In this document: piece after piece, positions 1 to 63,196 of the stretch | Position numbering within the stretch: position 1 is the first letter of the stretch | How the letters are laid out: every line of letters begins with the position of its first letter | Made by a program: the position numbers and the translations under genes | From: Deltaproteobacteria bacterium | GTDB taxonomy: Bacteria; Desulfobacterota; Desulfobaccia; Desulfobaccales; 0-14-0-80-60-11 | Assembly (NCBI GenBank): GCA_021813445.1 | Contig: JAKAKP010000110.1 | Coordinates: forward strand, 1-63,196 | DNA length: 63,196 nt | Reading direction: 5' to 3' | The notes under the pieces: generated by a model | Seen by the model: only the letters and a program-made list of their open reading frames with translations | The model's database searches: none | What the model was told of the DNA's origin: nothing

Positions 1-216
1 GATGAGGAGGTCCACCCCTTCCCGGGTGGATGAGAGCCGCTGGTCCGCCAGCCGCACCGTGTTGAACAGGTGGCCGCCCCGGATGCGGGATTCGTAGCTC
101 TGGGCCGTCAGGACCCAGCACCCCTGGCGCATCAAGGTCTTGGCCAAGGGGCCGGTGATGGAGTGTACCCCCTGGCCCGCGGCGCCGCCGATGAGGATGT
201 TCAAGTCAACGGTCAT
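1..216 (-). CDS. 2-oxoacid:acceptor oxidoreductase, gamma-type N-terminal domain (partial)
   Basis: Only the first 72 codons are inside the window; the gene runs off the left edge. The N-terminus reads MTVDLNILIGGAAGQGVHSI and continues with a YESRIRGGHLFNTVRL segment, the signature of the gamma domain found at the front of the alpha subunits of 2-oxoacid:ferredoxin oxidoreductases (KorA/PorA type). These cytoplasmic enzymes convert a 2-oxoacid plus CoA to acyl-CoA and CO2 and reduce ferredoxin. It could also be a stand-alone gamma subunit, since the rest is not visible. The family call is firm; the substrate cannot be told. Confidence 0.8.
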   Translation of the reverse strand, partial: MTVDLNILIGGAAGQGVHSITGPLAKTLMRQGCWVLTAQSYESRIRGGHLFNTVRLADQRLSSTREGVDLLI

Positions 217-315
217 AAAGAGTCCACCCTGATTAATCTTTAATCAAATGCTAATCATCGCCTGGGAAAAATAAAGATATCGGTCGGAGAAGCATCAGGA
301 AAACTCTGTTCCTTA

Positions 316-486
316 AAAGTTCAAAGTTCAAGGTTCAAAGTTCAAAGTTAAGTGCGCAAGCTCCCGAACTTTTCATGCTTTGTGGGGGGGCAAAGGCCCA
401 TGTGGAACTGTTCCGAAAAGTTCCTCAAGCGGTAGCACAGGCTTTCCAGCCTGTGCGGATAAGCGGGCGGGCGAGACGCTCGCCCG
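316..486. repeat. Mosaic intergenic repeat cluster (modules A, F and B)
   Basis: This fills the spacer between two minus-strand genes. Module A (316-350) is a head-to-tail AAGTTCA-type heptamer run. Module F (about 370-425) starts TTTTCATGCTTTG and ends CTGTTCCGAAAAG. Module B (431-486) has a GCACAGGCTTTCCAGCCTGTGC palindrome followed by a GGGCGGGCGAGACGCTCGCCCG-like arm. The same modules recur at 7271-7407, 37618-37732 and 45802-45887. ORFs read through these modules are not genes. Confidence 0.85.
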
Positions 487-502
487 ATTCTTTCAACCTT
501 TA

Positions 503-1510
503 TTAAGGGGCAACGCCGTCGGCTTGGAGGCGCTCCAGGATGAACCGGCCCAGCAAAGATTGCCCCTCAGGCTTCAGGTGGGAGTCGTTCCGGTAAAACA
601 GCCTTTGGCCTTGCTGTTCCTGGGCCTGGAACAGGGGCAGGGGGTTCAAGACCTGGACGTCCGTGGCCGCCAACTCTGTTTTCAGCTTGGTCATCAAGGG
701 ATAATCATCCCGCTGGAACCCCTGGGGATCGCGCATCCGCGCCCCTAATTTTTTTAAATGCTCCAGATAATAATCGCTCACCTGGCTGGCGTCGGGGATC
801 ACCACCACGTATTTGCGGCACTCCGGGCCCGCATAACTGACCAGCTTTTTGATGCCGGCAATGAGGGTCGCCACATCCCGGCTCCGCTCCCCCCGGTCCA
901 GGACCGTGTCCTCCAGATTGTAGGGCTCGGCCTGGGTGTAAATCGTCACGCTTTTGGGGTAGGTGGCCGGGGAAAAGGGTAGATCAACATACTTGGACTC
1001 TCCGGCTTGGGACCGGTGTAACAATTGCGCCAGCCGGTAATTGGCGAAGGTCAGGGACCGCAGCCCCAAATAACTGCACATATAACCGTAAACATAGCGG
1101 GGCAGGCTCATGGTCCGCCAGTTCAACGGCCGGCGGATATCCTGGAGGTCGTTGCCCACATAGACCTGGTAAATAAATACTCGCGGCTTAAACTGCCGGA
1201 ACCGGCCCGGGGCCGTGTACAGGGATTCAAAGATCCCGGTGCCCGGGATGGCCGCGCTGATAACCCGGTAGGAGGGAAGATGGGCGCGCAAGAAAGCCAC
1301 CCAGGTGTTCTGGCCCGCGGAGAAAGAATCCCCCATGGCCAGGAGGGTTTTGCGGCTGGCTTCCCGCAGATCCCCGGCAGGATTATTGGCCCTGAGTTCC
1401 GGCCGGTAGAAATCCACGAGCTGATAGCGGTAAATGGCTTCGAAGGCCAGCAGGAAACAGACGAGGCAGAAAATAAAATACGCCGAAAAAAACAGGATGC
1501 GTTTACTCAT
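503..1510 (-). CDS. Membrane-anchored SGNH/GDSL-type hydrolase
   Basis: The 335-residue protein starts with one hydrophobic helix (about residues 5-26), which would anchor it in the inner membrane with the rest in the periplasm. Residues about 55-66 read LLAMGDSFSAG, the block-I nucleophile motif of SGNH hydrolases. Near the C-terminus RNDSHLKPEGQ supplies the paired Asp and His. AlgX/AlgJ-like acetyltransferases and carbohydrate esterases share this layout, so an O-acyl esterase or transferase acting on an exopolysaccharide or wall polymer is the likely role (inferred). No polysaccharide genes adjoin it. Its Shine-Dalgarno sequence is weak. A terminator upstream (1562-1587) separates it from dnaJ, so it probably has its own promoter. 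Confidence 0.7.
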   Translation of the reverse strand: MSKRILFFSAYFIFCLVCFLLAFEAIYRYQLVDFYRPELRANNPAGDLREASRKTLLAMGDSFSAGQNTWVAFLRAHLPSYRVISAAIPGTGIFESLYTAPGRFRQFKPRVFIYQVYVGNDLQDIRRPLNWRTMSLPRYVYGYMCSYLGLRSLTFANYRLAQLLHRSQAGESKYVDLPFSPATYPKSVTIYTQAEPYNLEDTVLDRGERSRDVATLIAGIKKLVSYAGPECRKYVVVIPDASQVSDYYLEHLKKLGARMRDPQGFQRDDYPLMTKLKTELAATDVQVLNPLPLFQAQEQQGQRLFYRNDSHLKPEGQSLLGRFILERLQADGVAP

Positions 1511-1561
1511 GGCTACTGAAGGTTGCCGGTGGAGGCGGTGAACCGGCGACAGCCTTTCCCC

Positions 1562-1587
1562 AAAAAAAACACCTGGTTAACCAGGTG
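1562..1587 (-). terminator. Rho-independent terminator of the dnaJ operon
   Basis: An 18-base perfect palindrome (1570-1587, CACCTGGTTAACCAGGTG) is followed on the minus strand by eight Ts (1569 to 1562). It lies about 70 bases past the dnaJ stop. Confidence 0.85.
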
Positions 1588-1655
1588 GTCATTACCCCTC
1601 TCACCGGGGAGAAAGGGATATGCGCAAAACAGGTTTTTTCCAAGACCCCTGGCCG

Positions 1656-2816
1656 CTATTTAGGCAGGTGGTCTTTCACGGTATGCCACATCTTTTTGAG
1701 AAAACCTTCATCTTCGGGGTCCGCCGCGGCCCGGGCCCGGGCCTGAGCCCCGAGGGGGGCCGCGACCGGCTCCTCTTTGAGCCATTCCTGGAGCAGCTCG
1801 TGCTGCCGGGGGGTGAGGCTCCGGGGAACGGTCACCTGCACCTGCACCAATAGGTCGCCCCGGCGGGGGCCCTTGGGATAGGGGACTCCCTCCCCTTTGA
1901 TGCGAATGATCTCTCCCGGTTGGGTGCCGGGTGGAATGGTGATCTCTTTGGTGCCGCTGAGCAGGGGAATGGTGACCCGGGTGCCCAAGGCCGCCTGGGC
2001 AAAGACGATGGGGAGCTGCAGGTGCAGGTCGTAGCCCTCCCGGCGGAATAGCTCATGGGGCCGGACCTGGAGGATGATATAGAGGTCGCCCGGAGGCCCG
2101 CCGTAAAGGCCCTCATTGCCTTCCCCGGCCATGACCAGGTGGGTGCCGCTGTCCATGCCCGGGGGAATCTTGACCTTGATTTTCTTTTTCTCCCGGCTCC
2201 GGCCTTCGCCCCGGCAGGCGGGGCAGGGTTCGGAGACAAACTCCTTCAACCCCTGGCAGCGGGGGCAGGTGGTGGTGATCTGAAAGATGCCGTGGGTCCG
2301 GGAGACCACGCCCCGGCCGCCGCATTGGGGGCAGGGAATCCTTTGGGTGCCGGGCTTGGCCCCGTTGCCGCCGCAGGTGCGGCACTTGATCACCCGGGGC
2401 ACTTCCAGGGTCACTTCCGTGCCCATGGCCGCATCCATGAAATCCAGGGCCAGATCGTAGCGCAGATCGGTGCCGGCCTTGGGCTGCAACCCGGCCGCGC
2501 CCTGGAAGCCGAAGACGTCGCCAAAGATATCGCTGAAGGTCTGGAAGATATCGGAAAAGTCCCGGAACCCGGTGAAGCCGGTGGAAGAGAGGCCTTCGTG
2601 GCCGTAACGGTCGTAGAGCCGCCGCTTTTCCGGGTCCCGGAGGACCTCATAGGCCTCCGCGGCCTCCTTGAACCGCTCCTCCGCCTCCTTATTGCCGGGG
2701 TTGCGGTCCGGGTGGTATTTCATAGCCACCTGGCGGTAGGACTTTTTGATTTCCTCAGGCGTGGCATCCCGGGGCACTTCCAGGATGCGGTAGTAGTCGT
2801 GATTATTCGGTGCCAT
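1656..2816 (-). CDS. dnaJ: Chaperone protein DnaJ (Hsp40)
   Basis: This is the co-chaperone that delivers unfolded clients to DnaK and stimulates its ATPase. The 386 residues hold, in order, a J domain with the KYHPDRNPG motif (residues about 5-70), a Gly/Phe-rich linker, a Cys-rich zinc region with four CxxCxGxG-type repeats (about 147-210), and the C-terminal substrate-binding beta domains. The third zinc repeat reads CPRCQGLK, so its last Gly is replaced by Lys; all eight Cys are kept. It is the last gene of an operon behind a receiver protein and a thiamine-binding protein (6 bp gap) and ends at a strong terminator. No dnaK or grpE is near, so this may be a secondary DnaJ. Confidence 0.95.
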
Positions 2817-2822
2817 ACTTTC

Positions 2823-3122
2823 CTAGGCGAGGCGGGCCTTTACCGAAGTAGTTTTATCGCCTAACCTTACCTCCTTATCCCTGCGATCGTCAATAGTTAT
2901 ATGCGTCACTACCCTTTTCACCCCCCGGTTAAAAGGCAACTCATGGAGCGCCCGGGCCACTTCCAGCAGCCGGGCCGCATCTCCGTGCACCAGCGTGCCC
3001 ATATCGGTGAGCTGATGGTGGATATTTTCCTTCTGCAGATATCTAATTAATTCAGCCACATGATCCCCCACGCTGGGATGGCCCAACCCCAGGGGGATGA
3101 CGCTGATCTCCATAATGGCCAT
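2823..3122 (-). CDS. MTH1187/YkoF-family thiamine-binding protein (DUF77)
   Basis: A 99-residue cytoplasmic protein. The start at 3122 (MAIMEISVIPLG) is preferred because GGAG lies 11 bases upstream; a longer reading from 3140 has no ribosome-binding site. The fold marker is the N-terminal EISVIPLGLGHPSVGDHVAE segment plus YLQKENIHHQLTDMGTLVHG in the middle, typical of the MTH1187/YkoF family, whose members bind thiamine or a related pyrimidine ligand in a ferredoxin-like dimer. It sits between the receiver gene (27 bp) and dnaJ (6 bp) in one operon. How it relates to chaperone function is unknown. The family call is good; the ligand is inferred. Confidence 0.8.
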   Translation of the reverse strand: MAIMEISVIPLGLGHPSVGDHVAELIRYLQKENIHHQLTDMGTLVHGDAARLLEVARALHELPFNRGVKRVVTHITIDDRRDKEVRLGDKTTSVKARLA

Positions 3123-3149
3123 GTCTGTTCTCCGAGGCAACTGTTGGAA

Positions 3150-3500
3150 TCAGGCAGGTAAGACGCGGCGGACCGCCTCCTTCAGACGGTTTAAGTCGTG
3201 GGATTTGACCACGAAGGCATCCGCGCCAAAAGACGCCGGATCCTTAGGAGGGATACAATGGGAGTAGAAGATCACCCGGGTATCCTTTCTGGTACCCTTG
3301 ACGATGCGCCCGGTCTCCACCCCGGACATGTCCGGCAGCAAGACTTCCAAGATGACCACGTCCGGCTTGAAAGCTTCCACCAGGCGCATTACCCCGGCGC
3401 CGTTTCCGGCCACCGCCACCTCATAGCCTTCGTCCTGGAGTTCCTCCAGGCACAGCCTCTGGATATGAGGTTCGCTGTCGGCAAAAAGGATTTTTGACAT
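3150..3500 (-). CDS. Single-domain receiver protein with Glu at the phospho-acceptor position
   Basis: A stand-alone response-regulator receiver domain of 116 residues with no output domain. The start at 3500 (MSKILFADSEPH) has a strong GGAGGAGGT site 7 bases upstream. The beta-3 motif reads VVILEVLLPDMSG where most receivers have an Asp (ILDxxLPDxxG): the phosphorylatable Asp is Glu. The acidic pocket is FADSE rather than the usual DD, while the conserved Ser (FYSHC) and Lys (VVKSHD) are present. Glu at this place often mimics the phosphorylated state, so the protein may be constitutively active or a pseudo-receiver. It is first in the operon with the thiamine-binding protein and dnaJ, behind a good sigma-70 promoter. 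Confidence 0.85.
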   Translation of the reverse strand: MSKILFADSEPHIQRLCLEELQDEGYEVAVAGNGAGVMRLVEAFKPDVVILEVLLPDMSGVETGRIVKGTRKDTRVIFYSHCIPPKDPASFGADAFVVKSHDLNRLKEAVRRVLPA

Positions 3501-3551
3501 GGCTCGCACCTCCTCCAGGAAGTGGTGCTCCCCCCATTTTTACCTTAAAAA

Positions 3552-3580
3552 ATTATAATCATTCCTTCCCTATTTGTCCA
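3552..3580 (-). promoter_or_regulatory. Sigma-70-type promoter of the receiver/thiamine-binding/dnaJ operon
   Basis: On the minus strand a -35 TGGACA (3580-3575) and a perfect -10 TATAAT (3557-3552) are separated by 17 bases. The start codon lies about 45 bases downstream of the expected transcription start. No CIRCE (HrcA) inverted repeat or clear heat-shock promoter is visible. Confidence 0.75.
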
Positions 3581-3644
3581 GTAGGGTTTCCTTGCTCTTT
3601 TTTAACCGGACCCCGCGGCTGGCTTCTCATGCCGAAAAATATTT

Positions 3645-3727
3645 TCCCCCTTTTTTAAAGGGGGGAAGGAGGGATTTGGATGCGCCCGCAATCCCCCTAA
3701 ATCCCCCTTTGGCAAAGGGGGACTTTA
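3645..3727. repeat. About 85-bp dispersed element (family C), divergent copy
   Basis: Two CCCCCTTT..AAAGGGGG hairpins flank a core. Other copies are at 20228-20308, 45915-45999 and 52009-52095. The core here (GGATTTGGATGCGCCCGCAATCCCC) is the most diverged of the four. Confidence 0.8.
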
Positions 3728-3760
3728 AACGCCATTTCTTGGGCGTAGCCCACTCTTCAA

Positions 3761-4621
3761 CTAATCCCCCAGCAGCAAGGTCACAAAGGAGCTCACCTTG
3801 CCCCCGGTGTATTGCCAGATGACTTTGTAGCCTGCACCGTGGACCGTAATGCGGTGCAGATTGGCAACGGTGATGGTGCTGCCGCCGGTGCCTTGCTGAC
3901 ATAAGATGCTGCCCTGATAATCCTTGACGGTAAAGTTCTTAAAACCCCCAACAATGTTCAGGGTGTTCGGACCGCCCCGGCCGCCCAGGATGGTGGCCGC
4001 GTCATTGCCGTCGCTCACCGTATAGTTAATAGTATTGTTGTGGGGACCGCCGTAGACCTTGAAGACATCATCACCGATACCACCATCTACATTAAGGGTA
4101 TTATTGCCGGAACCGCCGTAGACCTCGATATAGTCGTTTCCCTCACCGCCGCTGACTGTCGTGCGATTGTCGCCCGGGCCGCCCACCTGGATAATGGTAT
4201 CGTTGCCCGCACCGCCATAGACAGCCATATCACTGGTCCCCTGTCCGCCGTACTGGTAGATGGTGTCGTCCCCGGTGCCGCCGTCGATGGTCATGGTGCT
4301 GGCCTGGGTGCCGCCCACCTGCAGGAGCCAGTCGTTGCCCGCGTCGCCGCTGATGTATTGGGTGATGCCATCCAGGCCGCCGTACTCGATGATCTTGTCC
4401 TTGCCGGTGGTGCCGAACTCGATCTGGCTCGCCACCCCGCCTTGGCCCCGGGCGTCAGCCACCTTGACGTAGTTGAAGTTAGAATCGGGCGGGGGCGTGG
4501 GCACCGGCGGCGGGTCGGGGGGATACGGCCCCGGCAGGCCCGCCTGGGCCAGGGAGACGGGCAAAAGGGCTATGATCAGGATGATGGTGAAAAATAAGCG
4601 CTGAGGCCGGGCCGGTTTCAT
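3761..4621 (-). CDS. Secreted protein with Gly/Asp-rich 22-residue repeats
   Basis: 286 residues. A signal peptide (residues 1 to about 27, ending LPVSLAQA) directs export; AAGGAGG lies upstream of the start. From about residue 90 to 200 the sequence is a tandem array of five units of 22-24 residues, each opening with GG-x-G-[ND]-D (GGTGDDTIYQYGG, GGAGNDTIIQVGG, GGEGNDYIEVYGG, GGIGDDVFKVYGG) and carrying a second GG eleven residues on. The GGxGxD core resembles haemolysin-type calcium-binding repeats, but the period is 22 rather than 9, so a beta-solenoid with bound calcium is inferred. RTX proteins usually leave by type I secretion; here a Sec-type signal is present and no exporter genes adjoin. 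Surface or matrix role is a guess. Confidence 0.75.
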   Translation of the reverse strand: MKPARPQRLFFTIILIIALLPVSLAQAGLPGPYPPDPPPVPTPPPDSNFNYVKVADARGQGGVASQIEFGTTGKDKIIEYGGLDGITQYISGDAGNDWLLQVGGTQASTMTIDGGTGDDTIYQYGGQGTSDMAVYGGAGNDTIIQVGGPGDNRTTVSGGEGNDYIEVYGGSGNNTLNVDGGIGDDVFKVYGGPHNNTINYTVSDGNDAATILGGRGGPNTLNIVGGFKNFTVKDYQGSILCQQGTGGSTITVANLHRITVHGAGYKVIWQYTGGKVSSFVTLLLGD

Positions 4622-4970
4622 CTCTAAACCCTCCTTTTCAGGGTTTGATGGAGAAATGAAAAGCCGTTTTCGTTACTCCCCTACTTCCCTGAGAGGAGGT
4701 GGCGGAGCTGCGGTCATCTATAGTTTAAAAAATGTATCCCAAAGATCATAATTTCAAGCAATTTTCCATCTTTTTCCCTCTCACCCTGGGGGCCGGCCAT
4801 TATCTACAATTATCAGGAAGTGCTTGATTTAAGCCGCTCCTTGGTGGCGCAGGCTTTCCAGCCTGCGCAGTTTGTTGGCGCAGCCTGGAAAGGCTGCGCC
4901 ACCACTGAAAAACTTGTGCGTAACCATAAGCCCCTCGGGGGAGAAAGGAAGATGGGAGGAAAACCTCATA
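4622..4970. other. Spacer with a palindromic B-like repeat, no gene
   Basis: The spacer between rarA and the repeat protein contains a B-like palindrome at 4842-4903 (GGTGGCGCAGGCTTTCCAGCC paired with GGCTGCGCCACC). No coding sequence with a ribosome-binding site is seen in it. Confidence 0.6.
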
Positions 4971-6335
4971 TCATTCCCCTTCCTCCCCCTCCTCTCCGGA
5001 GCCCGGGTCCTGCCCTTTTTCCCGGAATGCCCGCCAGCGCCTGAGCAACTCCGGCTCTGCGCCTTCTTCTCCCGGCTCATAAAACCGGGCCCCCGCCACT
5101 TCCTCCGGCAGGTAGTCCTGGTCCACGAAGTGGCCGGGAAAGTCGTGGGGATACAAATAACCCTCCCCGTGTCCCAAGCCTTTTTTGTCCCGGTGGGCAT
5201 CCTGCAACGGCGAGGGCACTTTGGTGGCCCCTTTTTCTTCCAGGGCCGCCTTCGCCTTAAAATACGCGGCCGCGGAGTTGCTCTTGGGGGCCAGGGCCAG
5301 GTAGAGGGTGGCCTGGGCCAGGTGGTACTGGCCCTCCGGCAGCCCCACCCAGGTGAGGGCCTGGGAGGCCGCGGCCACCTGCACCAGGGCCTGGGGGTCG
5401 GCGAGACCGATGTCCTCCGCGGCCAGGATCAGCAGCCGCCGCATAATAAACCGGGGGTCTTCCCCGGCCTGGAGCATCCGGGCCAGCCAGTAGAGGGCCG
5501 CGTCCGGCTCGGAGCCCCGCACGCTCTTGATGAAGGCGCTCACGGTATCGTAGTGGGCGTCGCCCTGCTTGTCGTAGATCAGGTCCCGCCGGGGCATGCA
5601 CTCTCGGGCCGTGGCCAGGTCCACCCGGATGACGCCCTGGGCGTCGGCCCCGGTGGACAGGACCGCGATTTCCAGGGCGGTTAGGGCCCGCCGGGCGTCC
5701 CCCCCGGATATGCGGGCAAAATGGGCCAGGGCCTCCTCCGCCACCTCCGTCGGCATCGCCCCCAGGCCCTGGTCCTTATCCGCCAGGGCCCGGCGCAGGA
5801 GGGTCAGGAGATCCTCTTCTTTCAGGGGCTCGAAGACAAAAATCCGGGCCCGGGACAAAAGCGGCCCGATGATCTCGAAGTAGGGATTCTCGGTGGTGGC
5901 GCCGATGAGGGTGAGCAGTCCCTCCTCCACGTGGGGCAGCAGCGCGTCCTGCTGGGCCTTGTTAAAGCGGTGGATTTCATCGATGAGCAGGATGGTGGGG
6001 CGGCCCCGCTCCTGCCAACGCCGGGCCTCCTCCACCACCTTGCGCAGGTCCGGCACCCCGGACATCACCGCGCTGAGGCTGGCGAACTGGGCGTCCATGA
6101 CCCGGGCGATGGCCCGGGCGAGGGTGGTCTTGCCGCTGCCCGGCGGCCCCCAGAAAATCATGGAGGAAAAGAGCCTTTTGGCCTTCAAGGCCCGCCATAA
6201 GAGGCGGCCGGGGCCCACCAGGTGCTCCTGGCCCACGAATTCCTTCAGGCTCCGGGGCCGCAGGCGGGCCGCCAGGGGCGCGGGCGGGGCGAAAAGGGAT
6301 GGGGCAGTCATTTTAGAGGCTCTTGTTTTTTCCAT
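4971..6335 (-). CDS. rarA: Replication-associated recombination protein A (RarA/MgsA, AAA+ ATPase)
   Basis: A 454-residue clamp-loader-like AAA+ ATPase that acts at stalled replication forks. Visible features: the entry motif [15 protein letters not shown], Walker [10 protein letters not shown] (about residues 65-73), Walker [11 protein letters not shown], sensor 1 GATTENPYF, arginine-finger region LLSRARIF, and the C-terminal tetramerisation part ([22 protein letters not shown]). Length is normal for the family. Two in-frame starts are possible (6335, or 6311 at MTAPSLF); neither has a strong Shine-Dalgarno site. It is divergent from tatA, with only 40 bp between the start codons. Confidence 0.93.
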
Positions 6336-6350
6336 AAATACTGCTATATT
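6323..6350 (+). promoter_or_regulatory. Candidate promoter of the tat gene pair
   Basis: TTGTTT and TATATT are spaced by 16 bases and lie 26 bases before the tatA start. The -35 box falls inside the first codons of the divergent rarA gene. Confidence 0.5.
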
Positions 6351-6375
6351 TTAACAAAAAACCGAGAGGCGTGCC

Positions 6376-6672
6376 ATGTTTGGGTACAATCTGGGAACCA
6401 TTATTATTATCCTGGTCATCGTCTTGCTGCTCTTCGGCCCCCGGCGGCTGCCGGAATTGGGGGAGAGCGTGGGTAAGGCCATCCGCAGTTTTAAAAAGGC
6501 TCACGATGAAGGCTCTGAGCCTCTGCCCCGGGAGGAAGCAAAAGCTGCCCCCGAGACGGCCGCAACTAACCCCCAGGCCCAGGCCCAGGCCAAGACCTGC
6601 CCTCAATGCCAGAAAGAGCTAACCCAGGAATTCGCCTTCTGCCCCCATTGCGGCCACAAATTACAAGCCTGA
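6376..6672 (+). CDS. tatA: TatA-like twin-arginine translocase subunit with a zinc-ribbon tail
   Basis: 98 residues. Residues 1-45 are a standard TatA/TatE unit: a short N-tail, the membrane helix TIIIILVIVLLLFGPRRLPEL with the FG-P hinge, then an amphipathic helix (GESVGKAIRSFKKA). After an Ala/Gln-rich linker, residues about 72-95 form a zinc ribbon with two paired-Cys knuckles (CPQC and CPHC), absent from E. coli TatA. The ribosome-binding site is GAGAGG. The next gene, 17 bp on, is a second Tat-like protein with three such ribbons; no tatC is in the window. The ribbon would face the cytoplasm and may bind zinc, another protein or a nucleic acid (inferred). Confidence 0.85.
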   Translation: MFGYNLGTIIIILVIVLLLFGPRRLPELGESVGKAIRSFKKAHDEGSEPLPREEAKAAPETAATNPQAQAQAKTCPQCQKELTQEFAFCPHCGHKLQA

Positions 6673-6689
6673 TTGCTTAAAGGTGGGCC

Positions 6690-7226
6690 GTGGTTGGCAT
6701 TTCTTTCGAACAGATCGTTTTACTTTTGGTTCTGGCCCTAATCCTCTTCGGGCCGGAAAAACTGCCGGAGATCGCCGAGAAAATCGGCAGGTGGGTGGCC
6801 CAACTGCGGCAGGCCAGCAGTGATTTCACCCAGCAATACCAGCAGGTCCTGAATCCTCCCCTGCCGCCTCCCCCCCAAGAATTTTATTGTGTCCATTGTT
6901 CCCGGAAAATGGAGCAAAGGTTCACCTTCTGTCCCCATTGCGGCCTGCGCCAGGAGGAAGAGAAGCCTCCGGGGGGGCATCTGCAGCCAGCCCCGACAAT
7001 CTGCTCCTCCTGCGGCCGGGAGGTGGAGTCCGATTCCCTTTTCTGCCCTTTTTGCGGCCAGAACCTGGCGGAGAAGCGGGATCACTACTTTCACCAGGGG
7101 CCGCCCCCGCCATTGACTACCTGTCCCCAGTGCGGCCGCCAGTTGGAATCCGACTTCCTCTTTTGTCCCGGTTGCGGCCAGCCTTTTGAGAAGAGTCCCC
7201 AGCCGCCCGAGCACGTGGCCCATTAG
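6690..7226 (+). CDS. TatA/TatB-like translocase subunit with three zinc ribbons
   Basis: 178 residues from a GTG start (AAAGGTG just upstream). Residues 1-50 are Tat-like: the helix IVLLLVLALILFGPEKLPEI, then an amphipathic helix (AEKIGRWVAQLRQA). The extra acidic residues and long helix favour TatB over TatA. The cytoplasmic tail carries three ribbons of near-identical spacing: CVHC..CPHCG, CSSCGREVESDSLFCPFCG and CPQCGRQLESDFLFCPGCG, joined by Pro-rich linkers. The second and third ribbons are clearly duplicates (VESDSLFCP / LESDFLFCP). It forms an operon with the single-ribbon TatA. Fusion of Tat membrane modules to double-zinc-ribbon chains is not a textbook Tat feature. Confidence 0.82.
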   Translation: MVGISFEQIVLLLVLALILFGPEKLPEIAEKIGRWVAQLRQASSDFTQQYQQVLNPPLPPPPQEFYCVHCSRKMEQRFTFCPHCGLRQEEEKPPGGHLQPAPTICSSCGREVESDSLFCPFCGQNLAEKRDHYFHQGPPPPLTTCPQCGRQLESDFLFCPGCGQPFEKSPQPPEHVAH

Positions 7227-7270
7227 GCCGGCGCGCAATAAAGCAAGGAAATTCCCCTGCTCCTGGAAGA

Positions 7271-7407
7271 GTTCAAGGTTCAAAGTTCAAGGTTCAAGGT
7301 TAACATAGCGAGACCCTTGACTTTTTCATAATTTTTTTGAGTGGTAGCACAGGCTTTTCCAGCCTGTGTTGATTATGGTCATGGCGGGCGAGACGCCCGC
7401 CGCTACA
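7271..7407. repeat. Mosaic intergenic repeat (modules A and B)
   Basis: AAGTTCA-type heptamers at 7271-7302, then a fragment TTTTTCATAATTTTT, then module B (7342-7407) with the GCACAGGCTTTTCCAGCCTGTG and GGCGGGCGAGACGCCCGCC arms. It has the same module order as 316-486. Confidence 0.8.
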
Positions 7408-7475
7408 TTTTTCCCAATTTACTGATGGGCTGCCAGTTCATGAATTACTTTATGAATTCTAAACCTGGTTGAACC

Positions 7476-8117
7476 ATGCCTGACGCGTCCAGCATGACCG
7501 CCATTAAGGTCGTTATCTACGACTGCGACGGGGTCCTGATCGATTCCCGCCGCGCCAATGCCGCGTTTTACAACCATATCCTGGACCAATTCGGCCTGCC
7601 GCACCTCACCCCCCAGCAACTGGATTTCGTCCAGTTCAGCACCGCCCAAGCCGCGGTGGACCTACTTTTTCAAGGCAGTCCCTGGCGGGAAGAAGCCCAG
7701 AATTACCAACGCTCCCTAGATAACCGGCCTTTCTTGGCGCTCCTGCGCCTTGAACCCCACGTCCGGGAGGTTCTGGCAGCTTTGCGCCCGGCGTATCGCA
7801 CCGCCATCGCCACCAACCGGGGCAAAAGCCTGCCCCTGGTCCTGGAGGAACTGGGGCTGGCCCACCTGTTCGACCTCACCATCAGCAGCTATGATGTAAC
7901 TCGACAGAAACCACACCCGGAATGCCTGTTGAAAATCCTGGAGCATTTCGGAGTGGCGCCAGCAGAGGCCATGTACATCGGGGATGCGGCGGTGGACCTG
8001 GAGGCTTCCCAGCGGGCGGGGGTCACTTTTACGGCTTACAAGAATCCGGGCCTGGAAGCGGCCCATCATCTACAGGATCATCTGGACCTGCTGCAGATCC
8101 TCCCCCCGGTTGTCTGA
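7476..8117 (+). CDS. HAD-superfamily phosphatase (phosphoglycolate phosphatase-like)
   Basis: 213 residues with all four HAD motifs: I, YDCDGVLIDS (nucleophile Asp and the acid/base Asp two residues on); II, IATNRG; III, the Lys in RQKPHPECL; IV, YIGDAAVDLEAS. A helical cap follows motif I, as in subfamily I enzymes of the Gph/PGMB type. It most likely removes phosphate from a small metabolite; the substrate cannot be read from sequence. Translation could also start at 7494 (MTAIKVVIYDCDG), as neither ATG has a clear ribosome-binding site. It faces a convergent micro-gene at 8284. Confidence 0.85.
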   Translation: MPDASSMTAIKVVIYDCDGVLIDSRRANAAFYNHILDQFGLPHLTPQQLDFVQFSTAQAAVDLLFQGSPWREEAQNYQRSLDNRPFLALLRLEPHVREVLAALRPAYRTAIATNRGKSLPLVLEELGLAHLFDLTISSYDVTRQKPHPECLLKILEHFGVAPAEAMYIGDAAVDLEASQRAGVTFTAYKNPGLEAAHHLQDHLDLLQILPPVV

Positions 8118-8151
8118 GCTGAAAAATAAAGGCGGGATCGCGGCCGGGCTG

Positions 8152-8201
8152 AAAACAAAAACGGCCGGAGAAGGAGATTATCTCTCCACATCCTCCGGCC
8201 G
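8152..8201 (-). terminator. Terminator of the 8284-8403 micro-gene
   Basis: The arms CGGCCGGAG and CTCCGGCCG (8162-8170, 8193-8201) form a 9-bp GC stem. On the minus strand it is followed directly by TTTTTGTTTT (8161-8152), a classic intrinsic terminator placed after the small minus-strand gene. The stem could also serve the convergent HAD gene. Confidence 0.7.
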
Positions 8202-8283
8202 CAGGCCGCGCGCGCCTTCTTGGAACCCTGAAATCCCAGGTTCTGGCTGTTGCTAATACTTTAATCGGTCAAAAGATATGCGG

Positions 8284-8403
8284 TTAGTGACGGTCCAGTT
8301 CTTGGGCGCTTTCTTCCGCCCGGGTCATGGAGAACAGGCCGGTAATCACCATCCCTGCCAGCACGCCCACCATCAAACCGCCATAAAAAGCCAGGAGCGC
8401 CAT
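8284..8403 (-). CDS. 39-residue single-span membrane protein
   Basis: The protein is a short N-tail, one hydrophobic helix (residues about 4-25, LAFYGGLMVGVLAGMVITGL) and a polar acidic tail ending AQELDRH. The case for a real gene is an excellent GGAGGGG site 6 bases before the ATG, a Gly-zipper-like helix, and a proper terminator downstream on the same strand. It resembles DUF3789-type one-helix proteins in build; I do not recognise a precise family. Function unknown. Confidence 0.65.
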   Translation of the reverse strand: MALLAFYGGLMVGVLAGMVITGLFSMTRAEESAQELDRH

Positions 8404-8594
8404 GTTGATCCCCTCCATAGAAGACCTCGTATACCGGCGGACTTCCTGCCCATCCTGCCCTGGTCCGAAGCAGGGCCTTAATACTCGCGCTTTAGCCAGA
8501 GAAAAACAATAGGCATAATTACCTAATTTCCAGAGAATTAGGCTCCACCCCGATAAAATTCTTGCCAGCCGGGAGACGCTGACATAATCTGCAA

Positions 8595-8645
8595 CAGAGC
8601 GTCCAGGGGGGACCCGGCTGTCCCCTCGCCTGGAGCGCGTCTCTG
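8595..8645 (+). other. Long imperfect hairpin in the thiL leader
   Basis: Nested arms CAGAG..CTCTG, GCG..CGC, CCAGG..CCTGG and GGGAC..GTCCC form a roughly 50-base hairpin ending about 45 bases before the thiL start. It lacks the conserved CTGAGA / ACCTGA elements of a TPP riboswitch. Function is unknown. Confidence 0.4.
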
Positions 8646-8688
8646 GGTGGGCCGCTGCAAAAAATTTCTTACCTGCCAGGAGTCCGGT

Positions 8689-9705
8689 ATGCCCGGGCAA
8701 CCCCTGCATATAGGCGGTGAATCCGCGCTGATCGCCGCTTTGAACCGGCTTTTCGGGCCGCCTCCGGCCGGGGTGGCCGTTGGAATAGGCGATGACTGCG
8801 CGGCCCTGGCCCTGGCCGGGGAAGATTTCCTCCTGTGGACCGTGGATACCCTGATCGAAGGAGTCCACTTCGATCTCGCTTATTTTTCTCTGCCCCAGTT
8901 GGGACGCAAGGCCCTGGCCGTAAACCTGAGCGACATCGCCGCCATGGGGGGAGAGCCCCTGTACACTTTGCTTTCCCTGGGCTGGCCCCGGGATCGGGAC
9001 GTGGCCGGAGCCCTGGCCCTGGGGACGGGTCTGGCCCAGGCCGCCCAAGAGTACGGCGTGGCCGTAATCGGCGGGGACACCGTGGCTGCGCCCGGCGTCA
9101 TGATCACCCTCACCCTTTTGGGCCGGGTGCCCCGGGGCGAAATGCTGCAACGCCGCGGGGCCCTGGTGGGAGACCGCGTCTATGTCACCGGCCCCCTGGG
9201 GGAGGCGGCCGCGGGCCTGGAAATGCTGCAACGCGGCCTGGCCCTGGAGCAGGACCTGCCCAGGTCCTTGATTGAGGCCCACCTGAACCCCCGCCCCCAG
9301 CTGCACGCGGGCCGCGTCCTGGCCAGCCAACGCTTGGCCACCGCGCTCATCGATCTCTCCGACGGCGTGGCCACGGACCTGGGTCACATCTGCCTGGCCA
9401 GCGGCGTGGGGGCCCGCATCCCCGCGGCCACCGCACCGGTATCCCCCACGGTCAAGACGGCAGCCGCCCATCTGGGTTTGGACCCCCTGGATCTGGCCTT
9501 AAAGGGGGGAGAAGATTATCAGCTTCTGTTCACATCGCCGCCGGAGCAAGCCCCGGCCCTGTTCCAGGCCTTTGCCCAGGCCGGACTGGCTCCCCCCCTG
9601 CCTCTGGGGGAAATCATCCTCGGCTCCGGGGTATTCCTGGAGACCGCCGCGGGGGAAAAAGAGATAACCGGCCAAGGCTTCGACCATTTCCGCCTTGACC
9701 TTTGA
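8689..9705 (+). CDS. thiL: Thiamine-monophosphate kinase
   Basis: 338 residues. ThiL phosphorylates thiamine monophosphate to the coenzyme thiamine diphosphate. Diagnostic stretches are VGIGDDCAAL (the metal-binding Asp pair), TVDTLIEGVHFDL, ALAVNLSDIAAMGGEPL, VIGGDTV, LIDLSDGVATDLGHI and LKGGEDYQLLF, all in the order of the PurM/ThiL fold. The start at 8689 is chosen for the AGGAG site 8 bases upstream; an upstream GTG at 8647 lacks one. It is followed by a Cys-rich miniprotein and a flavin reductase on the same strand. No other thiamine synthesis genes are in the window. Confidence 0.95.
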   Translation: MPGQPLHIGGESALIAALNRLFGPPPAGVAVGIGDDCAALALAGEDFLLWTVDTLIEGVHFDLAYFSLPQLGRKALAVNLSDIAAMGGEPLYTLLSLGWPRDRDVAGALALGTGLAQAAQEYGVAVIGGDTVAAPGVMITLTLLGRVPRGEMLQRRGALVGDRVYVTGPLGEAAAGLEMLQRGLALEQDLPRSLIEAHLNPRPQLHAGRVLASQRLATALIDLSDGVATDLGHICLASGVGARIPAATAPVSPTVKTAAAHLGLDPLDLALKGGEDYQLLFTSPPEQAPALFQAFAQAGLAPPLPLGEIILGSGVFLETAAGEKEITGQGFDHFRLDL

Positions 9706-9844
9706 GGCGGATAAATCTACGATAGATTACGCGGGGAGCCAGACAGGAATTCTCCGCCCCGGAGTTCCCGGCCGCAGCAACAGCCGGGGAACAACACCTC
9801 AAACCGATAATTTCCCAATGTCCCAGAAAAAGAAAGGAACTCAT

Positions 9845-10012
9845 TTGAAGGTCTGCCGCACCTGCCGCTATTGGTCTGACAAACACAAGGGCATCTGCAC
9901 CCGCTTGCAACAAGGTGCAGGACAGTTTTGGATGTGCGATGAATGGGTGGGACCAGTCGATAATTCCGCCAAGCCCCATGAGGGGAATGATCAGGCGGTG
10001 CGCACAGATTAA
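9845..10012 (+). CDS. Cys-rich miniprotein (probable metal-binding)
   Basis: 55 residues if it starts at the TTG at 9845, which has AAAGGA 6 bases upstream; an in-frame ATG at 9818 would add nine residues but has no ribosome-binding site. The core is VCRTCRYWSDKHKGICTRL followed by GQFWMCDEW: four Cys in a CxxC-x11-C-x13-C layout, with aromatic residues, typical of a small zinc- or iron-binding knuckle. The C-terminal third is polar and probably disordered. I do not recognise a named family. It lies between thiL and a flavin reductase, all on the plus strand. Confidence 0.6.
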   Translation: MKVCRTCRYWSDKHKGICTRLQQGAGQFWMCDEWVGPVDNSAKPHEGNDQAVRTD

Positions 10013-10054
10013 CTGTTTTTTCTTTTCACTGCAAACCGTCTTGCGGAGGGGGAG

Positions 10055-10513
10055 ATGCAAGAAGTAGCCTTTAGCGCGCTGGTCCACGGGGTTTATGTAG
10101 TCACGACCCGCAGCGGCGACAAAATCAACGGCATGACCGCGGCCTGGGTCTCCCAGGTCTCCCTGCATCCTTTGCTGGTCATGGTGTCCATCGCCCCGCC
10201 CCGCTATTCCCACGATCTCATCAAGGAAAGCGGCATCCTGGCCGTCAATGTCTTGACCCCGGACCAGGTGGATCTGGGGAAGCGTTTCGGTTACAAAAGC
10301 GGACGCAAAGTGGACAAATTCGCGGGTCTGGAGTGGATCACTGGGGCTACCGGTGCGCCGATTCTCCCCCAGGCCTATGCCTATTTGGACCTGAAGCTGG
10401 TGTCCGCCCATACCGCAGGAGACCATACCCTCTTCGTGGGGGAAGTGGTGGAGGCAAAAATCCTCCATCCCCAGGCCCAGCCTCTGGTTTTTAAGAAGGA
10501 GGATTTTTTTTAA
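10055..10513 (+). CDS. Flavin reductase-like (FMN-binding split-barrel) protein
   Basis: 152 residues. The pattern GVYVVTTRSGDKINGMTAAW, then SLHPLLVMVSIAPPRYSHDLI, then FAVN-type LAVNVLTPDQ and the C-terminal HTLFVGEVVEA matches the flavin reductase / FMN-binding split-barrel family (rubredoxin:oxygen oxidoreductase partner and NAD(P)H:flavin reductase types). It probably binds FMN and passes electrons to or from a small redox protein; in anaerobes such proteins often aid oxygen or NO detoxification (inferred). A purine-rich GGAGGGGGAG precedes the ATG. A Cys-rich miniprotein lies just upstream and could be a redox partner, though that is only suggested by position. Confidence 0.8.
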   Translation: MQEVAFSALVHGVYVVTTRSGDKINGMTAAWVSQVSLHPLLVMVSIAPPRYSHDLIKESGILAVNVLTPDQVDLGKRFGYKSGRKVDKFAGLEWITGATGAPILPQAYAYLDLKLVSAHTAGDHTLFVGEVVEAKILHPQAQPLVFKKEDFF

Positions 10514-10605
10514 AAAAAACCGTTTGACTCAAAAACCGTTTTAGTTTATTGGTATTCTAGTCGATTTTCTAGGTAAGTAATTATGTCATCCAAGGTCTTG
10601 AAATC

Positions 10606-10821
10606 ATGGTTAACTTCGGGGATGTGGGCATCATCTGCTTGAACTGCGACATCAAGGGGGCATGTCGCAACTGCCTGTGGGGGGAGTGGGATTCCGGGAT
10701 GCAGAATTGCCGCAACTGCCATAGTCCTATCTGCGCCTTGTACCGGGAACGGCTTCTCACTTCGGGCCATCATGCCTCGCGTCGCCTCGCCGTACGTCCA
10801 GATTCACAGTCTCTGATCTGA
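10606..10821 (+). CDS. Possible small Cys-rich protein (uncertain)
   Basis: A 71-codon frame with seven Cys in 37 residues (CLNC, C, C, CRNC, C; pattern ICLNCDIKGACRNCL then MQNCRNCHSPICALY), the kind of spacing seen in zinc- or FeS-binding knuckles. Against it: no clear ribosome-binding site, and the last third overlaps the tail of endonuclease V on the other strand. An overlapping minus-strand frame (10546-10773) is also open. I list it only because the Cys spacing is unusual for a chance frame. Confidence 0.3.
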   Translation: MVNFGDVGIICLNCDIKGACRNCLWGEWDSGMQNCRNCHSPICALYRERLLTSGHHASRRLAVRPDSQSLI

Positions 10822-11485
10822 GGCGCCGGCTCAAACTATCCGCCTGCCGCAGCGGTTCAGGGCTGCGGTATCTCCTGACGCAGCCCAGCACTATTTCCCG
10901 CGCTTCTGCCAGGGTAATTTTATGCCCCGGGGATAGATAAAAGGGCTTCCTGCCCTTTTGGGTGCGGAGGATCATTCCCACCACTTTTCCTGCCAAGATC
11001 AAAGGGCTGGCTGCGCCCGCTTCCAGTCCCGGCTCCTCTCCTTGGCCCACCAGGCGGCTTTTGGCCACGCCGATGGTGGGTAGATCCAGGACCAGGCCCA
11101 GGTGCGCGGCCAGACCCAGGCCCCGGGGATGGGCCAGGCCCTGGCCGTCCACCAGGAGCACGTCCGGGCGCTGCTTAAGCCGGGCGAACGCCTCCGCCAG
11201 GATGGGCACTTCCCGGAAGCTCAGCAGCCCGGTGCGGTAGGGAAAGGGGCAGACTCCTGCGGCTCCCGTCTCCTCCACCAGTTCCAGTTCCGGATAGGTG
11301 TAAACCACCATAGCCCCGAAGATTCGGGTATCCCCCCGGTCGCAGATGGCGTCCGCGCCGCCCACGAAGCGGGGCGGGCAGGGCAAGGGGATGAGTTGGA
11401 CCTGATGGCGCAGTTGCTCCTGGAGGGCCACCGCCTCTTGATAAGTCCGGGGCCAGGAAGACCAGCAATTAGATGGGGAAGTCAT
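10757..11485 (-). CDS. nfi: Endonuclease V (deoxyinosine 3' endonuclease)
   Basis: About 242 residues. The enzyme nicks DNA one base 3' of deoxyinosine and other deaminated bases. Motifs: VGGADAICD (first metal-binding Asp), TGLLSFREVPIL (Glu), LLVDGQGLAHPRGLGLAAHLG (the second Asp and the family signature), GVAKSRL, and the C-terminal SPGHKITLAEA and PEPLRQADSLSRRLR. The start at 11485 (MTSPSNCWSS) gives the usual length; a TTG at 11509 is an alternative. The last 16 residues go beyond the usual end and are low-complexity. It converges on the flavin reductase gene. Confidence 0.9.
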   Translation of the reverse strand: MTSPSNCWSSWPRTYQEAVALQEQLRHQVQLIPLPCPPRFVGGADAICDRGDTRIFGAMVVYTYPELELVEETGAAGVCPFPYRTGLLSFREVPILAEAFARLKQRPDVLLVDGQGLAHPRGLGLAAHLGLVLDLPTIGVAKSRLVGQGEEPGLEAGAASPLILAGKVVGMILRTQKGRKPFYLSPGHKITLAEAREIVLGCVRRYRSPEPLRQADSLSRRLRSETVNLDVRRGDARHDGPK

Positions 11486-11759
11486 GTCCACACCGGTTGC
11501 GGCTGCCAAGTCGGGACCTCTGGGAAAATCCCTTTTTCTGTCTCAACTTGCCATTCCGGTGGACTCTTTGTCAAGAATAAGGGGAAGAATCGGCCAATCT
11601 GGCAGTCGGGTGGACGCCGGATCGGAGCCAGAAAACTTTCAGGGCCATCAGCACCGGGCTGATGACCCCGAAAGCCCCTCCCGCCGCGGCCTTGCCGGTG
11701 TTTGGGGCGGACCTGCCGGGGGAAAGCAACTCTAGTTTTTTTGAGAAGGGGCTACAGGC

Positions 11760-12227
11760 TTATTTCTTGTCGCCTTTGCCCGTTTCCGTTTCGACAAAGG
11801 GCCGCACGCAGGCGGACGCGGCGCTGGCGCACCATTCCGGCAGCGGCTCGCCGGTCCCGCTGAGGGGATGCTCAAACTGCGCCACCACGGTCCAACCTTT
11901 GGCGGTCCAGGCGGACAGGGGCGGGGGCAGGTGGCCGCCGAACTTGAAATTCTTGGGCCCCCGGGTATCCAGCATCTTCACTTCCACTTCATGGCCGTCT
12001 TTCTTGACTTTGTAACCCCATTCAAAATTGTTGGTGGTGTTGGGGGTGGTGTACTTGCCAAAATACGACACCTTATCGCCTTCGGCTTTCACCTGGGAGA
12101 AGGTAAAGCAGCAATCGCCCATACCCGCGCCCCCAGGTCCCGTGAGGCCGCCACAGCCGCAGTTGGCCCGGAGCAGTTCCAGGCCGTCCACTTTGTAGCC
12201 GCCGTGCACTTTCTCAACGCAACCCAT
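11760..12227 (-). CDS. Conserved-looking Cys-rich protein of unknown function
   Basis: 155 residues. The start at 12227 (MGCVEKVHGGYKVDG) has AAGGAGA 8 bases upstream. The N-terminal third carries a dense Cys cluster, NCGCGGLTGPGGAGMGDCC, after an ELLRA segment; the middle is a beta-rich stretch (KVSYFGKYTTPNTTNNFEW, YKVKKDGHEVEVKML) and the end has two more Cys (EWCASAASACVRPF). No signal peptide or membrane helix is seen. The Cys cluster could bind a metal or FeS centre. I do not recognise the family and give no function. It is transcribed alone. Confidence 0.65.
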   Translation of the reverse strand: MGCVEKVHGGYKVDGLELLRANCGCGGLTGPGGAGMGDCCFTFSQVKAEGDKVSYFGKYTTPNTTNNFEWGYKVKKDGHEVEVKMLDTRGPKNFKFGGHLPPPLSAWTAKGWTVVAQFEHPLSGTGEPLPEWCASAASACVRPFVETETGKGDKK

Positions 12228-12303
12228 GATGTTTCTCCTTGTGCAAATTAATTCGCAAATGCTCAATTGTTTTGAATTAAAAGTAGGCACGGGTTTTTAA
12301 AAA

Positions 12304-15056
12304 TCAATGCAAAGGAGTTTTTTCCCCAGGCAAAGGAGAGATGATTGGCAGGACGCGCAGGCTGGTTGCTTTATATCGATCCCCAAATACGCCATTTTTT
12401 CGTAGGGGCGAACCTTGTGTTCGCCCTGGAGGCTTGGTGTCGGAGAAAGGGAGAATGCAATTATCCAGATCGTTGAAAATCTTGTTGCGGTAATACTCGA
12501 CGTCCGCGGCGTTCAACATCACCATGTCGATCTGGCGGGTATGGATGGTGACGTAGCCCAGAATCCGCAGGCGGGAGAGCATGTAATCCCTGGGCTCCCC
12601 CTCCAGGCGGGCAAAGAGGGAGTCTTCCTGGACCGTCACCTGGAAATCGTAGCGCTCCAGAATCTCACCCACGAACTTGGTCCGCAGCACCCGGCGGGGG
12701 TAGTCCGCGGCCCCGCCCTTGAAGGTGAAACGGATATAGTTCTCAAAGGCCTCCTCCCCCACCAGAGTTTCCACCGTGGAGAAGTGAAAGCCCAGGCGGG
12801 AAGTGAGGTTACAAAAGTATTTGGATATCATGAAGTAATTTTGATTGCCGTAGATGGTGCCCCCCGCGGTCTCCAGATTGGGGTCGGTGGCCGCACCCAT
12901 GACAATGGACAAAAAACCCTTGGTGTCCACCGGGGGCGGCCCCTCTCCCAGGGCACCGCGGTGATGCCCTCCCACAGGGCCAGCATGGGGACGGAGGCGA
13001 TGTTGTCGAGCCGCACCTCCTTGCCGGGGACATCCTCCTTAAAGCCGTCTTCCAAATTTAAGACCCACCATTGCAAGGGGACGCCCGCTACCAGGCGTTT
13101 GATGAAATACTTGCTCAAGGCTTGGGTCTTATCAAAGGAAAACATCTCCTGCACCGACACTTCGTGGGCAAAGCGGGTGATATCGTGGAGGGTGTGGCAG
13201 CCCTGGGGCTTGAAGTTGGCGGCCTGGGGATCGGTGAGGTTCAGGGGGGTGATATAGGCCATCACCTCCTTCAGGGTTTCATAAACCGGGGTGCCCTGCA
13301 TGAGACCTTTGATGGCCGGAGCCGTCTGCAGCAGGGCCTCCACCCGGCCCTGGTAGACGGCGTGGCCGTCTGCGTCCACGGTGATGAGTTCGCCGGGCTG
13401 CAGGCGGACCGTGGCGTCTCCGGTGTTAAAGAGAGCGGGTATACAAAATTCGCGGGCCACGTTGGCCAGGTGCCCGGTGATGCCGCCCCGGTCGGTGACC
13501 ACCGCCGCGGCCCGGGGCAGGAGCGGCGCCCAGCCGGGATGAGGCCGCGCGGTAACCAGGACCGCACCCTCCGGGAATTTTAGCAAGTCTAAATTATTTT
13601 TTACTAGATAAACCGGGCCTGCGGCCACTCCCGAGCTGGCCACTTCCCCGCCCTGGAGCAGCACCGGCTGGTCAATGGCGGCGGAGACCGGGTGAGCTTC
13701 CCGGACCGCGGCGGCCATCTGCTTCAGGGGGCGGCTCTGGAGGATAAATAGCTGCCCCTGGGCGTCGAGGCACCATTCGATGTCCTGGGGCGCCTGGAAA
13801 TGCTCCTCCAGGAGCAGGGCCGTGCGCGCCAGCTCCAGGACCTGGGCGTCGGTCAGGGACGGCTCCTTCCCTCTGGGGTTAGGCTGGAGGACGATGCCTT
13901 CCTCCGGCAGACAGACCTCCTGATGCTTTTTATCGCTGATCCTTTGTTTGATGATGCTCAGAGGCTCTTCCCGGGAAACCACCCACAGGTCCGGGGTGAC
14001 GGTGCCGTCCACCACCGCTTTGGCCAAGCCGTGGACCCCATTGATAAAGATGGCGTTGCTGCGGATGTCCATGGGGTCCCGGGAATACATCACCCCCCCG
14101 GCCGCGGCGTCCACCATGCGCATCACGCCCACGCACATGGCTACGTCTTCGTCCCGCAGCCCTTTATGCAGGCGGTAGGAGGTGGCGGTGAGGGCATACT
14201 TGGAGGCGAGTATCTCTTTATATACAGTAAAAAGATTTTCTTGGCTGACATTGAGTTCGGAACGGTACTGGCCGGCAAAGGAGGTGTCTGCGGCGTCCTC
14301 GCCGATGGCGCTGGAGCGCAGGGCCACCCTGGAATCGGGAGAAAGAGAGGCAGGGGAGGCCAGGGGCTTTTCAAACAGCCGTTCCAGGGCCAGGGACGCG
14401 GCTTCTTGCAGTTGCGGCGGAATTTCTCCGTTGATTATCAGCATCTGAATTTCCGAACTGGCCCGGTGCAGGTCGGCGATGTCCTGCACTTCCAAGGCTT
14501 GCAGGCGGCGGTTGATTTCCTCCTGGAGGCCGTTATGGACCAGAAAGAGTTCGTAAGCCGCGGCCGTGATCACTATGCCTCTGGGGACCCGGATTTGGGG
14601 CAGGCGGGTCTTGATTTCGCCGAGGTTGGCCATTTTGCTCCCCACCCCGTCGGCCATCTCCTTGGTCACCGCGTCCAGGGGCAGAACCAGATCTTGAATG
14701 GGCAAAGGCTGCTTTTTCCCTAAGAGGTCCTCGATTTTTTCCCGGATCGTCTCGAAAACCGGCTCCAAGGCCGGATAGCGGCTCCCGGATAACTCGTTCA
14801 AGTGGCGGATGAGGGCAAAGACGTTGACGCAGACCGCAGTGCAGTGGGAGCGGATAAAAGTCATGCCGAAACTCTGGTTGCCGTGAAGCGCGGCCTCCAT
14901 GTCGGTCATGAGCTGGAGCGCGGTGTTGTTGGCGTTCAGCAGGAGCTTGAAGGCATGGTACTTGGTCTTAAACAGCGTGCGCAGCTCTTCCATGGAGAGC
15001 TCGGCCCGGGGCTTGCCCCCCAAGATGCCTTTCAATTTCTGGAAGATGCCGGCCAT
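12304..15056 (-). pseudogene. PEP-synthase-like protein, frameshifted (paralog of 23376-25982)
   Basis: Two overlapping frames (15056 to 12828, then 12975 to 12304) together make one protein of about 917 residues that aligns along its whole length with the intact paralog at 23376. Domains: an N-terminal helical domain (about 1-115, ALRTL..FKTKYHAFKLLL), the ATP-grasp PPDK_N domain (RSSAIGEDAADTSFAGQY), the swivelling phospho-His domain with GGITGHLANVAREF (His near residue 525), and an unrecognised C-terminal domain with YIRFTFKGGAADYPRR. The PEP-binding barrel of true PEP synthase is missing. The break is a -1 shift in the run at 12931-12943 (CGGGGGCGGCCCC), where one base appears lost, by mutation or sequencing error. 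The C-terminal end reads into dispersed repeat D. It closes an operon behind a receiver protein. Confidence 0.75.
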
Positions 15057-15176
15057 CGTCTTTCTGCTTAAAGAAGCAAAGTTCTACCCAATAATGAAAA
15101 TAACAAAAGTCTTTAAGGAACTTCCCCTTCCTTCCAGGAAATCCGGGAATGACTGCTTAAAATCCTTCTTTCTGAA

Positions 15177-15475
15177 TTAATAGGGCAAAGCTCTGGGAAA
15201 ATCCCTGGTTACTCCCCCTCTGATAATCCCCTGATGAAACCCCTCCATCAATTCCTGCGCAATTTCCAATCTGGCGGACACCTCCTGGATTTTACGCCGC
15301 GACTGCCGATCCACCCTGGCTGCGGGAGCATGGAGCAGAGTCTGCAGAACCGACCTGGAAGAACCCAGGGTATAACAGAGGTATTCACAGACATGGTCAA
15401 CTTTCTTGACGATGGCCCGGGCCTCCGGCCAACATGCAGATCCTCAATAAACAGCAAGACAGTATACCGGGACAT
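15177..15475 (-). pseudogene. Small unknown protein with a -1 frameshift
   Basis: An ATG at 15475 with AAGGGGGG 5 bases upstream opens MSRYTVLLFIEDLHVG. Near 15417-15428 the plausible reading moves by -1, giving ARAIVKKVDHVCEYLCYTLG and on to a helical tail (RKIQEVSARLEIAQELMEGF) ending at a TAA at 15177. Together this is about 99 residues. It lies between the receiver gene (15590) and the PEP-synthase-like gene, on the same strand, so it looks like the middle gene of one operon. No family is recognised. A frameshift of the same sign occurs in the next gene. Confidence 0.45.
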
Positions 15476-15589
15476 GGTTCCCCCCTTCGTCGCGAAGCGC
15501 GATCTCTGGTTAAGCCCTGCAAGAAGAAGGTCAGCGGGTTTGTTGAAAAGACGGTAAAGGGTTGGAATGGTGTCGTTCTCTTATCCTCC

Positions 15590-16075
15590 TTAATCCTGAG
15601 AAGTCTTGGGCATAAGGTTATTCCTGCCCAAAAGTTCGGCCACCACCTCTTTGAGCAGATGGGTATCTTCTCTTTTTTCCAGAAAGGCCACGGCCCCGGG
15701 GAGATGCTGCTCCGATTCCGGCTGGAAGCAGTGGATCACCACCGGCAGCGCCGGCAGCCGCTCCTGGAGAATCTCCAAGACCTTCATCTCCGTGAGGTAA
15801 GGCAGCTCCAGGTCCAGAATCAGGAGACGCGGCGGGTCCTGGCCGTTGATGATCTGTAAGACCTCACGGCCATCCCGGGCTGTTTCCACCTGATACCCCT
15901 CAGCCGTCAGTTCCCGGCAGAGAAATTCCCGGACATGGCGGTTGCGGTCGGCGACTAATATTTTGCCGTAGACTTCCACTGATTCATTCCCAACGGCTGA
16001 GGTGGGGGAGGAAGGGCCAGGGTATGATAATGGGGATTCCCCACCCCACCCACCTGAGTTGGCAAAGTTCTTCAT
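15590..16075 (-). CDS. Single-domain response regulator receiver
   Basis: About 161 residues from the ATG at 16075, although the first 33 residues are low-complexity and a GTG nearer the domain (VEVYGKILVADRN) may be the true start. The receiver domain keeps the phospho-acceptor Asp (LLILDLELP), a VADRN acidic pocket and the Lys (FLEKRED). There is no output domain. It heads the operon leading to the frameshifted PEP-synthase-like gene, and a TTTACA-N3-TGTAAA palindrome lies 130 bases upstream. It resembles the receiver at 3150-3500 in size and in the LCxELxxEGYxVxxAxxG stretch, so the two are probably paralogs. Its histidine kinase is unknown. Confidence 0.8.
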   Translation of the reverse strand: MKNFANSGGWGGESPLSYPGPSSPTSAVGNESVEVYGKILVADRNRHVREFLCRELTAEGYQVETARDGREVLQIINGQDPPRLLILDLELPYLTEMKVLEILQERLPALPVVIHCFQPESEQHLPGAVAFLEKREDTHLLKEVVAELLGRNNLMPKTSQD

Positions 16076-16204
16076 CCTGGTAGTAGTTCCATGAGCAACG
16101 GCCGTGCCAAACCGGAGAAGAGCGGGTAACTGCAGCACTACCAAGGGAAATAAGGATTATCAGCCCGGGGCCGGGGCAGGGAGAGGGGCCAGAGTGTCGA
16201 TATT

Positions 16205-16221
16205 TTTTACAGTCTGTAAAA
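16205..16221. promoter_or_regulatory. 17-bp palindrome, candidate operator of the PEP-like operon
   Basis: TTTTACAGTCTGTAAAA is a perfect 7+7 palindrome with a 3-base centre. It sits about 130 bases upstream of the receiver gene that heads the operon. A matching 15-mer, TTTACA-N3-TGTAAA, lies at 23189-23203 before the intact paralog. Confidence 0.55.
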
Positions 16222-16284
16222 GACCATGCTGCAAAGGGCTCAGAAAGGAAAGACTTTGTAACTCAGTTTCGCGGCTTCAGGGCG

Positions 16285-17721
16285 TCAGGAGGGTTCGCTG
16301 CGGATAGAGGTTTCCACTTTCAAGCGGTAGCGGTCGATCTTGGAGAGCAGGGTGGGCCGGGAAATGCCCAGGAGTTTGGCGGCCCGGGTGCGGTTGCCGT
16401 TGGTCAGGTCCAGGGCTTCGCTGATCACCAGGGAAGCGAAACGGTCCATGGAGGCCTCAAAGACGTTGTTCCCGGAACCGTTAAGCAGCGTCTGCCTGAC
16501 CCATTGGCGGATGGCCTCATAGGTGCGGTCGGCGTCGGCTCTGGCGGGTGCGGCCTCGCTGCCGATGGCCCGGGAGATATCCTCCGGATGGATGGGGTAG
16601 CCCCGGCTGAAGATCAAGGCCTTTTGCATGGCGTTGGCCAGTTCCCGGACATTGCCGGGCCATTGGCAGTTGTTGAGCATCCCCTTGGCCTCCGGCGTGA
16701 TTCCGGGGTTGGGGAAGCCCATCTCCCGGGCGAACCGGGCCAGGAAATATTCGGCCAGCAGAGAAATATCCCCGACCCGGACCCGCAGGGGCGGCAGCCA
16801 GAGGGTCACCACCTTAAGGCGGTAATAAAGGTCCTCCCGGAAGCGGCCTGCGGCCAGGGCCGCTTCCAGGTCCCGGTTGGTGGCGGCGATGATGCGCACG
16901 TCCACGGGGATGGGCTCCCGGCCTCCCAGCCGTTCGATGGATTTTTCCTGGAGCAGACGCAGGATCTTGGACTGGATGCTGAAGGGCATGTCGCCGATTT
17001 CGTCCAGAAACACGGTGCCGCCGTGGGCCTGTTCGAATTTCCCCACCCGGCGGTTGACGGCCCCGGTGAACGCGCCCTTCTCGTAGCCGAAGAGTTCGCT
17101 TTCCAGCAAGGTCTCGGGGATAGCCACGCAGTTGATCACCAGGAAGGGCTTGTCGGCCCGCAGGCTGTGTTGATAGATGGCCCGGGCCACCAGTTCCTTG
17201 CCGGTGCCGGATTCGCCGCGGATGAGCACGGTGGCGTCGGTGGGCGCGACCCGGCCGATGGCCTTGTACACCTCCTGCATGGGCTTGCTGTTGCCGATAA
17301 TGGCATCTCCGGAGGTGGCGTCCGGGGGGACGTTCATTTCCACCCGGGAGCGCATGAACCGCCCCGCGTCCAGGGCCTGGGCGATCAGGGCCAGGATATC
17401 CGGGATGTCAAAAGGCTTGAGCACGTATTCGAAGGCCCCCAGCTTGGTGGCCTCGATCGCGGTCTCCGTGGTGCCGTACGCGGTCATGATGATGACCGGG
17501 AGTTTGGGCTCGATCTCATGCATGGCCCGGAAGGTTTCCAGGCCGCTTTGGCCCGGCAGGCGCACGTCCATGATCACCAAATCAGGGGCCGCGTCCCGGA
17601 CCATATCCAGGGCGGCTTCTCCGGTGGCCGCGGTCCGCACCCGGTGGCCTTCTTCGGTCAGGAGCTTCTCAAAGCTTTGCCGGAGCTGCGGATCATCGTC
17701 GACGACTAGGATGTGGCCCAT
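16285..17721 (-). CDS. NtrC-family sigma-54-dependent response regulator
   Basis: 478 residues: a receiver (1-120; DDD pocket, acceptor Asp in LVIMDVRLPG, Lys in VLKPFD), a sigma-54 AAA+ domain (about 145-385; Walker A GESGTGKE, the GAFTGA sigma-54 contact loop, Walker B VFLDEIGD), and a Fis-type helix-turn-helix at the end (NGNRTRAAKLLGISRPTLLSKI). When phosphorylated it should assemble on an enhancer and open a sigma-54 promoter. The start overlaps the end of the partner kinase by 16 bp, so they are translationally coupled. Targets are not evident; the nearby PEP-like and TauE clusters are candidates by position only. Confidence 0.93.
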   Translation of the reverse strand: MGHILVVDDDPQLRQSFEKLLTEEGHRVRTAATGEAALDMVRDAAPDLVIMDVRLPGQSGLETFRAMHEIEPKLPVIIMTAYGTTETAIEATKLGAFEYVLKPFDIPDILALIAQALDAGRFMRSRVEMNVPPDATSGDAIIGNSKPMQEVYKAIGRVAPTDATVLIRGESGTGKELVARAIYQHSLRADKPFLVINCVAIPETLLESELFGYEKGAFTGAVNRRVGKFEQAHGGTVFLDEIGDMPFSIQSKILRLLQEKSIERLGGREPIPVDVRIIAATNRDLEAALAAGRFREDLYYRLKVVTLWLPPLRVRVGDISLLAEYFLARFAREMGFPNPGITPEAKGMLNNCQWPGNVRELANAMQKALIFSRGYPIHPEDISRAIGSEAAPARADADRTYEAIRQWVRQTLLNGSGNNVFEASMDRFASLVISEALDLTNGNRTRAAKLLGISRPTLLSKIDRYRLKVETSIRSEPS

Positions 17722-19190
17722 GCCTTTTCCTCCGAGAACGGCAAGGTGATGGTAAAGGTGCTCCCTTGGCCCTCCTGAGACTGGAGGGACAGCCTGCCGC
17801 CGTGATCTTTGACGATACGGTTGGCGATGCTCAGCCCCAGACCGGTGCCTTCTTCCTTGGTGCTGAAAAAGGGTTGGAAGACCTGCTCCTGGATGGCTTC
17901 CGGGATGCCGGGACCGGTATCCGTGACCTTGAGGATGGCCACCCGGCCCAGATCCCCATCCTCTCCTTCCTCTTCCTGGATGGTGAGTTTGCCGCCCCCC
18001 ACCATGGCCTCACAGGCGTTGACCACCAGATTGACTAGAACTTCCCGCAATTGGTCCGGATCGGCCATGATTTCCGGCAAAACCGCCCGGCGCTCCAGTT
18101 TCGCCTTCACCCCATAGAGCTGCAAACGGTTTTTCAAAAGCTTCAGGGCCTGATCCACCACCGCCGAGGGGCTGATCTTCTCCCGCTGCAGCTTTTGGGG
18201 CCGGGAAAACTGCAGAAAATTGCTGACAATGGAGTCGATGTGCCGGATCTCCTCGGAGATGGCCTCCAGATCCTCCCGTTGGGGGACAGTCAGGTCCAGG
18301 GAGCGGTTCATGGACCAGAGCCGCATCTTCACGGAAGTCAAGGGGTTGCGGATGCTGTGGGCGGCGCCTGCGGCCAGTTTCCCCACCAGGGCCCACTTTT
18401 CCGCCTGGGCCAGATGCTCCTGGCTCCGCTCCAATTCGCTTTGCGCCTGGTCCACATTTTCCATGAGGTTATAGACCCGGCGGCTCAAGGCTTTCACTTC
18501 GTCAGGCAAGGAGGCGTCGCCGGGGGCCGGGCCGCTCTCCTGGGCCAGGCGCCGGATGGGTTGCAGGATTTGCTTGGTCAGGATATAGGCCAGGAGAATC
18601 CCCAGAATTGCCACTCCGGGCATCGCCATGGAAGCAAAGGTGGTGATAAAGCGGGCCCGGGCCTGGCTTTCGGTGCGGGCCCGGTCAATGGCGTATTCAT
18701 GCATCAGCTTGTAACGTTCACAGAGAGCGAAAATCGCGGCAAAGCGGCGGCGGACTTCCCAGTGGAACTTGGCCCCTTCTTTCCGCTTGCCTTCCTGGTA
18801 CATTTTAATCACCTGGTTCCCTAAATCCAGGTAGCCCTGATACTCCGCGTCGATCTGGTTGATTAGATCCTTCATGGCTGTCGTATAGGCCGATTTCCTG
18901 GCCTTGACCAGCCATTCCTGGAAGGCTTGCTGATAATGCCGGCGTTGCTGGAGCCAGTCGGGATTACCGTCTAGAAAGTAATAAGTGGCAAAACCCCTTT
19001 GCATCAACAAGGAGGTTTCCAGTTCTTCCGCTGCCTGGAAGGAGGCCACTTTTTTATCCACCAGGGCGCTGATCAGGGAGTCTATGGCCCGGTTGTGCCA
19101 GATGGTGACCAGGCCCCCGGCCAGGGTAGTAAGCACTAGCGCGGCCAGGACCAGAAAGATGCGGGACCGGAGACTGAAGTATTGCCACAT
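17706..19190 (-). CDS. NtrB-type sensor histidine kinase
   Basis: 494 residues. Two membrane helices (about 10-30 and 185-208) frame a 150-residue periplasmic helical sensor that reads like a four-helix-bundle ligand domain (ALVDKKVASFQAAEELETSL..). A HAMP-like linker, a short coiled coil (ENVDQAQSELERSQEHL) and then the H-box AAGAAHSIRNPLTSVKMRL follow, with the His about one third from the end. The ATP lid shows NACEAM, DTGPGIP, FFSTKEEGTGLGLSI. It should autophosphorylate and pass phosphate to the overlapping NtrC-type regulator. The signal is unknown. Confidence 0.92.
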   Translation of the reverse strand: MWQYFSLRSRIFLVLAALVLTTLAGGLVTIWHNRAIDSLISALVDKKVASFQAAEELETSLLMQRGFATYYFLDGNPDWLQQRRHYQQAFQEWLVKARKSAYTTAMKDLINQIDAEYQGYLDLGNQVIKMYQEGKRKEGAKFHWEVRRRFAAIFALCERYKLMHEYAIDRARTESQARARFITTFASMAMPGVAILGILLAYILTKQILQPIRRLAQESGPAPGDASLPDEVKALSRRVYNLMENVDQAQSELERSQEHLAQAEKWALVGKLAAGAAHSIRNPLTSVKMRLWSMNRSLDLTVPQREDLEAISEEIRHIDSIVSNFLQFSRPQKLQREKISPSAVVDQALKLLKNRLQLYGVKAKLERRAVLPEIMADPDQLREVLVNLVVNACEAMVGGGKLTIQEEEGEDGDLGRVAILKVTDTGPGIPEAIQEQVFQPFFSTKEEGTGLGLSIANRIVKDHGGRLSLQSQEGQGSTFTITLPFSEEKAWATS

Positions 19191-19363
19191 AAGCTCTAAA
19201 AAGACATTCCTTTAACGGCCCGGCGACCGAGCCAGTCTGCGACATGGGCCCGCAACCTCGGGTATTCCGTCTTCTCCCAAGGTTCTGCCTATTTCCTTGA
19301 TTATACAATAAAATAAAATGGATAAATGCAAGTGAGAAGAGAATTAGCAAAAATAATCCTCTC

Positions 19364-20149
19364 TCATCTGATGGCAACCAGATAGCCGATCTTCACTTCC
19401 GGGTCCCCGCTGACCACGGCCCAGGAATCAGTCTCCCCGGTTTCCCTCACTTCGGCTACTCCCACCGTGCGGCCCTCTTCATCCAAAATCGTTAAGCGCG
19501 TCCCCGGAGAGAGCCCCTGGGCCGCGCCCAGACCGAAGCGGATGCTCCAACCGGCTTCGTCCCGCATGAGCCGGTAGATTTCCCCCCGGCCCTGGGCCAA
19601 TAAAAGGTTCTCCCGCTGCTGGGACAGATAAAAGACCAGGCCAAAGACTAACAGGATAAAAGGCGCAAAGGAGGCGGCCGCCATCCAGGGGGAATATCCG
19701 GTGTAGCGCTGTATCAGGGAAGAAGAGCTCCGGAGCCGGGCCTGGGCGTCGGCATAGACCAGGACGCGGAAGAATGGCGCCGGCTGTTTCCGGGGCTGGT
19801 TTGTGGCAAACACGATTACGCGGTATTCTCCGGGAGCCAGGTTCGGGCTCACCTTGAGCTGTCCCCGCCACATCGCCCCACCCAGGAAATAACCTTTATG
19901 GAGTTCCAGGATGGCCAGGGTCAGGCCCCCGGTATTGGCGCGGTGTTGCAACTCCTGAACCTGGCTGATTTCCCCGGGGACGTCGCCGTTGATCTCCACC
20001 GACTCGCCGGGCAGCACCTTCAAGAGGTTGGGAGGCTGCCGGAACAAGGCGACGAGGCCGTCCAGAACCGCCAGGAACAGGAGGATGCAGAGGGCGGCTC
20101 CGATTTTGCCCAACAGTTGGCGCCCTTGGGAGACTTGCCTGAGATCCAT
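19364..20149 (-). CDS. Two-helix membrane protein with an extracytoplasmic beta domain, unknown function
   Basis: 261 residues. A first membrane helix (about 16-36, IGAALCILLFLAVLDGLVALF), a roughly 110-residue outside region with beta features (LPGESVEINGDVPGEI, LAPGEYRVIVFATN), a second helix (about 155-175, AASFAPFILLVFGLVFYL), then a cytoplasmic tail of about 80 residues with a small beta-barrel look (IYRLMRDEAGWSIRF, LTILDEEGRTVGVAEV, VKIGYLVAIR). No family is recognised. It is upstream of the kinase gene on the same strand, 173 bp away, so it might belong to the same signalling unit; this is only suggested by order. Confidence 0.65.
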   Translation of the reverse strand: MDLRQVSQGRQLLGKIGAALCILLFLAVLDGLVALFRQPPNLLKVLPGESVEINGDVPGEISQVQELQHRANTGGLTLAILELHKGYFLGGAMWRGQLKVSPNLAPGEYRVIVFATNQPRKQPAPFFRVLVYADAQARLRSSSSLIQRYTGYSPWMAAASFAPFILLVFGLVFYLSQQRENLLLAQGRGEIYRLMRDEAGWSIRFGLGAAQGLSPGTRLTILDEEGRTVGVAEVRETGETDSWAVVSGDPEVKIGYLVAIR

Positions 20150-20227
20150 AGATAAAACCTATTTCAGAACTTAATCAGGGCCACAATTATATTACCAACC
20201 AGCAAAAGGTTGGAGTTACTGCTTTTA

Positions 20228-20308
20228 AGTCCCCCTTTGGAAAAGGGGGATTAAGGGGATTTCCAGGCGCTTATAAATCCCCCCTACCCCCTTTTTCAAA
20301 GGGGGAGG
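20228..20308. repeat. About 85-bp dispersed element (family C), inverted copy
   Basis: CCCCCTTTGG..AAGGGGGA hairpins flank the core GGATTTCCAGGCGCTTATAAATCC. The core is the reverse complement of that in the copies at 45915 and 52009. Confidence 0.85.
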
Positions 20309-20415
20309 AATTTTCGTTCTTCATTAACCTTGTCCTGATTTATGAAAATTTACTCCGGAAATAAGTTTTGAAATGACTTGTTCTATTTTGAAAGCCAAGC
20401 CGCCCTTCCCAAACA

Positions 20416-20466
20416 GCAGAATCGCCCTGAAACCGGATGTCTCTGCCTATTCCAGGGCGATCCTGC
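20416..20466. terminator. Hairpin between minus-strand transcription units
   Basis: GCAGAATCGCCCTG (20416-20429) pairs with CAGGGCGATCCTGC (20453-20466), 13 of 14 bases. GGTTTTTT follows on the plus strand and TTT on the minus strand. It probably ends the TauE/lipoprotein operon, which stops at 20495. Confidence 0.55.
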
Positions 20467-20494
20467 GGTTTTTTGGTTTAGGCTCTTAGGCTGG

Positions 20495-21085
20495 TTACTT
20501 TTTGAAGATGTCCGTTTTGCTGATGTTCATGAACCGTAAGGCCTTGCCCGGCTCCTTGTAATAGACCCGCACTTCGTCCCCGGCTTCCCAGGTGTCCTCA
20601 GGCAGGGCGAAGTATTCCTCAGGCAGAGAGAAGGTGACCAGCATCTTCTGTCTGCCGGAGTAAATGGTTATGGTCTTTTTGGCCTTGTCCACCGCGGGGA
20701 ATTTCTTACCGGCTACCAGGGGATTGTCCTTGGACACGCCGTCTTTTTCATCGATCAGAGTGTAAGGAATCTTCTTGAAACCTTTGCTGGCCACATCATA
20801 AATGGTGATTTCCTTGGCCTTGGTGTCCAACTTCATCCGTTTTCCCGCCCTGGGGTCCGCGCCCCGCTCATTGGGGTCTTTGGGCAGGGTATAGACATGC
20901 GGCGCACCGCTGTAATCGGGATTGCCGACATCGGCTTTAACGTCCTGGATAAAAGTGACGGTTTCTTTCGCTGGGTTGAATTCGATGACCCGGCCCTGGT
21001 CCACCTTGCCCATTTCCCCACAGCCAAGCATCAGGGCCAGGGGTAAGATGGGGAGCAGAACCCACCGATTGCGTCTCTTGGCCAT
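20495..21085 (-). CDS. Lipoprotein of the TauE cluster (DUF4881-like)
   Basis: 196 residues from the ATG at 21085, which has GAAGGAGAG upstream; the frame is open further but without a start signal. The signal peptide ends in the lipobox LMLGCGEMG, so the mature protein is lipid-anchored. The rest is beta-rich with repeated short strands (GRVIEFNPAKETVTFIQDV, KEITIYDVASKGFKKIPYTL, KKTITIYSGRQKMLVTFSL, VRVYYKEPGKALRFMNIS). It looks like the DUF4881 proteins found with sulfite-exporter-type genes in sulfate reducers, a match made from memory and so tentative. It is the last gene of a four-gene minus-strand cluster. Confidence 0.65.
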   Translation of the reverse strand: MAKRRNRWVLLPILPLALMLGCGEMGKVDQGRVIEFNPAKETVTFIQDVKADVGNPDYSGAPHVYTLPKDPNERGADPRAGKRMKLDTKAKEITIYDVASKGFKKIPYTLIDEKDGVSKDNPLVAGKKFPAVDKAKKTITIYSGRQKMLVTFSLPEEYFALPEDTWEAGDEVRVYYKEPGKALRFMNISKTDIFKK

Positions 21086-21117
21086 ATTATCTCTCCTTCT
21101 CCATGATATCTGGGTCA

Positions 21118-22191
21118 CTATTGGGCCATCGAGATCTTGGCCGCGGCTTTCTTTTGGGCCACTTCTTTGCTGGCCCCTCGGAGCATCTGCACAAAAATAT
21201 AGAGGGACATGCAAGCCACCAGACCCAGGATCAGCACTGTGGCAGCAACATCCATGGGACTTTTCAGAACCGGCACCCACCGGGGAATGAGCTTCATGAG
21301 GATGGACAACATGCAGCCGACCACGGCCAGGCCGAAGGCGATGCGGATGCCGTAGCCCTTGATGTATTTGGTGGCCACGGTGCCGATCTGGGCGCCAATG
21401 GCCGCGCCGCAGAGCATGATCATGGCTGCCACCAGCTCGGTGCGGCCTTTGTAAGTGTAAGTGGCGGTGCCGTATAGGCCGGAGATCATTACCTCAAAGA
21501 GGTCGGTGCCCACGGCCACGTGGGTGGGACAACCCACAAAGTAGATCAAAGAGGGCATGCGGATCAGGCCCCCGCTGATGCCCAGAATGCCCGCCAGCCA
21601 GCCGGTGAGGAAACTCACCAGGATGGGCAGCCAGGCCGAGCAGTAGATCATGGCCTCTTTGAAATGAACCATGGGCGGGATTTTAATCTTATGGAGAGTC
21701 TTGGACCAATCCAGACCGGTAGTCAGCTTGTCCACCTCTTTCCCAGCCGCGGCCGCCTCTCTTTCCTTTCTCTTCCGTTTGGCTACGTCGGTGAAGACCA
21801 TCCAGGTGATAATGGCCAGGAGGATGATATAGAGAATCCGGACATAAAAATCCACCAAGCCGATACGTTCCAGGTACATGACCATCTGGGCCCCGACTTC
21901 GAAGCCCACCACGGTGCCCACCAGCATGATGAAGCCCAGTTTATAATCCACGTTGCCGAATTTACCGTGCCTCATGGTGGAGATGAGGGATTTACCCGCC
22001 ATATGGGCAATATCGGTGCCGATGGCGAAAGCCATGGGGAACCCCAAGATATTGAGACCGGGGGTCACCATCCAGGCGCCGCCCATGCCGAAAAAGCCGC
22101 CGATGATGCCTACGCCCACGCCCAAAATGATCAAACCGGGCCAAAATATCTTTACCCCGGCAATGGGCATCAAGACATATAGCCAGTCCAT
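21118..22191 (-). CDS. TauE/SafE-family anion exporter
   Basis: 357 residues with about eight membrane helices. The first half carries the family signature GIIGGFFGMGGAWMVTPGLN and the second half the matching repeat GWLAGILGISGGLIRMPSLIY, as expected from the internal duplication of TauE/SafE transporters. These export sulfite, sulfoacetate or related oxyanions. A charged cytoplasmic loop (AKRKRKEREAAAAGKEVDKL) joins the halves and is longer than usual. AAGGAGG precedes the start. In the order usp / small membrane protein / TauE / lipoprotein it forms a cluster like those I recall from sulfate reducers, which supports a role in sulfur-oxyanion handling. Confidence 0.85.
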   Translation of the reverse strand: MDWLYVLMPIAGVKIFWPGLIILGVGVGIIGGFFGMGGAWMVTPGLNILGFPMAFAIGTDIAHMAGKSLISTMRHGKFGNVDYKLGFIMLVGTVVGFEVGAQMVMYLERIGLVDFYVRILYIILLAIITWMVFTDVAKRKRKEREAAAAGKEVDKLTTGLDWSKTLHKIKIPPMVHFKEAMIYCSAWLPILVSFLTGWLAGILGISGGLIRMPSLIYFVGCPTHVAVGTDLFEVMISGLYGTATYTYKGRTELVAAMIMLCGAAIGAQIGTVATKYIKGYGIRIAFGLAVVGCMLSILMKLIPRWVPVLKSPMDVAATVLILGLVACMSLYIFVQMLRGASKEVAQKKAAAKISMAQ

Positions 22192-22220
22192 ATATTAGCC
22201 TCCTTAATGGCTGAAAATTA

Positions 22221-22517
22221 TTAGTGCTCCGCCAGTTCCCTGGACTTCAGATCAATGCCGATGCGGGACATGATAATGTCGGCCAGGATGCCAAAGATCA
22301 GGCCCACTATGGGGATAGTCACCACCGTTATCAGGGTGAAGTATGCATGGCTCTCATTGTAGAGATTGGTCCACCATGCCTCCCAGCCGGTAAACTTGCG
22401 GGTATCGGCCACGATCACCAAGGGGGCGGCCTTGGGTCCGGCGGCCGCGACGATTTCCGGCACCAGCAGGACGGCCATGACTCCTAAGCTCACGATTTTG
22501 GTCCACAACCTACGCAT
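22221..22517 (-). CDS. Small two-helix membrane protein (DVU0150-like)
   Basis: 98 residues: a signal-like first helix (about 8-25), a short outside loop with aromatic residues (FTGWEAWWTNLYNESHAYF), a second helix (about 60-82, LITVVTIPIVGLIFGILADI) and a short charged end. Its size, position beside a TauE-type exporter and a universal stress protein, and the WEAWWTNLYNES motif match a small family known from Desulfovibrio as DVU0150 (recalled, not searched). It is a likely accessory subunit of the exporter. Confidence 0.65.
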   Translation of the reverse strand: MRRLWTKIVSLGVMAVLLVPEIVAAAGPKAAPLVIVADTRKFTGWEAWWTNLYNESHAYFTLITVVTIPIVGLIFGILADIIMSRIGIDLKSRELAEH

Positions 22518-22551
22518 GGTCTTTTATCCTCCTAGAAAAATTCGGAATTTT

Positions 22552-22965
22552 TCATCTGACTACAGTCACTTCGCAGGGGGCGTGGGCCACCACCTTGGCG
22601 GCAGTGCTGCCCATCAAGACCCTGCCCAATCCATGAATGCCGCTGCTGCCGATGATGATCCGGTCGAACTTCCCCTCTTCCGCCTTGCGGATAATATTGT
22701 TGGCCGGCACCAGGCCCGCCTGCAGCTCGGTCCAGACCTGGATCCCTTTTTGGTCAAACAGGGCCTTAGCCTTTTGTAAGGCCGCGGCGGCCTCGCCCTC
22801 CAGCTTATCCTGGATACCGGGAGGCATTTCGTCGAAATAGTCTTTGACGTAGTATGCCACCGACATCAAGGTCACCTGCGCCCCCTGTTTTTCCGCCAAT
22901 TCCAGGGCTCTCTGCACGGCCTTCATTGAATGTTCCGAGCCGTCTGTCGCCACCAGTACTTTCAT
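22552..22965 (-). CDS. Universal stress protein (UspA family)
   Basis: 137 residues, one Usp domain. It opens MKVLVATDGSEHSMKAV and ends with the nucleotide-binding motif GSSGIHGLGRVLMGSTAAKVVAHAPCEV (G-2x-G-9x-G-S/T), so ATP binding is expected. AAGGAGG lies just upstream. It is the first gene of the cluster leading to the TauE exporter, and so is divergent from the PEP-synthase-like gene at 23376; the 410-bp region between them holds a palindrome and promoter elements. Confidence 0.9.
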   Translation of the reverse strand: MKVLVATDGSEHSMKAVQRALELAEKQGAQVTLMSVAYYVKDYFDEMPPGIQDKLEGEAAAALQKAKALFDQKGIQVWTELQAGLVPANNIIRKAEEGKFDRIIIGSSGIHGLGRVLMGSTAAKVVAHAPCEVTVVR

Positions 22966-23188
22966 AAGAAGGACCTCCTTAAATTGATAACTGCCCGTAT
23001 ATTAAGGGATATCCCGAAGCCATCCCGCTTATGACGGTACTGCGGAGATAGTCTTCGATCTAGAAAAAGCAATGCCCATGCCAACTGCCAAGAAGGGCTC
23101 GCGATTGATAACTTATTGTAATATCGAGTATACTGCGATTAAGGGAAAATCTTGATGATTTGAACCATTGGATAGTCTGTCAGGTTTT

Positions 23189-23203
23189 TTTACATAGTGT
23201 AAA
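23189..23203. promoter_or_regulatory. 15-bp palindrome, candidate operator
   Basis: TTTACATAGTGTAAA is a perfect TTTACA-N3-TGTAAA palindrome in the divergent region between usp and the PEP-synthase-like gene, about 90 bases upstream of the latter's -35 box. The same sequence with another centre is at 16206-16220. Confidence 0.55.
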
Positions 23204-23280
23204 GGCAGTCGCTCCCCCGCAAATCGAGGGCAAGGAGTGCCAGCAGGGCAGGGGCGGCGGCGTCCAGGCCAATTGGCGCT

Positions 23281-23309
23281 TTTCCAAAAACCTAATAATC
23301 TGGTATAAT
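23281..23309 (+). promoter_or_regulatory. Promoter of the PEP-synthase-like gene
   Basis: TTTCCA and a perfect TATAAT are separated by 17 bases. Transcription should start near 23316, giving a 60-base leader before the ATG at 23376. Confidence 0.65.
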
Positions 23310-23375
23310 TATTGAAATAATGATGGCTGCCTGGAGCATTTAGGGGCGTGATTTCAGAAGGCGTCAGGTGCTTAA

Positions 23376-25982
23376 ATGCTGGAGACGCTCAATTTATTCC
23401 GGAATATCTATCAGAGGTGGAAACACCCCCGGGGCAAGGCTTCGAAAGAGCAGATTGCCGAAGTCTTTCGCTTCAAATACGTCCTTTTTAAAGACCTGCT
23501 GGATTCCAACGCCCAACTCCTGAATATCATTACCGACCTGGAAGAAAAGCTCCAAGGCCGGCAAATATTCGGGATGTCCTATATCCGTTCCCAGGCCACC
23601 CGGGCGGCGTTCCACGCCTTCCGCATGGTGAAAAGCCTGGATGTGCTCTCCGGCCACCGCTATCCCGTTCTCTACCAGGTCCTGGAAGAGATCAACACCC
23701 GGATCAAGGAAGCCATGGGCGTCCGCAAGGAATTGCCGGATGTGCCCTTGGTTTTGCCCTACCGAGAAATCGACAAGGAGATGATGGATTGGGCCGGGGG
23801 CAAGAACGCCAATTTGGGGGAGGCGCGGAACCGGGTACATCTGCCCACTCCCCCTGGCTTTGCCATCACCACCCGGGCCTTTGACCTGTTTATGGCCTAC
23901 AACGACCTGGTGGATGAAATCAACAAGCTGAAAATGGAGATTGATCCCCGGAAAACGGAAACCATCCAAGCTGCCAGTGAAGAAATTCAGGCCCTCATTA
24001 TCCGGGCCAAAATTCCCCCGGGGTTGGCAGAGGCCGTCACCGCGGCCTACCGGGAATTGGCGGCAGCTGCAGCGGCTCCTCCCCGGGTCTCCATGCGCAG
24101 CAGCGCCATCGGCGAAGACAGCGAGCTCTCCTTTGCCGGGCAGTATCTGACGCTCTTAAATGTTTCCGAGAAAGAAGTGCCGGAGGCATATAAAAAAATC
24201 GTTGCCAGCTTGTATACGCCCCGGGCCGTCGCCTACCGCCTCAGCCAGGGCATCCGGGACGAAGACGCGGCCATGAGCGTGGCCTGCCTGGCCATGGTTA
24301 AATCCACGGCCAGCGGGGTGATGTATTCCCGCCATCCCTTCCATCTTCTCCAGGACCAGGTGGTGATCACCGCGGTCTGGGGCCTGGGCCCCTATGCCGT
24401 GGACGGAGTCATCACCCCGGATACCTACCTGGTGGCCAAGGACCGGGAATTGAGCATTATCGAGAGCAGGGTGTCCCATAAGCCGGTGCAACTGGTGTGC
24501 AATCCCAAAGGCGGTTTGAAAGAAGTGCCGGTGGCTCCGGCCCACCAGGACGCACCCTGCCTGACCCCGGAGCAGGTCCGCACCCTGGCCGGCTACGCCG
24601 TGCGCCTGGAAAATCATTATCAATCCCCCCAGGATGTGGAATGGGCCCTGGACCCGGAAGGCCGGCTGCTGGTCTTGCAAACCCGGCCCCTGCGCCTTCA
24701 GGCCCCGGAGAAGGAAGGGGCCCTGGCCGTGCCCCCGGCCCCGGGTTACCCGCTGTTGGTGGAGAAAGGCGCGGTGGCCTTCCCGGGAGTGGGTTGCGGG
24801 CCGGCGTTTCATGTCCGTAGCGAGGAAGATTTGGTGAATTTTCCCGAAGGCGCGGTGCTGGTGGCTCCCCATTCCTCCGCCAAATTCGTGCTGGCCATGC
24901 CCAAGGCCCAGGCCATCGTCACCGACTCCGGCAGCGTGGCCGGGCACATGGCCGCGGTGGCCCGGGAATTCGGGGTGCCCACCATCCTGGACGCCAAGAC
25001 GGCCACCACCGCCATCCCGCCGGGCCAGGAAGTAACGGTGGACGCCTACACGGGCCGGGTTTATCAAGGCCGGGTGCCGGAATTGCTGTCCCTGCAGCGG
25101 CCCCGGGAATCCACCCTGAAGGATACCCCGGTGTACCAGACCCTGCGGGGGGTGGCGGACTACATTGTGCCCTTACATCTGGTGGACCCCAAGTCGCCGG
25201 ACTTCCGGCCGGAGGCCTGCCGCTCCCTCCATGACCTGGGCCGGCTGGTGCACGAATATTCCTACACGGAGATGTTCCAGATCAGCGACCTGGTGTCAGA
25301 GCGGGGTGGCGGCGCAGTGCAGCTCAAGGCCCCTATTCCCCTGGACCTCTATATCATCGACCTGGGGAACGGCCTCACCGGTGTCAAAGAAGGGGCCCGC
25401 ACAGTGACCCTGGAGCAGATCGCGTCCGCGCCCTTCAAGGCCCTGCTCCAGGGCCTGACCCACAAAGATTTGCAGACTACGGAGCCGCGGCCTATTGAAT
25501 TTTCCGGCTTTTTCTCCGTTATGCGAGAACAGGTCCTGGCCCCCCCCAAAGAGACGGAGCGCTTCGGGGAACGCAGCTACGCCATCATTTCCGACAAATA
25601 CCTGAATTTCAGCTCCCGGGTGGGCTACCACTACTGCGTCCTGGACGCCTACTGCGGGAGCACGGTGAACAAAAACTACATCACCTTTTCCTTTAAAGGC
25701 GGCGCGGCCGACGAGGTCCGCCGCGTCCGCCGGGTGCGGGCCCTGGCCCTCGTCCTCGTCGCCCTGGACTTCACCGTGGAGGTCAAAGGCGACCGGGTGG
25801 ACGCCCGCCTGCAAAAATACCCCCCCGCAGTAATCGCCGAGAAACTGGACCAGTTAGGGCGGCTGCTGCACTTCACCCGGCAGATGGACATGCTCATGAC
25901 TGGCGACACCAGCGTCGAAGCCGTGGCCCAAAACTTCCTGGCCGGCAACTACCACCTGGAACCGGGCCAATTGGAGCGGTGA
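23376..25982 (+). CDS. PEP-synthase-like protein without the PEP-binding barrel
   Basis: 868 residues. Layout: an N-terminal helical domain (about 1-115, FRFKYVLFKDLLDSNAQLL..MSYIRSQATRAAF) shared with the paralog at 12304; an ATP-grasp PPDK_N domain (about 120-450; GGKNANLGEARN, RSSAIGEDSELSFAGQY, SGVMYSRHP); a swivelling domain with the phospho-His motif GSVAGHMAAVAREFGVP (His near 523); and a C-terminal region (about 590-868) with YITFSFKGGAADEVRR and FTRQMDMLMTGD that I do not recognise. PEP synthase and PPDK end in a barrel that binds PEP/pyruvate; here it is absent. So a phosphotransfer from ATP to His is likely but the acceptor is unknown. A sigma-70 promoter and a palindrome lie upstream. 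Confidence 0.8.
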   Translation: MLETLNLFRNIYQRWKHPRGKASKEQIAEVFRFKYVLFKDLLDSNAQLLNIITDLEEKLQGRQIFGMSYIRSQATRAAFHAFRMVKSLDVLSGHRYPVLYQVLEEINTRIKEAMGVRKELPDVPLVLPYREIDKEMMDWAGGKNANLGEARNRVHLPTPPGFAITTRAFDLFMAYNDLVDEINKLKMEIDPRKTETIQAASEEIQALIIRAKIPPGLAEAVTAAYRELAAAAAAPPRVSMRSSAIGEDSELSFAGQYLTLLNVSEKEVPEAYKKIVASLYTPRAVAYRLSQGIRDEDAAMSVACLAMVKSTASGVMYSRHPFHLLQDQVVITAVWGLGPYAVDGVITPDTYLVAKDRELSIIESRVSHKPVQLVCNPKGGLKEVPVAPAHQDAPCLTPEQVRTLAGYAVRLENHYQSPQDVEWALDPEGRLLVLQTRPLRLQAPEKEGALAVPPAPGYPLLVEKGAVAFPGVGCGPAFHVRSEEDLVNFPEGAVLVAPHSSAKFVLAMPKAQAIVTDSGSVAGHMAAVAREFGVPTILDAKTATTAIPPGQEVTVDAYTGRVYQGRVPELLSLQRPRESTLKDTPVYQTLRGVADYIVPLHLVDPKSPDFRPEACRSLHDLGRLVHEYSYTEMFQISDLVSERGGGAVQLKAPIPLDLYIIDLGNGLTGVKEGARTVTLEQIASAPFKALLQGLTHKDLQTTEPRPIEFSGFFSVMREQVLAPPKETERFGERSYAIISDKYLNFSSRVGYHYCVLDAYCGSTVNKNYITFSFKGGAADEVRRVRRVRALALVLVALDFTVEVKGDRVDARLQKYPPAVIAEKLDQLGRLLHFTRQMDMLMTGDTSVEAVAQNFLAGNYHLEPGQLER

Positions 25983-25990
25983 TACAAGGC

Positions 25991-26046
25991 GCGGACCCAG
26001 GTGTCCGCCCCAATTAGAGTAGCGGGAAAGCGGAGCGCCTCCCGCC
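25991..26046. repeat. Dispersed repeats D and J
   Basis: GCGGACCCAGGTGTCCGCCC (25991-26010) belongs with copies at 12402, 56431 and 56541. GCGGGAAAGCGGAGCGCCTCCCGCC (26022-26046) has a twin at 32318-32342. Confidence 0.65.
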
Positions 26047-26185
26047 TTTTGGTTAGCTTATGGGATTCAGAGGCAATAACAGAAAATTTGGGTGATTTTT
26101 CCACGCAAGAGGTTCCAAAAACCAATTTTTGCATGCGGTGGTCAAACCTGCCGTATCATCACGATTTCCGCATAAGGAGGACGCC

Positions 26186-26659
26186 ATGAGATGGTTAGCG
26201 AAGGTTGTGATATTGATGCTGGTGTTTCTGCTCTTGGGGCTAACGGTGGTGTGGGCCCAGACCCAGTTCGTACCGCCCTGGGCCCCTAATCTGAAGCCCC
26301 AGTGGGCGCCGGTGCCCCAGGTCCCCGGCGTCTATTACGTTCCGAAGCTGGGCCATGACCTGTTCCGCTATAACAATCTGTACTACGTCTACCAGCAAGG
26401 CCGCTGGCACCGGGGGCCCAGCCTTTCCGGACCCTGGGGCGCGATTGCCGGCCCTCCCCAGCCTTTCTACAATATCGGCCCGGCTTACTTCAATTCGCCG
26501 CCAGGTTGGGCCAAAGGCAAGAAAACCGGCTGGCGGGGGGCACCGGCACCGCCGGGACAGATGAAGAAATATGAGGAGGGTGGGGGTATGCCGCCGGGTC
26601 AGATGAAGAAACTGGAGCGAGGCGGCCCGCTGCCACCGGGGCAGATGAAGAAATTTTAG
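26186..26659 (+). CDS. Exported Pro/Gly-rich protein with PPGQMKK repeats
   Basis: 157 residues from the ATG at 26186, which follows AAGGAGG. A signal peptide (about 1-24, cut after VVWA) is followed by a Trp/Tyr-rich region (WAPNLKPQWAPVPQVPGVYY, FRYNNLYYVYQQGRWHRGPS) like small outer-surface proteins that carry repeated YYVY..GRWYRG strands. The end is three copies of PPGQMKK (PPGQMKKYEEGGG, PPGQMKKLERGGP, PPGQMKKF). PPGQxKK tails recur on small exported proteins, but I know of no function. It stands alone. Confidence 0.65.
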   Translation: MRWLAKVVILMLVFLLLGLTVVWAQTQFVPPWAPNLKPQWAPVPQVPGVYYVPKLGHDLFRYNNLYYVYQQGRWHRGPSLSGPWGAIAGPPQPFYNIGPAYFNSPPGWAKGKKTGWRGAPAPPGQMKKYEEGGGMPPGQMKKLERGGPLPPGQMKKF

Positions 26660-27208
26660 TAAACCCTGGAGGTTCATGGAAGCCGCCCGGCCTGTGGCGG
26701 CAAGTGAACAGTACAACGAGGGGCTGGGAAGCGTGGCGCATCCCGCCCTTCAGTTTGCATTTTTACGTCTTTGAGGCGCTCCCGCCTGGCGATCGGGAAA
26801 AAGTATGTGCCTTAGAGACAATACGCGATTATATTGCGGCCTATGTTAGTCTTGGCAAATTCCCCGGAAAAGTGAGGCAAGGATAGGGGTTTTATAAATC
26901 CCCGGAGGGCAGTAACTGCGGGAAGGCCACTCCAGAGTTGGGGCCCACTCCCTGTGGCGCCCCCGGACCTGCTGATTTGGCAGGAAGGCGATTGACTTTC
27001 AGCAGGTTTTTCGCTTTTATAGGTGCAGGGTCGCGCTGAGAGGGGTAACCCGGGAGGAAATGGAACCTGGAGCTGGTGGGTGAAAAATCCGCGCTGCCGG
27101 TAGTTTGACAAATGCAGCCGGAGCTTCGAGGTGACACTGACCCAAGAACTTGGGAACGGACCTGGGCTCTCCCTCCAATAATGACCGATCATAGGTAAGG
27201 AGGCTTCC
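26660..27208. other. Spacer with no supported gene
   Basis: About 550 bases. Frames are open on both strands but none has a ribosome-binding site or a protein-like sequence, and no repeat of the families seen elsewhere is present. Nothing can be assigned. Confidence 0.6.
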
Positions 27209-27619
27209 ATGACGTCGAGACATGCGCTTTTCGTAGTGGCGCTCTGCACCCTGGCTCTGACTCTGTTTGCTTGTGTGGAGCCAGAACCATACTCGCCCCC
27301 GCCGGTAGTGGATTACTCGTCGCCACCGCCATCGCCGCCGCCGACGTTTTACTTTGTGAATGTTTCCGGCTTGGCCCTCCGGGAGGGTCCGACTACGGCG
27401 GCGCCTCAGATTACCAGCCTCAATTTCAATGACCAGGTGGAAATCTTGGATACGAGCGGCAGCTGGGCCCGGGTGCGGGTGACGAACCTCGGCCTCACCG
27501 GTTGGGCCTCCATGCGCTACCTGCAGCCGATGCCGTCTGACCGGCCGCGGCCCGTTCCCAGTAAGCGGCCCTCGGCCCCCAAGAAGGAGACTCCGCCCCC
27601 CGCTCCCAAGGCCATGTAG
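27209..27619 (+). CDS. Lipoprotein with a bacterial SH3 domain
   Basis: 136 residues. The signal peptide ends in a lipobox (TLFACVEP), so it is lipid-anchored. After a Pro-rich linker, residues about 48-105 form an SH3b domain (FVNVSGLALREGPTTAAPQI, VEILDTSGSWARVRV, GWASMRYLQP), which usually binds cell-wall peptide. The last 30 residues are Pro/Lys-rich. AAGGAGG lies 7 bases before the ATG. The role is probably wall-linked; the target is not known. Confidence 0.8.
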   Translation: MTSRHALFVVALCTLALTLFACVEPEPYSPPPVVDYSSPPPSPPPTFYFVNVSGLALREGPTTAAPQITSLNFNDQVEILDTSGSWARVRVTNLGLTGWASMRYLQPMPSDRPRPVPSKRPSAPKKETPPPAPKAM

Positions 27620-27716
27620 CGGCTGGGGGTGAGGCCAGGCTGTAGGGTGAGGCTCATAACTCCCCTGAGGCAGTAAGGTCCGGCAAGAAATTTGCTTAGG
27701 TAAGGACCAGTAAAGA

Positions 27717-27774
27717 TCCGTTAGCAGAAGATAGTCGGCCTTGCCGGTCAGCTAACGGAAATTGCAATCTTTTT
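27717..27774 (+). terminator. Probable terminator downstream of the SH3 lipoprotein
   Basis: TCCGTTAGC (27717-27725) and GCTAACGGA (27751-27759) form a perfect 9-bp stem with an inner CGGC..GCCG hairpin. A T-tract follows 10 bases later, and a CCCTCTCCCC..GGGGAGAGGG palindrome just after that. Confidence 0.45.
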
Positions 27775-27918
27775 CCCTCTCCCCCCGCGAGGGGGGAGAG
27801 GGGGGTTTTCTACTACTGGCTTTCGTCTGGATTGGCTCTGGATCAAAGACCACGGCTATATTTTTCGACATTAAGTTGCCGCGGCCCAGGCAAAATGGCT
27901 TAAGTTTTGAAATGACTT

Positions 27919-28395
27919 CTATTCGTCCTCCGCAATCACCCGCCCTTGGGAGGTGAAAGTGTGTCCCTGGGTGCCCAGGGAGCCCGCCATGATGCATTCG
28001 ATTATGGGCTCACAAACCTGATGTTCCGCTTTCCACTGGACAATAAAATTAGCGCCGGCACCTTCATCCCCTTTCTTGGGCTCCCTGATGGTGATGCGCT
28101 TAGCCGCCAAAGGCTTGAGTTCCACGGGTTTTGCTAGATATTTTTCCACCATCTTGCCATTGGTGTCATAATTATCGACCCGAACCAGGGTAATCGGATG
28201 AGCCCGATCGGTATTATGGATAACGAGATTGGCTGTTAAATTAATAGGTTGATCACCGATAACGTTGGAGTAGCTGGGGATATAAACAGTCTGTCCTTTC
28301 ATCAGCTTAATGGCGCCTGCGGCAAACGTCCCCAGGGCCAGCAGGATGATTATTGCCAGAAAGCTGATCAAACATCTGTTTGTGGAGTTTCCCAT
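27919..28395 (-). CDS. Membrane-anchored DUF3124 protein
   Basis: 158 residues. One N-terminal helix (about 9-28) anchors it. The outside domain matches DUF3124 as I know it: GQTVYIPSYSNVIGDQP, NLVIHNTDRAHPITLVRVDNYDTNGKMV, KPVELKPLAAKRITI, ANFIVQWKAE and the end CEPIIECIMAGSLGTQGHTFTSQGRVI. The beta-sandwich look suggests ligand or partner binding; the function is unknown. AGGAGA is upstream. It lies 114 bp after the Kef-type antiporter on the same strand, so the two are probably co-transcribed. Confidence 0.8.
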   Translation of the reverse strand: MGNSTNRCLISFLAIIILLALGTFAAGAIKLMKGQTVYIPSYSNVIGDQPINLTANLVIHNTDRAHPITLVRVDNYDTNGKMVEKYLAKPVELKPLAAKRITIREPKKGDEGAGANFIVQWKAEHQVCEPIIECIMAGSLGTQGHTFTSQGRVIAEDE

Positions 28396-28509
28396 CGTCT
28401 TTCTCCTCTGGTTTCCGCTGCCGTAAAAAAAATCCTACCCTGGCCCCGGCCATCCCTGGCTCTACCCCCTCCACCCGTGGCCGTCAAGATGGAGGTGAAA
28501 AAACCGGGG

Positions 28510-30417
28510 TCATCCCAAAATTTCCGCACGCTTCGCCAGATCTTGAATCGCCTTTTCTTTGAGGCCGGTGCCGCCGTGGCGCAACAGGTTTTCCATGATG
28601 GGCACCAGGTGGCTGCCCGCCAGCATATTGGGAAGAAGCACGTAGTCCGCGCCCTCCTCATACATCCTGAGGGCGGCAGTGGGACTTTCCGCGGTGAGGA
28701 CGATCTTCGCCTTGGGGCAGAGGTGTTTAACGAGGTTGATGATTTTCAGGTTATCGGTGCCCACCAGGATATCGTCCGGGATGGTGGAAAGCACCAGTTT
28801 GGCGTCTTCGAGACCGGCATGATGCAGGGTCTCCAGGTGGCCGATATCCCCGTAAACCACTTTGACTCCCAGGTCCCGCAATTTTTGATACACCACGGGA
28901 TTGTAGTCCACCACCAGCAATTGCGGCAACAGGTCCGGATTCAAGGCCTCAATTTCCTTGATGAATGCGCTGGCAATGCGATAAACGCCCAGCAAGGCAA
29001 TATCTTTGGGGGTACGGCTGACCTCCTCCTGATAACTCCCGTGGAGATCTTTGAAGCCGATGCCGGAAAGGGCTTTACTCAACCAGGTTTGGAGACCATG
29101 GCTGGATTTGATCATGTACGTGGAGGATATGGAAGTCATCACAAAGATATAGATGATCAGGGTTTGAATATCCGGGACGATATGGTGGTATTTAATGCCC
29201 AGGGCGGTGATCACCAGGGCGAATTCGCTGATCTGGGAAAGGTTGATGGAGGTCAGCAGACTGACCCGGTTGCCGTTTTTCAGTAGGTAAAGAACCGGAT
29301 ATACTGAGAAAAACCGGGTGGCGATGACAAACAAGGCCGCGATCCCGGCAAGTTTCAGCATTCCCAGATTCAGCAGGGGATTGGGAATGGTCATTCCCAA
29401 CCCCACAAAGAAGAGGGTGATGAAAAAGTCGCGGATACTGACGATCTTGGCGATGATTTCGGCGTTATAAGGGAAAGTGGAAATTGCCGCGCCGGCAATC
29501 AGCGCCCCCATTTCCAGGGACAACTCGAAATAGCTGGCCAGGGCGCAAATCAAAAAGCACCAGGCCAGGGAAGCCACCAGGACTAATTCGGGTTGCTTGG
29601 CGATCTTCCGAAAGACGTAGCCCAGCAAATATTTACTGAGAATCAGGCTAATCAGGACTAGGAGAATCCCTTCAGCGAAGTTCTCCAAGAGACTCAGTAA
29701 ACGGGGATTGGCCAGGGTGGGCTGGATGCTCAGCATGACAATGGCCCAGATATCCTGGAAGACCAGGACTCCCAAGGTGAGCCGCCCGGCCAGGGTATCC
29801 AGCTCGAACTTTTCGTACAATAATTTGACGACGATGGCCGTGCTGCTCAAGGAGATGCAGACGGCCAGATACAGCAGGTCGTACTCCCCGCCCAGCACTT
29901 TGACCCCGAAGATGCGGTATTGATAAGGGGGGCCGATGGTAAATCCCAGCAATAGGAAAAATCCCAGGCCCAGGGCCACGCAGATGACAAATTGCAGGAT
30001 GCCGGTGAGGATGAGGGATTTGCCGGATTCCTTGATTTTTTTGAGGTTAAGCTCCAGGCCGATCATGAAGAGCAGGAGAATCAACCCCATCTCGGAGATG
30101 ATGCTGATGTTGGCCTGGCTGCGGACCAGGCCCAGGCCGAATTGCGGGCCGATGGCGGCCCCCGCGGCAATATAGGCCAGCAGCAGGGGTTGTTTGATCA
30201 AATTGGCCAGATAGGCCAACACGGTGGCCGCAATAATACTGACGCTGATGCTGGTGAGAAGGGCGTGGCTGCTGGCCAGGCCTTCGCCGTTGCCGCTGGC
30301 CCAGGATAAGTCAGGGGTCAGCAGCACCCCCAATAGCCAGAGGCTCCAGACGAAGAGAATTATTCGCCTTTCTTCTAAGCCGCAGCGGGTACTTGTTTGG
30401 TTTAAAGGATAAGGCAC
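28510..30417 (-). CDS. Kef-type (CPA2) cation:proton antiporter with a TrkA-N-like domain
   Basis: 635 residues from a GTG. An extra hydrophobic N-terminal segment (about 18-40) precedes 12-13 membrane helices of the Na+/H+ exchanger fold (LLAYIAAGAAIGPQFGLGLV, LILLLFMIGLELNLKKI, FVGLGMTIPNPL). The cytoplasmic end (about 480-625) is a Rossmann-like RCK/TrkA-N domain (LLVVDYNPVVYQKLRDLGVKVVYGDI). In it the usual GxGxxG nucleotide loop reads LGVYRIASAF, so NAD binding may be lost. It should exchange K+ or Na+ for H+ across the inner membrane. The DUF3124 protein follows. Confidence 0.88.
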   Translation of the reverse strand: MPYPLNQTSTRCGLEERRIILFVWSLWLLGVLLTPDLSWASGNGEGLASSHALLTSISVSIIAATVLAYLANLIKQPLLLAYIAAGAAIGPQFGLGLVRSQANISIISEMGLILLLFMIGLELNLKKIKESGKSLILTGILQFVICVALGLGFFLLLGFTIGPPYQYRIFGVKVLGGEYDLLYLAVCISLSSTAIVVKLLYEKFELDTLAGRLTLGVLVFQDIWAIVMLSIQPTLANPRLLSLLENFAEGILLVLISLILSKYLLGYVFRKIAKQPELVLVASLAWCFLICALASYFELSLEMGALIAGAAISTFPYNAEIIAKIVSIRDFFITLFFVGLGMTIPNPLLNLGMLKLAGIAALFVIATRFFSVYPVLYLLKNGNRVSLLTSINLSQISEFALVITALGIKYHHIVPDIQTLIIYIFVMTSISSTYMIKSSHGLQTWLSKALSGIGFKDLHGSYQEEVSRTPKDIALLGVYRIASAFIKEIEALNPDLLPQLLVVDYNPVVYQKLRDLGVKVVYGDIGHLETLHHAGLEDAKLVLSTIPDDILVGTDNLKIINLVKHLCPKAKIVLTAESPTAALRMYEEGADYVLLPNMLAGSHLVPIMENLLRHGGTGLKEKAIQDLAKRAEILG

Positions 30418-30795
30418 CCAGTAGTTCTCCAGCTCAGGCCTTCTAAGCGGATGGGCTCCTGCACCAGTTCCAGCGGGCTTCTACCAAAGGATCGCCCAGG
30501 CTTTGACCAAAGGTGATCACCGCAGGCACCCGGGCATCGAACCGCAGAGAACTGCGGCTTCAGCTGGTGGGTCCCGGAACCGCGTGCGGCCCCAGTCCAG
30601 GAATTTGCGACCCGGAAACAGGCTCTGGACCAACCGCAATTACCCTAAATCAGCTTATATCATACCTGCCAAAGTCCGCAAAAGAGAAAGAAGGACTGCC
30701 AAGATGCTTAAGCTGCCGGTTTCCGGCGCCGCACCCCGTTAATATCCTTGCATCCCCTTGATTCTGAAAGGGGACCGGTTTCCCTGAGGCTTGCA
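30418..30795. other. Degenerate non-coding region upstream of the antiporter
   Basis: No intact gene. On the minus strand short protein-like stretches occur in different frames (ARVPAVITFGQSLGDPLVEA, then EPIRLEGLSWRTT), which suggests the decayed end of a gene that I cannot name. Confidence 0.4.
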
Positions 30796-30890
30796 CTACA
30801 GGCTCAGGGCCGGGTAACCCAAAAAGCGGTTCACTTCCTCGGTCAGTTGGGGGGAGGGGGTGAGGCCCAGTTCCGGGGGGAGGCCCAGGG
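30796..30890 (-). pseudogene. Remnant of a dnaE 3' end
   Basis: This stretch is nearly identical to the last 95 bases of the intact dnaE (33257-33351), including the stop codon. Translated it gives ELGLTPSPQLTEEVNRFLGY as in DnaE, with one Ala-to-Thr change. The rest of the gene is missing; the next bases belong to another gene remnant on the opposite strand. Confidence 0.85.
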
Positions 30891-30892
30891 TG

Positions 30893-31014
30893 GGGGCGGC
30901 TGCTCCACTGCGCCCGGCAGCTGGACCTGCTCATGACCGGGGAACCAAGCGCCGAAGCCATGGCCCAAAAATTCCTGGCGGCAGCTACCACCTGGAACCG
31001 GCCCGGTTGGGAGC
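30893..31014 (+). pseudogene. Remnant of a PEP-synthase-like gene 3' end
   Basis: About 120 bases match the end of the gene at 23376-25982 (from near 25859): RLLHCARQLDLLMTGEPSAEAMAQKFLA against RLLHFTRQMDMLMTGDTSVEAVAQNFLA. A one-base loss breaks the frame near the end. It abuts the dnaE remnant head to head, which marks a past recombination or deletion. Confidence 0.8.
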
Positions 31015-31235
31015 ATCGAAGAGGTGGAAATGGGGCATCAGGAGTGAGCAGCAGGCGTCCTTTTCCACTCCTTAAATTGCGTTTGATATATTGAATGGAT
31101 TTTTATTTTTTCGTCTAAGTCGTTTAAACGAATACATAAAAGATTACTTCCGTGACTTTTGTAGTATATACGGTTTTATTTATAGAGGTTTAATGGGAGC
31201 CTCCAGGAGTTTGCTGCCAATTATTTTTAATTAGC

Positions 31236-31264
31236 TTGACATTAAATAATTTTCTTGTAATATA
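31236..31264 (+). promoter_or_regulatory. Promoter of the cold-shock leader RNA
   Basis: A perfect TTGACA (31236-31241) is followed by an AT-rich -10 region, TAATAT or AATATA, at 16-17 bases. Transcription should start near 31272, about 150 bases before the cold-shock gene. Confidence 0.7.
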
Positions 31265-31319
31265 AATTCAAGTTTAGCATGTCAGACTGAAAGCAGGGCC
31301 ACAAGTCCTGGACAAGAAT

Positions 31320-31355
31320 CGGACAGGGGTGCTAATTCCTGGCCGGTTTTTTTTT
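31320..31355 (+). terminator. Intrinsic terminator inside the cold-shock leader
   Basis: CGGACAGG and CCTGGCCG pair (seven base pairs with one internal mismatch) around a 10-base loop, then GTTTTTTTTT. It lies between the promoter at 31236 and the coding start at 31423, so it could be an attenuator or the end of an 80-90-base small RNA. Confidence 0.6.
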
Positions 31356-31422
31356 GCCTGACTGCTGTGCGCCCTGCTTTTTTGGCGGGAATATATTTGC
31401 AGTATTTGTTGGAGGTTTCACC

Positions 31423-31626
31423 ATGAAGGAAACTGGTACGGTAAAATGGTTTAATGACTCGAAAGGCTTTGGTTTTATTACGCGCGCAAACGGTCCCGAT
31501 GTGTTTGTACATCACACCGCGATTCAAGGCGAAGGCTTCCGCACCCTGGCAGAAGAGCAGGCGGTGGAGTTCGAAGTAACCCAGGGCCCCAAAGGTCCTC
31601 AGGCCCAAAACGTAGTAAAACTCTAA
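31423..31626 (+). CDS. csp: Cold-shock domain protein
   Basis: 67 residues, one complete cold-shock domain. RNP1 is KGFGFI and RNP2 is VFVHHTAI, the residues that stack on single-stranded RNA/DNA; the N-terminus [16 protein letters not shown] is typical. GGAGG lies 7 bases before the ATG at 31423. It acts as an RNA chaperone that melts secondary structure and often controls its own leader. The leader here is about 150 bases long with an internal terminator. A 48-residue basic protein and an RRM protein follow on the same strand. Confidence 0.95.
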
Positions 31627-31707
31627 GCCACTGAGCATGATAGTCTGAATTCCGGCGGTCTCGGGACCGTCGGAGTTCCGGCTCTTTGACTTTCAGGGAG
31701 CTAGAAC

Positions 31708-31854
31708 TTGGCCCGGAGCCGCTACGGCTGGCAAAAGCGCGCCAAAGAGATGGCTCGCAAAGAAAAGAACGGCGAAAAAATTAAGCGTCGCCAGGGTAAA
31801 ACCATGGCACCGCCCGCGGAGGAAATACCGGGGGTGGTTGAAGAAGGCATTTAA
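31708..31854 (+). CDS. 48-residue basic protein with a TTG start
   Basis: The frame opens at TTG (31708) with AGGGAG 8 bases upstream and encodes (M)ARSRYGWQKRAKEMARKEKN then GEKIKRRQG, a Lys/Arg-rich amphipathic helix, and an acidic Pro-rich tail. Small proteins opening with a [RK]-x-[RK]-xGWxKRxKE motif accompany cold-shock genes in related bacteria, as far as I recall. Its charge and its place between two RNA-binding proteins suggest RNA or ribosome binding (inferred). Most gene callers would drop it for length and start codon. Confidence 0.7.
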   Translation: MARSRYGWQKRAKEMARKEKNGEKIKRRQGKTMAPPAEEIPGVVEEGI

Positions 31855-31897
31855 GGGTCCTGACGGGTAGACCCACCAGGATCAACAGGGAGAAAAT

Positions 31898-32188
31898 ATG
31901 GGTATCAAATTGTTCGTGGGCAATCTGTCCCACGAGACGACCGAAGAACAATTAAGCACTCTTTTTTCCGAGGCTGGCGCAGTGAGTTCGGCCAAGATCA
32001 TTACCGACCGGCACACGGGCCAACCCCGGGGCTTCGGTTTTGTGGAAATGGAGACCAAACTGGATGGCCAGAAGGCCATTTCCATGTTTAACGGGCGGAA
32101 TCTAGATGGGCGCCCCCTGGCGGTCAATGAAGCCCGGCCGCAGCAAAAAGGCGGGTTTGGGGGCGGCCGTCGCGGCGGTTACCGTTAA
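31898..32188 (+). CDS. RRM-domain RNA-binding protein
   Basis: 96 residues. One RNA recognition motif with RNP2 LFVGNLS (residues 5-11) and RNP1 RGFGFVEM (about 44-51); the tail is Gly/Arg-rich (GGFGGGRRGGYR), like eukaryote-type RGG ends and the cyanobacterial/deltaproteobacterial Rbp proteins. GGGAG precedes the ATG. It likely binds single-stranded RNA under stress. It ends the csp cluster, and a strong terminator follows. Confidence 0.93.
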   Translation: MGIKLFVGNLSHETTEEQLSTLFSEAGAVSSAKIITDRHTGQPRGFGFVEMETKLDGQKAISMFNGRNLDGRPLAVNEARPQQKGGFGGGRRGGYR

Positions 32189-32256
32189 CATCGGGGTTCA
32201 GGCGGCCGCAAGCGGGCTCTGCTAACCCCTTCCTGTCCCTGGACTTCCGGGTAATC

Positions 32257-32287
32257 AAAAGGCGGCCTCCGGCTGCCTTTTTTTTTT
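32257..32287 (+). terminator. Rho-independent terminator after the RRM gene
   Basis: AAAAGGCGGCC and GGCTGCCTTTT form the stem with a short loop, followed by a run of ten Ts. Confidence 0.85.
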
Positions 32288-32518
32288 GAGAAACCAGCCC
32301 TGATGCCAGCCCCCAGGGCGGGAAAGCGCAGCGCCTCCCGCCATTAGCAATATCCCATTTCCAGGCCGCGCACCTTATCAGCCCCCGCCCCATCAAGATC
32401 ATAAATGCCAGATTCTAAATATTTGTGGAAGCCTAGAATATGGCCAGTCCGCCACCCTCATAACGGGACCATGCGTCATCGGCTGTTAGTGATGATTTAT
32501 CAGCAGTTCGAATTACAC

Positions 32519-33241
32519 TTAATTTTTAACAAAATATTTCCTTATTGCCATCAGGATAGTATCAGCAATTTTATATTGATATTCGGCATTACTAAGAAGT
32601 AATTCTTCACGCCTATTTTTTATAATGCCACATTCAAATAGAATTGCAGGCATATCAGTACTTTTTAAGACTATTAAATTATTATATTTGTAAATACCTC
32701 TTGTCATATCAATTAAATCTTTATCTCCTCCAGTAAATTTTTCGGCATGATGTAAAGTGGGGCAAAAACCATTTTTTAACATCTCTGAGCCGAGGATAAC
32801 TGCAAATATTAAACTGTTGAGAGGATTCCTGTTTCCTTCCGAATAAAAAATGGAGTATCCCGTAAACTTATCGCAATGGGGGTATACTTCTCCCTGGTAT
32901 TGCCAGTAAGACAGATCCTTTGGCTCCACGGAATCATGATGAATGGAGAGAAACAACGCTGCCCCCTGGCTGTTGGCGATGGCGGCCCTGGCCCAAAGGG
33001 AAATATCATCCCCCTTCTCATTGATTATAAACGAATTCTTAAACCTTTTGTCCCTCAGGAGGCATTGGTGCAGCAGCATGCCGATGTTCTTATTAAAGTA
33101 ATATTCAGGCACTCCCCTGGCACTGACGGCTCCCGGACTATTTCTGGTATGTCCTATATCTATAGCTACTTTAAAATCCCCCGCATGACACTCACTGCCC
33201 AATGGGAGCCATAGAACCAGGAACAAAAGAAAATAAATCAT
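32519..33241 (-). CDS. N-acetylmuramoyl-L-alanine amidase (Amidase_3), exported
   Basis: 240 residues with a signal peptide (about 1-20). The zinc site is His in AIDIGHTRNSPG, Glu in GVPEYYFNKN and His in FLSIHHDS; the catalytic Glu is in AILFECGIIKN. The fold is the AmiC-type cell-wall amidase that cuts the bond between MurNAc and the stem peptide. Codon and base use are clearly richer in A+T than in the neighbouring genes (many AAA, ATT, TTT codons), so recent horizontal gain is likely. It lies 15 bp downstream of dnaE on the same strand. Confidence 0.85.
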   Translation of the reverse strand: MIYFLLFLVLWLPLGSECHAGDFKVAIDIGHTRNSPGAVSARGVPEYYFNKNIGMLLHQCLLRDKRFKNSFIINEKGDDISLWARAAIANSQGAALFLSIHHDSVEPKDLSYWQYQGEVYPHCDKFTGYSIFYSEGNRNPLNSLIFAVILGSEMLKNGFCPTLHHAEKFTGGDKDLIDMTRGIYKYNNLIVLKSTDMPAILFECGIIKNRREELLLSNAEYQYKIADTILMAIRKYFVKN

Positions 33242-33256
33242 TGAGAGAAGCCCCCC

Positions 33257-36200
33257 CTACAGACTCAGCGCCGGGTAGCCCAAAAAACGGTTCACTTCCT
33301 CGGCCAGTTGGGGGGAGGGGGTGAGGCCCAGTTCCGGGGGCAGGGCCAGGATGGCACCCTGGCCTTTGGGGGCCAAAAGGTGCAGGAACGCGGGCACCGG
33401 CCCCCGGTGGCGGGCCAGGATGTCTTTGAGGGCCAGGAGTTGTTCTTTGGTGGCGCCGGCGGCTTGCAGGCGCAGGTCGAGCTTTTCCGGCCAGCGGGGC
33501 AGGGCCGCGTCCAGGGTGGTGATCTCCTGGGCCACCAGCTTGGGGCCTTTTTCCTCCTGGACCACCGTGCCCTTAAGCCACAGGGCCAGGCTGGGCTGGT
33601 GGATCAGGAGGGCCACCCGGTCATAGAGTTCGCCAAAGACCAGGGCATCCACGGACCCGGCCAGGTCTTCCACGGTGAGGATGGCCATGCGGCCGCCTTT
33701 CTTGCTGACTTTTTCCTTCAATTGGGTGATGACCACCCCTAAAGCCACTTCCTGGGAATCGGCCAGATCCGCCAAATCCCCCGTGGTGACCTTGACCAGG
33801 GATTTTAGAAGGCTTCGATATGCGTCCAGGGGATGGCCGGTCAAATAAACCCCCAGGGCCTCTTTTTCCCGGGCCAGCTTGACGGATTCCTCCCATTCCT
33901 CCACCTCCGGCAGCCAGTCGCCGTCGCCGTTGGCCGCGGGGCCGCCGAACATGGACATCTGCTTGGTGGCCTGGAGGCGCTTGAGGTTCTGGGCCTTGTC
34001 CAACGCCCCTTCCAGCCCCGCCAGGAGCCGGGCCCGCTGGGGCAGCACCGAATCAAAGGCCCCGGCCTGGATCAGGGCCTCCATGACCTTTTTATTCACC
34101 CGGGAAAGGCTGATCCTTTCCAACAGGTCCCATAAGCCAGTGAAGGGTCCGGATTTTCTTGCCTCAATAATATCCACGATGGCGCCCGCACCCACGTTTT
34201 TCACTCCTGCGAGGCCGAAGCGGACCTTGCCGTCTTCCACGGTGAAATCCCGGTCGCTCTTGTTGATGTCCGGCGGCAGCAGCTCGATCCCTTGCTCCCG
34301 GGCCTCCATGATGTGCTTGGCCAGAGAGGTGGTGGCATTGATTTCGCTGTTCAACAGCGCAGCCAGGAATTCCAGGGGATAGTGGGCCTTGAGGTATGCG
34401 GTCTGGTAGGCGATGAGGGCGTACGCGGCGCTGTGGGATTTATTGAAGCCGTAACCCGCAAATTTCTCAATGAGATTAAATAAAGCCGTGGCCTTGTCCT
34501 TGGGGATGTCCTTGCCCTTGGCGCCGGAGACGAACCGCTCCCGCTGGGCGGCGAAGACCGCGGGGTCCTTTTTGCCCATGGCCCGGCGCAGGATATCCGC
34601 CTCGGCCAGGGAATAGCCGGAAACCGCGGCGGCGATCTGCATCACCTGTTCCTGGTAGAGGATGATGCCGTAGGTTTCGTGGAGAATGGGCTCCAACTGC
34701 GGCAGCAGATAGGTGACCGGCTCCTGGCCGTGCTTGCGGCGCACGTAATCGTCGTGCATGCCGCTTTCCATGGGCCCCGGGCGGTACAGGGCCACCAGGG
34801 CGATGATGTCCTCAAAGGTGGAAGGCCGCAGGCGCACCATCAGGGCCCGCATGCCCGCACTTTCCAACTGGAAGACCCCGGAGGCGTTGCCGGATTGGAG
34901 CAGGGCGAAGACCGCGGGATCATCCAGGGGAATGGTGCGGATGTCGAAATCGGGGAGATGGTTGCGCCGGATCAACCGCACCGCCTGGGTGATGACCGTC
35001 AGGGTGCGCAGGCCCAGGAAATCGAACTTCACCAGGCCAACTTTCTCCACCCCTTTCATATCGAACTGGGTGACCAGTTCACCCTTGGTGCCCTTATAGA
35101 TGGGCAGGCGCTCCACCAGGGGGCGGTCGCCGATGACCACCGCGGAGGCGTGGGTGGAGGCGTGGCGGGGCAGGCCCTCCAGGGTGGCGGCGATGGTCAG
35201 GATTTCCTTGACCGCAGGGTTGGAATCCCGGAGCTCCCGGAGGCGGGGCTCCATCTGCAGAGATTCCTCCAGGGTGATGTTCAGGACTTCCGGCACCAGT
35301 TTGGCGATTTTGTCCACTTCGGCATAGGGGACCTCCAGGGCCCGGCCCACGTCCCGGATGACCTGGCGGGTCTTCATGCTGCCAAAGGTGGTGATGTGGG
35401 CCACTTTTTCCCGGCCATAGGTGTTGATGACGTAATCGATGATCTCCCCCCGGCGTTCGAAGCAGAAGTCCACGTCAATATCAGGAGGGCTGACCCGCTC
35501 CGGGTTGAGGAAGCGCTCGAAGATGAGGCCGTAGGCCAGGGGGTCCAGGTCGGTGATGCTTAAGGAGTAGGCTACCAGGCTGCCGGCCGCGGAGCCCCGG
35601 CCCGGCCCCACCGGAATGTGGCGGCTCCGGGCCTGGCTGACGATGTCCGCCATCACCAGGAAGTACCCGGCAAAGCCCATCTTCACCAGTACTCCCAATT
35701 CATATTCCAGGCGCTGCCGGTATTCCTCCGGCGTGCGCCGGGCGGGATGGGACTGGGCCTGCAGCCGGGCTTCCAGACCGGCCCGGGCCTTCCGGGCCAG
35801 GAGGTCCTCCACGGGCTCCCCTTGGGTGGCGGGATAGATGGGAAAATGGAGCTCGCCCAAATCCAGGGTGACGTCGCAGCGGGAGGCGATCTCCCCGGAC
35901 GCGGCCAACAGCGCCGGGTAGGGCAGGGCCTGGGCCATCTCCGCGGGCGTCTTGAAATAGAGCTGGTCCGTGCTGAACTGCATGCGGCCCGCGGAATTTA
36001 CGGTCTTGCCGGTCTGGATGCACAACAACACGTCATGGGCCCGGGCGTCCTCCGGCTTGAGATAATGGCAGTCATTGGTGGCCACCAGGGGCAGGCCCCA
36101 GCGCGGGCCCAACTCCAGCAGGGCCGCGTTGACCTTGAGCTGTTCCGGGAGATTGTTGGCCTGGGCCTCCAGGTAGAACCGATCCGGGAAGATGGCGGCG

Positions 36201-36688
36201 TACTCCCGGGCCGCGGCTTCCGCCCCCTTGGGATTATCGGCCGACAGATGCCGGGCCACCTCCCCGTGGAGGCAGGAAGAGAGGGCGATCAGGCCGCCGT
36301 TAAATTCCTGGAGCAGTTCTTTATCCACCCGGGGCCGGTAGTAAAAGCCCTCCAGGTGGGCCTTGGTGACCAACTGGATGAGGTTCCGGTAACCCTGGCG
36401 GTCCATGGCCAGGAGCACCAGGTGATGGTTGTCGCCTTTGCCCGCCTTGCGGTCATGGCGGCTGCCCGGGGCGACATAGACCTCGCAGCCCAACAGGGGT
36501 TTGATGCCCGCGGCCTTGGCCTTTTGGTAGAAATCCAGCACCCCGTAAAGGGAGCCGTGGTCGGTGATGGCCACCGCCGGCATCTCCAGGGCCGCGGCCC
36601 GGGCCAGGAGATCCGGCACCCGCATGGCCCCGTCCAACAGGCTGTAAGCGGTATGCACGTGGAGATGGACAAATTCTGATGGGGCCAT
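33257..36688 (-). CDS. dnaE: DNA polymerase III alpha subunit
   Basis: 1143 residues, the replicative polymerase subunit. The N-terminal PHP domain has FVHLHVHTAYSLLDGAM and AITDHGSLYG. The polymerase core shows PVGPGRGSAAGSLVAY and PDIDVDFCFERR, with the three metal-binding Asp in the usual palm motifs, then GYGFNKSHSAAYALIAY in the fingers. The helix-hairpin-helix and OB regions follow (LTGHPLDAYRS, MAILTVEDLAGSVDALVF). GAGGAA precedes the ATG. Length is normal. A 95-base copy of its 3' end exists at 30796. Confidence 0.97.
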   Translation of the reverse strand: MAPSEFVHLHVHTAYSLLDGAMRVPDLLARAAALEMPAVAITDHGSLYGVLDFYQKAKAAGIKPLLGCEVYVAPGSRHDRKAGKGDNHHLVLLAMDRQGYRNLIQLVTKAHLEGFYYRPRVDKELLQEFNGGLIALSSCLHGEVARHLSADNPKGAEAAAREYAAIFPDRFYLEAQANNLPEQLKVNAALLELGPRWGLPLVATNDCHYLKPEDARAHDVLLCIQTGKTVNSAGRMQFSTDQLYFKTPAEMAQALPYPALLAASGEIASRCDVTLDLGELHFPIYPATQGEPVEDLLARKARAGLEARLQAQSHPARRTPEEYRQRLEYELGVLVKMGFAGYFLVMADIVSQARSRHIPVGPGRGSAAGSLVAYSLSITDLDPLAYGLIFERFLNPERVSPPDIDVDFCFERRGEIIDYVINTYGREKVAHITTFGSMKTRQVIRDVGRALEVPYAEVDKIAKLVPEVLNITLEESLQMEPRLRELRDSNPAVKEILTIAATLEGLPRHASTHASAVVIGDRPLVERLPIYKGTKGELVTQFDMKGVEKVGLVKFDFLGLRTLTVITQAVRLIRRNHLPDFDIRTIPLDDPAVFALLQSGNASGVFQLESAGMRALMVRLRPSTFEDIIALVALYRPGPMESGMHDDYVRRKHGQEPVTYLLPQLEPILHETYGIILYQEQVMQIAAAVSGYSLAEADILRRAMGKKDPAVFAAQRERFVSGAKGKDIPKDKATALFNLIEKFAGYGFNKSHSAAYALIAYQTAYLKAHYPLEFLAALLNSEINATTSLAKHIMEAREQGIELLPPDINKSDRDFTVEDGKVRFGLAGVKNVGAGAIVDIIEARKSGPFTGLWDLLERISLSRVNKKVMEALIQAGAFDSVLPQRARLLAGLEGALDKAQNLKRLQATKQMSMFGGPAANGDGDWLPEVEEWEESVKLAREKEALGVYLTGHPLDAYRSLLKSLVKVTTGDLADLADSQEVALGVVITQLKEKVSKKGGRMAILTVEDLAGSVDALVFGELYDRVALLIHQPSLALWLKGTVVQEEKGPKLVAQEITTLDAALPRWPEKLDLRLQAAGATKEQLLALKDILARHRGPVPAFLHLLAPKGQGAILALPPELGLTPSPQLAEEVNRFLGYPALSL

Positions 36689-36898
36689 GGGTGATTCCTC
36701 AGTCGTCGGGGCGCAGCTTGCCGTGCCCCTGCAGTTTGGTCTTTTTATTGCATCTTACCTCTAACGAGCCCTGGAGGCAATAGCGGCTAACTTACTGATA
36801 TGTCGGGATAAAAAATTGCCAAAGAATGAGGCCGCATTTACCGCGAGGGTTGCAACCCGGATTTTTCTGCCTATCTTTTAAAAAAAAGGGGAAAAAAG

Positions 36899-37015
36899 AT
36901 GAAGATGAGTCATGGCTGGCAATTTCTTTCTTTCCGCTGGTGGCTGGTGCATTTTCTGGGTTTTTCCCTGATATACGCCGCGGGGCGGCTGACCGCCATC
37001 TTCTTTAGAGGCTGA
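36899..37015 (+). CDS. 38-residue membrane micro-protein
   Basis: Starts at the ATG at 36899 with AAGGGG ten bases upstream. The sequence MKMSHGWQFLSFRWWLVHFL then GFSLIYAAGRLTAIFFRG is aromatic-rich at the front, one membrane helix, and a basic end. The next gene starts 4 bp later. No family recognised. With the two genes after it, it makes an operon of small membrane proteins. Confidence 0.55.
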   Translation: MKMSHGWQFLSFRWWLVHFLGFSLIYAAGRLTAIFFRG

Positions 37016-37019
37016 GAGA

Positions 37020-37127
37020 TTGATCAGGTATATCCAGTATGTACTCTTTCCGAAGCCGGGCTGGTTCATCCTTCACGGCCTGGCCATCGCCCTGATCTTT
37101 CTGCTGGGGTACAGTATCAAATTTTAG
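37020..37127 (+). CDS. 35-residue membrane micro-protein with a TTG start
   Basis: From the TTG at 37020 it encodes (M)IRYIQYVLFPKPGWFILH then GLAIALIFLLGYSIKF and stops 7 bp before the next gene. The front is amphipathic with a Pro-Gly-Trp turn and the back is one membrane helix. The sequence looks selected rather than random. Such one-helix proteins are usually subunits of membrane complexes. The start codon is a choice between weak options. Confidence 0.5.
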   Translation: MIRYIQYVLFPKPGWFILHGLAIALIFLLGYSIKF

Positions 37128-37134
37128 GAGGGCT

Positions 37135-37536
37135 ATGCCGGTTTACCGACACCCGCTGTGGGCGGCCCTGATGGCCCTGGCCCTGGGCTCGGCCCTGCTG
37201 CACCTGCGGATCCATCCTCCCTGGCAGGGTCCGACATATATCTGGCCCAACCTCTTCGCGGCGGTGGACCTGGTGGTGGTGAGCCTCTTGTTCCTGAGCC
37301 GCGCCACGGCCATCCTGGGCTTGCTCCTTAACAGTTTTATGGCGTTTCTGGGGATCATCATGATGACCGATTTTTCTCTAAGCGCCACCCTGGCGGGCAA
37401 GATGGAGGTCCTGCCCCAGACCAATTTTTTCGGCTGGCTGCTCCTCATCACCCTCCCCGACAGCGCCATCCTGCTGGCCGATTTCCTGGTGGGCCTGGCC
37501 CTCTACCGGGTCGTGATGGCCGAGCATTCCCAATAA
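37135..37536 (+). CDS. Four-helix membrane protein, unknown
   Basis: 133 residues with four predicted membrane helices (LWAALMALALGSALLHL; LFAAVDLVVVSLLFL; ILGLLLNSFMAFLGIIMM; a last one near the end, ILLADFLVGLALYRVVM). AGGAGGG lies 5 bases before the ATG. No conserved Cys or His cluster is present, so a redox role is not supported by sequence. It is the third gene after two membrane micro-proteins, separated by 7 bp. Confidence 0.65.
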   Translation: MPVYRHPLWAALMALALGSALLHLRIHPPWQGPTYIWPNLFAAVDLVVVSLLFLSRATAILGLLLNSFMAFLGIIMMTDFSLSATLAGKMEVLPQTNFFGWLLLITLPDSAILLADFLVGLALYRVVMAEHSQ

Positions 37537-38123
37537 GAATCGACTCAGGCGTTCTTAAGGCGCGTCTCATCATCTGCTCTCCGAACCCTCGCCTTCTGCT
37601 CCTGTAAAGTTACACGCGGGAGCACAGGCTTCCCAGCCTGTGCAGATTATCGGGCGGGCGAGACGCCCGCGCTACGATTCTTTTCATGCTTTGCGGGTGG
37701 GCCAATGGCCCATGAAAAGCTGTTCCGAAAAGTTTTTCTGTAGGGTGGGCACTGCCCACCTTTCTTTAGCTTCTCCCAAAAGAGGGAATGGGTGGGGCGG
37801 GCGTCCCTGCCCGCCAGACGCTCGGCGGGCACGGAGGCCCGCCCCACCAATATTTTCATAAATTACGGGCGGGCCAATGGCTCCTGAGCAAATGTCCTCT
37901 ATCAATAACCAAAAATCCCTTATCAAATTTATATAGAGATTTTTCTCTGCATGTGCCGTGAGATGGTAAAGTCCGCCATCCTTGACAAGCAGGGCAAAAT
38001 GATAATAAGATAAAATATTTAAATTGACTGATGAGATTGGGGAAAGGCCAGCGTAATTAACTAGATGTCATAGACGGGGTAACGGCAGAGCGGGGGGGCA
38101 GGGCCCCCCGGGAGGGAGAAAAG
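37537..38123. other. Repeat-filled spacer
   Basis: Contains module B (37618-37676), module F (37681-37732), a GGTGGGCACTGCCCACC palindrome (37745-37760), a GGTGGGGCGGGCG..CCGCCCCACC long palindrome (37791-37848) and a second partial F (37853-37893). No gene is seen. Confidence 0.75.
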
Positions 38124-38846
38124 ATGCGGCAAGCAAGCGGGATGCGGTATCTGTTGGTGCTGGCGATAGTCCTTTCCATGGCGGCCTGTAACACTTATGC
38201 CTACTATCCGGCCCGGAGCAAAGCGGTGACTCCTCCCCCCGCGGGCGAGGAGGCCGCCGCGGCCCAGCCCACGCCCACGGCACCGCCGCCTCCGCCGCCG
38301 GATCTGAACCAGCGGGTCCAGGCCTTGGAGGCCCGGGTGCAGCAGTTGGAGGACCGCCTGGCGGCAAAGGAAGCCCAGGGCTATACCGCCCCCCCCAGAG
38401 CTCGCTCTACGGCCCCACGCAGCCCCCGGGAGATAGCCCCTCCCCCCGGTTACCCGCCGGCTCCCGCGGCGAGCGGGGAAAAGCTCTATGTGGAGGCTTA
38501 CCGCCTCTATCAGAAAAAGAAATACGCCCCGGCCCGGGATAAATTCCAGCAGTACCTGAAGAGTCAGCCCCATGGGCCGAAAGCCGCGGATGCCCGCTTC
38601 TACCTGGCCTATAGTTATGTCCATGAGGGCAAACATAGAGACGCGGCCCTGGAATTCAACAAACTGGTAACCCAGCACCCCAAGAGCAACCTGGCCCCCG
38701 CGGCTTTAAAACAACAGGCTCTGGCCTATAAGGCCGATAACCAGGCCAAACTTTATCAGGGTACCTTGAAAAAGCTGGCCCAGGCTTATCCCAAGAGCCC
38801 GGAGGGCCAGGAGGCCAAGAAGTTACTCAAGGAAGGCGGCAGATAG
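38124..38846 (+). CDS. CpoB/YbgF-like TPR lipoprotein
   Basis: 240 residues. A signal peptide with lipobox (LSMAACNTYA) is followed by a Pro-rich spacer, a coiled coil (about 58-82, LNQRVQALEARVQQLEDRLA) and three TPR-like repeats (about 115-235: LYVEAYRLYQKKKYAPARDKF, FYLAYSYVHEGKHRDAALEF, and the last with KLYQGTLKKLAQAYPKSPEG). This is the layout of CpoB (YbgF), which in E. coli couples Tol-Pal to peptidoglycan synthesis. No tol-pal genes are near. GGAGGGAG is upstream. Four bases separate it from the PpiD-like gene, so they form an operon. Confidence 0.85.
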   Translation: MRQASGMRYLLVLAIVLSMAACNTYAYYPARSKAVTPPPAGEEAAAAQPTPTAPPPPPPDLNQRVQALEARVQQLEDRLAAKEAQGYTAPPRARSTAPRSPREIAPPPGYPPAPAASGEKLYVEAYRLYQKKKYAPARDKFQQYLKSQPHGPKAADARFYLAYSYVHEGKHRDAALEFNKLVTQHPKSNLAPAALKQQALAYKADNQAKLYQGTLKKLAQAYPKSPEGQEAKKLLKEGGR

Positions 38847-38850
38847 TTTT

Positions 38851-40737
38851 ATGTTGAAGTGGATACGCAAATATTCCCGTTCCTGGTTTATCGCCCTGGC
38901 CATCGGCGCCATCGCCATCGTCTTTATTTTTTGGGGCGTGGGCGGCCTCAGTTCCCCGCGCTTTCAGGAAGTGGCTTCGGTCAACGGCACCCCCATCCTG
39001 CTCACCGCCTATAACAAACAGCTTAATGATTTGGTGCGGCAATACCAGGAGATGTCCAAGGGGGAACTGACCGAGGAAACCATGAAGGCCATGCGCCTCA
39101 AAGAGCAGGCCCTGAACCGGTTGGTGGATGAAACACTCCTGATACAAGCCGCGGATCGCCTGGGGATCCGGGTGAGCGACGCCGAGCTGCAGGAGGTGAT
39201 CCGCAGTTACCCCGTTTTCCAGGAAAATGGGCAGTTTAACGACCGCCGCTATCAGATGATATTGGCTCGCTCCCATATGAGCCCCGCAGATTTTGAAGCC
39301 CAGGAGCGGCATCGCCTGCTGCTGCAAAAGATTATTCAGACCATCACCTCCTTTGCCAAGGTCTCGGACGCAGAGCTGCAGGAGATGTTCCGCATGGCCC
39401 GGGAGACCGTGGAGGTGCGTTACCTGGTGGTTAACCCGGAGCGTTTTCTGGCGGCGCAGCACCCCAGCGACGCCGAGATCGCCAAGTATTACCAGGAGCA
39501 CCAGGACCAGTTTCGCATCCCGGAAAGGGCCAGGGTGAAATATCTGCTGTTCCGCCCCGGCGATTTTGAGCAAAAGGCCCAACCCACCCCGGCCGAGGTA
39601 ACGGATTACATTAAGGACCATCCGGATGAATTCACCCGGCCCCAGGTCATCCGGGTGCGGGAATTGTTGTTGAAAGTGCCTCCCAAGGCTACTGCCGCGG
39701 AAAAGCGGCAGATTGAGAACCAGGCCCAGGCTCTGTTGCGCCAGGCCAGGATGGGCGTTGATTTTGCCCCCCTGGCCCAGCAGTTTTCCCAAGACCCGGC
39801 CAGCAAGGCCAAAGGTGGCGATCTGGGGGAAGTGAAGCGGGGTCAACATCCCCCGGAGTGGGACAAGGTGGCCTTTTCTCTGAAGAAGGAAGAGGTGGGG
39901 TTGGCCGTGACCAGCCAGGGATTCCATCTCATCAAGCTGGAGGACATCACGAAATCTGATAAGCTGCCGGAAGCCGAGGCCCGCAGCCTGGCTTCCCGGC
40001 TCCTGGTGGCGGACAAGAGCCGCCATCTGGCCCTGGAGGCCGCGCAAAAGGCCCGGGGGGAATTGAATAACACTCCCATGGCCGAGGTCGCCAAAAAGTT
40101 CGGGGTGCGGCTCGGAGAGACCCCCCTGATCAGCATAGTGGGACCGGTGCCGGAGTTAGGGGCGCAACCCAACTTTAACCAGGTGGCCCTGACCCTCAAA
40201 CCGGGGGAAAACAGCAAAGTGGTGGAACTGACCGTAGGTTATGCGATTTTGCAGGGCGTGGAGCATCAGGAGGCCCAGGTCCCGCCGCTGGATAAGTGCA
40301 AAGACCAGGTGAAGCAGGCGGTGGGCCAGCAGCAGGCCAAAAACCAGGCCGCCCAAGAAGCGGCCAAGCTGTTGGAGCGCCTGCGGCAAGGGGAGCCCCT
40401 GACCAAAGTGGCGGCCCAGGCCGGCCTCCCCCTCCAGGATAGCGGCCTTTTCTCCCGCTTCCAGGGTTTTTTGCGGCAGCCCCAGGCCGAGATGTTGACC
40501 AGCGCGGCTTTTCAACTTTCCGATAAAGACCCGTACCCTCCGCACCCCATCTTCTTCCAGAATAAATATTACCTCTTGGCCTTTAAGGCCCGGAAGGCCC
40601 CCAACCCGGAAGAGTTTCAGAAGGAGCGGAATAAACTGCAAGCCGAGTATCTGGAACATAAACGTGCGGTCATTTTTACCGCCTGGCTGAGCGACGAACG
40701 CCAGCGGGCCAAAATCAAGATTTACGAGATACCGTGA
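38851..40737 (+). CDS. ppiD: PpiD/SurA-type periplasmic peptidyl-prolyl isomerase
   Basis: 628 residues. One N-terminal membrane helix (about 13-32, FIALAIGAIAIVFIFWGV) anchors it with the rest in the periplasm. Residues about 40-175 are the SurA-N-like chaperone region (VNGTPILLTAYNKQL, LVDETLLIQAADRLGI), then a parvulin domain (about 268-370, VRELLLKVPPKATAAEKRQIE, FAPLAQQFSQDPASKAKGGDLG, GFHLIKLEDI), then a second chaperone-like half. It assists folding of exported proteins. It follows the CpoB-like gene by 4 bp. Confidence 0.88.
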   Translation: MLKWIRKYSRSWFIALAIGAIAIVFIFWGVGGLSSPRFQEVASVNGTPILLTAYNKQLNDLVRQYQEMSKGELTEETMKAMRLKEQALNRLVDETLLIQAADRLGIRVSDAELQEVIRSYPVFQENGQFNDRRYQMILARSHMSPADFEAQERHRLLLQKIIQTITSFAKVSDAELQEMFRMARETVEVRYLVVNPERFLAAQHPSDAEIAKYYQEHQDQFRIPERARVKYLLFRPGDFEQKAQPTPAEVTDYIKDHPDEFTRPQVIRVRELLLKVPPKATAAEKRQIENQAQALLRQARMGVDFAPLAQQFSQDPASKAKGGDLGEVKRGQHPPEWDKVAFSLKKEEVGLAVTSQGFHLIKLEDITKSDKLPEAEARSLASRLLVADKSRHLALEAAQKARGELNNTPMAEVAKKFGVRLGETPLISIVGPVPELGAQPNFNQVALTLKPGENSKVVELTVGYAILQGVEHQEAQVPPLDKCKDQVKQAVGQQQAKNQAAQEAAKLLERLRQGEPLTKVAAQAGLPLQDSGLFSRFQGFLRQPQAEMLTSAAFQLSDKDPYPPHPIFFQNKYYLLAFKARKAPNPEEFQKERNKLQAEYLEHKRAVIFTAWLSDERQRAKIKIYEIP

Positions 40738-40813
40738 CAACTACGAATACGGTCATTCGGGTGGAGAGGCAGGGCTGGTAGCCCCACCCTCCACCGAGCC
40801 CCGAGGTGAGAGC

Positions 40814-41551
40814 ATGTGGAACTTTCTGATTAATACCCTGTCCATCGCCTATGTCCAGCTGGTAATTCTGTGTTTCTTCATCTGGTATTTCCTGCGCCAC
40901 CGCCGCGACCCCAGCATGCCGGTTTCTCGGCTGGGGTTCATCCACCTGTTGATCTTATTTGTGATTTTTCTTTATTTGCTAATGAGTTGGGCCAGCGGCA
41001 TCCGCCCGGCCCTGGCGGAAGCCGCGGTCTTCGGGATGTTTATCATCAATTTGATCTTGCTATATGCCTTAATCCTCTCCCGACTGGAGCGGCCCTACCA
41101 CGAGGCTCTGACCGCGTATTGCCGGGATCCCCAGAATGTGGCAAATCTGGATGCCATCTGGAGCACCGGCAAACGTTTTTACTATCTCCGCCATTTCCGT
41201 TCTTCCATCATCAGCGGGGAGTCCCCCACCCTCTTTCTCCATGAAATTGCCGCGGGCCGCATCCGGGACGATGTGCAGGCCTGTTTGCGGGAACACGGCC
41301 TGACCAACCAGTTCATCTCCTTGAAAGGCATGATCTCCTATCTGGAAAACCGCCTGGCTCATGAGGAACTATTGCCTCAGGAATTTAAGGAGCTGGTGCG
41401 GCAGGAGCTGCAAGAATTTCAGAAGCATCCCTGGGTGGAAGACCAGATTAACGAATATCTGAAAATGGCTCTGGAAACCCCGGAAAAGATCCATAACCCG
41501 GATTGGTCGCGGCAGTGGGCCCAGACCATGGCAGCCGACCAAAAAAAATAA
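40814..41551 (+). CDS. Three-helix membrane protein with a cytoplasmic helical domain, unknown
   Basis: 245 residues. Three membrane helices (about 10-27, 42-62, 70-92) are followed by a cytoplasmic helical region of 150 residues with charged repeats (ALTAYCRDPQNVANLDAIW, KRFYYLRHFRSSIISGESPT, MISYLENRLAHEELLPQEFK). No family is recognised. GAGGTGAG precedes the ATG. It lies 76 bp after ppiD, so it may share its transcript. Confidence 0.65.
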   Translation: MWNFLINTLSIAYVQLVILCFFIWYFLRHRRDPSMPVSRLGFIHLLILFVIFLYLLMSWASGIRPALAEAAVFGMFIINLILLYALILSRLERPYHEALTAYCRDPQNVANLDAIWSTGKRFYYLRHFRSSIISGESPTLFLHEIAAGRIRDDVQACLREHGLTNQFISLKGMISYLENRLAHEELLPQEFKELVRQELQEFQKHPWVEDQINEYLKMALETPEKIHNPDWSRQWAQTMAADQKK

Positions 41552-41689
41552 GGCTGATAATTCCTTGTTGCCAAAATCCAGCAGGCGATTCCCTTTAGAG
41601 GTGTTTGAGGGGAGGTGCGGGCCGGGAAGCCAGGTATCATCCTGAGCCGCGGCTAGCTCCCCCCCCGCCCAGCCTTCACAGGAGCAACC

Positions 41690-43567
41690 GTGTCCCGCCA
41701 GGCCATTAGAGCCGCCACTCACCGTGCCCTGGAGAACAGGGCGCGTCTGCTGCAAGGCTACCCCCATTGGGAAGAATGGCGGCGCCAGGCCCAGGGGGTG
41801 AAGGCCGAGGTCTTATCCCGCCTCGATGAATTTCTGGGACGCCTCCAGGAGCAGGTGCAAGGCTGGGGAGGCCAGGTGTTCTGGGCCCATGACGCCCGGG
41901 AGGCCCGGGACCTCATCCTCCAGGTGGCCAGAAAGCACGGGGTCAAAGCGGTGGTCAAATCCAAGTCCATGACCACCGAAGAAATCGGCCTGAACCCGCA
42001 TCTCACGGCTGCAGGCCTCCGGGTCCGGGAGACCGACCTGGGGGAATTCATCGTCCAGTTGGCCGGCCAGGCCCCGGCTCACCTCACCGCCCCGGCCCTG
42101 CACCTGGACCGCCACCAGATCGCCGCCATCTTTCGGGAGCACCTGGGTGCATCTGTGCCCGTGGAGCCGGAGGCCCTGACCCGGCAAGCCCGGGAGTACC
42201 TGCGTCCTTCCTTTTATGAGGCCCAGATGGGCATCACTGGCGTGAATTTCGCCGCGGCTGCGGAAGGCGCCCTGGTCATGGTGGAAAACGAAAGCAACCT
42301 GCGCCTCACCGCCAATGTGCCCCCGGTGCATCTGGCCTTGATGGGCCTGGAAAAGATCATTCCGGCCCTGGGCGACCTGGAGGTGTTCCTGCGCCTGCTC
42401 CCGGCCAGCGCCACGGGCCAGCGTCTTACCGCTTTGGTCCACATTATCCGCGGCCTCAAGCCCCACCCCCAGGGCCGCCAGGCCTTTTATCTGGTGATTC
42501 TGGATAATGGCCGGCGGCGGCTATGGGCCAAGGAGGAGCTTAAAGACGCACTCCACTGTCTCCGCTGCGGGGCCTGCCTTAATGCCTGCCCCGTCTTTCA
42601 GCAAGGCGCGGCCCACCTCTACGGACGGGTCTATCCCGGAGCCATCGGCATTCTCCTGGCTCCTTACCTGGCCCCCGTGGGGGACATTGCCGATCTCTGC
42701 ACCCAATGCGGGGCCTGCCAGGAGATCTGCCCCGCGGCCATTCCCTTGACCGCCAAGATTCTTCAGTTGCGCCGCCGCAGTCCCAAATTCCGCCGGGTCC
42801 GGACCCTTTCCCGGTTGGCCGGCCTCTGGCTCGGTTGGCCCCGGCTCTATCGGGGCAGCGAAGGGCTTTTGCGGCTGCTGCCGCAAAAGCCCCCCCTTAC
42901 CATGGCGCTGGCCCCAAAGAGCTTTTATCAGATGCGCTGCGGGAGAGGGGGACAAGAGTCCGCCCAGCCTAGGCCGTCAGCCCCTGCTTCGTCCCCCCAG
43001 CGAGCTTCCCGGGGAGAGCAGGGCGGGGAGGGCCCCTCCGCATTGACGGCCCCAGGCCTGCTCCCCAGTCTCTCAACCCGCCTCCGGGAGGCGGGAAGTT
43101 CCTTGCAGAAAATCCGGGGACCCGCGGCCCTGGCCCGGTACTTGGCCGGGCAGGCCTCGGGGACTTTGTGGCTGCAGGAGCATCCCTGGCTGCGCCAGGC
43201 GGCCCCGGAACTGGAAAAAATAGGGGTGAAAACGGCCTTCGGGGGCCAGGTCTGGGCGCCGGAGGGAGATACCGCAGTCATTGTGGCCTTGGGGGCCATC
43301 TCCGAGACCGGCAGCGTCATCCTGCCTGGAGGCGCGAGCCCTGCCACCTGGCTGCCTTTCCGGGTGCGCCGGCAGATTGTCCTGGTGCCCCCGGATTACG
43401 ACCATCTAACTTTGCCCCAAGCCCTGGAAATGGCGGCCCGGGAGGAAACCGGCCTGACCACCTGGCTCACCGGCCCCAGCCGCACTGCGGACATTGAAAA
43501 GGTCCTGGTGCTCGGGGCCCAAGGCGCAGAACAATTGGATGTGATTATCTATCGAGCCGAGGAATGA
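41690..43567 (+). CDS. LutB-LutC fusion (LUD-domain iron-sulfur protein)
   Basis: 625 residues from a GTG with AGGAG upstream. Residues about 20-290 are the LUD domain of LutB (KSKSMTTEEIGLNPHL, GITGVNFAAAAEGALVMVEN), then two 4Fe-4S clusters of LutB type (CLRCGACLNACPVF near 294, CTQCGACQEICPAAI near 345). After a low-complexity Pro/Gly-rich linker the C-terminal 180 residues are a second LUD domain of the LutC type (GDTAVIVALGAISETGSVIL, PPDYDHL). LutA-LutB-LutC oxidise L-lactate to pyruvate; here B and C are fused and no LutA is present. It may serve another 2-hydroxyacid. The next gene overlaps by 4 bp. Confidence 0.85.
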   Translation: MSRQAIRAATHRALENRARLLQGYPHWEEWRRQAQGVKAEVLSRLDEFLGRLQEQVQGWGGQVFWAHDAREARDLILQVARKHGVKAVVKSKSMTTEEIGLNPHLTAAGLRVRETDLGEFIVQLAGQAPAHLTAPALHLDRHQIAAIFREHLGASVPVEPEALTRQAREYLRPSFYEAQMGITGVNFAAAAEGALVMVENESNLRLTANVPPVHLALMGLEKIIPALGDLEVFLRLLPASATGQRLTALVHIIRGLKPHPQGRQAFYLVILDNGRRRLWAKEELKDALHCLRCGACLNACPVFQQGAAHLYGRVYPGAIGILLAPYLAPVGDIADLCTQCGACQEICPAAIPLTAKILQLRRRSPKFRRVRTLSRLAGLWLGWPRLYRGSEGLLRLLPQKPPLTMALAPKSFYQMRCGRGGQESAQPRPSAPASSPQRASRGEQGGEGPSALTAPGLLPSLSTRLREAGSSLQKIRGPAALARYLAGQASGTLWLQEHPWLRQAAPELEKIGVKTAFGGQVWAPEGDTAVIVALGAISETGSVILPGGASPATWLPFRVRRQIVLVPPDYDHLTLPQALEMAAREETGLTTWLTGPSRTADIEKVLVLGAQGAEQLDVIIYRAEE

Positions 43568-44754
43568 TGGATCCTGTACCTGCTGCCGAAATCACCGCCC
43601 GGGTGGCGGCCCTGCAAGCAGGGCTGGCCCGGGAAGGCCTGGCCCTGGCGCTGATCCGCCAGACTGCGGACCTGTACTATTACACCGGCACCCTGGCGGA
43701 CGGCTGGCTGGCCGTCAGCCCGGGGGTAGAGCCGCTCCTCCTGGTGCGCCGGCCCCAATACCGCCTGCAGGAAGCGGCGCCGCCCTGGCCCCTGGCTTTT
43801 TACGGGGATCTGAAAGAGCTGCCGCTCCTGCTAGCCCAGAGCGGCTTCGCGGCTGCAGGGCCCCTGGGGTTGGAGCTGGACGTGATGCCCGTGGCTTTCT
43901 TCCAGCGTTTTCAGAAATTGTTTCCCCAAAGGACCTCAAAGGATGTTTCCCCGGTGATCCGCCGGCAACGGATGCTCAAGAGCGCCTACGAAATCGAGCA
44001 GCTGCGCCGGGCCGCCAAAAATCTAGACCAGGCCCTCACGGATGCTCCACGGCTGCTGCAGCCCGGGGTCAGCGAAATGGAAGTGGCCGCCAACCTGGAA
44101 TACCGCCTGCGGCTCCTGGGACACCAGGGGTTGGTGAGAATCCGCACCTGGAACCTGGAATTGTTCTATGGCCACGTCCTCTCCGGCGTCTCCGGGGTTC
44201 AGGCCGCTTATACCGATACCCCCAGCGGCGGCCCGGGTTTTTCTCCCGCGTTTCCCCAGGGAGCTGGTAATAAGAAACTGGCCCCCGGAGAGCCCATCAG
44301 CATCGACCTATTCGGCTGCTTCAACGGTTACGTGGTGGACCAGACCCGCATGTATGCCCTGGAATCCATGCCGCCCCGGGCCTGGGACGCGTTCCGGGTG
44401 ATCGAGGAACTCTACCGGCTCTTTACCGAACTGGCCCGCCCCGGAGTCATGGCCGGGGACATCTATCAACGCCTCTGGCAGGAAGTCAGGGAGCGGGGCT
44501 ATGAGGACTATTTCATGGGCCGGGGCCCGGACCGGGTCAGTTTTCTGGGCCACGGCCTGGGGCTGGAGGCGGATGAGTTCCCCTTGCTCACCGCCCGTTT
44601 CCCCTATCCCCTGGCCCCGGACATGGTCCTGGCCTTTGAACCCAAGATCTTCCTGCCGGAGATCGGTATGATCGGCCTGGAGGACACCGGGCGCATCACC
44701 CCCGAGGGGGTGGAATGGCTCACCATTACCCCCCGGGAAGTGATGGTGCTTTAA
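43564..44754 (+). CDS. M24 metallopeptidase (Xaa-Pro aminopeptidase family)
   Basis: 396 residues. An N-terminal creatinase-like domain (about 1-145) precedes the pita-bread catalytic domain. Metal ligands are Asp in SIDLFGCFNGYVVDQTR (both Asp), His in FLGHGLGLEADE, Glu in LAFEPKIFL and Glu in GLEDTG. The usual enzymes cut N-terminal residues ahead of Pro. It overlaps the LUD fusion by 4 bp (ATGATG), so it is translationally coupled to it. ATG at 43564 or 43567 may serve as start. Confidence 0.88.
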   Translation: MMDPVPAAEITARVAALQAGLAREGLALALIRQTADLYYYTGTLADGWLAVSPGVEPLLLVRRPQYRLQEAAPPWPLAFYGDLKELPLLLAQSGFAAAGPLGLELDVMPVAFFQRFQKLFPQRTSKDVSPVIRRQRMLKSAYEIEQLRRAAKNLDQALTDAPRLLQPGVSEMEVAANLEYRLRLLGHQGLVRIRTWNLELFYGHVLSGVSGVQAAYTDTPSGGPGFSPAFPQGAGNKKLAPGEPISIDLFGCFNGYVVDQTRMYALESMPPRAWDAFRVIEELYRLFTELARPGVMAGDIYQRLWQEVRERGYEDYFMGRGPDRVSFLGHGLGLEADEFPLLTARFPYPLAPDMVLAFEPKIFLPEIGMIGLEDTGRITPEGVEWLTITPREVMVL

Positions 44755-44762
44755 ACAGGTAT

Positions 44763-45755
44763 ATGAACCTCAAAGCCACCTCCAATTTCAAGCAGCGGCT
44801 CCTGGCCATCTCCATATCGGTATTACTGAGCTCCGGGTTGATGGCCCTGAAGTTCTATGCCTATTGGCTGACGGATTCCGCGGCCATTCTTTCCGACGCC
44901 CTGGAGTCCATCATCAATGTGGTGGCCTCCTCCTTTGCCCTGGGGAGCGTCATCTTTGCGGCCAGGAGCCCGGACCCCAGCCATCCGTATGGCCACGGCA
45001 AGGTGGAGTTCTTTTCCGCAGGGTTTGAAGGCGCGCTCATCATCTTTGCGGCCTGCGGCATCTTTTATCAGGCCTGGCCGCGGATCTTCCAGCCGCATAC
45101 CCTGCCGCATCTGGGCGGGGGGCTGCTAATCCTGGTGGGGGTCAATCTCGCCAACCTGCTCTTGGGGGCCGGGCTGGTAATGATGGGCAGACGCACCAAT
45201 TCCTTAGTGCTCGTTGCCGATGGCAAACATATCTTGACCGATGTCTATACCACCGGGGGAGTGTTGCTGGGACTGGCATTGGTGCTGTGGACCGGTTGGC
45301 TCTGGCTGGACGGGGCGGTGGCCTGCCTGGTGGGGCTCAATATTGTGGTTACTGGCACCAGACTGGTGTTTCAAGCTGCCGCCGGGTTGATGGACACCTC
45401 CGATCCCCGGCTGCTGGCAGAGATTTCCGCCATCCTCCAGAAGCACCGCAAAAGCATCTGGATCGACGTGCACCAGCTCCGGGCCCGGCGCTCCGGGGAT
45501 ATCGTCCACCTGGATTTCCACCTGATTCTCCCCAGGGACCTCTCCCTGGAGGAAGGCCACCGGGAGGTCAAGGAGCTGGAGAAGATCTTTCAGGACCATT
45601 TCGGCAAGAGCGCGGATATCCTCATCCACGTGGACCCTTGCGCCAGGCCCATCTGCCCCGTCTGCGGTTTCGAACCCTGCGAACACCGCCAAGCCGACAC
45701 CAGGCAGCAGAGCCTCTGGCAAACCGCAGTCGTTACCGCCAAGCCGGAGGAGTGA
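44763..45755 (+). CDS. Cation diffusion facilitator (CDF) transporter
   Basis: 330 residues from the ATG at 44763, 9 bp after the peptidase; reading frames from further upstream are not needed. Six membrane helices with the metal-site signature AAILSDALESIINVV in helix 2 and HPYGHGKVEFF just after helix 3. The C-terminal cytoplasmic domain ends in an extra Cys-rich segment (DPCARPICPVCGFEPCEHR) that could bind metal. It exports Zn2+, Fe2+, Mn2+ or similar ions against protons. Confidence 0.88.
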   Translation: MNLKATSNFKQRLLAISISVLLSSGLMALKFYAYWLTDSAAILSDALESIINVVASSFALGSVIFAARSPDPSHPYGHGKVEFFSAGFEGALIIFAACGIFYQAWPRIFQPHTLPHLGGGLLILVGVNLANLLLGAGLVMMGRRTNSLVLVADGKHILTDVYTTGGVLLGLALVLWTGWLWLDGAVACLVGLNIVVTGTRLVFQAAAGLMDTSDPRLLAEISAILQKHRKSIWIDVHQLRARRSGDIVHLDFHLILPRDLSLEEGHREVKELEKIFQDHFGKSADILIHVDPCARPICPVCGFEPCEHRQADTRQQSLWQTAVVTAKPEE

Positions 45756-46094
45756 GCGGTAAGTAGTGAGCAGGATGAAAAAGAAAAGGCTATCGGCCTG
45801 AAAAGTCCAAAGTTCAAGGTTAACTGCCGGTAACTTTTCATAATTTATGGGTGGGCCAAAGGCCCATGAGGAAATGCTGCGAAAAAAGGGGGCCTCCGGA
45901 AAGACGGCTCTTTCTAACCCCCCTTTGCAAAAGGGGGGTTAGGGGGGATTTATAAGCGCCTGAAATCCCCATAAATCCCCCTTTTTCAAAGGGGGACCTA
46001 ACTGGCCTCATTCAGCTCTCCAGGCGGGATTTTATGTTCACTTTATTAGGGAACTTGAAATCTGTTCGGTTCTTTCCTGCTCACTGCTCACTGC
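45756..46094. repeat. Repeat-filled spacer (families A, F, C and GTGAGCA tandem)
   Basis: Holds heptamers (45802-45823), module F (45834-45887), an intact copy of the 85-bp family C (45915-45999) with core GGATTTATAAGCGCCTGAAATCCCC, and a TGCTCAC tandem (46079-46100) matching the GTGAGCA run at the start of the spacer (45752-45774). No gene. Confidence 0.8.
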
Positions 46095-46703
46095 TCACTT
46101 TCTCTGTAACCGCCAGGCCACCCAGGTAAAGCTCTTTTCCGGGGGGAGTTCGATGGACCATTCATCCCGGGTGCGGCGCTGGCTGAGACTCCAGCCCGCG
46201 GCTTCATAGAGCTGCTGCAAGGGCTCCTCCTGGGTGTCCCGGAAGCCGGAAAGGATCAAGGTCCCCTCCGGCGCTGTCAGCCGGCTGAATTCTTCCACTT
46301 TCCCCAACTGCACCGCGGCCGGAAGATTGGCCACCACCACCTGGAAGGCCCCCCGCAGGCAGTCGCTGGAGCCCCGGACCACCTGGACCGCGGCGGCCAG
46401 GTCATTGCTCCGGGCGTTTTCCCGGGTGAGAAGCACTGCCTGCCTGGAGAGGTCCACCCCCAGGCACAGACCCGCGCCCGCCGCGGCCCCGGCCAGGGCC
46501 AAAATTCCCGAACCGCAGCCCACGTCCAGGAGACGCTTTCCGGCCAGAGGGGTTTGGCCCAGCAGTTCCAGGCAGAGGCGGGTGGTGGGATGGCCGGGAG
46601 GGAAAGCGGTCCGGGCCCGCACCGTGAGCACTCTCTCTCCGGGCCGCAGCCGGCAGGGGTGCCAGGGAGACTTCAGCACCAGACCCGGCAATCGCACCAG
46701 CAA
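46095..46703 (-). CDS. PrmA-like methyltransferase without the N-terminal domain
   Basis: 202 residues from a TTG with AGAGGA upstream. The SAM motif I is LLDVGCGSGILALA, the acidic motif CLGVDLSRQAV and the catalytic-loop motif VVVANLP; the RTAFPPGHPTTRLCLELL segment before it is typical of ribosomal protein L11 methyltransferase. The N-terminal substrate domain of PrmA is shortened (202 against about 290 residues), so the target may not be L11. It is transcribed alone, opposite to its neighbours. Confidence 0.78.
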   Translation of the reverse strand: MLVRLPGLVLKSPWHPCRLRPGERVLTVRARTAFPPGHPTTRLCLELLGQTPLAGKRLLDVGCGSGILALAGAAAGAGLCLGVDLSRQAVLLTRENARSNDLAAAVQVVRGSSDCLRGAFQVVVANLPAAVQLGKVEEFSRLTAPEGTLILSGFRDTQEEPLQQLYEAAGWSLSQRRTRDEWSIELPPEKSFTWVAWRLQRK

Positions 46704-46879
46704 TGGATTTTCCTCTTTAGGACGCGCGGCCTTGTTTTAGATAACGGTGGTGCTTAAATAATATGCTGAAGGGGCCTACCCCCGGGTCTGTCTGGGGATG
46801 GGTGCATTAGTGGCTGCGCCCCCAAAAATCGCAACCCGGTTTTGTTCGCAAGTGATCCGGCTGCTCTGATGTTTGATAA

Positions 46880-46908
46880 TTGACCCCTTCGGCCTTTTGG
46901 GGTAAAAA
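46880..46908 (+). promoter_or_regulatory. Candidate promoter of the greA-like gene
   Basis: TTGACC and TAAAAA are spaced by 17 bases. The predicted start of transcription is about 65 bases before the ATG at 46983. Confidence 0.5.
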
Positions 46909-46982
46909 ACTACGGAGATCAGCAAAAAATTACCAATTATTTCGAGACTTAGGAAGAAAAAAGGAAAAAACCGCGGCTGTTT

Positions 46983-47462
46983 ATGGAAAAGATCCTTCTA
47001 ACCCGGGTCGGCTATGAGAAAATCATCAGGGAATTGGAGATTCTCAGCCGCGTGGAGCGCCCCCAGATCGTCCGGGAAATAATGGAGGCTGCGCAAGAAG
47101 GACGCCTGGAGAAGAACCAGGATTTTCAAGCCGCCATCGCCCAACGGCAGCGGTTGGAGAAGCGGATCAGACAATTGCAGCAGATTCTGGCCAACGCCGA
47201 AGTGTTGGTGGGCAGCAATCTTCCCCCCAACAAGGTGCGGTTTAATTCCCGGGTGCGCATTTTTAACCTCCGGGATGGCCGGGAGCAGGAATTCCTCCTG
47301 GTGAGCGCGGTGGAGGCCGATGTGGGCCAGGGGCAATTATCCCTGACCTCGCCTCTGGGGCGGGCTCTGCTGGGACGCAGCCTGGGCGAATCCGTGCAGA
47401 TTCAGACCCCCCGGGGCCCCAGGACCTACCGGATTCTGGATATCCAAATGGAAAAGGCATGA
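46983..47462 (+). CDS. GreA/GreB-family protein with charge-reversed tip
   Basis: 159 residues, standard GreA length: an N-terminal coiled coil (about 1-75) and a C-terminal FKBP-like domain (RIFNLRDGREQEFLLV, LTSPLGRALLGRSLGESVQI). GreA rescues backtracked RNA polymerase by placing two acidic tip residues in the secondary channel. E. coli has HGDLKENAEY; this protein has EGRLEKNQDF, so the catalytic Asp is Arg and the Glu is Lys. It probably binds the channel without stimulating cleavage, as Gfh1/TraR-type factors do (inferred). Its stop overlaps the next gene, a CDF transporter, by 4 bp. No strong ribosome-binding site is visible. Confidence 0.82.
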   Translation: MEKILLTRVGYEKIIRELEILSRVERPQIVREIMEAAQEGRLEKNQDFQAAIAQRQRLEKRIRQLQQILANAEVLVGSNLPPNKVRFNSRVRIFNLRDGREQEFLLVSAVEADVGQGQLSLTSPLGRALLGRSLGESVQIQTPRGPRTYRILDIQMEKA

Positions 47463-48406
47463 ACGATAATCACTCTCTCCAGGCACATGCGCACCGTTTT
47501 GAGAGCAGTTCCTGGCGTCTGTCCCTGGCCTTCTGGACCCAATTCGTCTTTTTCGTCGTGGAACTGGTGGGAGGGTTCCTCACCAACAGCCTGGCTCTGT
47601 TGGCGGACGCGGGCCATATGTTCAGCGATGTCGCGGCCCTGGGTCTGAGCTTTCTGGCCTTAAAATGGACCCTCAGGCCGCCCACCTCCCAGAAGACCTA
47701 CGGCTACCACCGGCTGGAAATCCTGGTGGCCCTGCTCAACGGCGTGGCCCTCTGGGTCATGTCCGCGTATATCTTTTACGAGGCCTACGAGAGAATTTCT
47801 CAGCCGCCTGCGATCAACACCGTGCCCATGCTGATCATCGCCAGCCTGGGGCTCTTGATCAATCTCCTGGGGGTGGTCATCCTCTATCCCAGCCGGGAGC
47901 ACGGGATCAATCTCCGCTCCGCGTTTCTCCATCTGGCCGCGGACTCCCTGGGCTCAGTGGCCGCGGTGGCCGCGGGCGCCGCCATCCTGCTGAAAGGCTG
48001 GTACTGGTTTGATCCGGTAGCCGGCGCGGTCATCGGGGTGATGATTATCATCGGTAGCTGGCAACTGGTCCGGGAGGCCACGGATATCCTCATGGAGGCT
48101 GCACCCCGGCATATCGATCCGCTGGAGGTGACCGCGGCCCTGGAAGAGCATCCCCTGGTGGAGAAGGTCCACGATCTGCACATCTGGACCATTGCCTCCG
48201 GGATTTACGCCCTCAGTGTTCATGTGGGTATCCATAACCGCGAAGACCGGGACTGCCTCACTTGGGAGCTGGAGGAATTGTTGCGCCACCGCTTCGGCTT
48301 GGAGCATAATACCATTCAGATAGAAGGCCCGGGGTTCCATGATCCCCGGGTGTGTCCTTTAACCCGTCTGCAAGGATTGATCAAGGGGAACCACTATCAC
48401 CACTAG
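47459..48406 (+). CDS. CzcD-type CDF metal efflux protein
   Basis: 315 residues, six helices. The metal-site motifs are LALLADAGHMFSDVAALGL (helix 2) and SAFLHLAADSLGSVAAV (helix 5), with HxxxD pairs typical of zinc-type CDF proteins. The N-terminus (NDNHSLQAHAHRFE) and the extreme C-terminus (KGNHYHH) are His-rich. It should export Zn2+, Co2+ or Cd2+ in exchange for H+. It overlaps the GreA-like gene by 4 bp, an unusual pairing. Confidence 0.9.
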   Translation: MNDNHSLQAHAHRFESSSWRLSLAFWTQFVFFVVELVGGFLTNSLALLADAGHMFSDVAALGLSFLALKWTLRPPTSQKTYGYHRLEILVALLNGVALWVMSAYIFYEAYERISQPPAINTVPMLIIASLGLLINLLGVVILYPSREHGINLRSAFLHLAADSLGSVAAVAAGAAILLKGWYWFDPVAGAVIGVMIIIGSWQLVREATDILMEAAPRHIDPLEVTAALEEHPLVEKVHDLHIWTIASGIYALSVHVGIHNREDRDCLTWELEELLRHRFGLEHNTIQIEGPGFHDPRVCPLTRLQGLIKGNHYHH

Positions 48407-48441
48407 CTATCTCTTGCGGCAGCTGTATCAGAGGAGGAACC

Positions 48442-50877
48442 ATGTCACCTAACCGCTGGGAACTGAAACCGGAAAGCCTGCGCGCTGTCTGCGACCCTGA
48501 CAGCCTGGGGTTTGAAAGCACCATGGATCTGACTCCCTCCAAAGAAAAGGTGGTGGGTCAGGATCGGGCCAGGCATGCCCTGGAGTTCGGCCTCGGAGTC
48601 AAGGACCCGGAATACAATATCTTTGTGGCCGGACCCCCCCGGGCCGGAAAAACGGAAATGATCAAGGCCTACGTGGCGGAGCTGGCCGCGTCTGAGCCGG
48701 CGCCTCCGGACTATATTTATGTCTATAATTTCAAGGATCCGGAGAAACCCAAGGCCTTGGCCCTGCCCCCGGGCAAAGGCCGGTCCCTCAAGGGTGACAT
48801 GGAGGACTTGATCTCCACCCTGAAGGTGCAGATTCCGGAGGTGTTTGAAAGCGAGGACTACTCCCAGCGCCGGGAAGCCCTGGTGCAGCGCTTTGCCCAG
48901 GATCGCAACGCCATGCTCCAGCAGTTGGACGAAAAGGCCACCAAAGAGGGTTTCATCCTCAACATCTCCCAAACCGGCTTGATGATCTTCCCCGGCAAAG
49001 AGGGCAAACCCATGAGCGAGGAGGACCTCAAAGCCCTCAACGATGAGGAGCGGGAAGCCCTCCGCCAGAAGTCCGGCGCCCTGCATAACGAAATGAATGA
49101 AGTCATCCGCAAGATCCGGAAAATGGAAAAAGAATTCCAGGAAATGGAGAAGAAGCTGGATCAGGATGTGGCCCTCTATGTGGTGGGGCACCTCATCCAG
49201 GAAATGAAGGAAAAATACCGGGATCTCACCTTGGTGACGGATTACTTCCAAGAAGTGCAGGACGATATCCTGAAAAATATCGAGGACCTGAAGCGGCGGC
49301 CGGGAGCCCAGGGGCCTTTTCCTTTCCCCACGCCGGAGCCCAGTTTCGTCCAATACCAGGTGAACGTCTTTGTGGACCACTCCGGCACCAAGGGCGCGCC
49401 GGTGATAATGGAGAATAATCCCACCTATCCCAACCTCTTCGGCGCAGTGGAGCGCCGCGCCCAATTCGGGGCCCTGGTCACTGACTTTTCCCTCATCCGT
49501 TCCGGCGCCCTGCACCGGGCCAATGGCGGCTACCTCATCCTGGAGGCCATGGACCTGCTGCGCTGGTATTTTTCCTATGAGGCTATGAAACGCTGCCTCA
49601 AAGACCGGCAGATCAAGATCGAGGACCTGGCGGAGCAGCTCGGCGTGATTTCCACCCGCTCCCTGCAGCCCCAGCCCATTCCCTTGCAGGTCAAAGTGGT
49701 CCTCATCGGCGATCCCTATGTGTACCAGATTCTCTATGCCTATGATGAGGATTTCCACAAGCTCTTCAAGATCAAGGCCCATTTCGATTGGGAAATGAAG
49801 AAGACCCAGGACCATATCCAGAAGTTTTGCGAGGCTGTGGCCGGCTATATCCACGAGGAAAAGCTCATGCCGGTGCACAAAACCGGCATGGCCCGTCTCC
49901 TGGAATATGCCGGAGAATTGGCCGGGCACAAGGAAAAGCTCACCCTGCAATTGAAGGAAGTCCTGGACACTTTGAAGGAGGCCAATTACTGGGCCAAGAG
50001 CAACACCCACGAGGTGATCTTCGGCACTGACGTGGAAAAGGCCATCCAGGAGAAGATCTACCGCTCCGATTTGCCGGAAGAGAAGATGCAGGAATTCATC
50101 GACGAAGGCATGCTCTTCATCGAGACCAGCGGCAAGGTGGTGGGCCAGGTCAACGGCCTCTCCGTCTACGCCCTGGGCGACCACGCGTTCGGGCGTCCCA
50201 GCCGCATCACTGCCACCATCGCCCTGGGTAAGGAAGGCGTGGTGGCCATTGACCGGGAAGCCCAGATGGCCGGCAATATCCACAACAAAGGGGTGATGAT
50301 CCTGGCCGGGTACCTGAAGAGCCACTTTGCCCAGGATAAGCCCCTGACCCTGTCCGCCAGCCTCTGTTTCGAACAGAGCTACGGCATGGTGGAAGGGGAC
50401 AGCGCTTCCGGCGCGGAGCTCCTGGCCCTGCTTTCGGCCCTGGCCGACATGCCCCTGGCCCAAAACATCGCCATCACCGGCTCCGTCAGCCAGCGGGGCG
50501 AGTCCCAGCCCATCGGCGGTGTCAACTGGAAGATCGAAGGTTTCTATAAAGTCTGCAAGGCTCGCGGCCTGGACGGCACCCAGGGAGTGGTCATCCCCAA
50601 GGCCAATGTCCAGGACCTGATGCTGAAGAAGGAAGTGGTGGACGCGGTCCAGGCCGGCCAGTTCCATGTCTGGGCCATAGGTCATATTGATGAGGCTCTG
50701 GAACTCTTCATCGGCGTGCCTGCGGGCCAGCGCCAGGCAGACGGCTCCTGGGAGCCGGATACGGTCAATGACAAGGTGGATAAAAAACTGCGGCAGATGA
50801 TGGAACTGGCCAAAGAGCTGATGAAAGGCGAAGAAGAGGCAAAAAAAGGCGCTCCTGCAGCCCCTCCGAGCTCTTGA
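48442..50877 (+). CDS. Lon-like AAA+ protease (LonB/YcbZ type)
   Basis: 811 residues from the ATG at 48442 with GAGGAGG 6 bases upstream. The N-terminal ATPase domain has Walker A AGPPRAGKTEM (about residue 62) with a long helical insert (about 145-290, many Glu/Lys). The C-terminal proteolytic domain of family S16 has the catalytic Ser in GDSASGAELLALL (about 653) and Lys in GGVNWKIEGF (about 696). There is no Lon N-terminal substrate domain and no membrane helix. It degrades misfolded or regulatory cytoplasmic proteins. It is a single gene downstream of the CDF transporter. Confidence 0.9.
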   Translation: MSPNRWELKPESLRAVCDPDSLGFESTMDLTPSKEKVVGQDRARHALEFGLGVKDPEYNIFVAGPPRAGKTEMIKAYVAELAASEPAPPDYIYVYNFKDPEKPKALALPPGKGRSLKGDMEDLISTLKVQIPEVFESEDYSQRREALVQRFAQDRNAMLQQLDEKATKEGFILNISQTGLMIFPGKEGKPMSEEDLKALNDEEREALRQKSGALHNEMNEVIRKIRKMEKEFQEMEKKLDQDVALYVVGHLIQEMKEKYRDLTLVTDYFQEVQDDILKNIEDLKRRPGAQGPFPFPTPEPSFVQYQVNVFVDHSGTKGAPVIMENNPTYPNLFGAVERRAQFGALVTDFSLIRSGALHRANGGYLILEAMDLLRWYFSYEAMKRCLKDRQIKIEDLAEQLGVISTRSLQPQPIPLQVKVVLIGDPYVYQILYAYDEDFHKLFKIKAHFDWEMKKTQDHIQKFCEAVAGYIHEEKLMPVHKTGMARLLEYAGELAGHKEKLTLQLKEVLDTLKEANYWAKSNTHEVIFGTDVEKAIQEKIYRSDLPEEKMQEFIDEGMLFIETSGKVVGQVNGLSVYALGDHAFGRPSRITATIALGKEGVVAIDREAQMAGNIHNKGVMILAGYLKSHFAQDKPLTLSASLCFEQSYGMVEGDSASGAELLALLSALADMPLAQNIAITGSVSQRGESQPIGGVNWKIEGFYKVCKARGLDGTQGVVIPKANVQDLMLKKEVVDAVQAGQFHVWAIGHIDEALELFIGVPAGQRQADGSWEPDTVNDKVDKKLRQMMELAKELMKGEEEAKKGAPAAPPSS

Positions 50878-51299
50878 AAAATCTAGAGAGGCGCCGGGCG
50901 CGTCTTAAAGACCGTTTTCGGTTTTTGGTCTTCGGTTTTCGGTTACAAAGAATGAACCATTCTGGTTCCCAAACGGTTATTCATGAGCCATTGGGCTTGC
51001 CTATAATTATAAAAAACCGGTGGGGCGGGCCTCCGTGCAGTGGGGCGGGCGTCCCCGCCCGCCAACCTCTCAAGGCGGGGCAGGGACGCCCCCCACCAAC
51101 TTGGAAGCTGTGGCCTCTGTGAATGTCTTTCACTGTCATTCTGAACGGAGCACCGCGGAGTGAATCTCGACCTCCCCAACGCTAGATTCTTCGGTCGCTG
51201 CGCTCCCTCAGAATGACAAATAAGAAACAGGGCGGCCCCGGGCCACCGTTACCAAGCAGGCGCCCGGCCCCCGATAATTTTTGTGAAGGATGAAAGAGA
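50878..51299. repeat. Spacer with three repeat families, no gene
   Basis: A TTTTCGGTTTTTGG run (50911-50945; reversed at about 61194-61222), a GGTGGGGCGGGC..GCCCCCCACC palindrome (51018-51100), and a TGTCATTCTGA..TCAGAATGACA element (51134-51219) of a type widespread in bacterial genomes. No coding sequence is seen. Confidence 0.75.
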
Positions 51300-52025
51300 G
51301 TGAAAAGACTAAACATGCTGCTGCTATCCCTGATAATGTCGTTGATCCTGACTGTTCCCGCTCTATCATCCGGCCCCGGTCCCGGCGTGTCTTCGGACGC
51401 GGCCTTAAAGATGCTCCAGGAGGGCAATGCCCACTTCGCGGCGGGCAAGCTGAAACATCCCCACCAGGATAAGGCCCGGCGGGTGCAGACCGCGACCAAA
51501 GGCCAGACCCCCTTTGCCGCCATCCTCTCCTGCTCCGATTCCCGGGCCCCGGTGGAGCTGATTTTTGACCAGGGGGTGGGGGACCTCTTTGTGGTGCGGG
51601 TGGCGGGAAACGTGGCTGGCGAGGACGAAGTCGCGTCCCTGGAATATGCCGGGGACCACCTGGGCACGCCGGTGCTGGTGGTTCTGGGCCACACTAAATG
51701 CGGGGCGGTGACCGCAGTGGTGGAAGACGCCCAGCTCCACGGCAGCCTGCCGGCCCTGGCTGCCAAGATCAAGCCCGCGGTGGCGCAGGCCCGGGCGGCG
51801 CATCCGGGCTTAAGCGGCGCGGCGCTGGTGGCGGCCGCGGTCAAGACCAATATCTATCAGGCCATGGCCGATATGTTCGCCAAAAGCCGGATCATCCGGG
51901 ACCTGGTGAAGGCCGGGAAGGTCAAAGTCATCGGCGCACTCTATGATCTGGCAAGCGGCAAGGTGGAGTGGCTGGGGCCGCCGGGGCTAAGTGAGGGAAG
52001 ATCAGAATTCTCCCCCCTTTTCTAA
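51300..52025 (+). CDS. Exported beta-class carbonic anhydrase
   Basis: 241 residues from a GTG with AAGGA upstream. A signal peptide (about 1-24) sends it to the periplasm, unlike the cytoplasmic E. coli enzyme. Zinc ligands are Cys in ILSCSDSRAP, His and Cys in VLGHTKCGAV; the Asp-Arg dyad (SDSR) is present. It hydrates CO2 to bicarbonate. The last codons (EGRSEFSPLF) lie in the dispersed element C that begins at 52009, so the original end was probably replaced by a repeat insertion. Confidence 0.9.
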   Translation: MKRLNMLLLSLIMSLILTVPALSSGPGPGVSSDAALKMLQEGNAHFAAGKLKHPHQDKARRVQTATKGQTPFAAILSCSDSRAPVELIFDQGVGDLFVVRVAGNVAGEDEVASLEYAGDHLGTPVLVVLGHTKCGAVTAVVEDAQLHGSLPALAAKIKPAVAQARAAHPGLSGAALVAAAVKTNIYQAMADMFAKSRIIRDLVKAGKVKVIGALYDLASGKVEWLGPPGLSEGRSEFSPLF

Positions 52026-52095
52026 AGGGAGGCAGGGGGGATTATATAAGCGTCTGATAATCCCCTAAATCCCCCTTTAGGAAAGGGGGACTTTA
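52009..52095. repeat. About 85-bp dispersed element (family C)
   Basis: CCCCCCTTTT..AAAGGG and CCCCCTTTAGG..AAAGGGGG hairpins flank the core GGATTATATAAGCGTCTGATAATCCCC. It provides the last five or so codons and the stop of the carbonic anhydrase gene. Confidence 0.85.
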
Positions 52096-52185
52096 ATACT
52101 TCCATTCCCGGCATCTCTGCTGATTTTGGACATATTTTCAACCTAAGACAGGGTTTTAACAGGTTCAGGTAAGGAGGTGGAGAGC

Positions 52186-52602
52186 ATGAAAGGCATCTGG
52201 GCCTCCTTCATCCCGCTGGGTTTGGTGGCTGTGCTCTTTTTGACCGCGGCCCAGGCGGCCCTGGCCCCGGTGGTCCTCCAGGAGAAAGACCGGGGCAGCA
52301 CTATCACCCTGCAGGCGGGGCAAAAGCTGCTCCTTTATCTGCGCAACCCTGCATCCGGCGGCTACAGCGTTAAGCCCCCGATTTTCAATGCTGCGGTTCT
52401 CAAACTGGCGTCCCAAAAGAAGCTGGCCCCCGAACCCCGGAAACCTCCCCGGGCCGGGGACTTCGGCCAGCTTTTCTATGAATGGGAGGCTGTGGCCCAG
52501 GGCCAAACCGACATCATTATCAACATCCATCGCCCTTGGGAGAAGAAACCGCCGCAGGAGTTCTGGCGGGTGAAGGTGAAGGTAGTGAGCAGTGAGCAGT
52601 GA
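52186..52602 (+). CDS. Exported chagasin-like protease inhibitor (I42 family)
   Basis: 138 residues from the ATG at 52186 with AAGGAGG upstream. A signal peptide (about 1-25) precedes an Ig-like domain with the three loops of chagasin inhibitors in altered form: NPASGGYSV (family NPTTGY), a middle loop near PRAGDFGQLFYEW, and HRPWEKKP (family RPW). Such proteins block papain-like cysteine proteases. The last residues (VVSSEQ) fall in the GTGAGCA tandem repeat. It follows carbonic anhydrase. Confidence 0.7.
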   Translation: MKGIWASFIPLGLVAVLFLTAAQAALAPVVLQEKDRGSTITLQAGQKLLLYLRNPASGGYSVKPPIFNAAVLKLASQKKLAPEPRKPPRAGDFGQLFYEWEAVAQGQTDIIINIHRPWEKKPPQEFWRVKVKVVSSEQ

Positions 52603-52800
52603 GCAGAAAAAAGACCGGTCTCACGCAAAGACGCCAAGGTGCAAAGAAAAGACGCAAAAAGAGAGAGTTTAAATTGGTGGCGCAGGCGTCTCGCCTGCGC
52701 TAATGCGGGCGGGCGGGGACGCCCGCCCCACCAGCATTTACATGATCTCCGGGATAGCTAACAGCTCAGGAGCGACTGATCACTGACCACTGACCGATGG
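52586..52800. repeat. GTGAGCA tandem and B-like palindromes
   Basis: GTGAGCAGTGAGCAGTGAGCAG (about 52586-52606), a GCAGGCGTCTCGCCTGCGC and GGGCGGGCGGGGACGCCCGCCC pair (52675-52733), and a GATCACTGACCACTGACC run (52776-52795). There is no gene. Confidence 0.7.
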
Positions 52801-53619
52801 TCACTTCCTTTTCGATTCGATGTAGGCGTAGGCGGAGTGGTTGTGGATGGATTCGAAGTTTTCCGATTCCACCGCGTACCAGGTGAAGTTGTCGTTTTGG
52901 CTTAAGCGGTGGGCGATCTCCCGGACCACGTCCTCCACGAACATAGGGTTGGTGTAGGCCTTTTCGGTGACGAACTTCTCGTCCTGGCGCTTCAGCAGGG
53001 CATAGACCTCGCAGGAGGCGCATTCCTCCGCCAGGCGGATCAGGTCTTCAATCCAGAAGAATTTTTTGTAGCGCACCTGAATCCGTACTTCCCCCCGCTG
53101 GTTATGGGCTCCCGCCTTGCTGATCTCCTTGGAGCAGGGGCATAGGGTGGTGATGGGCACGGTGATCCCCACCACCAGATCCAGGCTGCCTTCCCCATCT
53201 AATGCCCCCGTGAAGGTGCAGATGTACTCCATCAGGCCCCGGGCCTTGGTCACCGGCGCTTCTTTGTCGATGAAATAGGGGAAGGTCATCTCGATGTGCG
53301 CGGATTGGGCGTTGAGGCGGCGGCGGGTCTCCTCCAGGATGGCCCCGATTTTCTTCAGGCTGATCTCCCGGCGGTATTCGCTGAGGATCTCGATGAAGCG
53401 GCTCATATGGGTGCCTTTGTGGCGGTGGGGCAGATTGACGTACATGTTGATGCGGGCCACCGTGTGCTGGGTGCCCTTGAATTTGTCCAGGACCACGATG
53501 GGGTAGGAAATATTCTTGACCCCCACCTTATCTATATCGATGCTCCGGGGGCTGACGTGGTTCTGGACGTCGCTGAGCTCCATGGCGGACAACACGACCG
53601 TGGATTTTTGGGCTTTCAT
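52801..53619 (-). CDS. folE2: GTP cyclohydrolase FolE2 (type IB)
   Basis: 272 residues. Converts GTP to 7,8-dihydroneopterin triphosphate for folate and related pathways; type IB can use metals other than zinc. Features: LPHRHKGTHMSRF, the metal-binding Cys in TTLCPCSKEISKAGAHNQRG (family signature with CxC and HNQR), and the C-terminal NPMFVEDVVREIA and FESIHNHSAYAYI. Length is normal. It lies 71 bp downstream of hisD on the same strand. Confidence 0.95.
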   Translation of the reverse strand: MKAQKSTVVLSAMELSDVQNHVSPRSIDIDKVGVKNISYPIVVLDKFKGTQHTVARINMYVNLPHRHKGTHMSRFIEILSEYRREISLKKIGAILEETRRRLNAQSAHIEMTFPYFIDKEAPVTKARGLMEYICTFTGALDGEGSLDLVVGITVPITTLCPCSKEISKAGAHNQRGEVRIQVRYKKFFWIEDLIRLAEECASCEVYALLKRQDEKFVTEKAYTNPMFVEDVVREIAHRLSQNDNFTWYAVESENFESIHNHSAYAYIESKRK

Positions 53620-53690
53620 GGCTATAGTCCTACAGGGCTTTATCCCTCAAAGGGATCGGGGTTTGGAGTCAGGGCTCCCTACCCCATTAC

Positions 53691-54989
53691 TCAAGTATAC
53701 CTAAACCTCTCGGCCACCGCCCGGGCGTGCAGCGGCAGGCCCTCGGCCTCCGCCAGGGTGATCACCGTGTCCTTCAAGGAAGCCAGGGCTTCCCGGGACA
53801 GATGCTGGAAAGTGGGCTTCTTGATGAAGTCATCCACCGACAGCCCGGAGAACATGCGGGCGCAGCCCCCCGTGGGCAACACGTGGTTGGTGCCGGAGGC
53901 GTAATCCCCCACGGGCACCGGCGCATAAGGGCCCAGGAAGATGGAGCCCGCGTGGCGGATGCGGGGCAAAAGCGACAGGGGGTCCCGGGTCATGACCTGG
54001 AGGTGCTCCGCGGCATAGAGATTGGCGAAATCTATAGCCGCGTCCAGATCAGGGGCCACCAGCACCGCAGACGACCCGGCCAGCGCCGCCTCCAAAATCT
54101 CCCGGCGTGGGAGTTGAGGCAGTTCGGCCTTAATCAGATCCACCACTTTCCGGGCCTTGGCCGCGTCCGTGGTGACCAGGACCGCGGCCGCGTCCGGATC
54201 ATGCTCCACCTGGGTCAGGAAGTCCGCGGCCAGGAGGCGGGATTCCGCGGTTTCGTCCGCCAGGATTAAGGCCTCGCTGGGCCCCGCGGGGGAATCGATG
54301 TCCACCTGCCCGAAGACCAGGAGCTTGGCCGCGGTAACGTATTTATTGCCCGGGCCCACGATCTTGTCCACCCGGGGGACCATCCGGGTGCCGTAGGCCA
54401 TGGAGCCGATGGCCCAGGGGCCGCCCAGCTTGAAAAAGCGTTGCACTCCGGCCAGGTGCGCGGCCACCAGGGTGGCGGGGTTCAGGGCCAGGCCTTCCCC
54501 CGGCGGCGTGCAGGCGATGATTTCGCGCACGCCTGCCACCTTGGCGGGGATGATATTCATCAGGGCGCTGGAAGGATAGGAGGCCAGGCCCCCGGGGATA
54601 TAGCAGCCCACCCGGTCCAGGGGCCGGTGCAGACGGCCGGCCAGCAGGCCCGGGCGCAGCTCCACGGCCCACATATCCCGTTCCAACTGGGCCCGATGAA
54701 ATTTTTCAATATTGGCCGCCGCCGCTTGCAAAGCCTCCAGGACCTTGGGGTCCACCGCCCGGTGTGCGGCCTCGATTTCTGCCGCGGTTACTTCCAGGTC
54801 AGTGATCTTGAGGCCGGGCTGGAGGCCGTGCTGCCGCAGGTTTTCCTCGTCCCCCTGCTCACGCAGCGCCGCCAGGATGGGGCGCACCGTGTCCAGCACC
54901 TGGCTCACATCCTCCTGGGAGCGGCTCAGGATCTCCTGCCGCCGCGCCGGAGTAAGTTGGTCTAAATATTCTACCTGCAAATCCGCCAT
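53691..54989 (-). CDS. hisD: Histidinol dehydrogenase
   Basis: 432 residues, the last enzyme of histidine synthesis (histidinol to histidine, two NAD+). Signatures: VGCYIPGGLASYPSSALMN, IVGPGNKYVTAAK, DSPAGPSEALILADE, LYAAEHLQVM (catalytic Glu/His), and GCARMFSGLSVDDFIKK near the end. Length and order are normal. A promoter (55032-55060) lies upstream. No other his genes are present, so it is detached from a his operon. Confidence 0.96.
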   Translation of the reverse strand: MADLQVEYLDQLTPARRQEILSRSQEDVSQVLDTVRPILAALREQGDEENLRQHGLQPGLKITDLEVTAAEIEAAHRAVDPKVLEALQAAAANIEKFHRAQLERDMWAVELRPGLLAGRLHRPLDRVGCYIPGGLASYPSSALMNIIPAKVAGVREIIACTPPGEGLALNPATLVAAHLAGVQRFFKLGGPWAIGSMAYGTRMVPRVDKIVGPGNKYVTAAKLLVFGQVDIDSPAGPSEALILADETAESRLLAADFLTQVEHDPDAAAVLVTTDAAKARKVVDLIKAELPQLPRREILEAALAGSSAVLVAPDLDAAIDFANLYAAEHLQVMTRDPLSLLPRIRHAGSIFLGPYAPVPVGDYASGTNHVLPTGGCARMFSGLSVDDFIKKPTFQHLSREALASLKDTVITLAEAEGLPLHARAVAERFRYT

Positions 54990-55031
54990 GCCCAGCCGTG
55001 GCCTTTCCCAAAATCATATTTTAACAATAAA

Positions 55032-55060
55032 AGTATATCGAATTGTTCAGTAAAGCACAA
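55032..55060 (-). promoter_or_regulatory. Promoter of hisD and folE2
   Basis: On the minus strand TTGTGC (55060-55055) and TATACT (55037-55032) are spaced by 17 bases. The hisD start codon lies about 40 bases downstream. Confidence 0.65.
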
Positions 55061-55574
55061 ACTTAAAGAGATTTCCCCCTCCTGGCTCCCAGGCTTTGCC
55101 GGGCGAGATTTTGTCCCGGGATATAATCCCTAAAAATTCTTCAAAGGTGTGCAAGCAGAGCTTGGACCAAGATTTTTCGTTCCCAAGTACAACTTGGGAA
55201 CGAGTACAGAAAGAATCGTAGGTGCGGGCGTCTCGCCCGCCCTGGTAATCCGCACAGGCTGGAAAGCCTGGGCTACCGCTCAGGAACTTTTCAGGACGGC
55301 AGTACAAAAAGCAGGGCGGCCCTACCCGGCTGTTGTAAGAGGCTGCGCTTCCCTGGCGGAGACCCATTCCTCCAACCAAGGGCCGCGCCAGAAAGCTCAC
55401 CGCCACTATCGCCAAAGGTGGCGAATTATTCTATAGTCTCATGAAAAACGGGATGGTCTGAATTTCAATTTTCCACCAATTCCCCGGAGAGGGCCGCAAC
55501 TGCGCGTTTTTCCCCCGGGCGGAGACCTGACTCCCACCTGGGGACTGCCAGGGGGAGATAGAGACGGGCTGGAG
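55061..55574. repeat. Spacer with palindromic repeats, no gene
   Basis: CGTTCCCAAGTACAACTTGGGAACG (about 55178-55202), a type of palindrome seen in many bacterial spacers, is followed by a B-like module (55217-55278). Open frames here have no start signals. Confidence 0.65.
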
Positions 55575-55661
55575 ATGAGAAAAAGAGCAATATTTGGCAA
55601 GTTTGCCGCGGTCTTCCCTTTTTTTCCACCGAGGGACGCCGCCGCCACCCCACCCGTGGCA

Positions 55662-56312
55662 ATGAGCCGCACCCGGCAGTTGACCACCGATACCCTGTTC
55701 GCCATTCAAATCGGTTTTACTTTAGTCTGGGGCGGCAGCCAGTTCATCCGCCTGCTGAGCAGCATGCAGGGGGTGAATATCAGCTGGTTTCTGAGCTGGC
55801 TCGCGTTTTTGCTGCTCAACCTGGCCCTGGCCTTGCGGGCCCATGCCAATCAGCCCAGCCGGGTCACCCTCCAGACCATCTGGTCTTATGCCGCCTGGAC
55901 CGCCATGGTGGCGGCCGACCTGGGGGTGATGCTCTGGCGGGGCACCCACATCTGGGACGGCACCGACACCGTCACCACCCTGCTGGTGGCGGCCGGGCTG
56001 GCCCTGACCCTGCTGGTGGCCCACCGCCTCAGTCTGGGCATCGTCGATCCCATGGTCAAGGGCTACCTGGCCGTGGCCTTCAAGGCCATCCCGCAACTGG
56101 CCCTGGCCTATAAAATCATGATGATGGGCGGCCGGGGCCTCTCCCCCGTGGCCGTGGTCACCGGGCATATTACCATCCTCACCCGGCTGGGGCAGCTCTG
56201 GTATTCCATCAAAGAGGCCGGCTGGGACCGGAATCGCCGGGGCTCGGCCCTGAGCGAACTGGCCAATGAAGGCAGCTGGATAGTGGCCACCTTGGCCTGG
56301 CTGGTGCGTTAA
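55662..56312 (+). CDS. Six-helix integral membrane protein, unknown
   Basis: About 216 residues from the ATG at 55662 (MSRTRQLTTDTLF); an earlier in-frame ATG at 55575 would add 29 residues that do not look like protein, but neither start has a strong ribosome-binding site. Six hydrophobic helices are spaced along it, with conserved-looking loops (QPSRVTLQTIWSYAAW, HRLSLGIVDPMVKGYLAV, ANEGSWIVATLAW). I do not recognise the family; there is no evident pore or catalytic motif. Confidence 0.65.
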   Translation: MSRTRQLTTDTLFAIQIGFTLVWGGSQFIRLLSSMQGVNISWFLSWLAFLLLNLALALRAHANQPSRVTLQTIWSYAAWTAMVAADLGVMLWRGTHIWDGTDTVTTLLVAAGLALTLLVAHRLSLGIVDPMVKGYLAVAFKAIPQLALAYKIMMMGGRGLSPVAVVTGHITILTRLGQLWYSIKEAGWDRNRRGSALSELANEGSWIVATLAWLVR

Positions 56313-56430
56313 GGCGGGGATTGCCGTTAGGGCAAACCTGGCATTCGCCCTTTCACCTCCAGGGCTATGGCACCTTGAAGGGGACAGATAATGCCAACTA
56401 ATGCCAAGTTACAATCTGATGGCAATTTAT

Positions 56431-56570
56431 TGTAGGGGCGGACCCATGTGTCCGCCCGGGCGGTGGCAAATGCCACCGCGTTAATTCTATGACCGGATTG
56501 AGTGTTAGGAATCGAAGGATGTCGTTTTTGCTGACGTCCAGGGGGCACACATAGGTGCCCCCCTACAAAA
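56431..56570. repeat. Two dispersed D repeats
   Basis: GTAGGGGCGGACCCATGTGTCCGCCC (56431-56458) and the inverted GGGGGCACACATAGGTGCCCCCC (56541-56564) face each other 80 bp apart in front of rnr. Confidence 0.7.
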
Positions 56571-56649
56571 CCGCGGCTGTTTGGCTGCCATCCGGTAATT
56601 AAAGAGAGAAGCAGATGAGCCGACCTCACCAGGAAAGAGAGGGCAACCA

Positions 56650-58809
56650 GTGAAGGGCAGAAAAAGACGGCGGCCGCCCCGGCGTCCCCCCGGAGACCAA
56701 CAGATTATCATCGCCTTTCAAAAGGCGGCCCGGCCTTTGTTGCCGGCGGAGTTGCACCAGCTCCTGAATCTGACTCCCACCCAGACCGGTGCGGTCGACC
56801 AAAAGGTGGAGCAACTGGTGGCCCGGGGGGACCTGGTTTCCCTGAAAGGCGGGCGCTACGGCCTGGCGGAGAAAATGAACCTGGTGGTGGGGGACATCTC
56901 CGTCCACCCCGATGGCTACGGTTTTGTCACTCCGGAGGGCGGTGGCCAGGATATTTATCTCACCGGGGTGAACCTGAAGGAGGCTTGGCACGGAGACCGG
57001 GTGGTGGTGCGCATCGAAGGCCGCCGGGGCCGCCGCCGGGAAGGCCGGGTGATCCGCATCCTGGAACGCCGGGTGCATGAGGTTATCGGCCTGCTCTGCC
57101 GGAGCGCCGAGACTTATTATCTGCAGCCCGAAGAAGAGCGGTTCCTCTTTAATCTGATCATCAATCCGGAAAGCCTGGCCGGGGCCCAGCCCGGGGACAT
57201 GGTCCGGGCCCGGGTCAGCAATTATCCAACTGCGCACCTCAATCCCCAGGGGGAGATCATCGAGACCCTGGGCGCGGTGGAAGACGCCGCGGTCCAGACC
57301 CGGCTGGTGATCCTGAAATACGGCCTGCCGGACGAGTTTCCCCCGGAAGTCCTGGCCGAGGCCCGGGCCGTTTCCCAGGAGTTAGACCCGAAAACCCTGG
57401 CCTCCCGCCTGGACCTGCGGCAACTGCCTTGGGTGACCATCGACGGGGAGAGCGCCCGGGACTTTGACGACGGCGTCTGCGTGGTGAAGAAGCCGGGGGG
57501 GCATTTCACCCTGTACGTGGCCATTGCCGACGTTAGCCACTATGTAACCCCGGGCTCCCTGATGGACCAGGAAGCCCGGATGCGGGGCACCAGTATCTAC
57601 TTCCCCCAGCGGGCGGTGCATATGCTGCCGGAGCGTTTGTCCACCGACATCTGCAGCCTCCGGCCCGATACCGACCGCCTGGCGGTGGCGGTCATTTTGG
57701 AGTACGACCGCCTGGGGCGCCTGAAGAAATACCGCTTTGCCCGGGCCGTGGTCCGCAACCAGGCCCGCCTCACCTACCGCCTGGTGCAGCGGCTGCTCAC
57801 CGGGAAAGACCGGGACCTGCGCCACAACTACCGGCCTTTCTTGAAAATGCTCAACTGGATGGCGGAGCTCTGCCTGCTGCTCCGGGAACGCCGGGGGGAG
57901 CGGGGCAGCCTCTTGATGAGCATTCCGGAGGCGGAGGTGGTTCTGGATGAGAAGGGCTGGCCCACGGACGTGCGCCGGGTGGACCAACTGGCGGCCCACC
58001 AGATCATTGAGGAGTTCATGATCGCGGCCAACGAAGCCGTGGCCACCTACCTGGGAGAGCCCTCCCTTTTCCGGGTGCATGAACGGCCCGACCCCGCCAA
58101 GATGGCCGCGTTCCGGGCCTTTTTAAAGAGCCTGGATTTTTCCCTGTCCAAGGAGGCGGGGCGGGACCCCCGGGTGCTCCGGGAATTTCTGGAGGAGGTA
58201 AAACAGACCCCCCTGGCCCCCATGGTGCAGTTGATGCTGCTCCGCTCCCTGAAACAGGCCCGCTATGCCGGGGAGAACCTGGGTCACTACGGCCTGGCTA
58301 CCGAGTGGTATACCCACTTCACTTCGCCCATCCGCCGCTACCCGGACCTGCAGGTGCACCGGCTGCTGCTCGCCCGCCTGGCCGGGAAAAAGAAGCCCCC
58401 TTTCTCCCTGAAACCCGAGGACCTGGAGGCCCAGGCCACCCACCTGTCCAAGCGGGAGCGCCTGGGGATCGAGGCCGAGCGGGAGATGCTGTCCCGCATG
58501 CAGGTGCGCTGCCTGGCCCACCGGGTGGGAGAGACCTTTACCGGGCGCATCACCGGGGTCAACGCCTTCGGGTTTTTCGTCTCCCTGGAGGAACTCTATG
58601 CCGAAGGCCTGGTGCGCCTGGTGGACCTGCCCGATGATTATTACCGCTACCAGGAGGCCCAACAGCGCCTGGTGGGCCGCCGCACCCGCCGCTCCTTCCG
58701 CCTGGGGGATGAAGTGGCAGTCAGAGTCGCCCATGTGGACCTGAAACGGCGGCACGTCAACCTGGTATTGGCCGAACCGGATCGGGACGAGGGAAGTTCT
58801 GAAGATTAA
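56650..58809 (+). CDS. rnr: Ribonuclease R
   Basis: 719 residues from a GTG (GAGGG upstream). A winged-helix N-terminus, a cold-shock domain (GDISVHPDGYGFVTPEG), the RNB catalytic core with IDGESARDFDDGVCV (the Asp that bind Mg2+) and ICSLRPDTDRLAVAV, then YTHFTSPIRRYPDLQVHR, and a C-terminal S1 domain (GRITGVNAFGFFVSL). It degrades structured RNA from the 3' end. The long basic tail seen in E. coli RNase R is absent; the end is acidic (DRDEGSSED). Confidence 0.95.
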   Translation: MKGRKRRRPPRRPPGDQQIIIAFQKAARPLLPAELHQLLNLTPTQTGAVDQKVEQLVARGDLVSLKGGRYGLAEKMNLVVGDISVHPDGYGFVTPEGGGQDIYLTGVNLKEAWHGDRVVVRIEGRRGRRREGRVIRILERRVHEVIGLLCRSAETYYLQPEEERFLFNLIINPESLAGAQPGDMVRARVSNYPTAHLNPQGEIIETLGAVEDAAVQTRLVILKYGLPDEFPPEVLAEARAVSQELDPKTLASRLDLRQLPWVTIDGESARDFDDGVCVVKKPGGHFTLYVAIADVSHYVTPGSLMDQEARMRGTSIYFPQRAVHMLPERLSTDICSLRPDTDRLAVAVILEYDRLGRLKKYRFARAVVRNQARLTYRLVQRLLTGKDRDLRHNYRPFLKMLNWMAELCLLLRERRGERGSLLMSIPEAEVVLDEKGWPTDVRRVDQLAAHQIIEEFMIAANEAVATYLGEPSLFRVHERPDPAKMAAFRAFLKSLDFSLSKEAGRDPRVLREFLEEVKQTPLAPMVQLMLLRSLKQARYAGENLGHYGLATEWYTHFTSPIRRYPDLQVHRLLLARLAGKKKPPFSLKPEDLEAQATHLSKRERLGIEAEREMLSRMQVRCLAHRVGETFTGRITGVNAFGFFVSLEELYAEGLVRLVDLPDDYYRYQEAQQRLVGRRTRRSFRLGDEVAVRVAHVDLKRRHVNLVLAEPDRDEGSSED

Positions 58810-58915
58810 TTTCACCTCTATAACCAGAAAAAGTTCAAGTTATTAGAAAAAGCCTAAACTTTATAAAATAGTTGCTCGAAAGAGTATTAAGGGATTAACA
58901 TTACCGCTATCCCGG

Positions 58916-58972
58916 CGTGGTTCCCTTTTTATCGGGAGCCGGACATCAGGCGCTGCATCCTGAGGAACCACG
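58916..58972 (+). ncRNA. Candidate structured leader RNA before the HD-GYP genes
   Basis: CGTGGTTCC (58916-58924) pairs perfectly with GGAACCACG (58964-58972), enclosing a second hairpin TCAGG..CCTGA (58946-58950, 58959-58963) and a possible CCC..GGG hairpin at the 5' side, so a three-way junction is possible. It ends 31 bases before the first HD-GYP start, which has no clear ribosome-binding site. It does not match the c-di-GMP-I consensus I know. Confidence 0.4.
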
Positions 58973-59003
58973 GATAAAATAGAGAAATTTCTTTCGGGCA
59001 CCG

Positions 59004-60050
59004 ATGCTTGACATTCTCCAGCAATCACTGGAAGCCAGAGAAATCATCATTATTCCGGGCCGGGAAGAGGCGGAGGGCTATGGGGCTTTGCCCGTCCGGG
59101 ACCTGGCCGCGGGCTGGGAAGTCCCCTTTGATGTTTATTTGAAAGTCAAAAAGAATGGGGCAGAGGAGCCCCTGTTGGTGAAAAGCTGCGCCCGGGGCGA
59201 GGTTTTCCAGGAAGAATGGTATCAAAAATTGCTCCAGCTCGGGATTCCCTGCGTCTATGTCTCCCTGGACGAGATGGATCGGGTCCTACAGTATCTGCAT
59301 CACAATCTGGAAATGGTGTTGGCGGATGACAGCCAGAGCGAAATGGCAAAAAGCCTGCGGGTCTGCGACGCCACCCAGATGTGGATCCTCAACTTTTTTA
59401 CCAGCGAAAAAAGACGCACCGGCGCCCAGGTTGACCTGGCCCTGAAATTCCTGGATTCCTTATTGGAGGTCATCAAGAGCGACCACTACAACATTCTTTA
59501 TTTGATGGAAATCAGGCGGCATAGTTACTTCCTTTATAACCACTGCCTCAATGTCAGTCTCCTGGGAATCGCCTTCACCGGCTTCCTGGGTTGGGAGCGG
59601 GAGGATATCCAGGAATTTGGCTTTGGCGCCTTAATCCATGACCTGGGCCTGATTCACACTCCCCGGCCCATCCTGGAAAAGCAGGGGCCGCTCACCCCTG
59701 AGGAAATGGCTCTGATCAAACGCCATCCCCTCGATGGCTACCGCATGATGCAGGATTTAGTCAATCAGCGCCGGGAGACCTTGCAAATGGTGATGCAGCA
59801 TCATGAGAACGGCGACGGCTCCGGTTACTGTAGCGGTTTAAAGATCAATGCCATTCACCCCTGGGGCCGTCTCCTGCGCATCCTGGACAGCTATGAAGCC
59901 ATGACCGCCAAGAGGCCCTGGCGCCCCCCCATGGAACCCAAAGAGGCCCTTTGGATCCTGCGCAGCGGTTGGGAAAAAAGCAGACTTTTCGATCATAACT
60001 ATTTGACAGCCTTTATCAAATTTTTGGCAGGTTGTGCGGCCACCCAATGA
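59004..60050 (+). CDS. HD-GYP domain protein 1 (GYC variant)
   Basis: 348 residues. The N-terminal half (about 1-150) has VRDLAAGWEVPFDVYLKVKK and VYVSLDEMDRVLQYLHHNL, a domain shared with the next gene and unlike a PAS or receiver. The C-terminal HD-GYP phosphodiesterase core has NHCLNVSLLGIAF, ALIHDLGLIHTPRPILEK, IKRHPLDGYRMM and HHENGDGSGYCSGL, where the GYP triplet is GYC. The HD metal ligands are kept, so c-di-GMP hydrolysis is possible but may be weaker. The next gene overlaps by 4 bp (ATGA). Confidence 0.85.
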   Translation: MLDILQQSLEAREIIIIPGREEAEGYGALPVRDLAAGWEVPFDVYLKVKKNGAEEPLLVKSCARGEVFQEEWYQKLLQLGIPCVYVSLDEMDRVLQYLHHNLEMVLADDSQSEMAKSLRVCDATQMWILNFFTSEKRRTGAQVDLALKFLDSLLEVIKSDHYNILYLMEIRRHSYFLYNHCLNVSLLGIAFTGFLGWEREDIQEFGFGALIHDLGLIHTPRPILEKQGPLTPEEMALIKRHPLDGYRMMQDLVNQRRETLQMVMQHHENGDGSGYCSGLKINAIHPWGRLLRILDSYEAMTAKRPWRPPMEPKEALWILRSGWEKSRLFDHNYLTAFIKFLAGCAATQ

Positions 60051-61084
60051 CTGATATTCTGCAGAGACCACTGGAAGTCAGTGAAATTCCCCTCGCCCCC
60101 CAGATGGGAAGACAAGAGGACTATGAGCCCCTGCCTTTACGGAACTTGACCGTAGGCCAGAAAGTCTCATTTGATGTCTTCCTGAAGATCCTGCACAAGG
60201 GGCAAACGATGCCCCAGTTTGTGAAGTGCTGCGACCGGGGTCAGGTTTTTGAGGATGAGTGGCACCAGAAACTGCGGCGCCTGCGGATTCCCTGGGTCTA
60301 CGTGTCCCAGAAAGACGGAGCCCGGGTGTTGCGCTATCTCCAGCATAAGCTGGAAGAGGCCCTGGCGGACGACACGCTCGACGACTTGGAAAAAGGGGCG
60401 CTGGTTTGTGATACTGCCCATGTCTGGGCCGGCAATTTCTTCACCCACGAAGAAGCCCGCACGCGGGAGCAGGTGCATCTGGGCCGGCAGCTCGTGGATA
60501 ATCTATTTGAAGTGATCGGCAGCGACCAAAGGAATATCCTGCATTTCCTGGGTCTCTCCCGCCACAAGGATATGCGTCTTTTCACCCACTGCCTTAATGT
60601 CTGCTTGCTGGGCATTGCCTTCACCAGTTACCTGCGTTGGAGCCCGGAGAAGGTCCGGGGATTCGGGTTAGGAGCCCTGGTCCACGACATCGGTTTGAAC
60701 CGCACCCCCCGGGCAATCCTGGAGAAAAAGGGGAAGCTCACTGAAGAAGAAATGTGGGAAATCAGGCGCCATCCCCTGGACGGTTTCCGCCAGGTCCAAA
60801 CTTTCATCCATCTGCGCTGGGAGGCCTTACAGATGGTGCTGCAGCATCATGAAAACGGCGACGGCACCGGCTACCCCGCAGGCCTGAAGCTATCGTCCAT
60901 CCACACCTGGGCCCGGATTTTGCGCATCCTGGACAGCTACGACGCCATGACCGCCAAGCGTCCCTGGCGCCCCGCCATGAATCCCACGGAAGCCCTGTGG
61001 ACCATGAGCAGCGATTGGAAAAGAAGCAATCTCTTTGACCTCAATTATCTGAAAGCCTTCATTAAATTCCTGGCTAGCCGGTAG
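60047..61084 (+). CDS. HD-GYP domain protein 2
   Basis: 345 residues from the ATG at 60047 (MTDILQRPLEVSEI), sharing ATGA with the stop of the first copy. It is a tandem duplicate: LRNLTVGQKVSFDVFLKIL and VYVSQKDGARVLRYLQHKL match the first gene, then THCLNVCLLGIAF, ALVHDIGLNRTPRAILEK, IRRHPLDGFRQV and HHENGDGTGYPAGL, with intact GYP. It should hydrolyse c-di-GMP to pGpG/GMP. The two proteins may work as a heterodimer. Confidence 0.88.
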   Translation: MTDILQRPLEVSEIPLAPQMGRQEDYEPLPLRNLTVGQKVSFDVFLKILHKGQTMPQFVKCCDRGQVFEDEWHQKLRRLRIPWVYVSQKDGARVLRYLQHKLEEALADDTLDDLEKGALVCDTAHVWAGNFFTHEEARTREQVHLGRQLVDNLFEVIGSDQRNILHFLGLSRHKDMRLFTHCLNVCLLGIAFTSYLRWSPEKVRGFGLGALVHDIGLNRTPRAILEKKGKLTEEEMWEIRRHPLDGFRQVQTFIHLRWEALQMVLQHHENGDGTGYPAGLKLSSIHTWARILRILDSYDAMTAKRPWRPAMNPTEALWTMSSDWKRSNLFDLNYLKAFIKFLASR

Positions 61085-61151
61085 AAAGACGGTTTTCTGT
61101 TATAGGAAGGGTGCAAACCGATTAGCCGGCAGATGGAACCTTTTCCCTTGC

Positions 61152-61182
61152 AAAAAAAGAAACCGGGGGCAGAGGCCCCCGG
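61152..61182 (-). terminator. Terminator of the BCAM0308-family gene
   Basis: CCGGGGGC and GCCCCCGG (61163-61170, 61175-61182) form an 8-bp stem with a 4-base loop. On the minus strand TTTCTTTTTTT follows at once. It may also serve the HD-GYP genes on the other strand. Confidence 0.8.
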
Positions 61183-61226
61183 AACGCATCTTTTAACCGA
61201 AAACCGAAAACGGAAAACCGTCTTAT

Positions 61227-61751
61227 TTACCGGGACCAATAGACCCGGACAAACCGGTTCGGTTCGGCCCAGCTGAAGTTCAATTCTCCCTTGTAGGCCC
61301 GGTAGACCGCCCGGCCCAGACGTTGGGCCAGCTTTTCCGTGGTAGTCTCCACCACCAACCGGTCTTTGCCTTCCTCAGTCATCTTGATCACCCGGTCCAT
61401 GACGCTGCGGGTCGATACCCGGGCGGCCTCGTTTTTAAGCAGCGTGATAATCTCGGGCTTACGTTCCGCGAAGAAATCGCCGCTTAAAGTTAAATACCCT
61501 TCGGCGTAAGCGTCCTTGATTTTGCGGCAGGTGGGGCAAACCACCTGCCGGACTTTGGCGGTGCCCTCCAACCGTCCGGCCAGCTTCTCGTCGAAAAACC
61601 AGCGCTTGTTCTGGTAGAGGGCGCGGCAACTGGTGCAGATGGAAGCCTCCTGTCCTTCTTCCGGGCGATAGGGGTCCTCCACCCGGCCCACATGTCCGAA
61701 CTTCTTGCCTTTGGCGCCGCTGCTCTTCTTGCTCTCGTCATATCTGCCCAT
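61227..61751 (-). CDS. BCAM0308-family protein (zinc-ribbon)
   Basis: 174 residues from the ATG at 61751 with AAAGGA 9 bases upstream; a longer frame has no start signal. The N-terminus is basic and low-complexity (MGRYDESKKSSGAKGKKFG), then a zinc-ribbon pair (ICTSCRALYQNKRW and VVCPTCRKIKDAY), then a alpha/beta half (TLSGDFFAERKPEIITLL, DRLVVETTTEKLAQRLGRAVYRAYKGELNF). This is the layout I recall for the BCAM0308 family, of unknown function, perhaps RNA-binding. A terminator follows. Confidence 0.78.
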   Translation of the reverse strand: MGRYDESKKSSGAKGKKFGHVGRVEDPYRPEEGQEASICTSCRALYQNKRWFFDEKLAGRLEGTAKVRQVVCPTCRKIKDAYAEGYLTLSGDFFAERKPEIITLLKNEAARVSTRSVMDRVIKMTEEGKDRLVVETTTEKLAQRLGRAVYRAYKGELNFSWAEPNRFVRVYWSR

Positions 61752-62365
61752 GGTCAGTCCTTTCGTGGGAAGGGGATTATCGGCCAGGCGCGGCCGCTGT
61801 TTTCCTTTCTGAGGTAGAAAAAATATTCCATCGGCCAAGGGATTATGTCATAAGATAATCAGCCCCGAGCGGCCGCGCCACCCCCACCGCGGGATATCCC
61901 CGGGCTTGCGCCAAAGGATTTCCCAGCTTTTTTAATAAACGCGGGACAATAAGCGGTTACTGGGCCAGCAGTATCCGGCAGCTATTTTGCACGGGCAGCG
62001 GCAACTTGATAATAAAAAATGCAGCCGCAGCAATTTATCCAGGACCGGTATAAGTTGCAGCCACTTGGAGAAAAAACCCCCTCTCCCCCCATGGGTGGAG
62101 AGGGTAAAAGCTGGAAAATTCCATAAGATGACCATCAATACTGGCTGCTTCTTGGAAATTAAGGACTTTTACTGCATTGCTTTGAGCAAATATCTTGCCG
62201 GACACTAATGCTGCCGGGCCGGAAAAATCGTGGCGATGCTTTTTTTCTTTGGCAGAACCCTGGTAATCAGCGGCACTATGTGCTAATTTGAACTTAGGTC
62301 CTCCAGAAATTAGCTGGCTTGGATCCAAATCCGGTTTGGACCGAGACTGGGAGGGAGGGTAAGTT
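61752..62365. other. Spacer with no supported gene
   Basis: About 610 bases. It contains a CCCCCTCTCCCCCC..GGAGAGGG palindrome (62079-62104), similar to the one after 27774. Frames are open on the minus strand but show no ribosome-binding site. The last 30 bases carry the GGGAGGGAGGG site of the next gene. Confidence 0.6.
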
Positions 62366-62980
62366 ATGCGCCTTCCGAGTGGTCGCCGGGAGGCTTATTT
62401 TTCGGAGTCTCCCCAGGCAATGAAATTCACCGAGGCCTTGGACCTGATGCGGGGTGAACTGGAAGGGCTTCTGGCCCGCCTGACCCCGGCAATGGCCGAG
62501 ATCCTCATCCAGGAAGTAGAGGCCGCGCCCCGCATTTTCGGCTGCGCCACCGGGCGCTCCGGCTTTATCCTCCGGGGCTTTCTCATGCGGCTGATGCACC
62601 TGGGCTTCACCGTTTATATGGTGGGGGAAACCATCACCCCCCGCCTCCAACCCGGAGACCTGCTGATCTCCATGTCCGGTTCGGGTGAGACGGCCCAGCC
62701 CCGGGAAATCCAGCGCCGAGCCAATGATGTGGGGGCCCGCACCCTGGCCCTTACCGCCTGTCCGGACTCCACCATCGGCCGGGAAGCCCAGGTGACCATC
62801 CTCATTCCCGGCACCACCAAACTGACCCTGGCCCACGAACCCAACTCCCTCCAATGCCCCGGCAGCCTCTTTGAGCAGGCCACCTTCCTCTTCCTGGAAG
62901 CCGTGGTCCTCCTCCTGTATCAGCGCCGCCTGGGCCACGACCAGGGAGAAATGCTTTCCCGGCATACGGATTTGGAGTAG
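62366..62980 (+). CDS. hxlB: SIS-domain isomerase (6-phospho-3-hexuloisomerase-like)
   Basis: 204 residues with GGAGGG upstream. A single SIS domain: GCATGRSGFILRGFLMRLMH, VYMVGETITPRLQPGDLLISMSGSGET, TLALTACPDSTIGREAQVTILIPG. This is the pattern of HxlB, which isomerises 3-hexulose 6-phosphate and fructose 6-phosphate in the ribulose monophosphate pathway or its reverse. No hxlA is visible up to the right edge, so the partner would lie beyond it or elsewhere. GmhA-like sugar isomerases are less likely. Confidence 0.8.
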   Translation: MRLPSGRREAYFSESPQAMKFTEALDLMRGELEGLLARLTPAMAEILIQEVEAAPRIFGCATGRSGFILRGFLMRLMHLGFTVYMVGETITPRLQPGDLLISMSGSGETAQPREIQRRANDVGARTLALTACPDSTIGREAQVTILIPGTTKLTLAHEPNSLQCPGSLFEQATFLFLEAVVLLLYQRRLGHDQGEMLSRHTDLE

Positions 62981-62982
62981 TA

Positions 62983-63030
62983 TTTGAGGGGAAGGCCGGG
63001 GGACCACAGGTCCCCCGCCCTCCCCTCAAA
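62983..63030. repeat. Long G/C hairpin after hxlB
   Basis: TTTGAGGGGA..GGGGGACC pairs with GGTCCCCC..TCCCCTCAAA, about 20 bp with a small internal loop and ACA at the tip. It has no T-tract. It may end the hxlB transcript. Confidence 0.6.
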
Positions 63031-63129
63031 CTCCCCTCCCAACCCCCTTTATTGGCGGACGGGGAAGGTCTGGGCCGTTGGCCCCGAATTCCCCGGCCAG
63101 AAAAAAATATAAGGGGTTGGGGGCGGGGG

Positions 63130-63177
63130 TTTGGGGGAGGGGGCAGAGGCTACGAGCCCCTGGCCCCCTCCCCCAAA
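63130..63177. repeat. Second long G/C hairpin at the right edge
   Basis: TTTGGGGGAGGGGGC (63130-63144) and GCCCCCTCCCCCAAA (63163-63177) form a perfect 15-bp stem with an inner GGCT..AGCC. It is similar in build to the hairpin at 62983-63030 and may be the same repeat family. Confidence 0.6.
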
Positions 63178-63196
63178 TCATTAAGGACAATAACAA

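Follow-up and report, generated by a model that had tools for sequence, protein, structure and literature searches.

What does a GreA protein do when both of the acidic residues with which it should hold Mg in the active site of RNA polymerase (RNAP) have become basic? The question is raised by a gene in a stretch of 63,196 nucleotides from a deltaproteobacterium of the class Desulfobaccia (contig JAKAKP010000110.1, assembly GCA_021813445.1); this whole stretch is hereafter referred to as the window. According to the usual description, the great majority of organisms have Gre or TFIIS factors, whose essential part is the acids at the tip. In Gre, the role of D41 and E44 as the Mg-holding acids is established (PMC7527559).

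The GreA homologue of the window

The greA homologue of the window (46983-47462, + strand) encodes a protein of 159 amino acids and is the only Gre gene of its genome; it was identified by profile matches, predicted fold and structure matches. Both Gre domains are present above the cut-offs (PF03449, E-value 6e-18; PF01272, E-value 2e-22). With 135.6 bits, the protein lies slightly below the cut-off of TIGR01462 (139), and it is below the cut-offs of all GreA/GreB equivalog models, the best giving 139 bits where 167 are required (NF001261). The AF2 model has the Gre fold, with a pLDDT of 92. The N-terminal coiled-coil hairpin comprises residues 8-70 (47004-47192, + strand; limits taken from the AF2 secondary structure), and the C-terminal docking domain PF01272 (47226-47447, + strand) keeps the loop S-P-L-G-R-A-L-L-G. 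In a Foldseek search, the model aligned with a TM score of 0.88 to E. coli GreA (1GRJ) and of 0.87 to RNAP-bound Gfh1; its matches to GreA structures range from 0.88 to 0.92. Judged by its residues, the surface that docks on the β' rim helices appears to be present as well. The proposal of an earlier note on this DNA that the fold is normal outside the tip is borne out by these data. The protein is a true descendant of GreA.

The window protein shares with E. coli GreA its domain order, length, docking loop and residue numbering, and it stands, as sole Gre, in the place of the usual greA. The two differ at the tip, which in the window is E39-G40-R41-L42-E43-K44-N45 (47097-47117, + strand; codons gaa gga cgc ctg gag aag aac). 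Here D41 is replaced by Arg, K43 by Glu and E44 by Lys, a further Glu is gained at position 39, and G40 and N45 are kept. Outside the class, the canonical pattern is x-G-D41-L-S/K-E44-N. The alignment shows two more departures in the hairpin, R37 being replaced by Ala and K52 by Ile. The protein therefore has the domains and the fold of the Gre family and lacks its acidic pair D41/E44. The earlier note had described exactly this, Arg and Lys at the two Mg-holding positions of a tip EGRLEKN, as a feature of a single protein; the change is in fact class-wide, and the name GreA given by annotation may be misleading in these genomes.

Distribution and origin of the inverted tip

In our genome set, the class and the order of the window coincide and comprise 29 genomes from two families and 11 genera, in which 25 intact GreA proteins could be read. 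D41 is lost in all 25, and none has both D41 and E44; E44 survives in a single protein, that of G012, with the tip GRVEEN. Seventeen tips have the form G-R-[LV]-E-[KRE]-N, one is GGVEKN and seven are unrelated (e.g. GLPSPP, GLSEPG). R41 occurs together with K44 or R44 in 16 of the 25. In the outgroup, by contrast, there are acids at both positions in 137 of 137 Gre sequences. The outgroup consists of 76 sequences from other bacteria (Nitrospirae, Firmicutes, Chloroflexi, Bacteroidetes and others), 60 from the same phylum and E. coli GreA. The 60 phylum sequences were drawn from about 250 Gre-bearing genomes, 30 of them from genomes picked mainly for low scores, and a further exception elsewhere in the phylum is possible. 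These low-scoring GreAs of other phylum families were considered as parallel cases and rejected, all 30 having acids at both positions. Tips that are unusual yet acidic were seen in a Chloroflexi genome (TDIAEEE, L083) and in a member of the window's phylum (FGDLTDN, L224).

An assembly error or a single odd genome is ruled out as the source of the change, since the same motif was recovered in 17 genomes of two families with differing synonymous codons; R41 is encoded there by CGC, CGG, CGT or CGA. When the tip columns are left out of the alignment, the GreA tree recovers the class as monophyletic (SH-aLRT 100). Six of the seven genomes with unrelated tips could be placed in a polymerase tree, where they form one clade (SH-aLRT 91). 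The most economical history has a single conversion in the ancestor of the class, followed by one loss of the new tip in a subclade. We also considered an ancient paralogue that replaced a lost GreA. In the tree, the class is a single clade that branches on a long stem among canonical GreAs, and most phylum members, too, have just one Gre; a change of GreA in place is therefore the simpler explanation, although a paralogue may have replaced it. A search for viral carriers of the variant gave one weak match of 37 residues only.

A single Gre per genome

The earlier note had suggested that a canonical greA be looked for elsewhere in the genome. There is none, neither in the genome of the window, which is 97% complete and has one locus each by PF03449 and PF01272, nor in any genome of the class. 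With both models, more than one locus per genome was never found among the 29 genomes; that a second Gre was overlooked by a single domain model is thereby ruled out. One of these genomes, G022, consists of one contig (3,282,536 bases), which we take to be the closed chromosome of Desulfobacca acetoxidans ASRB2 (PMC3156406), a species that the NCBI taxonomy places in the class Desulfobaccia. It contains one Gre, with the tip DGRLEKN. The absence of any other GreA is also the first half of what the earlier note had named as evidence against its reading, the second being cleavage activity of this protein.

Selection on the tip

Between the two families, the tip (residues 38-45) is 77% identical, compared with 40-45% for the rest of the hairpin and 54% for the docking domain. 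In the genus of the window, pN/pS is 0.09 for the tip and 0.22 for the whole gene, and in the other family it is 0.14 and 0.31, with tip pS values of 0.58 and 0.77, respectively; the tip figures come from stretches of eight codons and are indicative. No other stretch is as well conserved between the families, although synonymous divergence is high; the inverted tip therefore appears to be under selection, and the comparison indicates that it is maintained wherever it is present.

The derived genus g5 has the opposite pattern, with an indicative pN/pS of 0.47 for the tip and 0.08 for the whole gene. It belongs to the clade in which the inverted tip was lost, composed of genera g3, g4, g5 and g9 (L014-L020); D/E39 and, in most cases, E43 and D47 are still acidic there. 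The AF2 model of a g5 GreA keeps the fold, with a pLDDT of 66 in the tip block. These figures indicate that only the tip was released in this clade and that the rest of the protein probably stays constrained. That a class has kept the body of GreA and its docking site, together with a tip that is strictly conserved but reversed in charge, suggests a single event in which cleavage was lost or rebuilt, and a use for the new form.

RNA polymerase and docking residues

RpoB and RpoC from 20 genomes of the class and 20 of the outgroup were aligned with those of E. coli. The β' rim helices 671-686, which receive Gre, the catalytic triad, β E813/D814 and the bridge helix are conserved in the class as they are in the outgroup. 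The trigger loop, including H936, is also conserved, with two class RpoC sequences being truncated in the aligned sites. Since the rim residues are conserved, the docking site for Gre is intact. On the side of GreA, the C-terminal docking loop keeps S121, P125, G127, A129, L130 and G132 across the class, and S124 is replaced by Ala in four proteins. DksA is present, with an intact DPxDRA tip.

The class departs from residues that other bacteria conserve at 27 RpoB/RpoC sites (L259-L278), among them β G1039V, β' E386V and β' G524R in E. coli numbering. The catalytic, bridge-helix, trigger-loop and rim sites checked contain none of these 27 substitutions, and a compensating change of the polymerase there was rejected on these grounds.

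Proposed function of the inverted GreA

With both Mg-holding acids gone and the fold and docking surface normal, stimulation of cleavage of the Gre type is not expected. We therefore lean, with some reserve, towards a secondary-channel factor that docks and does not stimulate cleavage, and that is probably a brake or a competitor. The conserved docking residues of both partners suggest that this GreA would dock on the rim of the secondary channel and insert its hairpin. Because G40, N45 and the spacing between them are kept, R41 and K44 would occupy the places of D41 and E44 and would face the active-centre acids β E813/D814 and β' D460/D462/D464. A positive charge there would be expected to work against binding of the second Mg ion, which the acids would have held. 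The protein would then have no catalytic role and would brake or compete for the channel, probably conditionally, like TFS4 and Gfh1. The class would live without Gre-stimulated proofreading, and would rely on intrinsic hydrolysis by the polymerase, on DksA and on other rescue routes. The change itself arose once, in the ancestor of the class, and has been kept by selection, one subclade later dropping the tip and retaining the rest.

Known factors of related design give this proposal some background, and TFS4 and the E. coli tip mutants give it precedents. In archaea, TFS4, a TFIIS paralogue of Sulfolobus, has a KKK tip in place of DE and is a potent inhibitor; RRR also works, and other TFIIS-type factors become inhibitory when given this tip alone (PMC5715097). 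TFS4 resembles the window protein in that its catalytic tip acids became basic, as they did in the 16 class members with R41 and a basic residue at 44, and in that it is thought to enter the secondary channel. It differs in being a zinc ribbon protein, a fold unrelated to that of Gre and absent from the window protein, so that the likeness is by analogy only; it is also an extra, virus-induced paralogue beside a normal TFS1 (PMC5715097), whereas the window protein is the only Gre. If the proposal is true, the class would be a bacterial parallel to TFS4 with no cleavage factor left.

Gre-fold factors of the secondary channel are a known kind, as are non-cleaving variants such as Gfh1 and Rv3788. 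Gfh1 of Thermus (2ETN, 2F23, 3AOI) is a Gre homologue that does not promote cleavage, and the match of the window model is to its RNAP-bound form. However, the tip of Gfh1 is acidic and Gfh1 is an anti-GreA factor beside a working GreA, while the window protein has a basic tip and no GreA beside it. Rv3788 of M. tuberculosis is likewise a Gre homologue without cleavage activity; unlike the window protein, it has retained the two acids and accompanies another Gre that works (PMC3132773, PMC4598747). Closest in position are the E. coli greA alleles D41N, D41A and E44K, which change the same two residues, K44 being identical to that of the window. The effects of D41N and E44K are stronger than those of a greA deletion, and D41/E44 mutants keep RNAP binding and inhibit elongation at high concentration (PMC3078854). 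These are laboratory mutants, whereas the tip of the window is natural and appears to be maintained by selection. For cyanobacteria and other Gre-less taxa (PMC7026648, PMC4598747), as for the class, Gre-stimulated cleavage is expected to be absent from a free-living lineage. These taxa have no Gre gene at all, while the class retains the Gre body; cyanobacterial RNAP has raised intrinsic hydrolysis (PMC7026648, PMC4598747), whereas the polymerase sites checked in the class are ordinary. A search of the open-access literature found no description of a natural Gre with a basic catalytic pair as the sole Gre of a whole class.

It is plausible, if somewhat doubtful in our judgement, that a charge reversal at the tip has made the only cleavage factor of the class inhibitory or pause-stabilising. 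Against a brake it can be said that a sole Gre which inhibited strongly and constitutively would be a burden to the cell, and that the polymerase sites checked show no compensating change. If the proposal holds, the class would be a natural system for how cells keep transcription accurate without a cleavage factor and with the channel still filled. Since D. acetoxidans is in culture and has a closed genome, cutting, braking and mere occupancy of the channel can be told apart directly by experiment.

Exchanged charges and the question of relocated acids

Position 39 is acidic in 23 of the 25 class proteins and in 4% of the outgroup, and position 43 in 24 of the 25 and in 0% of the outgroup; the exceptions are Gly39 in two g8 genomes and Ser43 in one. 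On the evidence of the alignment, acids and bases have swapped places in the tip and were not merely lost. Basic residues have also disappeared nearby. Gre factors have a basic patch in the distal hairpin that meets the RNA 3' end (PMC3132773). R37, which is basic in 80% of sequences elsewhere, is lost in all 25 class proteins, and K52, basic in 98% elsewhere, is lost in 19. We take these two residues of the distal hairpin to belong to that patch.

The new acids are the basis of the main rival to a brake, and a real one, namely that E39 and E43, with D47, hold the metal, that the basic residues only balance the charge and that cleavage is still promoted. At 39 and 43 the acids are almost as invariant as the pair that was lost, and relocation may have preserved some metal binding; the new acids mostly persist in the subclade that lacks R41/K44, where they are more constant than that pair. 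On the other hand, they give way to Gly or Ser in the exceptions above, and with G40, N45 and the residue count kept, residues 41 and 44 should point towards the active centre as before. No second Gre is available to do the cleaving, and in M. tuberculosis a Gre with Arg at the equivalent of E44 still cleaves, yet the equivalent of D41, which is lost throughout the class, is essential in the same protein (PMC3132773). Only the change at D41 is thus clearly disabling, and D41 mutants of E. coli GreA have reduced or no cleavage (PMC3078854). On balance, we consider relocated catalysis unlikely, and retain a docking factor that does not stimulate cleavage.

A second alternative is that cleavage has been dispensable since the ancestor of the class, and that the protein is kept for its docking domain or for occupancy of the channel, for example against DksA, the chemistry of the tip being irrelevant. 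The wide divergence of the tip in g3, g4, g5 and g9, where the docking domain stays, fits this idea, as do the low pLDDT of the g5 tip, the presence of DksA with an intact tip of its own, and E. coli GreA D41A E44Y, which is still toxic on overexpression (PMC7527559). Elsewhere in the class, however, no part of GreA is more conserved than the new tip, a pattern that drift does not explain. Irrelevant tip chemistry suits the derived clade more than the entire class, for which we regard it as quite improbable; a non-cleaving channel factor whose inverted tip matters remains the reading that we prefer.

Neighbouring genes

Directly downstream of greA is a gene for a CDF-family cation exporter, ZitB/CzcD-like (47459-48406, + strand). 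The two genes overlap by 4 bp (ATGA, 47459-47462), as the earlier note had stated, and the same overlap is frequent among loci of the class. A promoter scan found no sigma-70-like site near greA, a result that by itself says little. The adjacency of greA and the CDF gene occurs in both families and is therefore ancestral in the class. The exporter is nevertheless a facultative neighbour. It is missing between greA and the next gene at five of 25 loci (G007, G021, G022, G023 and G026). At one more locus (G027, L319), the 391 bases between greA and the Lon-type gene hold a CDF remnant, recognised by an 87-residue match, and the loss is apparently in progress. These six loci include both states of the tip. 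Over the 25 loci, CDF presence is independent of the tip state (Fisher p = 1.0; the genomes are not independent). The earlier note had taken the overlap as a sign that metal stress and transcription control are linked, but given that a translational overlap alone is ordinary operon packing, that the gene is lost irrespective of the tip, and that D. acetoxidans keeps GRLEKN without it, a metal-responsive unit of GreA and exporter is very improbable, and a functional metal link beyond a probable shared transcription of greA and the CDF gene is not supported.

A gene for a Lon-type AAA+ protease (48442-50877, + strand) follows the exporter in the window. Its product contains the domains AAA_32, LonB LID (LonB_AAA-LID), LonC helical and Lon_C. 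Such a gene is found downstream of greA, or of greA and the CDF gene, at every class locus whose contig reaches far enough. CDF and Lon-type genes were also sought near the 76 outgroup greA loci, within the available flanks, and neither was found. It is possible that the functional tie of the Lon-type protease to greA is stronger than that of the exporter.

Two further genes are located upstream of greA in the window. A second CDF exporter (44715-45755) is closest to MntE-type models and is near greA only in the genus of the window. A methyltransferase (46095-46703, - strand) matches only the C-terminal half of PrmA (profile positions 129-289 of 296), and it is a conserved neighbour of greA in much of the class.
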